Of a DNA stretch of 64,000 nucleotides, positions 1 through 64,000 are shown piece after piece. Origin of the DNA: Argopecten irradians (lineage: Eukaryota; Mollusca; Bivalvia; Pectinida; Pectinidae); the NCBI RefSeq assembly GCF_041381155.1, contig NC_091139.1, positions 8,308,383 through 8,372,382 of the forward strand. The letters are read 5' to 3'. Within the stretch, counting starts at the first letter, position 1. Each line of letters opens with the position of its first letter. A model generated the notes under the pieces. That model made no database searches. It was not told where the DNA came from and was given only the letters and a program-made list of their open reading frames with translations. Position numbers and translations under genes: made by a program.

Positions 1-1110
1 TTATTGAATTATAACTGCTGACTTTGTCATATCATTATAGAATTATAGCTACTGACCTTGTCATATCATTATAGAATTATAACTACTGACTTTATCATAT
101 CATTATTGAATTATAACTACTGACTTTGTCATGTATCATTATAGAATTATACCCACTGACCTTGTCACATCATTATAGAATTATAACTACTGACTTTGTC
201 GTATCATTATAGAATTATAACCTACTGATTACTTTGTCATATCATTAAGAATATAACTACTGACTTTCTCATATATTACAGAATTATAACTACTGACTTG
301 TCGTATCATTATAGAATTATATCTACTGACTTACAGTATGTCATATCATTATAGAATTATATCTACTGACTTTTATATACATTACATAGTCATTCATTAG
401 AATTATATACTGACTTGTCGTATCATTATAGAATTATATCTACTGACTTTCTCATATCATTATAGAATTATGATTACTGACCTTGTCATATCATTATAGA
501 ATTATAACTACTGACTTTCTCATATCATTATAGAATTATAACTACTGACCTTGTCGTATCATTATAGAATTATATCTACTGACTTACAGTATGTCATATC
601 ATTATAGAATTATGATTACTGACCTTGTCGTATCATTATAGAATTATATCTACTGACTTTCTCATATCATTATAGAATTATAACTACTGACCTTGTCGTA
701 TCAATATAGAATTATATCTACTGACTTACAGTATGTCATATCATTATAGAATTATGATTACTGACCTTGTCGTATCATTATAGAATTATATCTACTGACT
801 TTCTCATATCATTATAGAATTATAACTACTGACCTTGTCGTATCATTATAGAATTATATCTACTGACTTACAGTATGTCATATCATTATAGAATTATATC
901 TACTGACTTTCTCATATCATTATAGAATTATAACTACTGACCTTGTCGTATCAATATAGAATTATATTACTGACCTTGTTGTATCATTATAGAATTATAT
1001 CTACTGACTTTCTCATATCATTATAGAATTATAACTACTGACCTTGTCGTATCATTATAGAATTATATCTACTGACTTACAGTATGTCATATCATTATAG
1101 AAGTATAACT
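1..1110. repeat. AT-rich minisatellite, 34-38 bp unit, higher-order
   Basis: About 32 tandem copies of a 34-38 bp unit built on ATCATTATAGAATTATA followed by CTACTGACTT and a variable end (TTGTCAT, TTCTCAT, or ACAGTATGTCAT). From about 560 to 1100 the variants recur in a fixed order, giving a higher-order period near 140 bp. The array starts before the window, so its true length is unknown. Confidence 0.95.
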
Positions 1111-1119
1111 ACTGACTTT

Positions 1120-2680
1120 CAGTTGGTTTTCAATAATAGTCACACATAGACAATGTGAACTTTGAAGAATGAGCCAGAATATAAAACTCTGCTGATTAAT
1201 CAACAAAACCTTCAGTATTACAACCAGCTGTGACAAAGGAATCAATCCTATATCTTAAACATAGCCTGTAAGAAAGGCAGATTGAAATCCTATCGTAACT
1301 TGTATTATTTTTAACTTAACACAAATCAATCACTTAAGTATATCACTGGAAGAGTAATCATTGGTATCATAACCAGTAATTATGAAACATTTAATCAGTA
1401 AATATAATCACAATATATCACCAAGCTGATACCATCAAAAAAACAAATATAGCTAGGACAATCAATTATAAGGATAAATATCTTATTATGTAATTAATCC
1501 ACATACATACATATATGTATATCAAAGTTTTATTTATGAAATTAATTATTTCAAAGTAAAATGATAACTTCAAAGTGTAATTTGTATTTAATATTTTCCT
1601 TCAGTCATCATCATCATCAATTTTCTTTGCATATAAATTTCAATCGATTCCGGCCTTTTAAAATATAACTCTCTATAGGTATCTATTATATATATGACAA
1701 AGACTGATAATACATACTAGTAGCTAGAATATCACAATATCAATGATTGTAGTTGTTACATTTAGTATCCTAAATACAATACAACCTAACACAGTACATC
1801 TGAGTGTGTATGTCACACCCGACTGGTGACAGTGTTCTCAAGCCAGTCACATAGTCATAATGTGTGCACAGGTTGTCTCCCTTTACAGTGACACTAGTCA
1901 ACAAGTTACAGGCCCAGCTGCTGTCACAGATATTTGTTTTCTTTCAACAATTTTCAACAAACAATCATTTTTAAAAGAACTATTAGATGAAATTGGTGTA
2001 TTGATATAATTACTTTCTATTCTACCCCACACAAAAACAAGACTTAATTTATTTTCCTTTATTTACTTATTTTTTGGTAATTTTTTTCATTAATTACCAT
2101 GGAAAGTAAAAATTGTGTCTGGTGTATTTCAGTTGAATAGATCTTGTTCCAAACCAGCATTACTTTATAAAAGAGGAACCATCTAACAACACCTATAAGA
2201 TACATATGTATATAAGAATATATACTGGTGCTTAAATGGATTCAATTGAATTTACTGTATTAATGAAATTTTAACAGCAGTTTTATTTCATAATAAAGAC
2301 TTAAAACTTGCTATTTTACATGTTGAAAAAACACAGTAAACTATTTCATGATTCGTTACTGACTATAAAATAGACAAAATTTTATCTCACACAAATATAA
2401 CAGTAAGTTTGTTTATAATAACCTGCTTCTTTATCACAACAAAAGATGTGAGTCGTATTATCATTACAGTACTTTAAGTATATATTATACATAATAGTAT
2501 TGCCCAACTCAAGTGGATATTGTCTGTGTGGATTGTCACATGTACACAAGCAAACAAATACGTGGAATTTCCATTCCCCCGCTTTCAGGACATATTGTAG
2601 GTAAACATTACTGAGGTTAGGTTTAACATTGGTTGAAACATGAAAAAATAAACTGAAGTCTTATTCGGAAGTAAGATGTG
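1120..2680. other. Intergenic stretch, no gene recognised
   Basis: AT-rich sequence without a convincing exon. The minus strand around 1790-1940 stays open for about 45 codons and is cysteine-containing, but has no clear splice context or homology I recognise. It could also be the 3' end of the minus-strand gene seen at 4658-6838. Confidence 0.4.
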
Positions 2681-2689
2681 TAAAATAAT

Positions 2690-3860
2690 ATCCGCTGAAA
2701 GTGGCTATTAAACTTTGCTGAGCTCTTAAGACATTAAACTTTGATACTAACTTTTAAGAAAACCGGTTTACATTTGTTAAAATCATTGCACAGGGAATGG
2801 CAGAAAATGACGTTTTTAGCACATCAAAGGGCCATAACTCAACTACATAATGTCGGCAAAAAGTGGCAATCGAACTTGGCCAAGCCCTTAAGGCATTTGA
2901 CCTTGCTACCAAGTTTGAAGAAAATCGGTTAATATTTATTAGAATTATTGCAGGGAAATGGCAGAAAATGACTTTTGCTTTATTAAATCAAAGGGCCATA
3001 ACTCTGCTAAATAAGGTCTGTCGTAAGTGGCGATCGACACCTGGCCGAGCCCTTAAGACATTTAACTTTGTTACCAAGTTTGAAGGAAATAAGTTATATT
3101 TATTACAGTTATTGTACGTAAGTGGCAGAAAATGACTTTTTTTATTAAATCAAAGGGCCATAACTCTGCTAATTAAGATCTGCCAAAGTGGCGATTGAAC
3201 TTGGCTTAGCCCTTAAGGCATTTAACTTTGTTACCAAGTTTTAACAATATGAGTTTTAACATTTGTTAGTTATTACACAGAAACTGCAGAAAAATGACAT
3301 TTGTAGTCAATTAAAGGGCCATAACTCTGATAAATAGCATCCGCTGAAAGAGTTGATCGAACCTGGCCAGGCACTTAAGGCATTCAACCTTGTTACCAAG
3401 TTTGAAGAAAATCAGTTGATATTTATTACAGTTATTTTACGGAAGTGGCAGAAACTGACTTGTTTTAATTGAAGCAAAGGGCCATAACTCTGATAAATAA
3501 GGTCCGTTGAAAGTCGCGATCAAACTTGGCCGAGTCATTAAGGCATTTAATTTTAACCTTGTTACTAAGTTTGAAGAAAATCTGTTTACATTTGTTACAC
3601 TTATTGCACGGAAATGGCAGAAAATGATGTTTTTAGTAATTCAAAGGGCCATAACTCTGCTAAATAAGGTCCATCGACTGTCACGATCGAACTTGGCCGA
3701 GCCCTTAGGCATTTAACTTTGTCACCAAGTTTGAAGAAAATCAGTTTACCTTTGTTACAGTTATTGCATGGAAACGAAGTGTGACGGACAGACAGACAGA
3801 CAGACAGACGGACAAACCCAAATTAATATCCCCCGTTTCGGAGAAAACGGGGGATAATAA
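2690..3860 (+). mobile_element. Tandem-core (pearl-like) non-autonomous element
   Basis: Six to seven diverged copies of a unit near 163 bp, each carrying AAAGGGCCATAACTCTG, CTTGGCCGAGCCCTTAAGGC and ACCAAGTTTGAAGAAAATC (marker spacing 160-168 bp). The array is followed by a (GACA)n run at 3788-3815 and a terminal hairpin at about 3829-3856 with stem ATCCCCCGTTT / AAACGGGGGAT. A roughly 160-bp tandem core with unique ends is typical of bivalve pearl, mg1 and DTC84-like elements, often considered Helitron-like. The left end is not clear. Confidence 0.7.
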
Positions 3861-4020
3861 CTGACTTATATTTACAAATAAACTTGATCTGTTTAATAGA
3901 TGAAGATAAATGAAGTCCTCAGCCGTTAAGCCCCAAATTATTATTTACCAATGGAAACTTATATAGTCAGACATATACACACATATATTTTGAGACATTA
4001 GGCCACACAAAAAAATATTT

Positions 4021-4420
4021 GTGTTTCCGGTAACCCGACGGACCCTATAAAATCAGTGCCAACTCAAAAAAATTTTGATCAGTTTTGTCCTCAAGCAAAC
4101 TTATAACAACCTAAATTTTGGTTGGTATTGCACAAAATCAGGATTTTTGGTACAAATTCTGTAAATCTAAGACACCAATAATCTCCTGGGAATCAAATCC
4201 ATAATTATATAAGGTTGAATAAAGTCTACCTCAGGTTTTTTCCTGCAAGAAACTAGGATGAAGAGAAAAAATATCTCTAAAAATATTCCCTACCTACCAT
4301 TCCTTCATTTTAAAAGGGTGTTAGTTTTTCCCTGCAAGAAACTAGGATGAAGAGAAAAAATATCTCTAAAAATATTCCCTATCTACCATTCCTTCATTTT
4401 AAAAGGGTGTTACCGGAAAC
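4021..4420. mobile_element. Candidate MITE with 12-bp terminal inverted repeats
   Basis: GTTTCCGGTAAC at 4023-4034 is the exact reverse complement of GTTACCGGAAAC at 4409-4420. Just inside the right end, an 89-bp segment (about 4240-4411) is tandemly duplicated with near identity. No target duplication is certain. Confidence 0.5.
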
Positions 4421-4657
4421 AAGTATATTTTATATTTGGCCTTAGTATGCGCAGCAAAAGGCTCAAATCAATGAACTCTCCTTCATGAATTATCAGTCTT
4501 GTTAACATGTAGCATTGACCTGTATATGTAGCACATGTTGTATAATGTGTAATAGTTGATGATATTGTATAATTGATATTGTTAAACATGAATGAAACAC
4601 AGGAGTAACATTCAGTTGATATCACAGTGATGAAATAACACTATGTATAATATATAC

Positions 4658-6838
4658 CTGCCTTGATATCTAACACTAAACCGTTCTGATGGGTTGGGAG
4701 GAGTATAGTTTCCTGCTACCTGATGCAGATCCATGCCAATTATTATCTACCGACCTAATTATATGGACTGCCAGAGACTGGCCCTGCTATGATAAACAGG
4801 GAGATACAGACAAACATGTAAAGCTTCCTACTTCTGTGGGAAACAAATCTAAAGTACACCTACAACTCAGTGTAACTGTAACAAATACAGCAATCACAGC
4901 TACAAAATTCAAGATTTTCAAGGATCTTTCACCATTGAATACAGGGAAACTGTAATCCAGCATTAATTAGATTTCTCTCTCCTAAATTTATATTCAATAA
5001 AAACTTTCGAAAAAAAAACCTATCACATCTGAAAAAACTTCACCTCATTATATCTCTAAAATTAATTCTGATGTTGAAGAAATTCACATTAAAGAATTTA
5101 AAGTTTCATTTTATTTTCAAACTAGACGACATACTTAATTTTTACATAAGCTGATTAATTATACATTACAATTCATGTATACACATCCAATATCACCTTG
5201 AACATTCTGTCCTCACTACTATCAACCTAAGGAACACTTAGGTTTAATACATGCAGTGTAGTGCATTTAAGTGCGGTATACATTGAATGTGTGATACTGT
5301 ATGGTCTGAAGTGTTACTTTAATAATACACATCCAATTATCATGTATTTTATTTTCTACAAATACAGACTAATTAAGAGAAATTTTCAAATCAAAATCTT
5401 TAATGTCTACATGACAATAACCTGGTTTATTGAGTGAATCATTTAAATTTGCTACTGTTGTTCTAAAGCAATTCAAGATTGGCCTATTACCAGCTAGCAT
5501 ATATATATATATATATCTATCTGTCATATTCATTCTGAAGCCATGTTTTGATTTTGTTAATAACAGAAAAAAGGCACACCTTTCAAACCTTAATTTAAAG
5601 ATTCATTTACATGTTACGCATACAACTATTCAACTGCCAAACAGTATGTGATTGATGATATGTGCATATATCAATTTGGAATGTTAATGAGGCATTGGTT
5701 TAAAGGGTCATACTATGGAAAACAAGCATAACTTAATTTATATATGATACACCAAAGATAAAAGAAATAATACACTCAATATATTATTAAGATAACTCAT
5801 TTGTATTCTATATCATTAAATCCTTCAACGTTCATTAAATACAAGCAATAATGCAATATATCATTCAAAATCATCTCACAACAATTAAGATTTATTCAGT
5901 TTACAATCATATTACCAATATGTTATGATAAAAGATAAATACGTCATTTCCATTCATTAGAATATGCAGAAAGCAATTTAATGACTTCATCATCATTTCA
6001 AATCAATACTCTAGTAATTTTAATCATGAATCCCAAACTGTCATCAAACAAAAAGTAAACTTTAACCTTATTAATGAAATATACATACATAGCTCAAACT
6101 TACTATAAGTTGACTTACCAAACAGTCCCTCAACTTTATCAAGGAAATATATCAACTCTCCATCATTTGGATTATGAAGTAGACAGTGTTTTCTTTTGTT
6201 GTGTTTAGACTTATTTATATACAGTTTTGTAAGTCTGTATTATATGGTATTTATAATTAGGCTAACTTAATTTTACATGCTAATATAACCCGCCCTTCTG
6301 TACGAAAACTGTCTATTGAATTGAATATGAGTTATGTCAATCATCATAGTTCAAACATGTACCATCCCTATGATAATGCCTTCTCTTTAGATCAGTCATT
6401 CTACACATGTTTTCACTAAACATCCGAATATCATCTCTAAGATTGTTATAGTACCACCAATCACTAACAGTTATGCGTAATGTTTTAGTGTGGGTTTTAT
6501 TCATTGTATTAGTACGAATAATTGAAAGCAAGCCATAGGATTGAATCAAACAATTAATCACAGAACTACAGCGAAACCAAGAAAGCCTACACCTCGCACG
6601 TGTACGTAATACACAACATGCATATTGGTCGGCCGCTGTTGGTTTCATTCATGAATGCAAAATCACTCATGCGACACCAACTTACAAAGTATGACCGACT
6701 TTCTCATAAATTGCAAACCCATCACAACATAACAGAATATATTTACCGCTTATATTCCTCAGATGATATTCCGTAAGATTTGTACCTTCGAAGTCTTGCA
6801 TGCGTACACTGACAAGTTTCAGAGTCTGTTGTTATCAT
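4658..6838 (-). CDS. Unrecognised protein gene, partial (exons A-C)
   Basis: I do not recognise this protein. Exon A, 6838-6747, starts with ATG (an in-frame TAG lies two codons upstream) and reads 30 codons to CG|GTAAAT. Exon B, 6234-6119, follows acceptor TATAATACAG and reads 38 codons, containing HCLLHNPNDGELIYFLDKV, to TTTG|GTAAGT. Phases A to B match (2 then 1 base). Exon C ends at 4658 with GGCAG|GTATAT and contains TPPNPSERFSVRYQG; its start near 4733 is uncertain because the acceptor is weak. Further exons should lie below 4658, but I could not find them. A GGTAAGTACG donor at 7000 suggests a non-coding first exon just above. If acceptor 6868-6870 is used, a short upstream ORF precedes the start. 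Confidence 0.45.
5000..6118. other. AT-rich stretch, probable intron
   Basis: No supported exon on either strand. It lies between exons B and C of the minus-strand model and contains an AT microsatellite near 5500-5515. Confidence 0.4.
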
Positions 6839-7273
6839 CAACTACCTACACCGAGAGTGAATCATTTCTGCCGAGGGAACAAGTCAGTTCGGGACGGTCA
6901 TGTTCGGACACTTTAGAACCAAGTCAAGATATTCAACGGTTTTTCCTCAATAGATCTCTATTATTTTCAATGTCTGACATAAGATCAAGTACGTACTTAC
7001 CCAGTTTTGCCTTTTAAAATGAAGATATTTTGGATTTCTTCGACCAGAAAGCTTCTTCCGGGGTTCCACCAAATATCGCAAAGTCACGCGATAAACGTTA
7101 CTTCACTTACGCACCTAATTTCCGGTCCACAGGTGAAAAATGACGGTTGTATATTTCCGCCAAGACCCAACACAGATCGCTCCTCGTGCGGTTTCACATA
7201 CCGTAATTAAAACTTAACAAAAACGGTCATTTTTCTCTGATAAAAAAATCGGCTGAACACAAATGGTAGTGTT

Positions 7274-7674
7274 TTAAAGACCCACTTCCTTTCCGGAGCA
7301 AAATTAAAAGGTTTCTTGAAAATCCGTAACATAAGAAAATACATATCGATGACATAGGATGAGGTAACAACATCAAACATAAGCAACATTTCCTGTGTAA
7401 TTTATGATAACTGTGGAGATTTACTTCGCTGTTTTGCCGTCTGTCGCAGTGATATTAAACTACCGGGCGATATTTTCACTATTTAGGACGACGGCGGGAA
7501 ACATAAGACGACCCGTGTTATGAAAATCAATATTTCATTTATTTTAGTTAAATTGTTCAGAAGATGATGATACGTGTAGTATTAACTGTAAGTTAATAAC
7601 TTTTGTGTCTCTACAAAATTATCGATCTCGTTTTACATTCCCATTTTAAAAATTAAAAGCCGTTGGGCCTTTAA
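7274..7674. mobile_element. TTAA-flanked MITE, family 1, copy 1
   Basis: Begins TTAA-AGACCCACTTC and ends GTTGGGCCT-TTAA. It is colinear over its length with the better copy at 24115-24473, sharing for example GAAACATAAGACGACCCG and AAAATTATCGATCTCGTTTT. Short inverted ends plus a TTAA target suggest mobilisation by a piggyBac-type transposase (family knowledge). It carries no coding capacity. Confidence 0.75.
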
Positions 7675-7692
7675 TGAAGAACTCTGGTAACA

Positions 7693-7870
7693 CAAATACA
7701 GTCAAATTTACACCAACAAAAATGTTTACAAATATTCGTTTTTTCCCAGAACCATCACAGATTGGAACTCCTTACCAAGGACGTATATGACTTATAAATC
7801 CTTGTCCTTACCAACACCCCTTCAGGGTCTGCCCTTGCCAATCATTACCACCCAGTAAGGATCAAGTTTT
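7693..7870 (+). mobile_element. LINE 3' fragment (end of reverse-transcriptase ORF)
   Basis: The plus strand reads through NVYKYSFFPRTITDWNSLP, the motif that closes ORF2 in CR1/jockey-type non-LTR retrotransposons, then a short tail to TAG near 7856. An in-frame stop lies just upstream, and no earlier RT motifs are seen, so this is a 5'-truncated and decayed scrap. The family is inferred only from the terminal motif. Confidence 0.65.
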
Positions 7871-9535
7871 TTATCATATACATTAAAAAAAGCAACATAT
7901 AAACAACAAAATGATGTAACAAACATTAAATTTCATGCCACCTCCCAGAGTCAAATGCGCTCAACCCTTTGAGTCTGTCTCTTGATCTGGAAGAGGACGA
8001 ATGAACACATTTGTTACTGTAAATAATGTCCACTCTATTACTATCGAGATCATTATCATGCAAGAGTCTTAAAAGAAAGTTTTTCTTTATTAACAGAAAA
8101 GCCAGTGCGTGTTTTGAAGACTGCGTTATAGTTTTCTTGTATACACAGGGATCTGTGAATAAGTTATAGTTTACATAATTAGGGACACACCAGAGTGCCC
8201 ATAGAATATTTTAGATGTTTTATGGGTCTAGATAAAATATGTACTATGCATTGTACTATACGTGTATGTTCATAATGTTGTATTTAGCACAAACCATCTG
8301 TTCACCTTTTATCTGTATAGTTATTCTACGCCCTGTAATATTGTGTCATGATGGGTCTACGGTCAACACATCTTGTACATTACTTAGTAAATGAAATTAC
8401 TTTCGTACTTCATACCTGACCCAATTGTCCACGTGACCTGATGCATTTACCTGAGTCGTCAAAGGGGCATCTCCGTCTGACAGAGAGGGTCGTCGACAGG
8501 TGTAATTACCATCATATAACGACTAACTAACAGTCGGTTTTAATTTTCACACCTGTGATTACGTCATCAGGTATGTGAGTTTGGTCAATAAACGGAGGAC
8601 TAATGAAATGATTGACAGCTATATCTACAAGTGTCAATCAAACAAAGATATATTTGCTAGTGAATAGTCCAATATTCAGTTTCAAATACATGGATACACC
8701 TTATACATACTTTCAGTAGCCAAGGACGTAAAAAATAGACTTACATATACTTTCTTCTGTGATTTATTAAACAGAATATGTTTTGACACATTTAAATGTT
8801 CAACTCCGCTGGTTTTAATTAACTTTGAATTGAAGCGATGAGTACCCCTTTGTTCAGAATTCAAGTAATCTGTAAGTTTTATCTTTGGCTTTGTAAAATA
8901 ATTTTGTCAAACAAATTTACTAGAATGGCGAACCTTTGTAAGATTAATCTATTCGTCTGATAATGACATTGATAATCTAATCAGGTGCTAAAGATTATTT
9001 TATAACCATGATGTACCCATACGTGTCCATACCCTACCCCAATCTACTTATTTTAGTTCTCATTGCATACCTGTAACCACTCTTATCCAGTTTTTTCCAT
9101 GTCGACAAGAAAACTTAATGATACCAGAGATTTAAATAGTAATGATATTCAAGTCTCTGATGATACGGATAATTTATATATATAACTGGCCACACTAACA
9201 AAATTCTGATAGATAGAATTTCTGAATTTTTACCAGCAATATATACACATATATATATATATGTTTATGATTTTACCGCGAATTTCCATGGAAACTCTAT
9301 TCTATAGTTCTAGGTAAATCATATAACACCAACACGTAATGGTTAAAACAAAACGAGATAAGTCTTTATATATAGATAAATACACCAATCGTCATAATGA
9401 CAATTATTTTATCAATTTTTATTGTCCATGACTTGATACATTTTAGTAGGATATCTTAGATAGCTGACTAGTCTTGAATTATCTACAAAAGGTTGGCGCA
9501 GTTATCTCCCTTCATCTCAAACTACTCATAGGTCG
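7871..9535. other. Intergenic stretch, nothing recognised
   Basis: No supported exon, RNA gene or clear repeat. Simple AT tracts occur near 9175-9260. The 8400-8600 segment is somewhat less AT-rich and could be regulatory, but nothing specific supports this. Confidence 0.4.
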
Positions 9536-9536
9536 G

Positions 9537-9653
9537 GAATTATTAGTCCGCTAAACCTGCCTATTTTTTTTCTTGTTATGTAATATATAAGGCATTTAAA
9601 AAAAAAAAAAAAAAAAGCCTAATAATATAGGCAGGTTTAGCGGACTAGCGAAT
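9537..9653. mobile_element. Short palindromic foldback element
   Basis: AGTCCGCTAAACCTGCCTAT near 9545 is inverted as ATAGGCAGGTTTAGCGGACT at about 9625-9644. Both are flanked by AATTAT-like sequence and separated by about 60 bp that includes a poly-A run at 9600-9616. The size and structure fit a small MITE. Confidence 0.6.
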
Positions 9654-10248
9654 TATAACATAGGAAACATCAGACGTTTGATGTATATATGATACCTGTG
9701 TGTGATTAAATTCCTAGGGAAATTCGCCATGACTGAAACCTACCATCATCTACATGTTTCTAAAATTAATTGTTACCCCGACTTGCAATCGCACTTGTTT
9801 ACTAAAAGATGTTATTTGACATTGTTTATCTTCTAGAAAAAAGCTTAAATGATAAAGACACTTCTACAGTTTTTAAAACATTTTTTTATTTTTGTAGAAA
9901 ATTGACAATAATATCATTAGAATGAGTCGATGGTTTCATATACAGTGTGGAGTGTGAAAGGCTGCACGAGTCACCTACAAAACGAAAAAAAAGTATATAT
10001 TTAATAACTACAAACATGCAATTGTGAATAAAAAAAAAAATAAAAAATATATACTGGTTACCACTCGAATGTAAAAAAGAAAGAAGGAAATTACAACACT
10101 AAAATAGCTGCCGGTCCCTTCTCCATTTACCCACATGTTAATTCTAAGTTTGGGTTTATTAGTATAATATGTATAAGCACAAAACAAATATAGTTTTTAT
10201 ATGTAAAAAAAACTAGTTTTTTTCCTATTGCTTGCATTGTGTGCTTTC

Positions 10249-10417
10249 TTACGAAAAGCCTATTGGGCTCATTTTGGTAGAAGAAAAAAAAATCGTGTAA
10301 TTACGCGAAAAAGTTTCGCTTAATAACGCGACAGTTTCGCGTAATAACGTGATAGTTTCGCTTAATAACACGTAATTGATTTTTTTTCTACCAAAATTAG
10401 TCCAATTGGCTTTCGTA
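10249..10417. mobile_element. Imperfect palindromic MITE
   Basis: TACGAAAAGCC ... ATTTTGGTAGAA on the left pairs with TTCTACCAAAAT ... GGCTTTCGTA on the right. The centre holds three or four diverged copies of AGTTTCGCTTAATAACGCG. It lies about 260 bp downstream of the stop of the secreted-protein gene. Confidence 0.6.
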
Positions 10418-10679
10418 CTTAATAAAGATGAGTTGCCGGACAAATGTTAATAACAGATTAGTTTTATTTGTTACTATACTATTATAATCCATGAAGCTTA
10501 TAGTTATTTAGATATATAACGTAAAGAGATCTGCCTATAAGGTACCGTATATTCATTTTCTTAAATCGATGACAAGATAACTAATTGAAGCGACACTCCC
10601 AGTTTATATAGCCACCAGCTGCTACAACGACAACTCCGTCCCATACTTTCACTTCCTGTTAGAGCCAGTAAGACGTACG

Positions 10680-13471
10680 TTATAATGTCGATGAGTATAG
10701 ATTGTGTCCCAGACACTGAAGATGGACGCCTGGCTCCGTAATGACCTGTCCGGCCTCATAGACTTTACCGTCAAACCAACAGCCAGCTACAGTAACACGT
10801 AAACAATAGAATAAGTTATGAGTCGAAAAAGAAAACGTCAAAGTAGAAACAAAGACATTTCAAAACAAAACAAAAAAGTAAAAGGTCAAAGTAGAAACAA
10901 AGGTATGTCAAAATTGAAACTGTAACATGTCGAAATAGGAACAATGACATGTCAAAGTAGAAACTGTGACATGTCAAAGTAGAAATTGTAATACAATGTA
11001 TGTCAAAATGAAAACTATAACATGTCAAAACAAAAACAAAAATATCAATCCAAAATTTAAACTGTAATATGATATTATCGGGATAAAATAAGAACACTTA
11101 CTCTGTCCATCCACAGATCGCCTTTGCTGCTCTAAACTGCTGCAGTCTCCACTGTACAAACAGACAGGTGGGTAGTTGTAAATCTGCTTATAATGGCGTT
11201 GAAATTATGCCCTTATATGTCATAATTATTGATCACTAATTAATAAATACAAATTTATTCCTTTAATTTGTCATTTCATTTTACAAAAAAAGTGTCATAT
11301 TCATAGGTTAGAGAACAGATATTACATACTTGCTTTACGTCATAGGTCTATAGTAGAGAACATTATTACATACTTGCTTTATGTCAGAGATACTTGCGAT
11401 AAAGAACATTTATCATAGGTCTATAAGACATTTATTACATACTTGCTTATCGTGAAACGATTATCGTGCGATATAAGAACAGTTATCTTTGCCAATTTAA
11501 ACAAACAATTTTGATGCAAACAGTTTGTTACCGTATATTTGGAAGATTCTATGAAGCAATCTGTCAATTTCCCAGTAATGAAACGAAGGATGATAGATCC
11601 TTTTACCTTTGTCAACTTCGGTACAAATATATGTGTACGTTAACTGCAATCATTGCTCCATAAGCTACGCTGGTAAGTGTAGCCGTAGCGTATAGTACAA
11701 TTAACCGTGTCTCTGACGATACATTATTGTAGTCAGTGTACCATGTATTTGTACTGAAGATAGCAATATTGTCTGTAGCTCTAAAGGCATCTATATAGAC
11801 AATGTTGCCAATTATCGTCCGAAAAGTGTTCTAGGGTGGATATGTGTGTACATGTGAGACTACATGTTTGGAAGAATCTATGAAACAATCTGTCAATTTC
11901 CCAGTAACGAAATTAGGATGATAGATTCCTTTGACACTTTGTCAACTCAGTACAAATACACATGTACTCTAACTGTAATAATGCATCGTCGGAGACACAC
12001 TGTTACGCACTATACGTACGCTACGCTTACAAGTGTAGCCATAATGTAGCTTGTCTCCGAATATGACAATATTGATAGCTCTAAATAAGTAGACTTATAT
12101 AGATAATGCTGTCGTCCGTGTACTAGGGCGGATATTGATACAATGTATACTTACTACAGTGAAACCTGCTGACCAAGATTATTGTTACCCAGACAAGGAA
12201 TTTTGGCCAAACAAGTCGGGATGATGATGTCTTCACCAGGTCCATAAACGCGTCCGTCAAATAGACAACCAGCTGTGTGTGACAACAAGATATTTCTGTA
12301 GTGCGCTAGAAAACTTGTCCAAACGCTTTACAATACGAGAAGATTTATTTGGTCAACATTATTCTGTAGCCGTACCCCCCCCCCCCCTCCAACCCACCCA
12401 CCCATCCCACCCCCCACCCATCCCACCCCCCGAAACAAAACAAAAACACTTTACAATACGAGAAGCGAGAAGCGTCTGGCTGGTATAGTTCAATATGGTA
12501 CTATCTCGTTAAAATTCCACCAAAAGTATAACGTATAGGGCGATCACACTGAAATATCACATAAAAAGATAGCCCGCTATTAGTAATATACCAAAAAGAC
12601 TTGTCGTTATAGGCAAAGGTGATCCTCCGAAAGTGAAATGATATTGAATTATATAGCGCTTATAAATAATAATTACAGAATCAGCGTTACTTACTTTGTC
12701 CGTCTACGGCTCTCTTCTCGGTGGGGCAGATTCCGCTACGGAAAATAAAAACAAGTTGTACAATCTCCAAATTATCAAACCATTTCACGTTTGCTCTTTG
12801 ATATGTTGGAGAAAAAAACATTGGTGATACAGAGTGACAGTGATAATATGGAATGGATAGTTTTTATGTTTGTAGTTTTCAGAAATCGTGTACAATTCTC
12901 GATTCGGGAATCTAGAGGCAAGACTCTTTGGGAATTCCGAGAATATCATCGATACTTACCCCAACATATGTAGGTTTCCGTACAGGTTATGACCAAAGCA
13001 GGTCATTTCTGCCAGACAACCCTTTTCTACAATCACCTGTCCTTTCTGGTACACTGCACCATCAAATAAACAACCAACTGTGGACAAACAAAACATACAA
13101 TATAACTTGTCTAAACCAGATGTTAACGGGACCAGTCAATTTGTTCTGTTTATACAGGTGTCCGGTTTATAGAGGATAGAACCTTTCCATGGGTAGCTGC
13201 GATGACGTTACTCTGAACGAAGGACGGCAGATTTGTATGTTACATAATGAAAGTATTGTTAACTTATGGTGATTGATGATATTCTATGAACACAAACTCA
13301 TTGTTGCACAGACTCAGTGGTTCTATCAATTGCTCCAAATTGCAAATTCTTTTGAGAATCTCTAAATTTTACGTAGTGATGTACTGTCGCCTTAATGTAC
13401 CTACTTTGACCATCTGCAGCTGGAGCTGCTGTTGCCATGGAGATGACGACGGCGAGGAGCATGGGAACCAT
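10680..13471 (-). CDS. Secreted Cys-containing protein with three exon-encoded repeats
   Basis: Six exons join in phase to 166 aa: 13471-13405, 13077-12960, 12735-12695, 12272-12155, 11151-11102, 10786-10680 (stop TAA). Exon 1 encodes a signal peptide (MVPMLLAVVISMATAAPA). Exons 2, 4 and 6 encode a repeat GC-x-FDG-x-VY-x2-G; exons 2 and 4 are both exactly 118 nt, with cysteines at repeat positions 2, 20 and 26. Exons 3 and 5 are short linkers (41 and 50 nt) with one cysteine, ending VDGQ. Exon 6 lacks the second cysteine and stops after GHNLYSSTL. Every junction uses the same phase pattern (1, 2, 1, 2, 1). The repeat resembles the N-terminal half of a von Willebrand type C-like module, but this is only a resemblance. 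AATAAA on the minus strand lies at 10468-10463. The protein is probably extracellular; function unknown. Confidence 0.8.
11533..12050. repeat. Intronic direct duplication
   Basis: 11533-11690 and 11861-12045 are diverged direct copies sharing CAATCTGTCAATTTCCCAGTAA, GATGATAGAT and the (A)GCTACGCT...GTGTAGCC end. Both lie in the intron between exons 4 and 5 of the secreted-protein gene. Confidence 0.7.
12371..12432. repeat. C-rich low-complexity tract
   Basis: Poly-C run followed by CCCACCCAT-type repeats, in an intron of the secreted-protein gene. Confidence 0.9.
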
Positions 13472-13837
13472 GGTTACGATATTTCGGACAGATGAGTGGA
13501 AAGGTAGAAATGGTGAGAAGAAACATGTTATATAAAGGTTCCGGTCCCGTGTTCTGCAATGTGATCGTGATAAGCTTGTCTTGTATAACAAAAGCATGAC
13601 CTTACTGAAAAGGTCAAGGGAATTTTCTTTATCTTTTTGGTTTATATTGAACCAATCCTTTAGACAGTGCTTTGTCCTTTTTTATCTTTAGTTGTAATAC
13701 TCCCTCATACATGTGTCAGGTTAATTCCACCATCAGACAATAGTTTATAGAACATTGTTGGCGTTTGTGGTTAGTTATGTTGATGGTTCTTCTTTAAAGT
13801 TTGGTAAAAATCATACACCAGTGTATCTAATATAAAC

Positions 13838-14125
13838 TTAAAGGGACAATTCAGTCTAAGAGAACATTAAAATTTGTACATATATCGAAAAAAAACCAGT
13901 TCTTATGGAAATTAGATCAGTCGGTTTTACTGTGATATGCATGAAAAGCCCCATAGTGGTGATATGTGTGTGAAATGTTCAAACTCGCTCGCTGTCCGCC
14001 ATTACACACTGTGGTCAAACTTCTTGTATCCCTTGCTCGTAAGAGTAATGCAACTTTTGTCTAAATCTGTTCAAATCGCTCTGACAGTTGTGTGTTTATC
14101 TTATTAGGTGAATTGTCTTGCCTAA
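13838..14125. mobile_element. Candidate TTAA-type MITE
   Basis: Starts TTAA-AGGGACAATTCA and has an inverted, less perfect right end TGAATTGTCTTGCCTAA at about 14109-14125. The left end looks TTAA-flanked; the right target duplication is not clear. Confidence 0.4.
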
Positions 14126-15083
14126 AAATCATTTTATCACCTTCTCAGTGGTTATGTAGTTCATTTGTTTAACGTGCATTACTTTGGCTCGGGTATGGGT
14201 ACAGCGTCCATATTGTACCTGCTTTCAACGATATTTATTAAAATACTTAATAAGGCCAAGGAATTTGTCAATGTTTTACGTTATATGTTTCATAAGAGAT
14301 GTAGAACAATACATTTATGCTATATTTGGCTTCTTGGTTATGTAAAAGAATTAGCCTGAGTGAATTGTCTCTACAACAACTTTCAAAAGTTTCAAAGGGA
14401 GACAAATTTAAATGTTTACAATGTATCCCTCTGTGGTATCTATGTCGGCAGCGGCTTAATTCTATATATATTATCATACATATTTCGTATTTGGCGGACG
14501 GACTGTTCAATATGTGTAACAGTCATATGATTTGCAACCAAAAATATTAGTTTTAAAAAATCATTTAAAAGTCCCTGTATGGTGGCATATTTCTGCCATC
14601 GAGTTGCCGACTTACGACTAAATGCTGTCGACATAATTAAGGCATTATGTCGACATCATATAGGAAGATGTCGACATAAACAGAAGAATATGTCGACTTA
14701 CAAAATGTACCTGCTCACATAATGATTCCAAGATAATTATGTAGAAAGTCGGTAACTCGGCGATTAATCGTGTTTATGCTCGGGTGTGAGTGACACCGTC
14801 TTGTCAGTTATTGATGTCGACATCTAAACTAAAAGATGGCGACATTTGGTCTTGAAAGTGGAAATCAAAGGCCACCCTTTCATAAAGCACTGTGTATATG
14901 CAGCAAGGCACCATACAGCAGAGATCGACGTTGATTTTGTAAATTCAGGTTTTTATTTATTTGATTTCAAAATCAATAATTGTGATCCAGCACATCCCGG
15001 CCATGCAGCTGTAGCCTGCGTGTACGTAGAGCTCTGTTAGCCCGAGCTGAGGAAGTTAAAGTTCAAAAGGACTCTGCTTTGTA

Positions 15084-15606
15084 GCTGCAATATTGTTGCT
15101 CAAAAGACTTTTTGACAGGAAATAATGTCGTCTTCAGAGCTACAATTGGTGCCTATTACTGCTAATGGAGCAAAGCAATGATTATGCAAACCATTATAAA
15201 ACGCTTGTTTGCATTTTTATCGTACTTGTTTGATATAGCTTACCTTCTAGGGAATAAAACTGAACCACATAAAATATCAAATTCTCACCGAGGCATTATT
15301 TTTTTACATAATATATATGAAGGTCTTTCTGAAGGAAATTTATACGGCAAGTCCACAAATTGTGAATTTGACGTCTTGTGAGCGGTACGGTAGATATAAA
15401 GAAAGGTAGTTATGTTTGTTTTGGACAAAAATCATATGTAAATACATGTATACGCATAAAAAATTGGAAACCTACAAAAAAGTAAAGAAAACTATGTCCG
15501 AGTGATTTTCAGAGGCAGTGCTCCACTACGACACATAGGGACCAACTCGTACCCGGCCGAAAGGTATAGTAGGCCGGGTACGTATATTCGTTCTTTCTGC
15601 TTTGTA
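15084..15606. mobile_element. 523-bp insertion in left arm with 11-bp flanking repeat
   Basis: The direct repeat TCTGCTTTGTA at 15073-15083 and 15596-15606 brackets a segment absent from the matching place in the right arm (about 21057-21075), which has only one copy. Near its right end is a hairpin GTACCCGGCC / GGCCGGGTAC (15549-15581). Either it inserted with an 11-bp target duplication, or the right arm lost it by recombination between the short repeats. Confidence 0.55.
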
Positions 15607-17143
15607 CAACGAACGTGGGTTGAAAATTCGTTTAAAAGCTGTGTGTGTGTTTTATGGATTGGCATTCGTACCAAGTCCATGTGATACATACCGTACTGTA
15701 CTTATATATTAAAAGAATGAATGAAAAATGAAAAATACAAAAGAACGATTTTTCATGTTTTATTTTCTTGCAAATCACGAAAAATACCAAAAGGTCACAG
15801 TACACAATACACATTGGGAAACCAGCTTTACTTGTTAGCTTGCCCTGTTATATATACATAAATATTTACATCCCTCGATACGCTTACAACGAACTTTTGT
15901 TATGGTCGTAATGGCCAGATTCAACATTTGGGCTAAAAATCCTCCCGGACACGGTTTTAAACTCCAAACTCGGGATATATCTGCATCTATTTTTGTAGTA
16001 AAAACATGCGTTCTTTGTAGTCAAACATAGTAAAACAAGTCACGTGCTTATACCTCATTCATGCCATTGGCCGGAATATACAATTGGATTATGGGTAACT
16101 AGTGATCACGTGATTGTGTGTTTACTTCCAAATATGGTGATAGTTTGCTTGCCATTTCTTCGGAAAAACTGATTTATTTGAAAATATTTAGACTCCAAAA
16201 TGTTATTAATATTGCATGCATATCATTTTGACTTGCACATATGTACTGTTTTATAATAAATAACGAACTGATATGAGTTATAAAACTGCCATTTTAACGG
16301 TTTGTAAATAAATGATATAATGCGAATTGACCAATTCAATAGGTCTAACCGTGTAATCTAAGATCAGCGAAGATCGGCTGCTCCCGGCTAAATTCGTAGA
16401 ATTCTAAATCTATATTTACGCAGAGAATATATAATTACCTGCTTTAGGTTTCATAACAGATACATATAACACAGAGAAAATAAGATCTTCGTCAAAAGGC
16501 CAAATTATATATACTAAATACCAGGTCAGAGAAATCACTATATTTGGAAGTAAACACACACTCATGTGATCACTAGTTACCCATAATACAATTCCATATC
16601 TATTTCGGCCAATGGCATGAATTAGGTATAAGCACGTGACTTGTTTTTCTACGTTTGACTACAAAGAACGCGTGTTTTGTACCATTATGGGGAACATCCC
16701 CCGCGGATCGTGGTTTCATTTCCACCATTTGAAATTGCTAAACAATACTATCATATCATTGTTTATTTTTCATATTCTTTCCAAACAAATGGTTAAGCTT
16801 CCGCGTAGCCCACTTGGCTTTTTGGGAATCTAATACATGCGTACACATACTAAGGAAAATGATGTGCATGCACGGGCTTATGTGCTTACATGGTAGCTTC
16901 GCGCCTGGTAAATTGGGACCTAGGACCTAACTCACTATGTATGTACCAGTTTGTTTGTCAGAAATACTCTTCATAGATTAAAAGGTCTCAAGGCCCTCTA
17001 CCAATATTGTGAATTTCATAGTCCTGGGGTGTCTAAATTTTCCCCAGGGGAGAGGGTCAAATTTACCATAGTTTATATAGGGAAACACTTTATGAGCATT
17101 ATTTACTCAGTTTTCATAGGAAATGTAACAGATGTAATGGAAT

Positions 17144-18384
17144 AGATGGAATACTCCTCATAGATTAAAAGGTTAAATTGATATGATAGACCAATATATG
17201 GTGCTTATATACAGTGTATGTCTTTGTTTCATTCTGTATCTGAACTCAGGTGACCAATCAGAAAAAAAAACATAACTGACAGGTGGCTATGGTTTTTTTT
17301 ACTGCTATATAGACTTCAATTTTAGTTTTCCCATGTTATAAAACCTTTTCAAATGGAAAGAAAAAGGTAAAACATTACAGAAATAGAGAAAAGATCCATC
17401 TTTTATTGGCATGATTTACACCAGTCAGTTGTGGGTACCAATTGCAAGTTAATCAAAACTTTAATGTGCAACTGCAGGGGCGTAGGAAGAAAAAGGGTCC
17501 TCCAGCACATTTTTCGTCCTTCCTTTTAGAAAATTTTGCCGCTTTGTGGCGAATTTCCTAAAATGTTCAAGCACGTAATGTTCCAACCTTTAATAATGAA
17601 AATTCAATACACATGGACTAGACTAGAAATGTTCATCAAGGGATTCTACTATTTCAAAAATGTTTCTTAAAATACTAAGTTGTTTATATGTCTTAGCAAG
17701 ACAATTAAATCAATTCATTATTTTTTTTAGTTAAACAACAATGTGCCGATGGTGTGAAGCCGGTAAGTTTAGATCGAGCTGGGTTGCATAATGATATGAC
17801 GACATCCGCAATTATAATTTCTAAACGCAGATAATTTTGAATCAAAAAATTACCACGTTAAGAACGCTTTAAGATCCTCAAAATACATCGTAAAACTCAT
17901 CTCAGTCATTCTAAGTCGTAATTTTTTTTCCCGGGGGAGACCCCCGGACCCCACAAACACCAAAATCTCGCGCATTCGGCGCTCGCAAAATCATCAAATT
18001 AGTAATTTTTTTTTCGAGTGAGACCACCGGACCCCCCAAACACCAAATTGGAAAAGTTAAGATCTTGAAACATGGGAATTGTGAATGGAAAAGTGAAAAA
18101 CAAAAAATGTAACATATGTTGAACTGGTTGTTTGGCATAAAATTACTTTTTTTTGACTCAATATAGTCAATTACTTTCCATGCATTATTCAACCAAAATT
18201 TAGACTGACCATTACATTTCCAGGTCAACATCAATTTTAATTTCAACACAACTTTATTAGGTGATGTTTTAAATAATTGTCAAGGATATACATGAACTTT
18301 GACATCTGACACAACATGTAATCTTCAATTTATCAATGTTCCACGATTAAAGTCTACTCTTCTTGTCCAGGTTGGGTGGTAAGT
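17144..18384. other. Spacer of the giant inverted repeat, left part
   Basis: No supported exon. It contains a second copy of ACTC(C/T)TCATAGATTAAAAGGT (also at 16968), and two related GGGGGAGACCCCCGGACCCC-type segments at about 17925-17955 and 18015-18040, which look like a repeated element fragment. Confidence 0.45.
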
Positions 18385-19330
18385 CTCAGTCTTTTGTAAG
18401 CCAACACAAACTCTGCCTTAGTGCAATATAATTCAAACAAGGTTCAAAACACAATGGAACACAACACTGTTTACATTGGAAAGTGGTTTCCCTTCTAAGA
18501 CGTCTTGGAGCAGGACGTCCCTGATGTTGTGCTCTATACATCTCCATCTCATTCTCACCAGGCCCACAGATTTGGTACCCGTTGGATAGAAGGTGTCCTA
18601 AGAAATGTCTCGCTGACAGGCGCTAAAGGTTGTCTCCCTTCTCCTACCTTTAGATTCTGGTCCTGTCACATCAGCCTCCAAGAAAAGATGGCAGATAATT
18701 TCTATTCTGAAATTGTAAAATTAATAGATAATGAGAATGTTAACTTTCATGATTTCACACAAAAAGCTTTTGATGTCAATTTTTATGCTCCCATTTAATG
18801 GTGATCCACCGCAGACAATTTTTTTCTCTATCAAAAACAAAAGCAGACGATTTAGAATTTTTCTTCAGTTACAAAAGTTACTGACTTTACACCATTACCA
18901 CCATTGAAAAGTTTGAGATTCTAATTTTACTTCAAGATAAAAATATTAAAAATAATTAATTGCATCCCGAAAAAATTCCGTGGCACTATGTCCTATATGG
19001 AATGAAGTACTGATTGTTCAATAATTAATTATTTTAAAATATTTTTTGTGTGTTAATTAGACATATATACACACGATTAAACACCAATTATTGTTCAAAT
19101 GATGTGTATCATTTATTTTCTATCGGCGGTGGAGCATCTTTAAAACATAATATGTACATGATCAAAATTCGGGATTCTTTGTAGATTATATAGGAATTTA
19201 GGACTGCAATGCCAAGGACATGAAAAAAACCTTCTTCCACCATTTCAATGTCCAACTTTGGAAAAACCAACAATGCTTTAAAGAATTTGATATAAAAAAT
19301 AAACTCATTTACTGACATGCGCATCTCCTA
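18385..19330 (-). pseudogene. piggyBac-type transposase relic
   Basis: Reading the minus strand from 19330, the segment to 19144 contains FFHVLGIAVLNSYIIYKE, which resembles the conserved motif near the end of the DDE_Tnp_1_7 (piggyBac) catalytic domain. After the MITE at 18795-19143, decayed sequence matching the LT-x-KAF region follows. The C-terminal cysteine-rich domain (CKQCCVPLCFEPC, preceded by RRETTFQ) lies at about 18435-18490. Stops and frame changes separate the pieces, and the N-terminal two thirds are missing where the right arm of the inverted repeat begins, so it cannot encode an active transposase. This recognition is from motif memory. Confidence 0.7.
18795..19143. mobile_element. 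TTAA-flanked MITE, family 2, copy 1
   Basis: Begins TTAA-TGGTGATCCACCGC and ends GGCGGTGGAGCATCT-TTAA. It is colinear with 24864-25206 and 63616-63985. It sits inside the piggyBac-type relic, so it inserted after that copy arrived. Confidence 0.85.
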
Positions 19331-21466
19331 GCATCAGTGATCCAGTATTTACAATGGAACCAAATCTTTTTCAACAGATAAAATTTTAATGGTTCTCATA
19401 TTATTGATCTATCAACAAAGTGTTTATCTGTAAGAATTCAATTTAGTCTGGCTCTTTGACTTACCTGTATACTGCTTGCATGCGCTTGTGTAGCTCAAAA
19501 CAGTCAGGCGGACAATTTTGTTGTCATCATGTTGATTCCATTACATCTGCTACATTTCCTATGAAAAAGGAGCAAATAATGCTAAAAAATAAAAACCTTG
19601 AGACCTTTCAATCTATGAAGAGTAATTCTGACGAACCAAATGATATACTAATAACCAGTAGTATCTAGGCTTTTTCGTACGGAACCTACCGAAGCATAAT
19701 GAGTTAGGTCCTATATATGTAGGTCCCAATTTAGCACATAAGTCCGTGCATGCACATCATTTTCCTTAGTACAATATATGTGTAAAAGTACGTGTATTAG
19801 ATTCCAAAAAAGCTAATTGGGCTACGTGGAAGCTTTTAAAACCATTTGTTTGGAATGAATCTGGAAATTAAACAATGATACATGTGTGATAGTATTGCTT
19901 AGCAATTTAAAATGCTGGAAATGAAACCACGATCCGCGGGGGATTTTCCCCATAATAGTACAAAACACGCGTTCTTTGTAGTCAAACGTAATCAAACAAG
20001 TCACGTGCTTATACCTCATTCATGCCATTGGCTGAAATAAATATGGAATTGTATTATGGGTTACTAGTGATCACATGAGTGTGTGTTTACTTCCAAATAT
20101 AGTGATTTCTCTGACCTGGTATTTAGTATATATAATTTGGCCTCTTGACGAAGATCTTATTTTCTCTGTGTTATATGTATCTGTTCTGAAACCTAAAGCA
20201 GGTAATAATATACATAAATATAAATGTAGAATTCTACGAATTTAGCCGGGAGCAGCCGATTTTCGCTGATCCTAGATTACACGGTTAGACCTATTGAATT
20301 GGTCAATTCGCATTATATCATTTACTTACAAAACGTGAAAATGGCAGTTTTATAACTCATTTCAGTTCATTATTTATGTTAAAACACTACATATGTGCAA
20401 GTCAAAATGATATGCATGTAATATTAATAACATTTTGGAGTCTAAATATTTTTAAATTAATCAATTTTTCCGAAGAAATGGCAAGCAAACTATCACCATA
20501 TTTGGAAGTAAACACACAATCACATGATCACTAATTACCCATAATACAATTGTATATTCCGGCCAATGACATGAATGAGGTATAAGCACGTGACTTTTCT
20601 TTTACTACGTTTTGACTACAAAAAATAGATGTAGATATATCCCGACTTTGGAGCTAAAACTGCGTCCCGGGAGGATCTTTAGCCCAAAGGCTGAATCTGG
20701 CCATTAAGACCGTCACAAAAATGCGTTGTGCCTTTATAAAAGTGTATCGAGGGACGTAAATATTTATGTATATATATATGGACAAGGCAAGCTAACAAAT
20801 AAAGCTGGTTTCCCAATGTGTATTGTTGTGTACCTGTACTGTGACCTTTATGGTTTTTAAATTATGTAACTGGTATTTTTCGTGATTCGCAAGAAAATAA
20901 AACATGAAAAAATCATTGTTTTGTATTTTTCATTTATTCTTTTAATACAGTATATTAAGGTATGTACCATATAGACTTGGTACGAATGCTAATCCACAAA
21001 GCACACACACAGCTTTAAAACGAATTTTCAACCCACGGTTATATATATTAATAAATGATTGTACAAAGCAGAGTCCTTTTGCACTCTAACTTCCTCAGCT
21101 CGGACTGACAGCTACAATTTGTACGTACACGCAGGCTACAGCTGCATGGCCGGGATGTGCAGGATCACAATTTTTGATTTTGCAATCAAATAAATAAAAA
21201 CTTACACGAATTAACAAAATCAACGTCGATCTCTGCTGTAAGGTGCCTTGCTGCATATACACAGTGTTTTATGAAAGGGTGGCCTTTGATTTCAACTTTC
21301 TACATAATTATCTTGGAATCATTATGCGGGCAGGTACATGTGGTAAGTCGACATATTCTTCTGTTTATGTCGATATCTTCCGATATGATGCCGTCATAAT
21401 GCCTTAATTATGTCGACATCATTAAGTCGTAAGTCGGCAACTCGATGGCTGAAATATGCCACCATA

Positions 21467-22242
21467 TCTCTGTTTTATTAGGTAATCGTCCCAATGTTTA
21501 ATCTGAAAACCCCCAAAAAACCCACATGCAAGACTATTAAGTATGTTGATTAGTCTATCCACCAAATATAAAATATGTGTGACAAAATCCATTTTCAGTA
21601 AATAAGTCCCCTGTGGACCCCCGTCCCCACAATTACTTTATCATATCTTGCACGTACGTACAGAGTACCTGACTCTTATCTAAGCGCTTTTTCCACGCGA
21701 CGGAATCGAAACAACAAGCTAAGTGAGGTCAACTTTAAATGTTAGAAAACGCTGATGACTGATTTCATGTTTTCTAGCAGTAATTTATATATATATAAAT
21801 CTTTCTAGATAGAATCACTGCATAAAATCTATTCTGCACCTGAGCATAATGTATTTAGCTAAGTTTAATTTGAATACAGATGTCACTTTCGTGTACACAG
21901 CGTAACGTTATGTATATCTACAGCCTTCGGAGGGAGTTGCCACTTGAATATTGTATGATAATGTAGTCAAATCATAACGAAGTATGGTGCAGTTATAATA
22001 TAAAAAAGAAATGACCTTTTCATGCAAACAGAATATTGATAGGAAATGGAGAGGAAACGGTTACTTTCAGTATGCCCTATAAGTAGTAGCAATATCCGGT
22101 GTATGCCTATATAAAATTACAAAATTTTATAGAAAATAGAAACTATTCACTTCATGTTCATTTAGAGGACGTCTAACCTAAAATAAATTTAGATATTTCT
22201 ACTGTATGGTAGGCCTATTATGCCTATAACTTTCGTCTGAAC
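21467..22242. promoter_or_regulatory. Upstream region of HSF2BP-like gene
   Basis: Contains at 21530-21635 a single copy of sequence matching one arm of the foldback at 57958-58234 (GTCTATCCACCAAATA, CCCCTGTGGACCC). The rest should hold the HSF2BP promoter and 5' UTR, but I see no decisive TATA box or initiator. Confidence 0.35.
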
Positions 22243-25200
22243 ATGGAAAGTCGTAAAGAAGCAAGACAACTACTTTTCGGCAGTATAGATAGCGGGAAAT
22301 CCAAAATGGCGAGCAAGACTGAGGTAGGCATACAGTATCTAACTTTCATGTTGTTATATTTTTCTTTCGATAGCAAGCAGACCATGGGAATATCTTGATT
22401 ATCAGTAGATTTATACTAATCGTTCCTACATGCAACTTGAACATTACAGGACAAAGTGTCTGTACAGCGGGATGACTTGGTGCGACTTGCCACTGAGATA
22501 GCTCAACTCAAACAAACCTTCCCCACAGTTGTCAATAAACGAGTGACCTCTGCCATCACCAAGGTCAACCATTTGGAGACAGGCAAGAACACTTTAACTC
22601 TTTAAAAATGAAATGCATTATCATTTCAAATGATATTTTTAATCCATATTTAACCCAATCACCTGTTTTCAAAATGAATTTATCCATTTTCAAGTCACAA
22701 AAACTTATATATCAAATATCCAGTTTCAGATAATTTTCCAACTTTTGAAATTATTCTCATGCAGATCTTGTTTCCAGAACTTTCAATCCTTCAACAAAAG
22801 TACGAAGAGTCGTTGGCGGAAACAGAGCGCTGGAAGACCCGATGTGAGCTGGCCGTCACAGATTGTCAGAAGGAGAAACAGGTCAGAAATTCTAAGTGAT
22901 ATACATGTAATCATAAAGAGAGCTGAGTCGAATAATTTTCCTTTACAAGGAATCTTTTCTTTATTCATAGATAATCTGTAATCAATTTCAATATCATGTG
23001 TTTTCTTAGAAGTTTGGTTAGAACTTGTTTCCGAGGAATTAAGTAATTTTCACCACTTGATCCCCCCCCCCCCCCAGGACAATGTGCAGTTGCGTTGTGA
23101 GGTTCGGGTCCTTAGTGAACAGCTCACTCAGCAGTCAGACTACTGCTCCAGTCTAGGGGCATCATGCTGTACTCTACTCTGGAGGGTGTCTCGATGTGAG
23201 GAGAGTATCCAGTCCATCTTGGTCGGGGTAGGTAATCTGATGAACAGGGTCAGAGCTTGTTGTTTTTTTTCAATAGAATGTTTATTAAGAGGTTACAGGA
23301 GTAAATTATTGAATCATGGGTACATAATTATCTTGGTATATGATCTGGTGTTTAGTGACCAAGTTCACTGAAAGGTTCCGTATTTGTTAAAACAAGTGAA
23401 GTTGATCTTCATTTTAGACAGAAGATATTATATGTACTGAAATCTTCTAAAAGCCTGTTTGACTGTACCAATTGATGAGGTTTCTATTGTTTTCAAAATC
23501 AAATATCTTTGAATGTTTCTTGGCTTATATTTAAGTTTTTATTTTGAATATGGGAGGTTTAAGAGAAGCAATAACAAAGTCTGTCTTGTTAAAATGAGAT
23601 TTTTTGAACTTATTTGATAAAGCAATGGTTTACTTGAAACAGACCAAGGTGGATGAGTTCCTGTGTTTAGTGGCCAGTACCTTACAGAGCTATGTGTCAG
23701 CCTACAAGTCCGATTGGCCGAAGGAGGACCAGGAGGAAACTCAGTTCATACTGGCTTTGTGTGGGATCATCACCAGTTTGTATACACATTTCTAGCACAC
23801 ATTATCTTCAAAGACAATAAGAGTTTATCAATCACATCTGATGTTTGTCAAGGGCATAACAGCTTCATCCCATGAATGTGATGAAATGATTCACATCCCA
23901 CTATTCTAAAGTCTTATTATATTGTTTATTTTATTATTTCTTTTTAGATCATTGTATTTATGTATATAAACCTAACCTTTTAGACACAAAGTAACAATAA
24001 TATCAAAATATGACCATTCATCTAGAAAGTTTAAAGTTTAGGAAGTTTAAACTTGTGCCAAAAATATTTTTACATCAATCTGAATTTTGTATTAAACTAC
24101 TGAGTGATAGACATTTAAAGGCCCACTACATTTCCGGAGCAAAACATGAAGGTTTCTTAAAAAACATCAGAAAATATATACCGATGACCTATTAAGATGA
24201 GGTTACAACACAAAACATATATGCAAGACTTCCTCTGTAATATATGATAACAATGGAGGGTCATTTTGCTGTTTTGCCATCTGGCGGTGATAATCAAATA
24301 CCGCTGGAAACATAAGACGACCCGCATTATGAAAATTAAAATTTTATCTATTTTAATCAAATTGATATTAACAGTAAGTTTATAACTTTTGTAACTCTAC
24401 AAAATTATCGATCTCGTTTTACATTTACATTTTGAAAATTAAAAGCTGTTTCGGAAAGGTAGTGGGCCTTTAAGAGGAGTTTGACATACCACTCAGAATC
24501 ATGAAAATCCAACATTGTTTCAAGTAAGGATATTGTTACAGTACTACATAGTTTTTCCTTTTTCAGATATAGCAGCATCTGCCTATGGTCGGGATTTCCT
24601 TATCACAAACCAAAATGGCCGTCACGTAGTCGATACCTATCTGAGTGTCCTTTCTGAGGCACCTAACGGCAAAAGTGCACGTTTAAAAAAGTAAGTTTAC
24701 CACATGCATATTTTAAAGGTTTTGCATTACCGTATTTTGATTGTTAAACAAAAGGATTTCCAAAAGGCATTTTTCTGAAGCAAGATAATTAAGCTATTAT
24801 AATATCTGTAGTATATTTATTGTAATACACTGTTCAGGGCAATTCAGGATGGACTAATGTACAGGTTGGTATTTTTTCACTATCAAAATCAGAAGCAGAC
24901 GATTTAGTATTTTTCTTCAGTTACAAAAGTTACTTACTTTACACCATTACAACCACTGAAAAGTTTGAGCTTCTAATTTCACATCAAGTTAAAAATATGA
25001 AAAATAATTAATTGCATCCCGAAAAAATTCCGTGGCACTATATCCTATATGGAATGAAGGACTGATTGCGCATGCACCAAAGGCGAAATAAATTATTTTA
25101 TATATTTGTTTTCTGTTAATTAGGCATATATATACACAATTAGACATCAATTAATGTTCAAATGACGAATATCATTTTTGCTCTGTCAGCGGTTGAGCAT

Positions 25201-27234
25201 CTTTAAGTGTGGAAGCTAACATACATTTGTATATTACTTTATATTTTTTTTCCCAGTTTGATACTGATGGCATTGTACAACATAAGCATTAACAAGAAGG
25301 GAATCAAGTATATCAACTCTAAAGGAGGTGTGCTAGAGTTACTGTCCTGGATATTACAGGGTAGGTATCCATGCAACTTGGAAGGATCAGAATCACACTG
25401 GCCTGAGTTAGCTTACTAACCTTAAGAGGGTATAGTTCCTTTCAGTATTGGAATAGAATATTGATGTCTGTCAGAAAGGGCTTGATCCCTGAAGCGTTAA
25501 ATGCAAAAGTGACTTATAAGATTTTTTAAAAAGTGTAACCATGAGATCCAGTGTTCCAAAGAATCCCTGTATACATGTACCAGTTTTCACTGAAATCAGA
25601 TGATTTGCAAACTTTGACCTCTTTAGGAGTCAAGGTAGCCATCTTGGTTTTAAGATCTCCTTAAAACTATCACCATGATATTCAATGTTCTCAAGAATCA
25701 CTTTATAAATATAAATTTTCAGGGAAATTGGATGATTTTTGAACTTTTGATCATTTTATTGGCTTTCTTGGATTTCTCATGAAAAAAAAATCAAACCCTT
25801 TTATTGAACATCTGTACACTATCATTTATTACAATTTACAATATTTCACAGCAATAGATCTAGTAGTTTTCTCTAGAATCCATTAATTTTTGGATTAAAT
25901 TACAGCACAGCCTTTGCACAGTATACCACAGTCTCCCAAAAATGTCATCACATTCACTACACGTTTATTCCTTGATGCTCCAGGGGTTCCAATCACTTAC
26001 GGTCTATACATGTCATCCCTGGACTATCTCATAGTAAAACTGAATGCAACTCAGAGGAAAAAATCTGAACCAATCACAGGCCAGCAAAAAAGTCCTTTGA
26101 AGACTACAGAGAGAGCAACGCCCAACTTCAAAGCCACACAGTCAACCACAGTGTACCGTTATACGGTTCTTTTGATGTGCATCAAAGGACTAAATTACCT
26201 ATTCTGTTCTGTTGCCTTCAGTTTTACTATGAAATAGTCCAGGGGTGTAGAGATCATAAATGATCGGAACCCCTGGGGTATCGAGGACGGTCCAGGAGTG
26301 GATACAAATTCAGTGATAATAACCCCTTGAGTATCAAGGATGTTTGTATATAGGAGGCTTAATGAGATTTATAAATACAAATATGTAAGTTTATATACAT
26401 TTTAGCTTACGCCTGTATATATACATGTACTATATATATCTAATCTAGGAATAATGGATGTAAAATGCTTCTGCTTTGTGATACAGATGAGAAGGAAAGT
26501 GAGAACAAGACAAATGCTCTACGTCTAATTCAGTCGATCCTGTGTGATGGAACTTGTGTTGGAGTGATCCTCGAGCTGAATGAAGTGGTAGGAACATAAG
26601 TTGTTTTCTATATAAGACTAAAAAAAGATATGTCTGAGTTATCCGATCGACCCTAATTCATATCTTGACACTAATTTTTTTTCCACTGTTCTACGAAAAA
26701 AAAAAAAATTTAAAGTCGGGATTTCGATCTCAGACTCCAGTTTTGGCGTTAACTTTAGAGTGAATTGAACGACACACACACAAAAAAAAATCCCTACCTA
26801 CCGACCCTATTTTGTTAGCCAATGTAACCCTAAACAGACATATTTTTTTTGGCTTAACTTCAAAAATAATAAACATGCAGCATTACCATGAATTGTATAG
26901 CCTAATGGTATAAGCTATATCTTGACATTTGATGTTTTGTGATTTATGCATTTAATATCTCCTTATGACGGAGATATATTGTATAACTATTGTATTGGAA
27001 AGTGAATGTATATGCATTAAAATCGTTCACTCTCAAAGCTTTATAATAAATTGTTGCAGTCATCTTGTCTAATATAAGAGTTTTTCTGGGATGCATCAGT
27101 TGAGAGTTAGATTTTTTTTTCAGTTGCCAATGTCAGTGTTACAACAGCTTACCAAGGATAAAAGTGCAGAGGTACGACAACTGGTGCAAGAAGTCATCTC
27201 AGATATTCAACTTAAGTCTCACGCAGAACATTGA
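22243..27234 (+). CDS. HSF2BP: HSF2BP-like (heat shock factor 2-binding protein / MEILB2)
   Basis: Nine exons join in phase to 346 aa (human protein 334): 22243-22323, 22450-22582, 22778-22881, 23078-23227, 23643-23775, 24567-24690, 25257-25360, 26487-26587, 27124-27234. The N-terminal half (about residues 28-130) is helical/coiled-coil. Next come QQSDYCSSLGASCCTLLW and then an armadillo-like C-terminal half with GIITNIAASAYGRDFL and LILMALYNISINKKGIKYI, all close to the vertebrate protein. In vertebrates it binds BRCA2 through the armadillo domain and BRME1 through the N-terminus, for loading RAD51/DMC1 at meiotic breaks. The start has context AACATGG. Intron 2 appears to use a GC donor (ACAG|GCAAGA). 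The exon 4 acceptor follows a run of about 14 C. Introns hold two TTAA MITEs and other repeats. Confidence 0.92.
24115..24473. mobile_element. TTAA-flanked MITE, family 1, copy 2
   Basis: TTAA-AGGCCCACTAC ... GTAGTGGGCCT-TTAA: perfect 11-bp inverted ends and an exact TTAA duplication. It lies in HSF2BP intron 5 and matches 7274-7674 along its length. Confidence 0.9.
24864..25206. mobile_element. TTAA-type MITE, family 2, copy 2 (left end lost)
   Basis: Homology to the family-2 element begins at GGTATTTTTTCACTATCAAAA and ends GGTTGAGCATCTTTAA. The first about 25 bp including the left inverted end are missing. It lies in HSF2BP intron 6, just 50 bp before the exon 7 acceptor. Confidence 0.8.
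25971..26340. mobile_element. Palindromic MITE, CCAGGGGTTAC family, copy 1
   Basis: The left end CTTGATGCTCCAGGGGTTCC and the right end AACCCCTTGAGTATCAAG are inverted. Related elements lie at 29512-29786 and 41347-41641. The centre shares TCCTTTGA(A/T)G...CATCAAAGGA. It is in HSF2BP intron 7. The 107-codon open stretch across it is incidental. Confidence 0.65.
26617..26852. mobile_element. Candidate MITE with AT-rich inverted ends
   Basis: AAAAAAAGATATGTCTG at the left is inverted as CAGACATATTTTTTTT at the right, about 235 bp apart. It is in HSF2BP intron 8. Confidence 0.5.
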
Positions 27235-27745
27235 CTCATTTATATCTTCAGCAGAACTTTGACCCGTTCATATCTTCAGCAAAACATTGACCCGTTCATG
27301 TCTCGCACAGAACATTGACTTGTTCATATCTTCAGCAGAACATTGATTCGTTCATGTTTCGCACAGAACATTGACTCGTTCATATCTTCAGCAGAACATT
27401 GATTCGTTCATATCTTCAGCAGAACATTGATTCGTTCATGTCTCGCACAGAACATTGACTCGTTCATATCTTCAGCAGAACATTGATTCGTTCATATCTT
27501 CAGCAGAACATTGATTCGTTCATATCTTCAGTAGAACATTGACTCGTTCATATCTTCAGCATAACATTGACTTGTTCATATCTTCAGCAGAACATTGACT
27601 CTTTCATGTCGCATTCAGATTACCGATTGATCATCTCCTGTAGAACATTGCCTCGTTTATGCCTCACACAGAAAATTGATGCGTTCATTTGGCATGCAGA
27701 CATATCTTCAGCAGAACATTGACTTGTTCATACCAGCTTGCACAG
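27222..27745 (+). repeat. 28-bp minisatellite covering the HSF2BP stop codon
   Basis: About 18 copies of a 28-bp unit CAGAACATTGA-CTCGTTCATATCTT with alternating TCTTCAG and TCTCGCA ends. The first unit supplies the last codons (A-E-H-stop) of the HSF2BP reading frame; the rest would be 3' UTR. Confidence 0.9.
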
Positions 27746-28164
27746 AACATAGATTTGTTCATGTCTCCAACAGTAAAATGACTATCTTGTGTCTCCAGTG
27801 GAACAAAGTTTTATGTGTTTTAAGTTTCGTGAGACTTACTTCTGTTATCATGGTTTTGAAGCAGAACCTTGTTGTTGGTGTCTTCAGTTTGACAGATTCG
27901 AACTGACTTAAAGCACGTTAGTCGGTGATAATCCTCATCCTGTTCTAGTGCTGCTACATTTCAGACAGAGGAAAATGTGTTACTCTGTATCAGTGATAGA
28001 AATATTGGAGTGTTTTAGTGTATTTTTTGAGGAACTGGAACATGTTTTTGACTTGCATAATGTATGACTTGTCTTCGTTTAAAAGGGAAAAGCTTTGAAA
28101 AGTAATGGTTAATGACATAGTGTATATCTAGTAATTTTTTGCAGGGTATTGGCATGTTGCTGGA

Positions 28165-28170
28165 AATAAA
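28165..28170 (+). terminator. Candidate poly(A) signal of HSF2BP
   Basis: AATAAA, 930 bp after the stop codon. Alternative hexamers occur in every unit of the 61-bp array that follows (from 28369). Confidence 0.35.
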
Positions 28171-28334
28171 CAAATTATGTGCACTGTTACAGCCAAATTG
28201 CAAAATATGTATTTACTGTTACATTGACGAGGGCCGTTTTTGTTTATTCGGAACAACCGGTTCAACTGTTTGTTAAAGTCATTATTTCAAGTATAAATCC
28301 TGACAGACCTGCAGTTTTTGATACAGGCCTGTGA

Positions 28335-28563
28335 GGGCTTCGTCAAGTAAAGGTGAAAACGGTCGACAATAAAAGATGAACCAATGAGGTGTCCTGATGA
28401 AGCGTCAGTAAAGGTGAAACTGGTTGACAATAAAAGATGAACCAATGCGGTGTCCTGATGAAGCGTCAGTAAAGGTAAAATCGGACGACAATAAAAGATG
28501 AACCAATGCGGTGTCCTGATGAAGCGTCAGTAAAGGTGAAACCGGTTGACAATAAAAGATGAA
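28335..28563 (+). repeat. 61-bp minisatellite carrying AATAAA in each unit
   Basis: Almost four copies of a 61-bp unit, each containing GACAATAAAAGATGAA and GTGTCCTGATGAAGCGTCAG. It lies downstream of HSF2BP. Confidence 0.9.
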
Positions 28564-29511
28564 TTATGTCCCCTGTTGTGATTGTTCCTACCTACTTAAC
28601 AATACACCTTGTTACAATAGAAATCTAATAAATAACAAACAGATGAATATTCATGCGAAATATTGACCTTTATTTCCATAATTTTCCATGGAAATGGCTA
28701 GATATGCACTTTTGTTCTGATATACATATATATGGCCTTTAGATGAGGGGAGACAACTGTACTGCTACAAAACAACACGGGGGATATGCATAATGAACAG
28801 AGCTTGAATTTTTATTTGTATAATTTTGCATGAATGAAGAGATTCTATTAATGATCAGTTTTGTATGATTGGTAGTCCAAGTTTCCTCCGACTCTAATAC
28901 CAGAGAAGGACAGACATCTGACTGAAGGAAACCTGGGACTTAATAATGATTATAAATTTCCTTACAAATGTGACAACAAAAGTTAGTTTGTGCACGTGAC
29001 ATTGGACATAACACAATCTTCAAACACAGGTTTCACAAGTAAGAACACCAGAGATATATTAATCTCAAATATTAACTTTGAAAAAAATTGTTAATTAAAA
29101 TTTCATCGTTGTTAAGATATTTGAAAAGAAAATTCAGTGATCAGGACATCAGAGACTGCAATTTCTATAAATAACTTCTACATTATACCAATATGTTGTT
29201 CCTAGTTGCCTACCTTGTGAAACACTGGATACAACATTCATAATCTCAGTATTAGGAGTATTATCATGATCGATGAAGAATGTGACATATTTGTAGCAGA
29301 ACAGCATGACAGACTACAGTCTGATAAAGTACAACCTGAACCTTCTGATCTCAAACTTGTGAATATATATATGATATAGCCATGATGTAAAAGAGATTGA
29401 GGTGTTCTGATATATTACCGCTGGCCCACCACCTCTTGGGTGTGAGTTCAAAACCAGCATGCTTGGCAATCAAGTTTTCTCAGAGTACATTGAATTTCTT
29501 CCACTTACTAT

Positions 29512-29786
29512 CCCCAATATTCCAGGAGTTACTGCCACTGTCATTATATCCATCCCTGGATAATGTTGTAGATAAACTGAAGACTCTGTGTGCAACAACA
29601 GATGGAAAGGTAGTTTGGTCCTTTGATGTACATCATGTACAATACACTGTACAGCTTTGAAGTTGGGCGTTGCTCTCTGTAAGCTTCAAAGGAAGTCTCT
29701 GTAGACCTGTGATTGGTCAGTTTTTTCTCCAGAAATGTATTCAGTGGATATGACAGTGATAGTAATCCCTGGAATATTGAGTATTG
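29512..29786. mobile_element. Palindromic MITE, CCAGGGGTTAC family, copy 2
   Basis: CAATATTCCAGGAGTTACTG at the left pairs with AGTAATCCCTGGAATATTG at the right, extending into TGTCATTATATCC / GGATATGACA. It is related to 25971-26340 and 41347-41641. Confidence 0.7.
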
Positions 29787-30317
29787 GACAAACATTGTAT
29801 ATCCTTTGATGATCCCGGCTGTTAATAGGCTTTAAAATAAACCCACACATTTCTGTTACTTCATTCAAACATCCTGGATACCTTTTCAGTACCATGATTT
29901 CTCAACAACTTTGACATCACATGGTTCAACCTTAAAACAAATGTACATTTTTTTGTTTATTAATTTTCTGTGTATTCTATGTAACATAATTATGAATTAA
30001 AAATTATTCAATAAACTTAAACAGTATTTTCTCTCATTCATTAACCCATGCATGCATTCAAAACTTTGTATGTGAACTAAATAAGTCCATAGTCTTTTAG
30101 GTTATTACCTTCAGTAGGTCAGCAGAATGAAGGAAAGAAGAAAAGATGATTGAATAGAGATGTAAAATACAGCTTTCTAGTTTTTCATTTTGTAAACAGA
30201 ACAGACGTTGATAAAATGAAAACATTAAAACCTCAACTGAAACTAGGAAAACTGAGAGAGATAACCAAATATGCTTTACTTAAACTTGAGTCTTCAAGTT
30301 TTAAGAAATGAAATCTT

Positions 30318-30561
30318 TAGCAATCATCTAGATGAGGTTAAAATTATTCAGTGTCAATACCACATCACATAATTAGAGATATATCATTAACTTTGATTTT
30401 AAATAAAGCTGTAAACAATCGACATGATATGCAAAATTATAGCAATCATCTAGATGAGGTTAAAATTATTCAGTGTCAATACCACATCACATAATTAGAG
30501 ATATATCATTAACTTTGATTTGAAATAAAGCTGTAAACAATCGACATGATATGCAATATAC
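30318..30561. repeat. 122-bp tandem duplication
   Basis: Two nearly identical 122-bp copies starting TAGCAATCATCTAGATGAGG and ending at GACATGATATGCAA. Near identity implies a recent duplication. Confidence 0.9.
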
Positions 30562-31228
30562 AAGTATCATTGACTTTGACTTTACATACAATAGAAGTTT
30601 TTGAGCCATATAAACTATATTCTTCAAATCAACGCAAAATTGGATTCAATCCTTTACTCTTGATAAATCTAAATAAAATCTTCTATCATTATAATATTTC
30701 TTCTATAATTACACAGAAAGACTATGATTATATACATGTATACACATCACGATATGCTATCGGTAATAAGCCCACCTGCCTTAGAATTAAATTTTGAGAG
30801 TTTAAGGGTCTTATATCCCAATGAGTTTTTCATAATGATTTAATTATAACTTAACTGAATTGACCCGAAAGCATTGCAAACATGTTTTGCCATTTTCAAA
30901 TATGGTCACAACCTCTGAAGTAATTTTGATACACTACAGTGGTTGAAAAGACCTGTTAACACTTGTTCACACTGACCAAATAATCCTTAGTTCCATACAC
31001 ATAGTTTAAATCTACATTTCAGACGACAAGCACTGGTTTACCGTCTACATGACTCCGCATATTCAGACAGTTTAGATAATAAAGCCATATATGGAATTTA
31101 AACATGATTAACAAACATAGCTGTTATTTTTTAAATGACAAATCTGAAAAAAAATTTAAACTTTAAACACAACAATTCAGTATCTCAACAACAATAACAA
31201 ATAATTCTGTATTAACATATATAAGCAA

Positions 31229-31307
31229 TCTGATTAAAATCAGATCTTCGATTATGTACTGGAGCGTAGAGTATCAGAGCGTAATCGAAGATCTGATTTT
31301 AATCAGA
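31229..31307. repeat. Perfect 26-bp stem hairpin
   Basis: 31229-31254 and 31282-31307 are exact reverse complements, separated by a 27-bp loop. Each arm itself contains the palindrome TCTGATTAAAATCAGA. Weaker pairing continues outward, so it may be the core of a small foldback element. Confidence 0.85.
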
Positions 31308-33128
31308 CTGCATATATAGATTCTTTGTACACTGGACAAACAATAGCTTCAATCATATCAACTCACCATAAAAACACTTTATCAACAACGGCAGGTAAAT
31401 ACAGATTTTTAGAAGTCACAATTATATGTAACTCCAAAAACTGCCGTTAGTTCATTATCACTTTCGTACAGTAAATTTTCAAGATTATCTTCACAGATAA
31501 ATTTCTGACTTATATTGTTAAGTATTTCAATTTTATTTGGGGGAAGGTAATCTCCACAAGGTTGTTCAGAAAGGGAAATTGTGAAATTCCCTCAATATTG
31601 GTTATAGTGATGTGTAGCCACTTCTTTTCTGACTAGAATACAGAGGAGTGTACTATGTGTGAATAATGATATTTTCCCAATGACTGTATACCAACATATT
31701 TTGTTTTAACTTAAGTTTATATTTTATTGGTTTGACCACTATTCTACATCAATTTAATTTCATGATTTATAGCCATTTGGTTCTATTTTACCTATGATCA
31801 AAACAATTTTGTCACATTTTTTTTTAGGAGTATGTGTCTTAACGCTTGTGCTATACACGAAATTTAATTACAAGGGAAAATGGTCTTTTCTCCAATTTTG
31901 GAATAGGGGAAATAGCTGGGAAATACCATGACAGTAAATTCAAAATGGCTCTTGAAACGAATAGTAATGTTGTTGCATACAACGTACTTCTTAGTAGTGA
32001 ACATGAAAACGTCATTGATAAAAAAAGTCAAGTTGTGGCATGGCAACGATATTTGAGTACGGACAGATCAATATTGTCACCTGTCCCATGTCTGTAATCA
32101 TATTATTTTTTCAATATAGTTTTTTTTTTGTTACATACTACATTTGTATTTTCAGGTAGTTTTTAACATTGAACAATGAAAGCCTACAGACCATTTTACA
32201 CTTTAACAACAAATAAAACACATTCAATACTTTACAAGTAAAATCTGAAAGTAAAACAACCATACCCTGATCACAATATCACCAATCAATCAAACATATA
32301 CATATATATATTAGAAATTCTAACATTAGAGGTAATCTATTGTTTAACATACAATTGCACTATCACGTTTAACACATACCAGAAACCAGCTTCTGGTATA
32401 AACCAGATATTTTAACAATTTTTCCTCGGTTTGTACCCTGAACAGATGTTTAATTTACCCAGTAATTTTTTTTTAGACTTGGTACATAGATTTACACTGG
32501 AGCAAAACTTGTCCACTTTCGGGTACTGAATTCTTCATTTAAGTTAGCAACTTTTTTTTTTTTTTTTTTTTTTTTTTGCAAAAATTCAAAATTGACAAGA
32601 ATGGAATAAATGTTTGCGATACAAAAATCTTAAATTATAGCAAGAACCAGCTTTCTCTTATAACTCATGAAGTGGTTATGTCTTTTTTCCTGATAATATT
32701 TGAAACGATTTTCCAGAAACCAAAATAAATTGTTTGTACACTGAGAAATATTCAGAGTAAATTATTTTGTTACTTGTTTTATCACCTACACGACTCCACC
32801 TATTGATAAGTGTTCTGTTTCTTTGAAAATTCTCAATATCAAAATATTTTCATCAGAATCAAAGAAAGATGGCACTCTGTTAGCTGTTTAACTGTCACTT
32901 TAAACAATTGATATGCACATCTGAAGATAACAAATTTGCGTTTAGGTGTGAAAACACTCAAAGACAAATCTCGGCAAATAAATGTTATCCCCGAAGATAT
33001 CAATATTATTTTGATTACAACTCCAGTAAGTAAATCATACAGCCTTTTCAGTTCCTGTAAACAATACATGACAAGCTGTAAACTAATGTTCGATGATTTT
33101 CCTCCATACTGAGCCACGGGATACCATA

Positions 33129-33134
33129 TTTATT
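33129..33134 (-). terminator. Candidate poly(A) signal of ZYG11B-like gene
   Basis: AATAAA on the minus strand, 75 nt past the stop codon. Confidence 0.45.
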
Positions 33135-33208
33135 CTGTATTCGACCATATGATGCCGGGTTTTTCTCGATGTTTTCCATTGTTGATTACCAGTTCACTTG
33201 TTGTTTTC

Positions 33209-42593
<9,385 letters not shown>

Positions 42594-42626
42594 TTTTGAA
42601 GTTGGAGTTGACGCTGGCGGTAAAAT

Positions 42627-42893
42627 CTACAAAACAAATTGAAAAATAATAGCTAATTAAAAGTGAGTATCACTTCAAAAGGAATCAAAATAAACATAAA
42701 ATATAGTGAACATTTTACTTAAAATACACGGCTCTTAATTACAGCTCAAGGAAGTTCTGTTTCAGTGTTCTCATAATTTACCATACATATGTTTATACAA
42801 TTTTCTGTGTATGTTAAATTTGAGATAAAATATTAAATCATTCATCCTTGAAGAAATATTTTGACTCTTCTACATACCGGTAATGTAAATAAA
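42627..42893. other. Upstream of ZYG11B-like coding region
   Basis: AT-rich. It begins with TTTTGTAG, a possible acceptor on the minus strand, so this could be the first intron rather than promoter. Confidence 0.35.
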
Positions 42894-43829
42894 CAAGAGG
42901 CCCAGAGGGCCTGTATCGCTCACCTGGTTTGTAATGCCTAGAAATGTTCTGAATTCAAGTTCATTGTTTCTTTTCTGAATTCCCCTATTAGGCCCCACTC
43001 TTTCTGCTCCAGGGGGTCAAAGCCAAAATTTATACAAATTCTGTTAACCCCAAGGATGTTTCTGGGCCAAATTTGGTTAAAATCCAAACAGAACTATATG
43101 ACTATTAGCGATTTACAGGATTTACCTCTATTTCCCCTATTGGGCCCCGCCCCTCCTGCCCCATGGGGGTCAGAGCCAAAATTTATACAATTTTCTGTTC
43201 TCTTTCCTCCAAGGATGTTTCTGGTCAAATTTGGTTACAATCCATGCAGAACTCTAGGACAAGTAGCGATTTATAGGATTTACCTCTATTTCCCCTATTG
43301 GGCCCCGCCCCTCCTGCCCCCGGGGGGTCAGAGCATAAATTTATACAAGTTCTGTTCCCCTTCTGCCAAGGATGTTTGTGGCCAAATTTGGTTACAATCC
43401 ATGCAGAACTCTAGGACAAGTAGCGTTTTATAGGATTTACCTTTATTTTCCCTATTGGGCCCCGCCCCTCCTGCCCCCGGGGGGTCAGAGCCAAAATTTA
43501 TACAAGTTCTGTTCCCCTTCTCCCTAGGATGTTTGTGGCCAAATTTGGTTACAATCCATGCAGAACTCTAGGACAAGTAGCGTTTTATAGGATTTACCTT
43601 TATTTTCCCTATTGGGCCCCGCCCCTCCTGCCCCCGGGGGGTCAGAGCCAAAATTTATACAAGTTCTGTTCCCCTTCCCCCAAGGATGTTTGTGGCCAAA
43701 TTTGGTTACAATCCATGCAGAACTCTATGACTAGTAGGAATTGATTAAAGACGGAAATGTTGACGGAGACGGACGACGGACGCCGCGCCATGACATAAGC
43801 TCACCGGCCCTTCGGGCCAGGTGAGCTAA
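42894..43829. mobile_element. Tandem-core (pearl-like) element
   Basis: Left end CAAGAGGCCCAGAGGGCC then GCTCACCTGG. Five core units of 156-159 bp follow (markers AAGGATGTTT, GGTTACAATCCATGCAGAAC, TTGGGCCCCGCCCCTCCTGC). The tail has GACGGACGACGGACGCCGCG and the hairpin GGCCCTTCGGGCC, then CCAGGTGAGCTAA. Open frames across the units are by-products of the repeat. Confidence 0.85.
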
Positions 43830-44109
43830 AAAACCTGACCAGTCAATTATAAAATTTCAGAGGTGAATGAGTTAAAAACATTGGTATAAGGAATCCTTTA
43901 ATTTAATACAAAAATTAATAAAGGAGAAAGTAGATTTTCTCTGAGGTAAAACAAATTTTAAATAATTTAAAATGCATTTCCAGGAAAAGATTCAATAAAA
44001 TATAGATTTGTGATTCATTTATTATATGTTGTTATGTAAATGATGATCCAACACTGTTGGGTGTGGAAATGTTTCCCTATTTATAGCTAAGGTACATTTA
44101 AACCTCACT

Positions 44110-47100
44110 TTATCATGTCATATTTCCAATACTGACTGCTGCCTTAACTCATCACTGACTTTAAATTAACAGACCACCACCTCCATAATATCATGTCTGT
44201 CATCATGTCATATTGCTGATACTGACCACTGACTTTACAGACCACCACCCTCCACAATATCCTGTTATCATGTCATATTTACCGATACTGACCACTGACA
44301 TTACAGACCACCACCTCCACAATATCCTGTTATCATGTCATTTTACTGATACTGACCACTGACATTACAGACCACCACCTCCACAATATCCTGTTATCAT
44401 GTCATATTGCTGATACTGACCACTGACTTTACAGACCACCACCTCCACAATATCCTGTTATCATGTCATATTACCGATACTGACCACTGACTTTACAGAC
44501 CACCACCTCCACAATACTGTATCATGTCATATTACCGATACTGACCACTGACTTTACAGACCACCACCTCCACAATATCCTGTTATCATGTCATATTACC
44601 GATACTGACCACTGACTTTACAGACCACCACCTCCACAATATCCTGTTATCATGTCATATTACCGATACTGACCACTGACTTTACAGACCACCACCTCCA
44701 CAATATCCTGTTATCATGTCATATTACCGATACTGACCACTGACTTTACAGACCACCACCTCCACAATATCCTGTTATCATGTCATATTGCTGATACTGA
44801 CCACTGACTTTACAGACCCCACCTCCACAATACTGTTACATGTCATATCGATACTGCCACTGACAATAAGACCACCCCTCCACAATATCCTGTTATCATG
44901 TCATATTGCTGATACTGACCACTGACTTTACAGACCACCACCTCCACAATATCCTGTTATCATGTCATATTACCGATACTGACCACTGACTTTACAGACC
45001 ACCACCTCCACAATATCCTGTTATCATGTCATATTGCTGATACTGACCACTGACTTTACAGACCACCACCTCCACAATATCCTGTTATCATGTCATATTG
45101 CTGATACTGACCACTGACTTTACAGACCACCACCTCCACAATATCCTGTTATCATGTCATATTACCGATACTGACCACTGACTTTACAGACCACCACCTC
45201 CACAATATCCTGTTATCATGTCATATTGCTGATACTGACCACTGACATTACAGACCACCACCTCCACAATATCCTGTTATCATGTCATATTGCCGATACT
45301 GACCACTGACTTTACAGACCCACCACCACTCCACAATATCCTGTTATCATCATGTCATATTACCGATGACTGACCACTGACATTACAGACCACCACCTCC
45401 ACAATATCCTGTTATCATGTCATATTACCGATACTGACCACTGACTTTACAGACCACCACCTCCACAATATCCTGTTATCATGTCATATTGCTGATACTG
45501 ACCACTGACATTACAGACCACCACCTCCACAATATCCTGTTATCATGTCATATTACCGATACTGACCACTGACATTACAGACCCCCACCTCCACAATATC
45601 CTGTTATCATGTCATATTACTGATACTGACCACTGACATTACAGACCACCACCTCCACAATATCCTGTTATCATGTCATATTGCCGATACTGACCACTGA
45701 CATTACAGACCACCACCTCCACAATATCCTGTTATCATGTCATATTTGATACTGACCACTGACATTACAGACCACCACCTCCACAATATCCTGTTATCAT
45801 GTCATATTACCCGATACTGACCACTGACTTTACAGACACCACCTCCACAATATCCTGTTATCATGTCATAATTACTGATACTGACCACTGACATTACAGA
45901 CCACCACCTCCACAATATCCTGTTATCATGTCATATTACCGATACTGACCACTGACATTACAGACCACCACCTCCACAATATCCTGTTATCATGTCATAT
46001 TGCTGATACTGACCACTGACATTACAGACCACCACCTCCACAATATCCTGTTATCATGTCATATTACCGATACTGACCACTGACATTACAGACCACCACC
46101 TCCACAATATCCTGTTATCATGTCATATTACCGATACTGACCACTGACTTTACAGACCCCCACCTCCACAATATCCTGTTATCATGTCATATTACCGATA
46201 CTGACCACTGACATTACAGACCACCACCTCCACAATATCCTGTTATCATGTCATATTACTGATACTGACCACTGACATTACAGACCACCACCTCCACAAT
46301 ATCCTGTTATCATGTCATATTACCGATACTGACCACTGACTTTACAGACCCCCACCTCCACAATATCCTGTTATCATGTCATATTGCTGATACTGACCAC
46401 TGACTTTACAGACCACCACCTCCACAATATCCTGTTATCATGTCATATTACCGATACTGACCACTGACTTTACAGACCACCACCTCCACAATATCCTGTT
46501 ATCATGTCATATTACTGATACTGACCACTGACTTTACAGACCACCACCTCCACAATATCCTGTTATCATGTCATATTGCTGATACTGACCACTGACTTTA
46601 CAGACCACCACCTCCACAATATCCTGTTATCATGTCATATTACCGATACTGACCACTGACTTTACAGACCACCACCTCCACAATATCCTGTTATCATGTC
46701 ATATTGCTGATACTGACGATACTGACCACTGACTTTACAGACCCCCACCTCCACAATATCCTGTTATCATTCTTATACTTACTGATACAGACCACTGACA
46801 TTACAGACCACCACCCTCCACAAATATCCAATATCCTGTTATCATGTCATATTACCGATACTGACCACTGACTTTACAGACCACCACCTCCACAATATCC
46901 TGTTATCATGTCATATTGCTGATACTGACCACTGACTTTACAGACCACCACCTCCACAATATCCTGTTATCATGTCATATTACCGATACTGACCACTGAC
47001 TTTACAGACCACCACCTCCACAATATCATGTCATCATGTCATATTGCTGATACTGACCACTGACATTACAGACCACCACCTCCACAATATCCTGTTATCA

Positions 47101-48150
47101 TGTCATATTACTGATACTGACCACTGACTTTACAGACCACCACCTCCACAATATCATGTTATCATGTCATATTGCTGATACTGACCACTGACTTTACAGA
47201 CCCACCACCTCCACAATATCCTGTTATCATGTCATATTGCTGATACTGACCACTGACTTTACAGACCACCACCTCCACAATATCCTGTTATCATGTCATA
47301 TTACCGATACTGACCCACTGACATTACACAGACCACCACCTCCACAATATCCTGTATCATGTCATATTGCTGATACTGACCACTGACTTTACAGACCCCC
47401 ACCTCCACAATATCCTGTTATCATGTCATATTACCGATACTGACCACTGACTTTACAGACCACCACCTCCACAATATCCTGTTATCATGTCATATTACCG
47501 ATACTGACCACTGACTTTACAGACCACCACCTCCACAATATCCTGTTTATCATGTCATATTACCGATACTGACCACTGACTTTACAGACCACCACCTCCA
47601 CAATATCCTGTTATCATGTCATATTACCGATACTGACCACTGACTTTACAGACCACCACCTCCACAATATCCTGTTATCATGTCATATTACCGATACTGA
47701 CCACTGACTTTACAGACCACCACCTCCACAATATCCATCATGTCATATATACCGATACTGACCACTGACTTTACAGACCACCACCTCCACAATATCCTGT
47801 TATCATGTCATATTACCGATACTGACCACTGACTTTACAGACCACCACCTCCACAATATCCTGTTATCATGTCATATTACCGATACTGACCACTGACTTT
47901 TTACAGACCACCACCTCCACAATATCTGTTATCATGTCATATTACTTTACTGACCAGTCATCATGTCATATTACCGATACTGACCACTGACTTTACAGAC
48001 CACCACCTCCACAATATCCTGTTATCATGTCATATTACCGATACTGACCACTGACTTTACAGACCACCACCTCCACAATATCCTGTTATCATGTCATATT
48101 ACCGATACTGACCTTTACAGACACTGACATTACAGACCCCCACCTCCACA
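44110..48150. repeat. 4-kb satellite-like array, 64-bp unit
   Basis: About 63 copies of a 64-bp unit CAGACCACCACCTCCACAAT-ATCCTGTTATCATGTCATAT-TACCGATACTGACCACTGAC-TTTA. Two diagnostic sites vary (TACCGAT or TGCTGAT; GACTTT or GACATT). Most copies are nearly identical; scattered units have indels. Confidence 0.97.
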
Positions 48151-48830
48151 TTATCCTGTTTGTTACTGGTTTATCACCTATACAACATAACAACGTCTAT
48201 TACTAGGATTTGCCTCACCGACTATAAAGTCAGCATTCTGCCAACCTACCGATCACAGACTAAACTTAACTGACCAACCAAGGCCACTTATATAGCGGTA
48301 CTGACCACAGACTTAGCTGACCACTGACCTTCTGATCACTGACTTAACTGACCACCAATTGCAACCTAGCTACTGATCACAGACTTAAATGAAACTAACC
48401 ACTGACCTAGCTACTGACCACAGACTTATATAGCTGACCATCGACTTAGCTGACCACAAAGACAATTAATTATATAATGACAACCAAATTTACTGACTAA
48501 TTGACTTTCACAACAACTTGAATTGAATTGTAGGACATGCATTGACTGAATATATACAATACCACTGACTTATCAGACAAATAATTATATATATAACTTA
48601 CATGTAACTGACCACTGTCTTATCAGACAAATGAATTACATACATATGTATAACTGACCACTGACTTATCAGACAAATAACTTGTGACCACTGTCTTATC
48701 AGACAAATGAATTACATGTATAACTGACCATTGACTTATCAGACAAATAACTTACATGTGACTGACCACAGTCTTATCAGACGTACAAATAACTTATATG
48801 GAACCGACACTGACTTTAACAACATTCCTG
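48151..48830. repeat. Degenerate tandem region beside the 64-bp array
   Basis: Irregular repeats of CTGACCACTGACTTA and ATCAGACAAATAACTTACATG, probably decayed edge sequence of the 64-bp array. Confidence 0.7.
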
Positions 48831-49365
48831 TTTCATGCATCCAACAAAACACTGATACATTCGACCATTATCATCAACAATGGCTTATAACATACACATC
48901 TGGCCATCTGCCACATCTACTACTTCTACCGTTACAGCTTCTGTAAAGTGTCTGTGATAGTGTTAAATAGTCAACATATGATATATACGTCTGTTTCAAA
49001 ATCCATTCTTTACATACATGCATTTGTTTTGTTCAATTACGTAGTGGTCACTTCCAGTCTCTCCCAATACAGGATACAGAATACTATTTTAGAAGTCTTC
49101 AATAATCCGTTCTCCTTAAATTTGTGTGTAAACCAAGACACAACATGTACATCAAAACAGAAAATACAGCGCTGTTTTTGAATACTCTTTGAGGAGTGCC
49201 CACAATGTATATATACATGTACACAATTCATTAACACTTATATAGCAGCAAGAAAGTGTAACAGCCATATATAAATTCTATATATGTATATATTTACATG
49301 TACTGAGGAAAACAGATCAATAATGAAAGCTTGAAATAAATGTATCTGTTTAATCCAGCTGGCCC
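48831..49365. other. Intergenic, nothing recognised
   Basis: No supported exon or clear repeat. Confidence 0.4.
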
Positions 49366-49369
49366 TAAA

Positions 49370-49860
49370 TTTTTAAATTACCCTGTATTTCCTCTAACCC
49401 AGGTGGGCCCTAAAATAATACCTGTATTTCTTCTAACCCACCCAGGCCCTAAACTAATACCTGTGTTTCCTCTAGCCCAGGTGGACCCTAAAATAATACC
49501 TGTATTTCCTCTTACCTCAGTTGGGCCCTAAAATAATACCTGTGTTTCTTCTAACCAAGGTGGACCCTAAAATAATACCTGTCATTGAGGTGGACCCTAA
49601 AATAATACCTGTATTTCCTAACCAGGTGGGCCTAAAATAATACCTGTATTTTCCTCTAACTCAGGTGGCCCTAAAATAATACCTATTTCTATGGACCCTA
49701 AAATAATACCTGTATTTCTTGTAACCCAGGTGGCCCCTAAAATAATACCTGTATTTCTTGTAACCCAGCTGGTGGACCCTAAAATAATACCTGTATTTCC
49801 TCTAACTCAGGTGGACCCTAAAATAATTCATGTATTTCTTCAACCTCTGCAGTCCCCTCA
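49370..49860. repeat. 39-bp minisatellite
   Basis: About 13 copies of CCCTAAAATAATACCTGTAT plus TTCCTCTAACCCAGGTGGA, several with short deletions. Open frames across it are repeat artefacts. Confidence 0.95.
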
Positions 49861-49946
49861 AATATTGCCATGTTTCCTCTATTTCTTGTAATTAAACAGA
49901 ATCAACTGTTCCCTCAGGATCACATTGCATTTTCAAAGAGCAGTGA

Positions 49947-50164
49947 TTTGGTTTATTTATTTTTACGTCCTATTAACAGCCAGGGTTATGTAAGGACGTG
50001 CCAGGTTTGTTGGTGGAGGAAAGCCGGAGTACCCGGAGAAAAACCACCGACCAGCGGTCAGTACCTGGCAACTGCCCCACATGGGATTCGAACCCGCATC
50101 CCAGAGGTGGAGGGCTTGTGGTAATATGTCGGGACATCTTAACCACTCGGCCACCGCGGCCCCT
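49947..50164 (-). mobile_element. tRNA-derived SINE, copy 2
   Basis: Same structure as the copy at 33938. Flanked by AAAGAGCAGTGA (49935) and AAAGTGCAGTGA (50165), a 12-bp target duplication with one mismatch. Confidence 0.9.
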
Positions 50165-50199
50165 AAAGTGCAGTGAAGGCAAGCTGAAGTATACCCATA

Positions 50200-51300
50200 G
50201 GTTTGTGTATAAAAGGGAAATTAGGGAGAGTATATATATATTGAACAGTTTAGGTCAGTTGTTATTGTTATTTTTTATATATAAATTTTTCATTCGTAAG
50301 AATATTTTCTTCAATTTATGTTATATATAATCTATTAGAAGACAGAGTTGGGCACTCGATGGGAAAGATTGTGTATAATTACACCTATAATTACACAAGG
50401 TTTGCATCCAGCTGGAGTCTGAGTGGGCTAAAAGCTGCATTTACTAGTATCTATATATATATACATTGTTTCTACGTAGAAAGAGCAAAGGTGGTGATCA
50501 GTGAAGCTGTAACCATCTCTCTAAATGTCAATATTGCTGAATAGATATTGCCTGGAATCTTTCTTACTGCCTCAACAATTACTAACCAACTCTTCGTTTT
50601 TCTAATGAGTTCTAATTTTTTGACAGATCTTACATGTACTTGAATGGGGGTTTGAGTGGTACATGTTTGATGCTATCTTATAAAGACATGCATTCACCAG
50701 GTGCTGCAGGACTTCAACTCTTATTAATGAAATACTATTGAATGGATTAATATCAGCTAATGGTTGTGACAAGTCATCATGCAGCTATAAAATTGGTGTG
50801 ATTCTATAGATTTAACAAATAAGGTGCATATATATATAGTTGGAATAAAAGTTTAATGATGTTTTTTGTGCATATATATATAGTTGGAATAAAAGTTTAA
50901 TGATGTTTTTTGTGAATTTTAAATCTATTTTGATGTGTAAAAAATTATTCAATCATAACATAGGAACTAATTGTATATCATTATTACATTAGCAACCTGT
51001 GCAATCACACAATACTACCCAAATCAACACAAGCTTTGAAAATTACCAAAAAAAAAATTGAAATATGATTCAAATTCATTTTTTAATAGTAAATGCAGTA
51101 AAAGTTACCTCCCTTGCTTTATCGTTAAGATTCAGGGGGCTGTTCCTTTTAAATTGGAAAAAAACTTCAAATGATCTCTTTTGAAAATTATATATTCAAT
51201 AGAGAGTTTTTTTTATTGGGGAAAACGTTTATATGAAATTGAGAAAAAAACAGCAAAATTTCTTTAGGGGAAGGGGCCTTTACTCACCCCCAAATGTACC
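50200..51300. other. Intergenic, one short duplication
   Basis: Holds a 47-bp direct tandem duplication (about 50823-50916, unit with ATATATATAGTTGGAATAAA and GTTTAATGATGTTTTTTGTG). Otherwise nothing recognised. Confidence 0.6.
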
Positions 51301-51305
51301 AAAAA

Positions 51306-51874
51306 TCAAGAGGCCCAAGGGCCTTAATGGTCATCTGACTTTCTTGGCAAAAGTCATATAGGGAATTAATTAGATATGGTGTTATGGTAGCCATCTTCCA
51401 TTTGGGATCATCCAGAGATGTAACAACACTTTGTCAAGATCATATCAGGATAATTTTCAGGCGAGTTTCAGCCATATTGCACCGGTGTAACTTTAGAAGA
51501 AGTTCGAAATGTGTTTTCAAGATGACGGCTGTGGCCACCATCTTGGGTTTCGGATTGACCGGTAAAAAATAACAACACTTGGTCGGGACCATGTCAGGAT
51601 CATTTCATGCAAGTTTCAGCTAAAGCGCACTGGTACAACTTAAGAAGAAGTTCGAAATTTGTTTTCAAGATGGCGGCTGTGGTGGCCATCTTGGATTTCA
51701 GATCAACCCGAAAAATAACAACTCTTGGTCGAGATCATATCAGGATCATTTCATAAAAGTTTCAGCTAAATCGCACAAGTAGAACTTGAGAAGAAGTTCA
51801 AAATGTGAAAAGTTTACGTACGGCGACGAAGCGTGATGACTAATTATCCTGACCCTTTGGGTCAGATGACCTAA
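51306..51874. mobile_element. Tandem-core element, TC...CTAA ends
   Basis: Left end TCAAGAGGCCCAAGGGCC then GGTCATCTGAC. Three core units near 150 bp follow (AAGAAGTTCGAAAT, TTTTCAAGATGGCGGCTGTG, TCATATCAGGATCATTTCA). Right end GACCCTTTGGGTC, then GTCAGATGACC and CTAA. 5' TC and 3' CTRR with a subterminal hairpin fit Helitron-like ends. Confidence 0.8.
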
Positions 51875-52039
51875 ATATCACTAAAGAACAATGAAAAAAA
51901 CAAGAACAGGATTTTTATCAATTTGTATTTTTTGTTCACTTTTTCCCTGCATTAGTAAATAACTTTTATTCATTACCATAAATTATATGTTATTCTGTTT
52001 AAACATATATGCCTGTAGCAGGATTAGACTGGGTTGATC

Positions 52040-52136
52040 ATAATTGACCTGGTAGCTTAATTATGATCAGTCACATCAGTAGAGCACTCGGTTAGTGTTC
52101 AGAGGGTCTCGCGTTCGAATCTTGGTCAGCCACTAC
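52040..52136 (+). pseudogene. tRNA-derived sequence / SINE head
   Basis: CAGTAGAGCACTCGGTTAG (A-box side) and GCGTTCGAATC (B-box) have tRNA spacing, but the acceptor stem does not pair well, so not a working tRNA gene. Just upstream, TGATCATAATT / AATTATGATCA forms an 11-bp hairpin (52034-52068). Confidence 0.5.
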
Positions 52137-52149
52137 AGTTTCTCCTCTC

Positions 52150-53790
52150 CTGTTACATGCCATTTAATTTTGTCAAAACTTACGGCAAAATGTTTAAATA
52201 TCGAAATATTTTGTTTTAAGTAAATGAAATATCTTTAGAGCAAATTGCATTGGTGGATTTTGGTTAAAGAAATCTGAAATAGATTTAAGAATACATGTAC
52301 CCAGTAAAACAGAATATGTTGATTTTATATGCATAAGGCCCAATTACAGACCTTCAGTCTCATATATTGTATTTATCTGTTTCATGATATATGTTTTTGT
52401 ACAAATCGCGTTAACTGAATTTTGATAAAGAGTTTGGATAATAAGCTTAAACATAGGGTCATCATGATATCACATATATTTTAGTTTTTTTTAATTTCCT
52501 TTCTAAATCTAATTATAAGATACAAGATTATAATAAACAATCATAGCATATTGAAAAATAAAGTGGAATTGAAAACACACATCGGGTGCGTAATCTGCAA
52601 ATGAATAAAATGTTTATTTTCATTTCATAACAAACACTGACAAATGAAAAACTTAAGCAACATCCATGACAATTCTAGTGAATACAACAAGTGGTCGCCA
52701 TTGTATAATTACCTATTCTTCAATGCACTTCATCTCAAATCAGTGTTTTTGGCTTCTATCTCTTGTAATATAATTCCATATTGATTCCTTAATCAAATGT
52801 CATACTTCCGTCAAAAACAAGATAAAATTTAGGAAACGTGACCTTTTTTCCTGACCGGATATGATTCAAGAAGGGAGATAACTACAAACGGTCCACTCGT
52901 GTCTCGTTACTTCCTGGTTTTTTTTATTTTTATTTTGTATGTTTTCTTCAGTATGTCACAGAAATCAAAATTCATTTTTTCAGAAACATTGGATCTAAGT
53001 AAACATATTGATATATCCCTTTAACATCAAAATTGACAACCTAGGCTACTTTCCATATGTTGATATGTTCATAGTTGCCTATTAAAAAATACATTTTGAT
53101 TATCTCCCTTGCTGAAATCTCTAGTTCCGGAAATAAATTCAAGTTTTGTTTACTTTTTTTCTGCAACTTAACATGAGTAATGACTTATTTTAGAGAATTA
53201 TTCATTTGAAAACCTTTTTATTGCAAAGCTGTCATTTCCCTGAATCGGCTGCGTTATCTCGCCTGGTTTGTCGTAGGAGGAACAAAAAGGTAAATATTAA
53301 ACCATTGATGTTTTAACAGGTTGGACGCAACCTTCACATGGGTAACATTTACCCATGCATTTTTTTTCAATGAATCTTGCGTTTGGATTACTTATTGCTT
53401 ACTCAAATGGGTGACTTTTATCCATGACATGCAAGGTAATGCCGCCCTGTAAAATGTTTTGGCTAAAGTGATTTTAATGCATTTGTTAGTTTGTTGCAGT
53501 AACTGGGTAGTCATCATATTTGCAATAATATTGAGAGTGGACCCCGGCCAGGGGAGATAATCATTCCCCATCGAGAACATTACAACCTCCACACACTAAA
53601 ATCACATAAAATAAAAACAATATGTTGGATCATTTTGATCTCTAACAGGTCATAATAACACCATTGTCCGTCATTCTTGGCCAGTTAATCATGTTTCAGT
53701 ATGGAAGCAGCTCTGATCTATATTTCAAGGGGAAGAGACTCTGATCTAGGTAGGCAATCATTCCTATCCTAACTCATGGGGAGATAACCC
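52150..53790. other. Upstream region of FBXW9-like gene
   Basis: No coding exon found. GGAGGAACAAAAAG|GTAAATATT near 53289 could be the donor of a non-coding first exon, because the first coding exon starts after an acceptor. Weak evidence. Confidence 0.3.
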
Positions 53791-53796
53791 ATAAAT

Positions 53797-54019
53797 TTTT
53801 GGTTTGGCGTTATTAGTTTTAACATCTTATTAAAAGCCTGGCTCATGTAAGGATGTGCCAGGTTTGTTTGTGGAGGAAAGCCAGAGTACCCAGAAAAAAA
53901 CACTGACCAGCAGTCAGTACCTGGCAACTGCCCCAAATGGGATTTAAACTTGCAACCCAGAGGTGAATAGCTTGTGTTAATATGACAAGACATGTTAACC
54001 ACTTGTCCACCACGGCCCC
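53797..54019 (-). mobile_element. tRNA-derived SINE, copy 3 (diverged)
   Basis: Recognisable along its length (GGGGCCGTGGTGGACAAGTG, CCAGGTACTG, CTGGCACATCCTTACATGAG), but the B-box has decayed (GGTTGCAAGTTTAAATCC), so older than the other two copies. Confidence 0.8.
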
Positions 54020-54532
54020 TTTTGCACAGAATCATAAATTCACACAATACAAACACAGACTCTGGGATTTGTGACCCTAAACTCTAAGGCCTGATATGTA
54101 TAGGGATCATGATGCCCCAATTCGCAAGGGGGTTGGGGGGGGGAGGTGGTTGTTTCTGTGTATGGGTATTCTGCTCAATCATCATATTCTCTTTTTGAAA
54201 ATAATATAATTGATTAGTAATGATAATGATGAATATAGGGATGATAGCTCTAGTCCCAAGAAGAATTTTCCTATCATAACACCTTTGGCTTAATTTAATT
54301 TCTTCAAAAATAACGACCTTATCTTGGCACTACATGTACATGGTAGAATAGAACCTCCATCAGCCATAAAAAATCACGATCTTTGAGTTTGATTACCAAC
54401 ACAACAAATTCATTATTTTACTTGCATGGTTCATGCTCTACCTATATAGTTCCAGTAAAACTAATTTTATAATACAGATAGGTATTTGTTTAACTTTTAA
54501 TTTGGTTTTTCTTTATTATCTGTTTTAGGAAG

Positions 54533-57500
54533 ATGGCATCTAATGAAGATTCACCACCCATAGAACAAAGTGATCAGGCATCCCCTACACCTGAACTACA
54601 CTCTGAAGACAATGAAAGATTGGAACTTTTACAAAACTCCATCCACAAAGAAACAACAGAGGAAGAAGGAAATGATAGCTTCACATTACTAAAAGACCTG
54701 GAAACTGATTTCTTGACAATAGAAACTCTGCCTGTTGAAATTCTGATGCATATTTTTAATTTCCTTGATGCCAAATTTATCGTTGAAACTCTTGGAAAAG
54801 TTTGTGTTCTTTTCAAGGATTTATTTAGTGGAGATACATATTGGAAGACAAGACTAAGTAAGCGATGTCCAGAACAATATCCCCCAGTATATGGTATGTT
54901 ATACTATCTGGTATATCTCATATCTTTAATTACAATACAATACATATGTAAGTTTAAAATTGTACTTCTGTGTCTGTGCTCAAAGATGCTCCTTCATTCA
55001 TCACCATATAATGCTCCCATTGTACATATGTAAAAAAATAACTACTACATGTAAATCTGTTTGCTTATTTTCCTATCATATCCTCATCAGAGCCATATTG
55101 TCGTATCATTTTACCATAAAGGAGGTGTTTATTCTTATTCAGCATGACAATAGTAGAACATGGAGAATTAGCAAAATGACCATAGAGATAGATACAAAAC
55201 ATAGTCTACCAAATACAGTACAATATACATATATGTACAAATATGTATACAAATGATAATGTATCATATGGGAAATTGATGAGGATTAGCATTCACGTGG
55301 TGGAGGATAGATGTACGGTAGTATATATGTACTGATTTGTCTTCATTTTTTTTTCTTTTCTAGAGGAGAATTTTAACTGGTCTGAAGCCTGTGTAGAGCG
55401 TGAGGAACAATACAGAGTTTGGAGTAAGCCAGAGGAAACATGTGTTCACATATCGTACAAACAAGCAATCTTTGCCTCGGTCGATACCGTCCATCTGATG
55501 AAGGTATGATTTACATAATGGAAAGGGCTTCATTTTAGGAAAAGGCAAGATTCTATCAATACTATTCCAGTTTTATATCTAGAAGGAAGGTCTTGTATGT
55601 CCATGTAGTAGATTATAACTCCACTTATGTTTGATTTATACAGGATGCGACACTCTTGGCTACAGGATCAAGAGACCGCTACCTCAACTTGTTAGATCTG
55701 ACCAAATATAACGAAGAGGACCCGATAGCAAGCATGAAAGAAATGAGCTTAATTTCTACTGACAAAAAGCACAAGGTAAATGTTCGACTGGCAAAACATT
55801 TAATAGTTAAATATTGTATTGTTTTCAGACTTCTTTCCTGCTAAATATAGCACCTCTTTGCTTCTCGGGGCTGCCACCTGGTGACAAAGTGGTTTGTGAT
55901 TTCAAATCTATGTGGGGCAGTTGCCAGGAACTAACCGCTGGTAAGTGATATTTCTCCAGGTACTCTGGCTTTCCTACATAACAAATCTAGCACGTCTTTA
56001 AATGACTGACTGTTATTAGAAAATTTGCTTCTAGTTATTTAATGCAAAATATAACCTGTCAAACCAGTTCTTGTTTAATCTAGATCCTGGTATATTCTGT
56101 AAAGCGCTGTTTGACTGTAGGGTTGGATATGGTCGTTGGCCTCCTATGACGACATTCTGTGTTCAGGGTCATGGGACTGCTACATAAAGCTGTGGGACTT
56201 AAACGCTGACCTAGCGGAAATCAACAAATTTAAGTAAGATTTTATTTCTATAACTTGTTTATTAAGACATGAAACAAATTTTTTTTGTCTCATTAGGAGA
56301 TTATTTATTTTGATAACTTCTGAAAATGTCCACTGCAGTGTTTAAATGTAGTGGTTAGGTTCAAATCTAGGAAAAGATATGATCTAGGATTTAAAGCACA
56401 CATGTATATATAAATCTACCGTAATTGCCCTCTAGAGGGAGACGTTACACAATAAAATCAATTTAATTGTCTTAAAAAGAGAGACAAACTTAGAATTGTA
56501 GTTAAGACCGATAAGTACTGGGTAATTTTATCAAAATGAGGATTCAACTTCCCTGCAAGACAGCCTATCACACATACATTTCAGACTGTGATGTTGTTAA
56601 TAAAGAGAATAAAACACGGTACATTTGAAATAAGATATGGTTGTTTCTTTATGATACTGATCTTGTTTGTAGTGAAGACAACATGTCCATCTTTGTGGAA
56701 TCAAGTCTTGTGACATTTGATGTTTCTAGGTGTAAATCGGCTATCCTCGGACTCCATGCTGAACCTAACTGGATTGTAGCTGCGGGGTATAACCAATTCC
56801 TCTATATGATCGACCCTCGAAGTGGATCTGGCGAGAAAAAGAAGTTCCATCGTCGCCCAGTTCTTTGTGTTGTTGCTGACGACAAATATGTGATCAGTGG
56901 CAGTGAAGATAAAACCATGGCGATCTTTGACAGACGGGCGGGTCGTGTATATAAAACTATTCAGGTGAGGCAGTGACCATAAAAATATCTTATCTTTATA
57001 CTTTTTAATTGAAATCATTTATTTGATTTATGATTGGATTAATTTCATTTTTTCTATATCAATTTTGCAAGCATTTTGTGATTGCTTATCAAATCTTGCT
57101 CTATTTTTTTCTAAATCACTTGCATTGTGATAATCATGTAATAGTACTTTACTTTTCCAAAGTTAAATTTTATTGCAGAATTCATTATGAATAAGTGAAT
57201 AAGTTAGTGCAGTGATGAATTCATGCATTCATAGTAACATAAGAATGTACAATAAACTCAATCATATCTTAGCATAAAATGCTAAAAAAAGTGTTGAAAT
57301 ATGATTACCATTAAATATGTAAGTGAATGGTATGTTGTTTGCAATAAGTTTGTACAGACATATATGACACCAGCCACGCAAGTCTCTCGGTCATTCACTT
57401 CCCTCCTACTTCAGAAATACCACTTACACAATATATTAGCTACGCTACTTGGAGTAATGAATATTTTGCCATTGTGAATATGTGACCATGTGGGGTATGC

Positions 57501-59723
57501 TGTACCATTGTCTTTGGGGACATGCTTCAGTGAGATAGCACTATAAAATGGACATGAGTTTTACTATTACAAAAAGTCAAAACACAACCATACTGCAGTC
57601 TCCCAAAACATACAGGACACACTCGTGACTGCTTACACCGGAGGCCATCCTCAAGTAAACCTAGCTGTCAAAATAGATGTTTTGTTTCATTTACAATCTT
57701 TTTCATTTTTAATAATATAGACAGAAAGCTATGCCATGGATTTAAGTTTTGGCCACAATCAACTGTGGATGGGAGACAAAGAAGGACAAATTCACCTTTA
57801 CGACACGACACATGGAAGTTTTGAGATAGTTCAGGTAAGAGATCAGATCTTTAGATATTACAGTGTTACTTCCCTTGTGGGTAGGTATCCATTCTGGCAT
57901 CATTGTTTTGTGAACAAAATTGTTTTCTCTGAAAAGTATGTTACGCTTGCTAAAAACATGATTTCACCACAGAGGGCCAACTCAATGAAAATGGATGTTG
58001 TCATACATTTTTTGCATTTGGTGGATGGACTGATGAGTATATATGACTGTCATGGGATTTTTTTTGTTGAAAAATACGAGATTTGAAAAATTATTAAAAA
58101 ATCGGGATATTTACAATAAAACAGAAAAAAAAATCACATGACTGTCATATATACTCATCAGTCCATCCACCAAATACAAAAAAATGTACGACAACATCCA
58201 TTTTCATTGAGTTGGCCCCCTGTGGATTTCACAATCAAGTTAAGCTGTTCGATTGTATATTGTACTAAATTTATATGTGAAAGTTTAATGATTTCATAAT
58301 AATACAGTTATTGTTTGTTCTTTCTTTCCTAGATCTATAAGATGGGGGTAAATAGGTGGTATATTGAATGAGGATTAATTGATACACTAAAACCTGTCAT
58401 AGTGACCACCTCTGTAGAAGGACAACCTGCTTAATAAGACCAATTTCTTGGGGTTTTAAATGACCAAAACCAACACAGTTTGACCTGTGAATAAAGACCA
58501 CTTGTCTATAAAAACCACTTTTTCTTTCTGTCTCAGGTAGTCATTATAGACAAATTTGACTGTATAATCTGCATAGCTATAGTTCATACATGCCACTAAC
58601 ATGATATTTGTTCACACAGTCGTACGATGTCGGCCATACCGGGAAGGTAACTGGAATACAGTATAACACAGGGGCACTGTTTACCTGCTCCACTGACAGA
58701 ACAATAAAGATCCTGGAGCCGACCAGAAACCCAGGGGTCATCTCTACTCTGGACACTCACAAGGGAGAAGTGGCTAGGGTAAGTAGTGAACGCAACACAT
58801 CTATCTATTAGCATGGGGCTTCATTTACATTGAATACGATAATTCTGATACATATCATTTTTCTCAACATAAACAAGCTAAGGTCAATTTTTAATACAAC
58901 GCGTGTAGCGTTTGTATTATTGCTACCCGGTTTACTGTTGATTTGTAGGACTTGCCCTACAATAATTCTGATACATATCATTTTTCTCAACATAAATAAA
59001 ATAAGGTCAATTTTTAATACAACGCGTGAAGCGTTTGTATTATTGCTATCCGGTTTACTGTTGATTTGTAGGACTTGCCCTACAATGACATCTAGTGGTG
59101 ACTTCTTGAACCATTTCATTCATAAACTCCCATTCATAAATTCCCTATTCATTGAATAATAATCCTTTGGACCAATCAGTAGTCATGGGAAGACTGCCTT
59201 CTGATTGGTAGAATACACAGAGTGTGTATAGAATACACAGTGTTATATAATACACAGCACTATCTAGGTCAACTCCTGACAAGAGTATAGGATAGAAACT
59301 CATTTTTAATGAAGACTTTTGTTTTCTTTTGTAATTTTAAAATCTTTTATTCATGTAGGAACTTTAATTAAGAAAAATGTCATACAAGACATATGTATTT
59401 TCTGTGATCAGTTGAATGTTCTTAAAATAATTTATATCAAAGTCTTTCTAATATGGTTTATATATTTTAATTTTGAAAATTCATTTAATTTCATTCTATT
59501 TTTCTGTTTCTGCTGCGTTGTATTTACAGTACTTTGAGTACTTTGATTTTTAATTGAAGTTTTAAGAACAGTTGTAATAGTAGACACCAATATGAAATCT
59601 CCCATGTAAAACTTTTCAATGTTTCAGTTATCGTATCAGAATGGAACGTTGGCCAGTGCTGGCAGTGACTGTAGTGTTCAAGTATGGCTACCAAAGACAA
59701 TTTATCAGAGCTATCGGGCGTGA
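54533..59723 (+). CDS. FBXW9: F-box/WD repeat protein 9-like
   Basis: Eight coding exons join in phase to 449 aa (human 458): 54533-54893, 55364-55503, 55644-55775, 56121-56233, 56730-56964, 57721-57834, 58620-58778, 59628-59723. An acidic N-terminus (1-60) is followed by an F-box at about 64-108 ([20 protein letters not shown]), then about seven WD repeats, visible as [82 protein letters not shown] and [13 protein letters not shown]-box proteins of this type bind SKP1-CUL1 and present substrates held by the propeller; the substrate is unknown. The linker [10 protein letters not shown] matches human FBXW9 (EEKNFDWPAAC), which separates it from other FBXW members. ATG follows TTTTAG|GAAG, implying a non-coding upstream exon. 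Confidence 0.92.
55865..56005 (+). mobile_element. tRNA-derived SINE fragment, copy 4
   Basis: Plus-strand, decayed and truncated: GTGGGGCAGTTGCCAGGAAC, CAGGTACTCTGGCTTTCCT and CTAGCACGTCTTTA match the SINE body. It lies in FBXW9 intron 3. Confidence 0.65.
57958..58234. mobile_element. Foldback element with about 100-bp arms
   Basis: 57960-58062 and 58136-58232 are near-perfect inverted copies (GGGCCAACTCAATGAAAATG, GGTGGATGGACTGATGAGTA) around a loop of about 75 bp. A diverged single arm is at 21530-21635. It lies in FBXW9 intron 6. Confidence 0.85.
58839..59083. repeat. 123-bp tandem duplication
   Basis: Two nearly identical 123-bp copies, each with AATTCTGATACATATCATTT, AATACAACGCGT and TTTGTAGGACTTGCCCTACA. 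It starts about 60 bp after the exon 7 donor of FBXW9. The 109- and 103-codon open stretches across it are incidental. Confidence 0.9.
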
Positions 59724-61041
59724 TAGGTGGTGAGCTGTCACCTGATACATGTGGAGACATAAATCACGGCTACATGTAGTTATTGTATGTGATATGTGAT
59801 ACACAAGTGTGATATTCTATAGGAATACATTAGAATTTCTGTGTGTAAGATGTGACTAGTTAAAGCTTGTGATATGAAGCAAGTGTGTGTGAAACTGGAT
59901 AAGACTCATTCTACAAATATGATGTATACTGTAAAGTGATATAATATTGATTTATATAGTAAACAAATAGTATTGATCTTCATTATACTTGGGGCCATGT
60001 ACTATATCTTCTCATCAGGAAACTCACAGACTCATCTAATTATCTCTATGTAAAACCTGTTGGGTATTATTGTAAACTATTTTATTTTTGCTAGATGCAT
60101 ATTTTCATGTACATCTATTCAATTTCATTAGTGAGATCAAATATGTATTGAAATATTTCAGGAATAATTCTATAAAACATTGATTACATTGTGGCAGCCA
60201 TGAAATTGTGCTCATGGTGATACCAAAGTGCCCTAATTTCAAGTTACTATTGCCAAGAGTATGGTTTGAAAACCCCACAAAATGTTCAATTCATGTCTTA
60301 GTTGTGTCTTCTCTGATGATGTAAATTTGAATGTATCAGTTGAAAAAACCACAGTTGTGTTCCATCTCAAGAAATACCAGTATGCACAATTTAAGTAAAA
60401 TGTTTAAAAATCTTCTTCAGCCTTGAAATGATATTCTGTTTGTTTCTTTTATATTGAGAAAATAGAACATAAAATAATGTGATTTTCAATGTTCAAATGT
60501 TATCAATTAATTAATATCATTTACTTAAATAACTATCACCAAAATATATAAAGAGACCACCACATCTATATATTCCATCAACTTCGCTAGCCAAGGGTAT
60601 TCAGTACGATACTCTCGCCGCATCGTCGGAGACCCACAGATGATCGCACTACACTACGCTACACTTATCACCCATGCGCAAACTCCTCTAAAATATGCTA
60701 ATTCACATACTAGAATTGACCAATTAGAATACTCAATATATACATGTAGTTCGGAACTCTTCAGAATGAAGGCTGGTTTATTAACTTGAAGATAAACAAA
60801 AAATGACTGGTGATAAGTGTAGCGTAGTGTAGTGCGATCACCTGTGGGTCTCCAATGATGCTCTCCCCGCGACTTGGGGATTATACAGTATACACTTAGC
60901 TAGCGAAGTTGATATTCCATGCAATGGTTGTTTTATCCAGTCTTGTAATTAATTGTTTATTTTTAATGTTATTATTACTTTAACTTTTACCGGGTAGTTA
61001 TATGAAATCACAGTTATACATATTATTAGTTGATGAATAAA
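59724..61041 (+). other. Probable FBXW9 3' UTR
   Basis: No exon. AATAAA at 61036-61041 is a candidate poly(A) signal, which would give a 3' UTR of about 1.3 kb containing a palindromic MITE. Confidence 0.4.
60577..60913. mobile_element. Palindromic MITE, about 105-bp inverted ends, ATTCC duplication
   Basis: Ends ATCAACTTCGCTAGC and GCTAGCGAAGTTGAT. Inner pairs include GATCGCACTACACTACGCTA with its complement at about 60810-60835. ATTCC flanks both sides (60572 and 60914). GCTACGCT...GTGTAGC sequence near 11665-11690 and 12010-12030 may derive from a relative. Confidence 0.85.
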
Positions 61042-61095
61042 ATCTTTATAAAAATGCAGACATTTTTTTTTCGCTTTTTCTGATTAACAAAAACA

Positions 61096-61330
61096 ACTAG
61101 AACTGCTGCCAGAGTGGGCGACTAATACCCTTGCTGCACAAATTTAGTAATAAACTAATAACTCCATTAATAGGGGACATTGCAGAACCCTATATAGTTT
61201 ACTCAACTTCCATTTATGTCAGGGTTCTGTCAACCAAATTTTCTCAAAATCTGTCAAATAGTTTAGGAGGAGTTCGACGAACAAAATTGAGTCTACAGAC
61301 GGACGGACAACCTGATTCCAGTGTTTGGAT
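61096..61330. repeat. Bivalve-type repeat fragment
   Basis: ACTAGAACTGCTGCCAGAGT through GGGTTCTGTCAACCAAATTT to CTACAGACGGACGGACAACC. The (GACG)n-type tail is like those of the tandem-core elements, but only one unit is present. Confidence 0.45.
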
Positions 61331-61518
61331 GATATACTTCTACACAAACTAGATATGATTATTGACAAAGTGAAACCACTGGCATTTGGATCTACAGATT
61401 TCTTTCTCTATATATATGCATGTAATACTGTGGTGAAAGCAAGACAGGTAAATGTATACCGTATAGCCAGTTATCTTTACATAGACGATATTTTCGTGAT
61501 ATCCTGTAACATTGTTAT

Positions 61519-62089
61519 TGTAGCAGGGCTTGTAAATAGTTTGTGTTTCATGGGAATATATATCGTGTCGTGGTCCTGTGCTAGTTGTAAGAGTGCATGT
61601 GTATCTTGTACACGTGTAGCTGTTGTGAATAATATGTCATTGTATCGAGCGCCTGTGTTGTGTTCCGTCTTCGTATTGGTCGATCGTGCATGTATTGTTA
61701 TAGTCGGGTATATATAGGGGTGTTCTGTCCATTTCATTGCGATGTACTGAAGGATTGAGTTCCTGGACCTAAAAGGTTTTAGATAGAGGTGGGTAATAGG
61801 TATAGGGTGGTAGGGTTGTAGGTGGGGTATGGAGGGGTTGTCGGGGGATATTTTGTAAATATATGTGTTAGTCTCATCGTTGTTGGGCCCTATGTCTTGT
61901 GTAATACATCGTTTAATATGTAATATGTCGTTGTAATAAATATTGTTACATGTTAAAAGTATTTGTCTCGTTTTCCTTCACTGGCAAAAATCAAGCAAAA
62001 CCCTACGAACCTGGGTTGAATCACATGGGTAGGGAGCCGGGTGTAGTTCGTAGTTATTAACAAACTGGGCCCGTCTCGCTCCTGTTACA
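61519..62089 (+). mobile_element. Solo LTR, LTR-retrotransposon fossil (probably Gypsy type)
   Basis: About 571 bp, starting TGTAGCAGG and ending CCTGTTACA (inverted ends, 8 of 9 matching), flanked by TTAT on both sides (61515 and 62090). A TATA-like box (near 61707) and AATAAA (near 61936) are ordered as expected for U3, R and U5. No internal region adjoins it. Age cannot be judged from a single LTR. Confidence 0.7.
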
Positions 62090-62094
62090 TTATG

Positions 62095-63615
62095 ATCGCA
62101 AAAATTTGATCTGCAAAATTTTAAGAAATGGATGAATTTGATTTTTCTTCTTTTTGGTCAAATCCCGAAAATTTTAACCCGCGAAAAATAACCGGCTAAG
62201 TGGTACATATGGAGATCAAAACAACAATAGATAATCTAAGATTTTTATGAATACTTTTATTACAAAGTATAAATATGGAATGGATATCACAAAAATGTTA
62301 TAATCTATAACATCCACATATTAACAGTGAAAATAGCAAGTGTTGTCAAATAAAAATATAACATCATATATACTGAGTGACATAAGAGATTATATTAGCT
62401 ATCATAGAAACTTGGCAGAATTCGAGACAAATTCTCAATTTTCGAAACCATTAAGGGCTGATGTGTACATTACTGTATGAAACATGAAAACAGCAAAAAA
62501 TGTGAAGTTTTATTGGTAGTTAAATTCAAATAGAGCAATTGCTTCTTGAGAAATGATTACAATAAAATTTTAATGGCAAGTACATGTGGCCATCGTTATT
62601 GATTTGTCACCAAATGATTCTATCTAGATATTCAGTAGAGTATTAAAAGCCTAATTACTGTACATATAGTGATGAAAATTTTTATCCTTAGTCGATCCAC
62701 TATACTCCAGATGCCGGTAATGTGGAAAGCTCATAATCTGGACAGAAACATTGATTTGATTTGATTGTTAATTAAGTAGATGGAATGCAGCAGTCCAGAA
62801 AATTTACAATCCGGGCAGTCTGGACAGAGGACACAAGTGTTTCCTTAGGATTATCAAAGGTCAGAAAGATCAGCACACAGCTAATAATGGATGCATACAT
62901 ACCTTAAAATACTAGCACCAGTAATAAACAATACAACATAATATAAATAGATCCAGTGGATAACCAAATAAATCTATCACTGTATAGTACTATAAATTTG
63001 TGGGGTCAATATTTCACGGTTTCTTATAAAAAGTATTGTCATAGGTTAAATTTTACGGTTCAATAATTCTGATAATTCTTTGAACTAATATTATAAAGTG
63101 TGTCCTTGAACTTCTGAATATTTCCCTGGTGCTTAGAATTTGCGAATTTCAGTGAAAAAGCGTATAAAGTGAAAATAAACCATCCGCAAAATTTACACAC
63201 TATAGAGTAGTCGGGTAAAAGTCAGTTGAGATTGCACATTTGTTCAATTGCTTCACAGTTATTTGTGAATTTAATTTGTTCATCTTTAATAACAGAAGAA
63301 TATAGCACACTGTCTATAGGACAAGCTTACACAACCTTTAGGGAGAAATTGATATGTTATACAGCGATTGTACTTACATTGTTAATACATATGTACTATT
63401 GTACAAAGCAATACACATCATCCTTACAAATATAGGCAACCACATGTCACAATCATATTTGATAATACAGGTAAATACATCTAAGGTTTCATATCAACAA
63501 ATTCACTCCTTACACATGTAAATTTATATTCATTCTCACTTAACTTTAGTGTATTTTGTATATTTCTCAAAGAAAACTCTCACACATAATCATGTCTTTA
63601 TCTTTGCCAATTGAA
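62095..63615. other. Intergenic, nothing recognised
   Basis: AT-rich with no supported exon. TCTGGACAG / CAGTCTGGACAG motifs recur near 62735 and 62815 without clear structure. Confidence 0.4.
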
Positions 63616-63985
63616 TTAAAGATGCTCCACCGCTCACAAATGGTATTTTTTCACTATCAAAAACAGTAGCAGACGATTTTGTATTTTTCTTCAGTAACAA
63701 AAGTTACCTATTTTACACCATTACCACCGTTGAAAAGTTTGAGCTTCTAATTTTACATCAAGTTAAAAATATGAAGAATAATTAATTGCATCCCGAAAAA
63801 ATTCTGTGGCACTATATCTTATATAGAATGAAGTAATGATTGTGCATGCACCAAAGGCGAAATAAAATATTTGATGTTATTTTTTGTGCTAATTAGACAT
63901 AAATATACACGATTAAACACCAATTACATGTATTGTTCAAATGATGAAAATCATTTATGCTCTGTTGGCGGTGGAGCATCTTTAA
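63616..63985. mobile_element. TTAA-flanked MITE, family 2, copy 3 (best copy)
   Basis: TTAA-AGATGCTCCACCGC ... GGCGGTGGAGCATCT-TTAA: 370 bp, perfect inverted ends and exact TTAA duplication. Confidence 0.92.
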
Positions 63986-64000
63986 GAATTTTGACCCTAG

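Follow-up and report, generated by a model that had tools for sequence, protein, structure and literature searches.

The 64,000-nucleotide stretch of DNA analysed here (the window) contains a giant palindrome at positions 14578-21466, corresponding to C6:8322960-8329848 in the 846-Mb assembly. Self-comparison resolved a left arm of 2,566 bp (14578-17143, plus strand) that is inverted with respect to a right arm of 1,932 bp (19535-21466, minus strand), the two being separated by a spacer of 2,391 bp (17144-19534). When positions 14501-21550 were compared with themselves using BLAST (cut-off 1e-5), the arms were detected as blocks of up to 1.3 kb with 86-94% identity overall: 14578-14749/21295-21466 (172 bp, 93.6% identity), 14854-15083/21062-21300 (239 columns, 90.0%), 15614-16886/19733-21037 (1,342 columns, 85.9%) and, innermost, two short blocks of 50 and 55 bp (88-89%) that extend to 17143/19535. 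Each arm also carries its own inverted repeat with stems of about 135-145 bp. In the left arm the stems at 16001-16141 (plus) and 16534-16678 (minus) are 90% identical and enclose a loop of 392 nt, and in the right arm those at 19972-20106 (plus) and 20492-20625 (minus) are 84% identical around a loop of 385 nt. The outer termini, TATGGTGGCATAT (14578-14590, plus) and ATATGCCACCATA (21454-21466, minus), are an exact inverted match. A sequence-only reading of the window had described a two-level palindrome with arms of about 2.6 and 1.9 kb, a 2.4-kb spacer, inner stems of about 135 bp around loops of about 400 bp, and outer edges matching base for base; the self-comparison bears out this description throughout.

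The left arm is the longer one because it contains an extra segment of about 0.5 kb (15084-15601) and because the right arm lacks the counterpart of 14750-14853. The extra segment is missing in both arms of a relative of the element, L009, and is probably a later insertion; the stretch of about 0.1 kb without counterpart in the right arm is present at both ends of L009. Five GTCGAC motifs, proposed to bind a transposase, lie near the left end (at 14627, 14649, 14670, 14692 and 14816, i.e. within 14627-14821, plus strand), and two near the right end (at 21347 and 21412, i.e. within 21347-21417, minus strand). No open reading frame of at least 150 aa was found in the element, spacer included, and no Rfam match in the whole window. 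A structural RNA was rejected as the identity of the palindrome since the window has no such match. Elsewhere, the window contains a host-like piece of a ZER1-like gene (37943-42626, minus strand; LRR_Zer-1 and ZER1-like_2nd), a 64-bp tandem array of about 59 copies with a GC skew near -0.5 (44169-47956), and a host-like F-box piece followed by a weak, below-cut-off WD40 match (54494-56973, plus strand).

A multi-copy family sharing ends and layout

The assembly, which includes the window, was searched for further copies. The 37-nt terminus matches 244 + 248 = 492 places within 3 mismatches, versus none for the reversed control, which excludes the single genomic copy that the sequence-only reading had named as evidence against its proposal. 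The first 823 bp of the element have at least 44 genome matches, with 40 of 2,936 candidates scored. Among the ends of this family (family A) in an incomplete list of 92 + 103, 32 pairs face inward at distances of 4.1-13.4 kb, versus one outward-facing pair within 14 kb; a 33rd entry, which reflects a tandem junction overlapping by 2 bp, was excluded, as were two tandem units on C2, and one erroneous minus end in the list (C7 near 20.77 Mb) forms no pair. The spacings of the listed pairs include 8.60, 8.88, 8.88 and 8.90 kb. For a detailed sample we used 15 copies with both ends, of which L062 and L063 represent the same insertion at two nearly identical loci. In 12 of these copies there are exactly four inner stems, with two in each arm; the other three have seven, two and a single one, respectively. 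Long arms are also found in the relatives L009, L010, L011 and L013, of 8.6-8.9 kb; in the first three the arms are 94-95% identical over their outer 0.9 kb and 85% over the following 1.2 kb. The symmetry of the window element is far above chance, as both the BLAST blocks and the same layout at other loci demonstrate. The window copy is collinear with L009 in reverse orientation at 80-93% identity, parts of the spacer matching the L009 interior in the same range, and it appears to be an older copy with internal shortening. A search with the inner palindrome, in which 40 of 1,060 candidates were scored, gave matches of 92-94% besides itself, not all of them tied to an A end. One A copy, at C4:33205226-33216292, has 2.6-kb arms with 93.5% identity (99.9% over the outer 850 bp), and its flanks resemble, by eye, the arm of A itself, hinting at an insertion of A into A.

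The first 850 bp of the arms were compared among the 15 copies. For 24 of 30 arms, the arm of another copy is nearer than the partner within the same copy, so the palindrome was inherited by the family. Both arms are nearest to each other in two copies, C4_33.2 (99.9% versus 98.5%) and C7_29.7 (99.2% versus 96.7%), as expected if arms occasionally exchange sequence, and one arm each of L053 and C1_28.9 is nearer to its own partner by less than 1 point. That the two-level symmetry is inherited across the family counts against a misassembly.

The GTCGAC motif is a further feature common to the ends. In the 15 copies the outer 280 bp have a density of 18.3 per kb, versus 0.22 per kb inside, where all sites belong to one copy (C1_28.9); outside the element, the window has five sites in 57 kb. 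We propose these repeats as candidate transposase sites.

Target-site duplications and an empty site

The flanks of the window copy, TCCCTG (14572-14577) and TCTCTG (21467-21472), form a 6-bp target-site duplication (TSD) with one mismatch. Flanks were compared in the same manner for all 15 copies. Eight show a 6-bp match with at most one mismatch, six of them exact, versus 1 of 210 control pairings between the left flank of one copy and the right flank of a different copy. At lengths of 3, 4, 5, 7 or 8 bp, exact matches were seen in 0 of 15 copies, and at 2 bp in one. A clear 6-bp TSD is absent in the flank comparison for 7 of the 15. For two of these, C4_33.2 and L054, the flanks are inverted repeats of each other, which a plain insertion does not account for. 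The sequence-only reading had suggested looking for copies with the same outer ends, different flanks and TA duplications. Multiple copies with different flanks do exist; the duplications are of 6 bp. A TA duplication was rejected as the flanks agree over 6 bp outside TATGG..CCATA, the terminal TA being part of the element ends and not duplicated target.

An empty site was also identified. L062 lies within another repeat, with CTTGTG on either side, and the L063 locus is 99% identical. Their joined flanks have 117 genome matches within 2 mismatches, of which 98 of the 100 listed are exact. These 117 matches do not equal 117 separate elements, because the listed elements of a sister family, B (see below), can bear the site near both ends. 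The TSDs, together with one insertion and its empty site, establish that the family transposes. Very long inverted arms make up most of an element that is present in many copies with TSDs, as in foldback transposons, and the earlier suggestion of a large foldback transposon is supported by the many copies, the common ends, the differing flanks and the target-site duplications.

These data also bear on two other origins of the palindrome. Host DNA could have been duplicated in inverted orientation, or misassembled, at the window locus alone. One locus with two diverged arms does look like a local duplication, and the palindromic flanks of C4_33.2 and L054 would favour a duplication or misassembly as well. 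Against this stand the recurrence of arms, stems and ends at differently flanked sites on many chromosomes, the near-perfect 6-bp duplication bordering the whole unit, and the divergence of the arms in the window, as a fresh misassembled duplicate would be identical. We regard this origin as extremely improbable. The palindrome could also be a composite of two opposed A-type elements, each with a small palindrome, inserted side by side; nested and adjacent A ends do exist (L013, L014 and L055). Such a composite is very unlikely, given that arms and spacer together are collinear with L009 and that the 6-bp duplication, with its one mismatch, borders the unit as a whole at its outer ends. A single transposable element with inherited arms is our preferred reading.

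Tandem junctions of A ends

At nine places two A ends are joined as GCCACCATATGGTGGC, with one TA in common (CCA-TA-TGG) and without a TSD between them: C2:45087, C5:22302397, C5:44575660, C5:44777994, C8:21446108, C8:35935863, C10:12644185, C401:4878 and C401:10556. The TA-sharing pattern is near-palindromic and gave 18 strand hits, versus none for the control, and junctions with a spacer of 0-25 nt were found at one place. All four junctions read at the letter level are head-to-tail, right end to left end, and belong to a 5.6-kb subfamily. They are 94-98% identical over 3 kb and may therefore derive from one copied dimer. On C401 a distance of 5,678 bp separates two junctions, and this array probably consists of at least three consecutive units.

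Bacterial IS3 elements move through a circular or dimeric intermediate. By analogy, there is a small chance that family A moves, at least at times, via an end-joined (circular or dimeric) intermediate like that of IS3. Joining of ends through complementary TA would also give TA-sharing junctions, and so might amplification of one accident. The TA-sharing junctions provide a way of testing if eukaryotic IS3EU elements use such an IS3-like intermediate.

A sister family and linked integrase-type genes

The ends of family B, TATGGTGGCTGATTACGG, were found at 480 genome places within two mismatches, and have subterminal repeats of their own that are rich in CGACAA/GTCGAC. An example of B lies at L061:70-724; several of the listed B end pairs are 4.5-5.7 kb apart, and others enclose an A element. 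A 631-bp stretch of B in L061, from the A end to the B end, has matches with 97-100% identity (40 of 819 candidates scored). By the incomplete list of A ends, this stretch adjoins an A end at 15 of the 40 scored places, and its first 58 bp do so at 19 of 40. Family A thus often sits at one fixed position within B.

The genome has 145 scored matches to rva_4 (PF24764), an integrase core. Six of them, with 122-133 bits, form a subgroup delimited by score. Four of these six genes, at C16:25.97 Mb, C1048, C10:24.35 Mb and C16:10.41 Mb, have an A end or the flank conserved beside it at a distance of 1.3-2.0 kb. The first two loci are copies with 99% identity, and the A end was read at the letter level beside the gene only at C16:25.97 Mb and C10. 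No linkage of the other two genes was seen among the ends listed. At C16:10412732-10415554, match positions place the rva_4 gene with an A-end flank on one side and a B end on the other. The rva_4 profile is matched at 4.5e-37 and 4.3e-38 by the proteins of C16:25.97 Mb and C10, respectively. Residues D190, D249 and E290 are invariant in all five aligned rva_4 proteins and are putative catalytic residues. An HTH_21 match of one rva_4 protein is below Pfam's cut-off, and the six matches of the linked transposase in a PDB search (E 0.74-0.97) are regarded as chance. Judged by its domain, the linked rva_4 gene is a candidate IS3EU-type transposase. Neither an A- nor a B-type end is present in the 6 kb read at L057, an rva_4 locus 13 kb from an A end, and L058, L059 and L060, which represent other rva_4 groups, have only one 32-bp match to L009, the window element and L062. 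A hairpin-rich repeat lies beside the transposase gene at L061:3637-4067 and recurs at 30 places over about 400 bp with 86-91% identity.

No transposase was recognised between two A ends in any copy read. In the relatives, open reading frames of at least 100 aa were inspected by eye, an approach by which exon-split genes could be missed. The reverse-transcriptase-like frames of one copy, C1_33.8, were assigned by eye to a LINE insertion. The homogeneous 5.6-kb subfamily (L062, L063) was considered as the autonomous form and rejected, as no transposase was recognised inside it. The possibility, raised in the sequence-only reading, that the element was once autonomous is thus not shown by the copies read, within the limits of this inspection.

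Mobilisation of A by the enzyme of B is suggested by the linkage and by the similarity of the ends. The family may have originated when an end already bearing a small palindrome underwent inverted duplication, once and before the family spread, creating the arms. Sister family B would supply an rva_4 transposase of the integrase (DDE) type, which would bind the GTCGAC repeats near the A ends and cut at TATGG/CCATA, and the element would be inserted with a 6-bp stagger. The arms would then mostly diverge, a few copies being re-homogenised by exchange between arms.

Class of the element and comparison with known systems

As far as the cited descriptions go, IS3EU elements have 6-bp TSDs, terminal inverted repeats (TIRs) of more than 30 bp and termini TAYGG..CCRTA (PMC12730594), the termini always being TA..TA and the TSDs usually 6 bp (PMC10045372). 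Family A ends in TATGG..CCATA with an outermost TIR block of 172 bp, and eight of the 15 copies have the corresponding TSD with at most one mismatch. An IS3EU-type DDD/E transposase was found neither among the window element's open reading frames of at least 150 aa nor, by eye, among those of the relatives with 100 aa or more. Because no transposase of its own was found, our claim as to class is limited to a non-autonomous element with IS3EU-type ends. The ends could also belong to a foldback element of another superfamily, for instance Ginger- or P/Galileo-like, and merely resemble those of IS3EU. The rva_4 matches in the genome are indeed those of a numerous integrase-core family, and Galileo, of the P superfamily, is described in PMC3688188 as having long TIRs with repeated binding sites. 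The combination of a 6-bp TSD with TATGG..CCATA is, however, the IS3EU signature in the published descriptions cited, which makes another superfamily quite unlikely. The palindrome of the window is thus, with high probability, one old copy of family A, a multi-copy, non-autonomous and foldback-like family with IS3EU-type ends that is moved in trans.

The sequence-only reading had found that no known class came to mind. A foldback-like non-autonomous DNA transposon with IS3EU-type ends does fit, and the element is ordinary in kind as a DNA transposon, its unusual features being how large the arms are and how they are nested. An odd giant palindrome is thereby accounted for as inherited transposon anatomy. 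Family A provides a well-supported case of a non-autonomous family with kilobase arms and IS3EU-type ends, accompanied by a sister that likely bears the transposase. Such arms could serve as substrates for inversions and arm-to-arm exchange. In the open-licence PMC literature we met no paper on IS3EU together with foldback elements, the pairing not having been queried directly; two oyster satellites are labelled DNA/IS3EU in PMC8268682.

Family A resembles IS3EU, as described in the passages cited, in its 6-bp TSDs, its TATGG..CCATA ends, its TIRs of far more than 30 bp and the linked integrase-type DDE gene. It differs in that the copies read have no recognised transposase, and in that its arms reach 2.6 kb and contain an inner palindrome, a feature unmentioned in the IS3EU descriptions cited. 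Tetris, a foldback transposon of Drosophila virilis, is according to PMC4079207 also apparently non-autonomous; it has only end portions of its TIRs in common with a second family, and one autonomous element probably moves both. Family A is likewise apparently non-autonomous and foldback-like and seems to stand in a comparable relation to a second family, but the arms of Tetris, in that account, carry 220-bp tandem repeats, whereas each A arm contains an inverted repeat. Galileo of Drosophila (PMC3688188) has very long TIRs with multiple transposase-binding sites. The TIRs of family A are also very long and carry repeated GTCGAC, for which a binding role is proposed only, and the transposase of Galileo belongs to a superfamily other than that proposed for family A.
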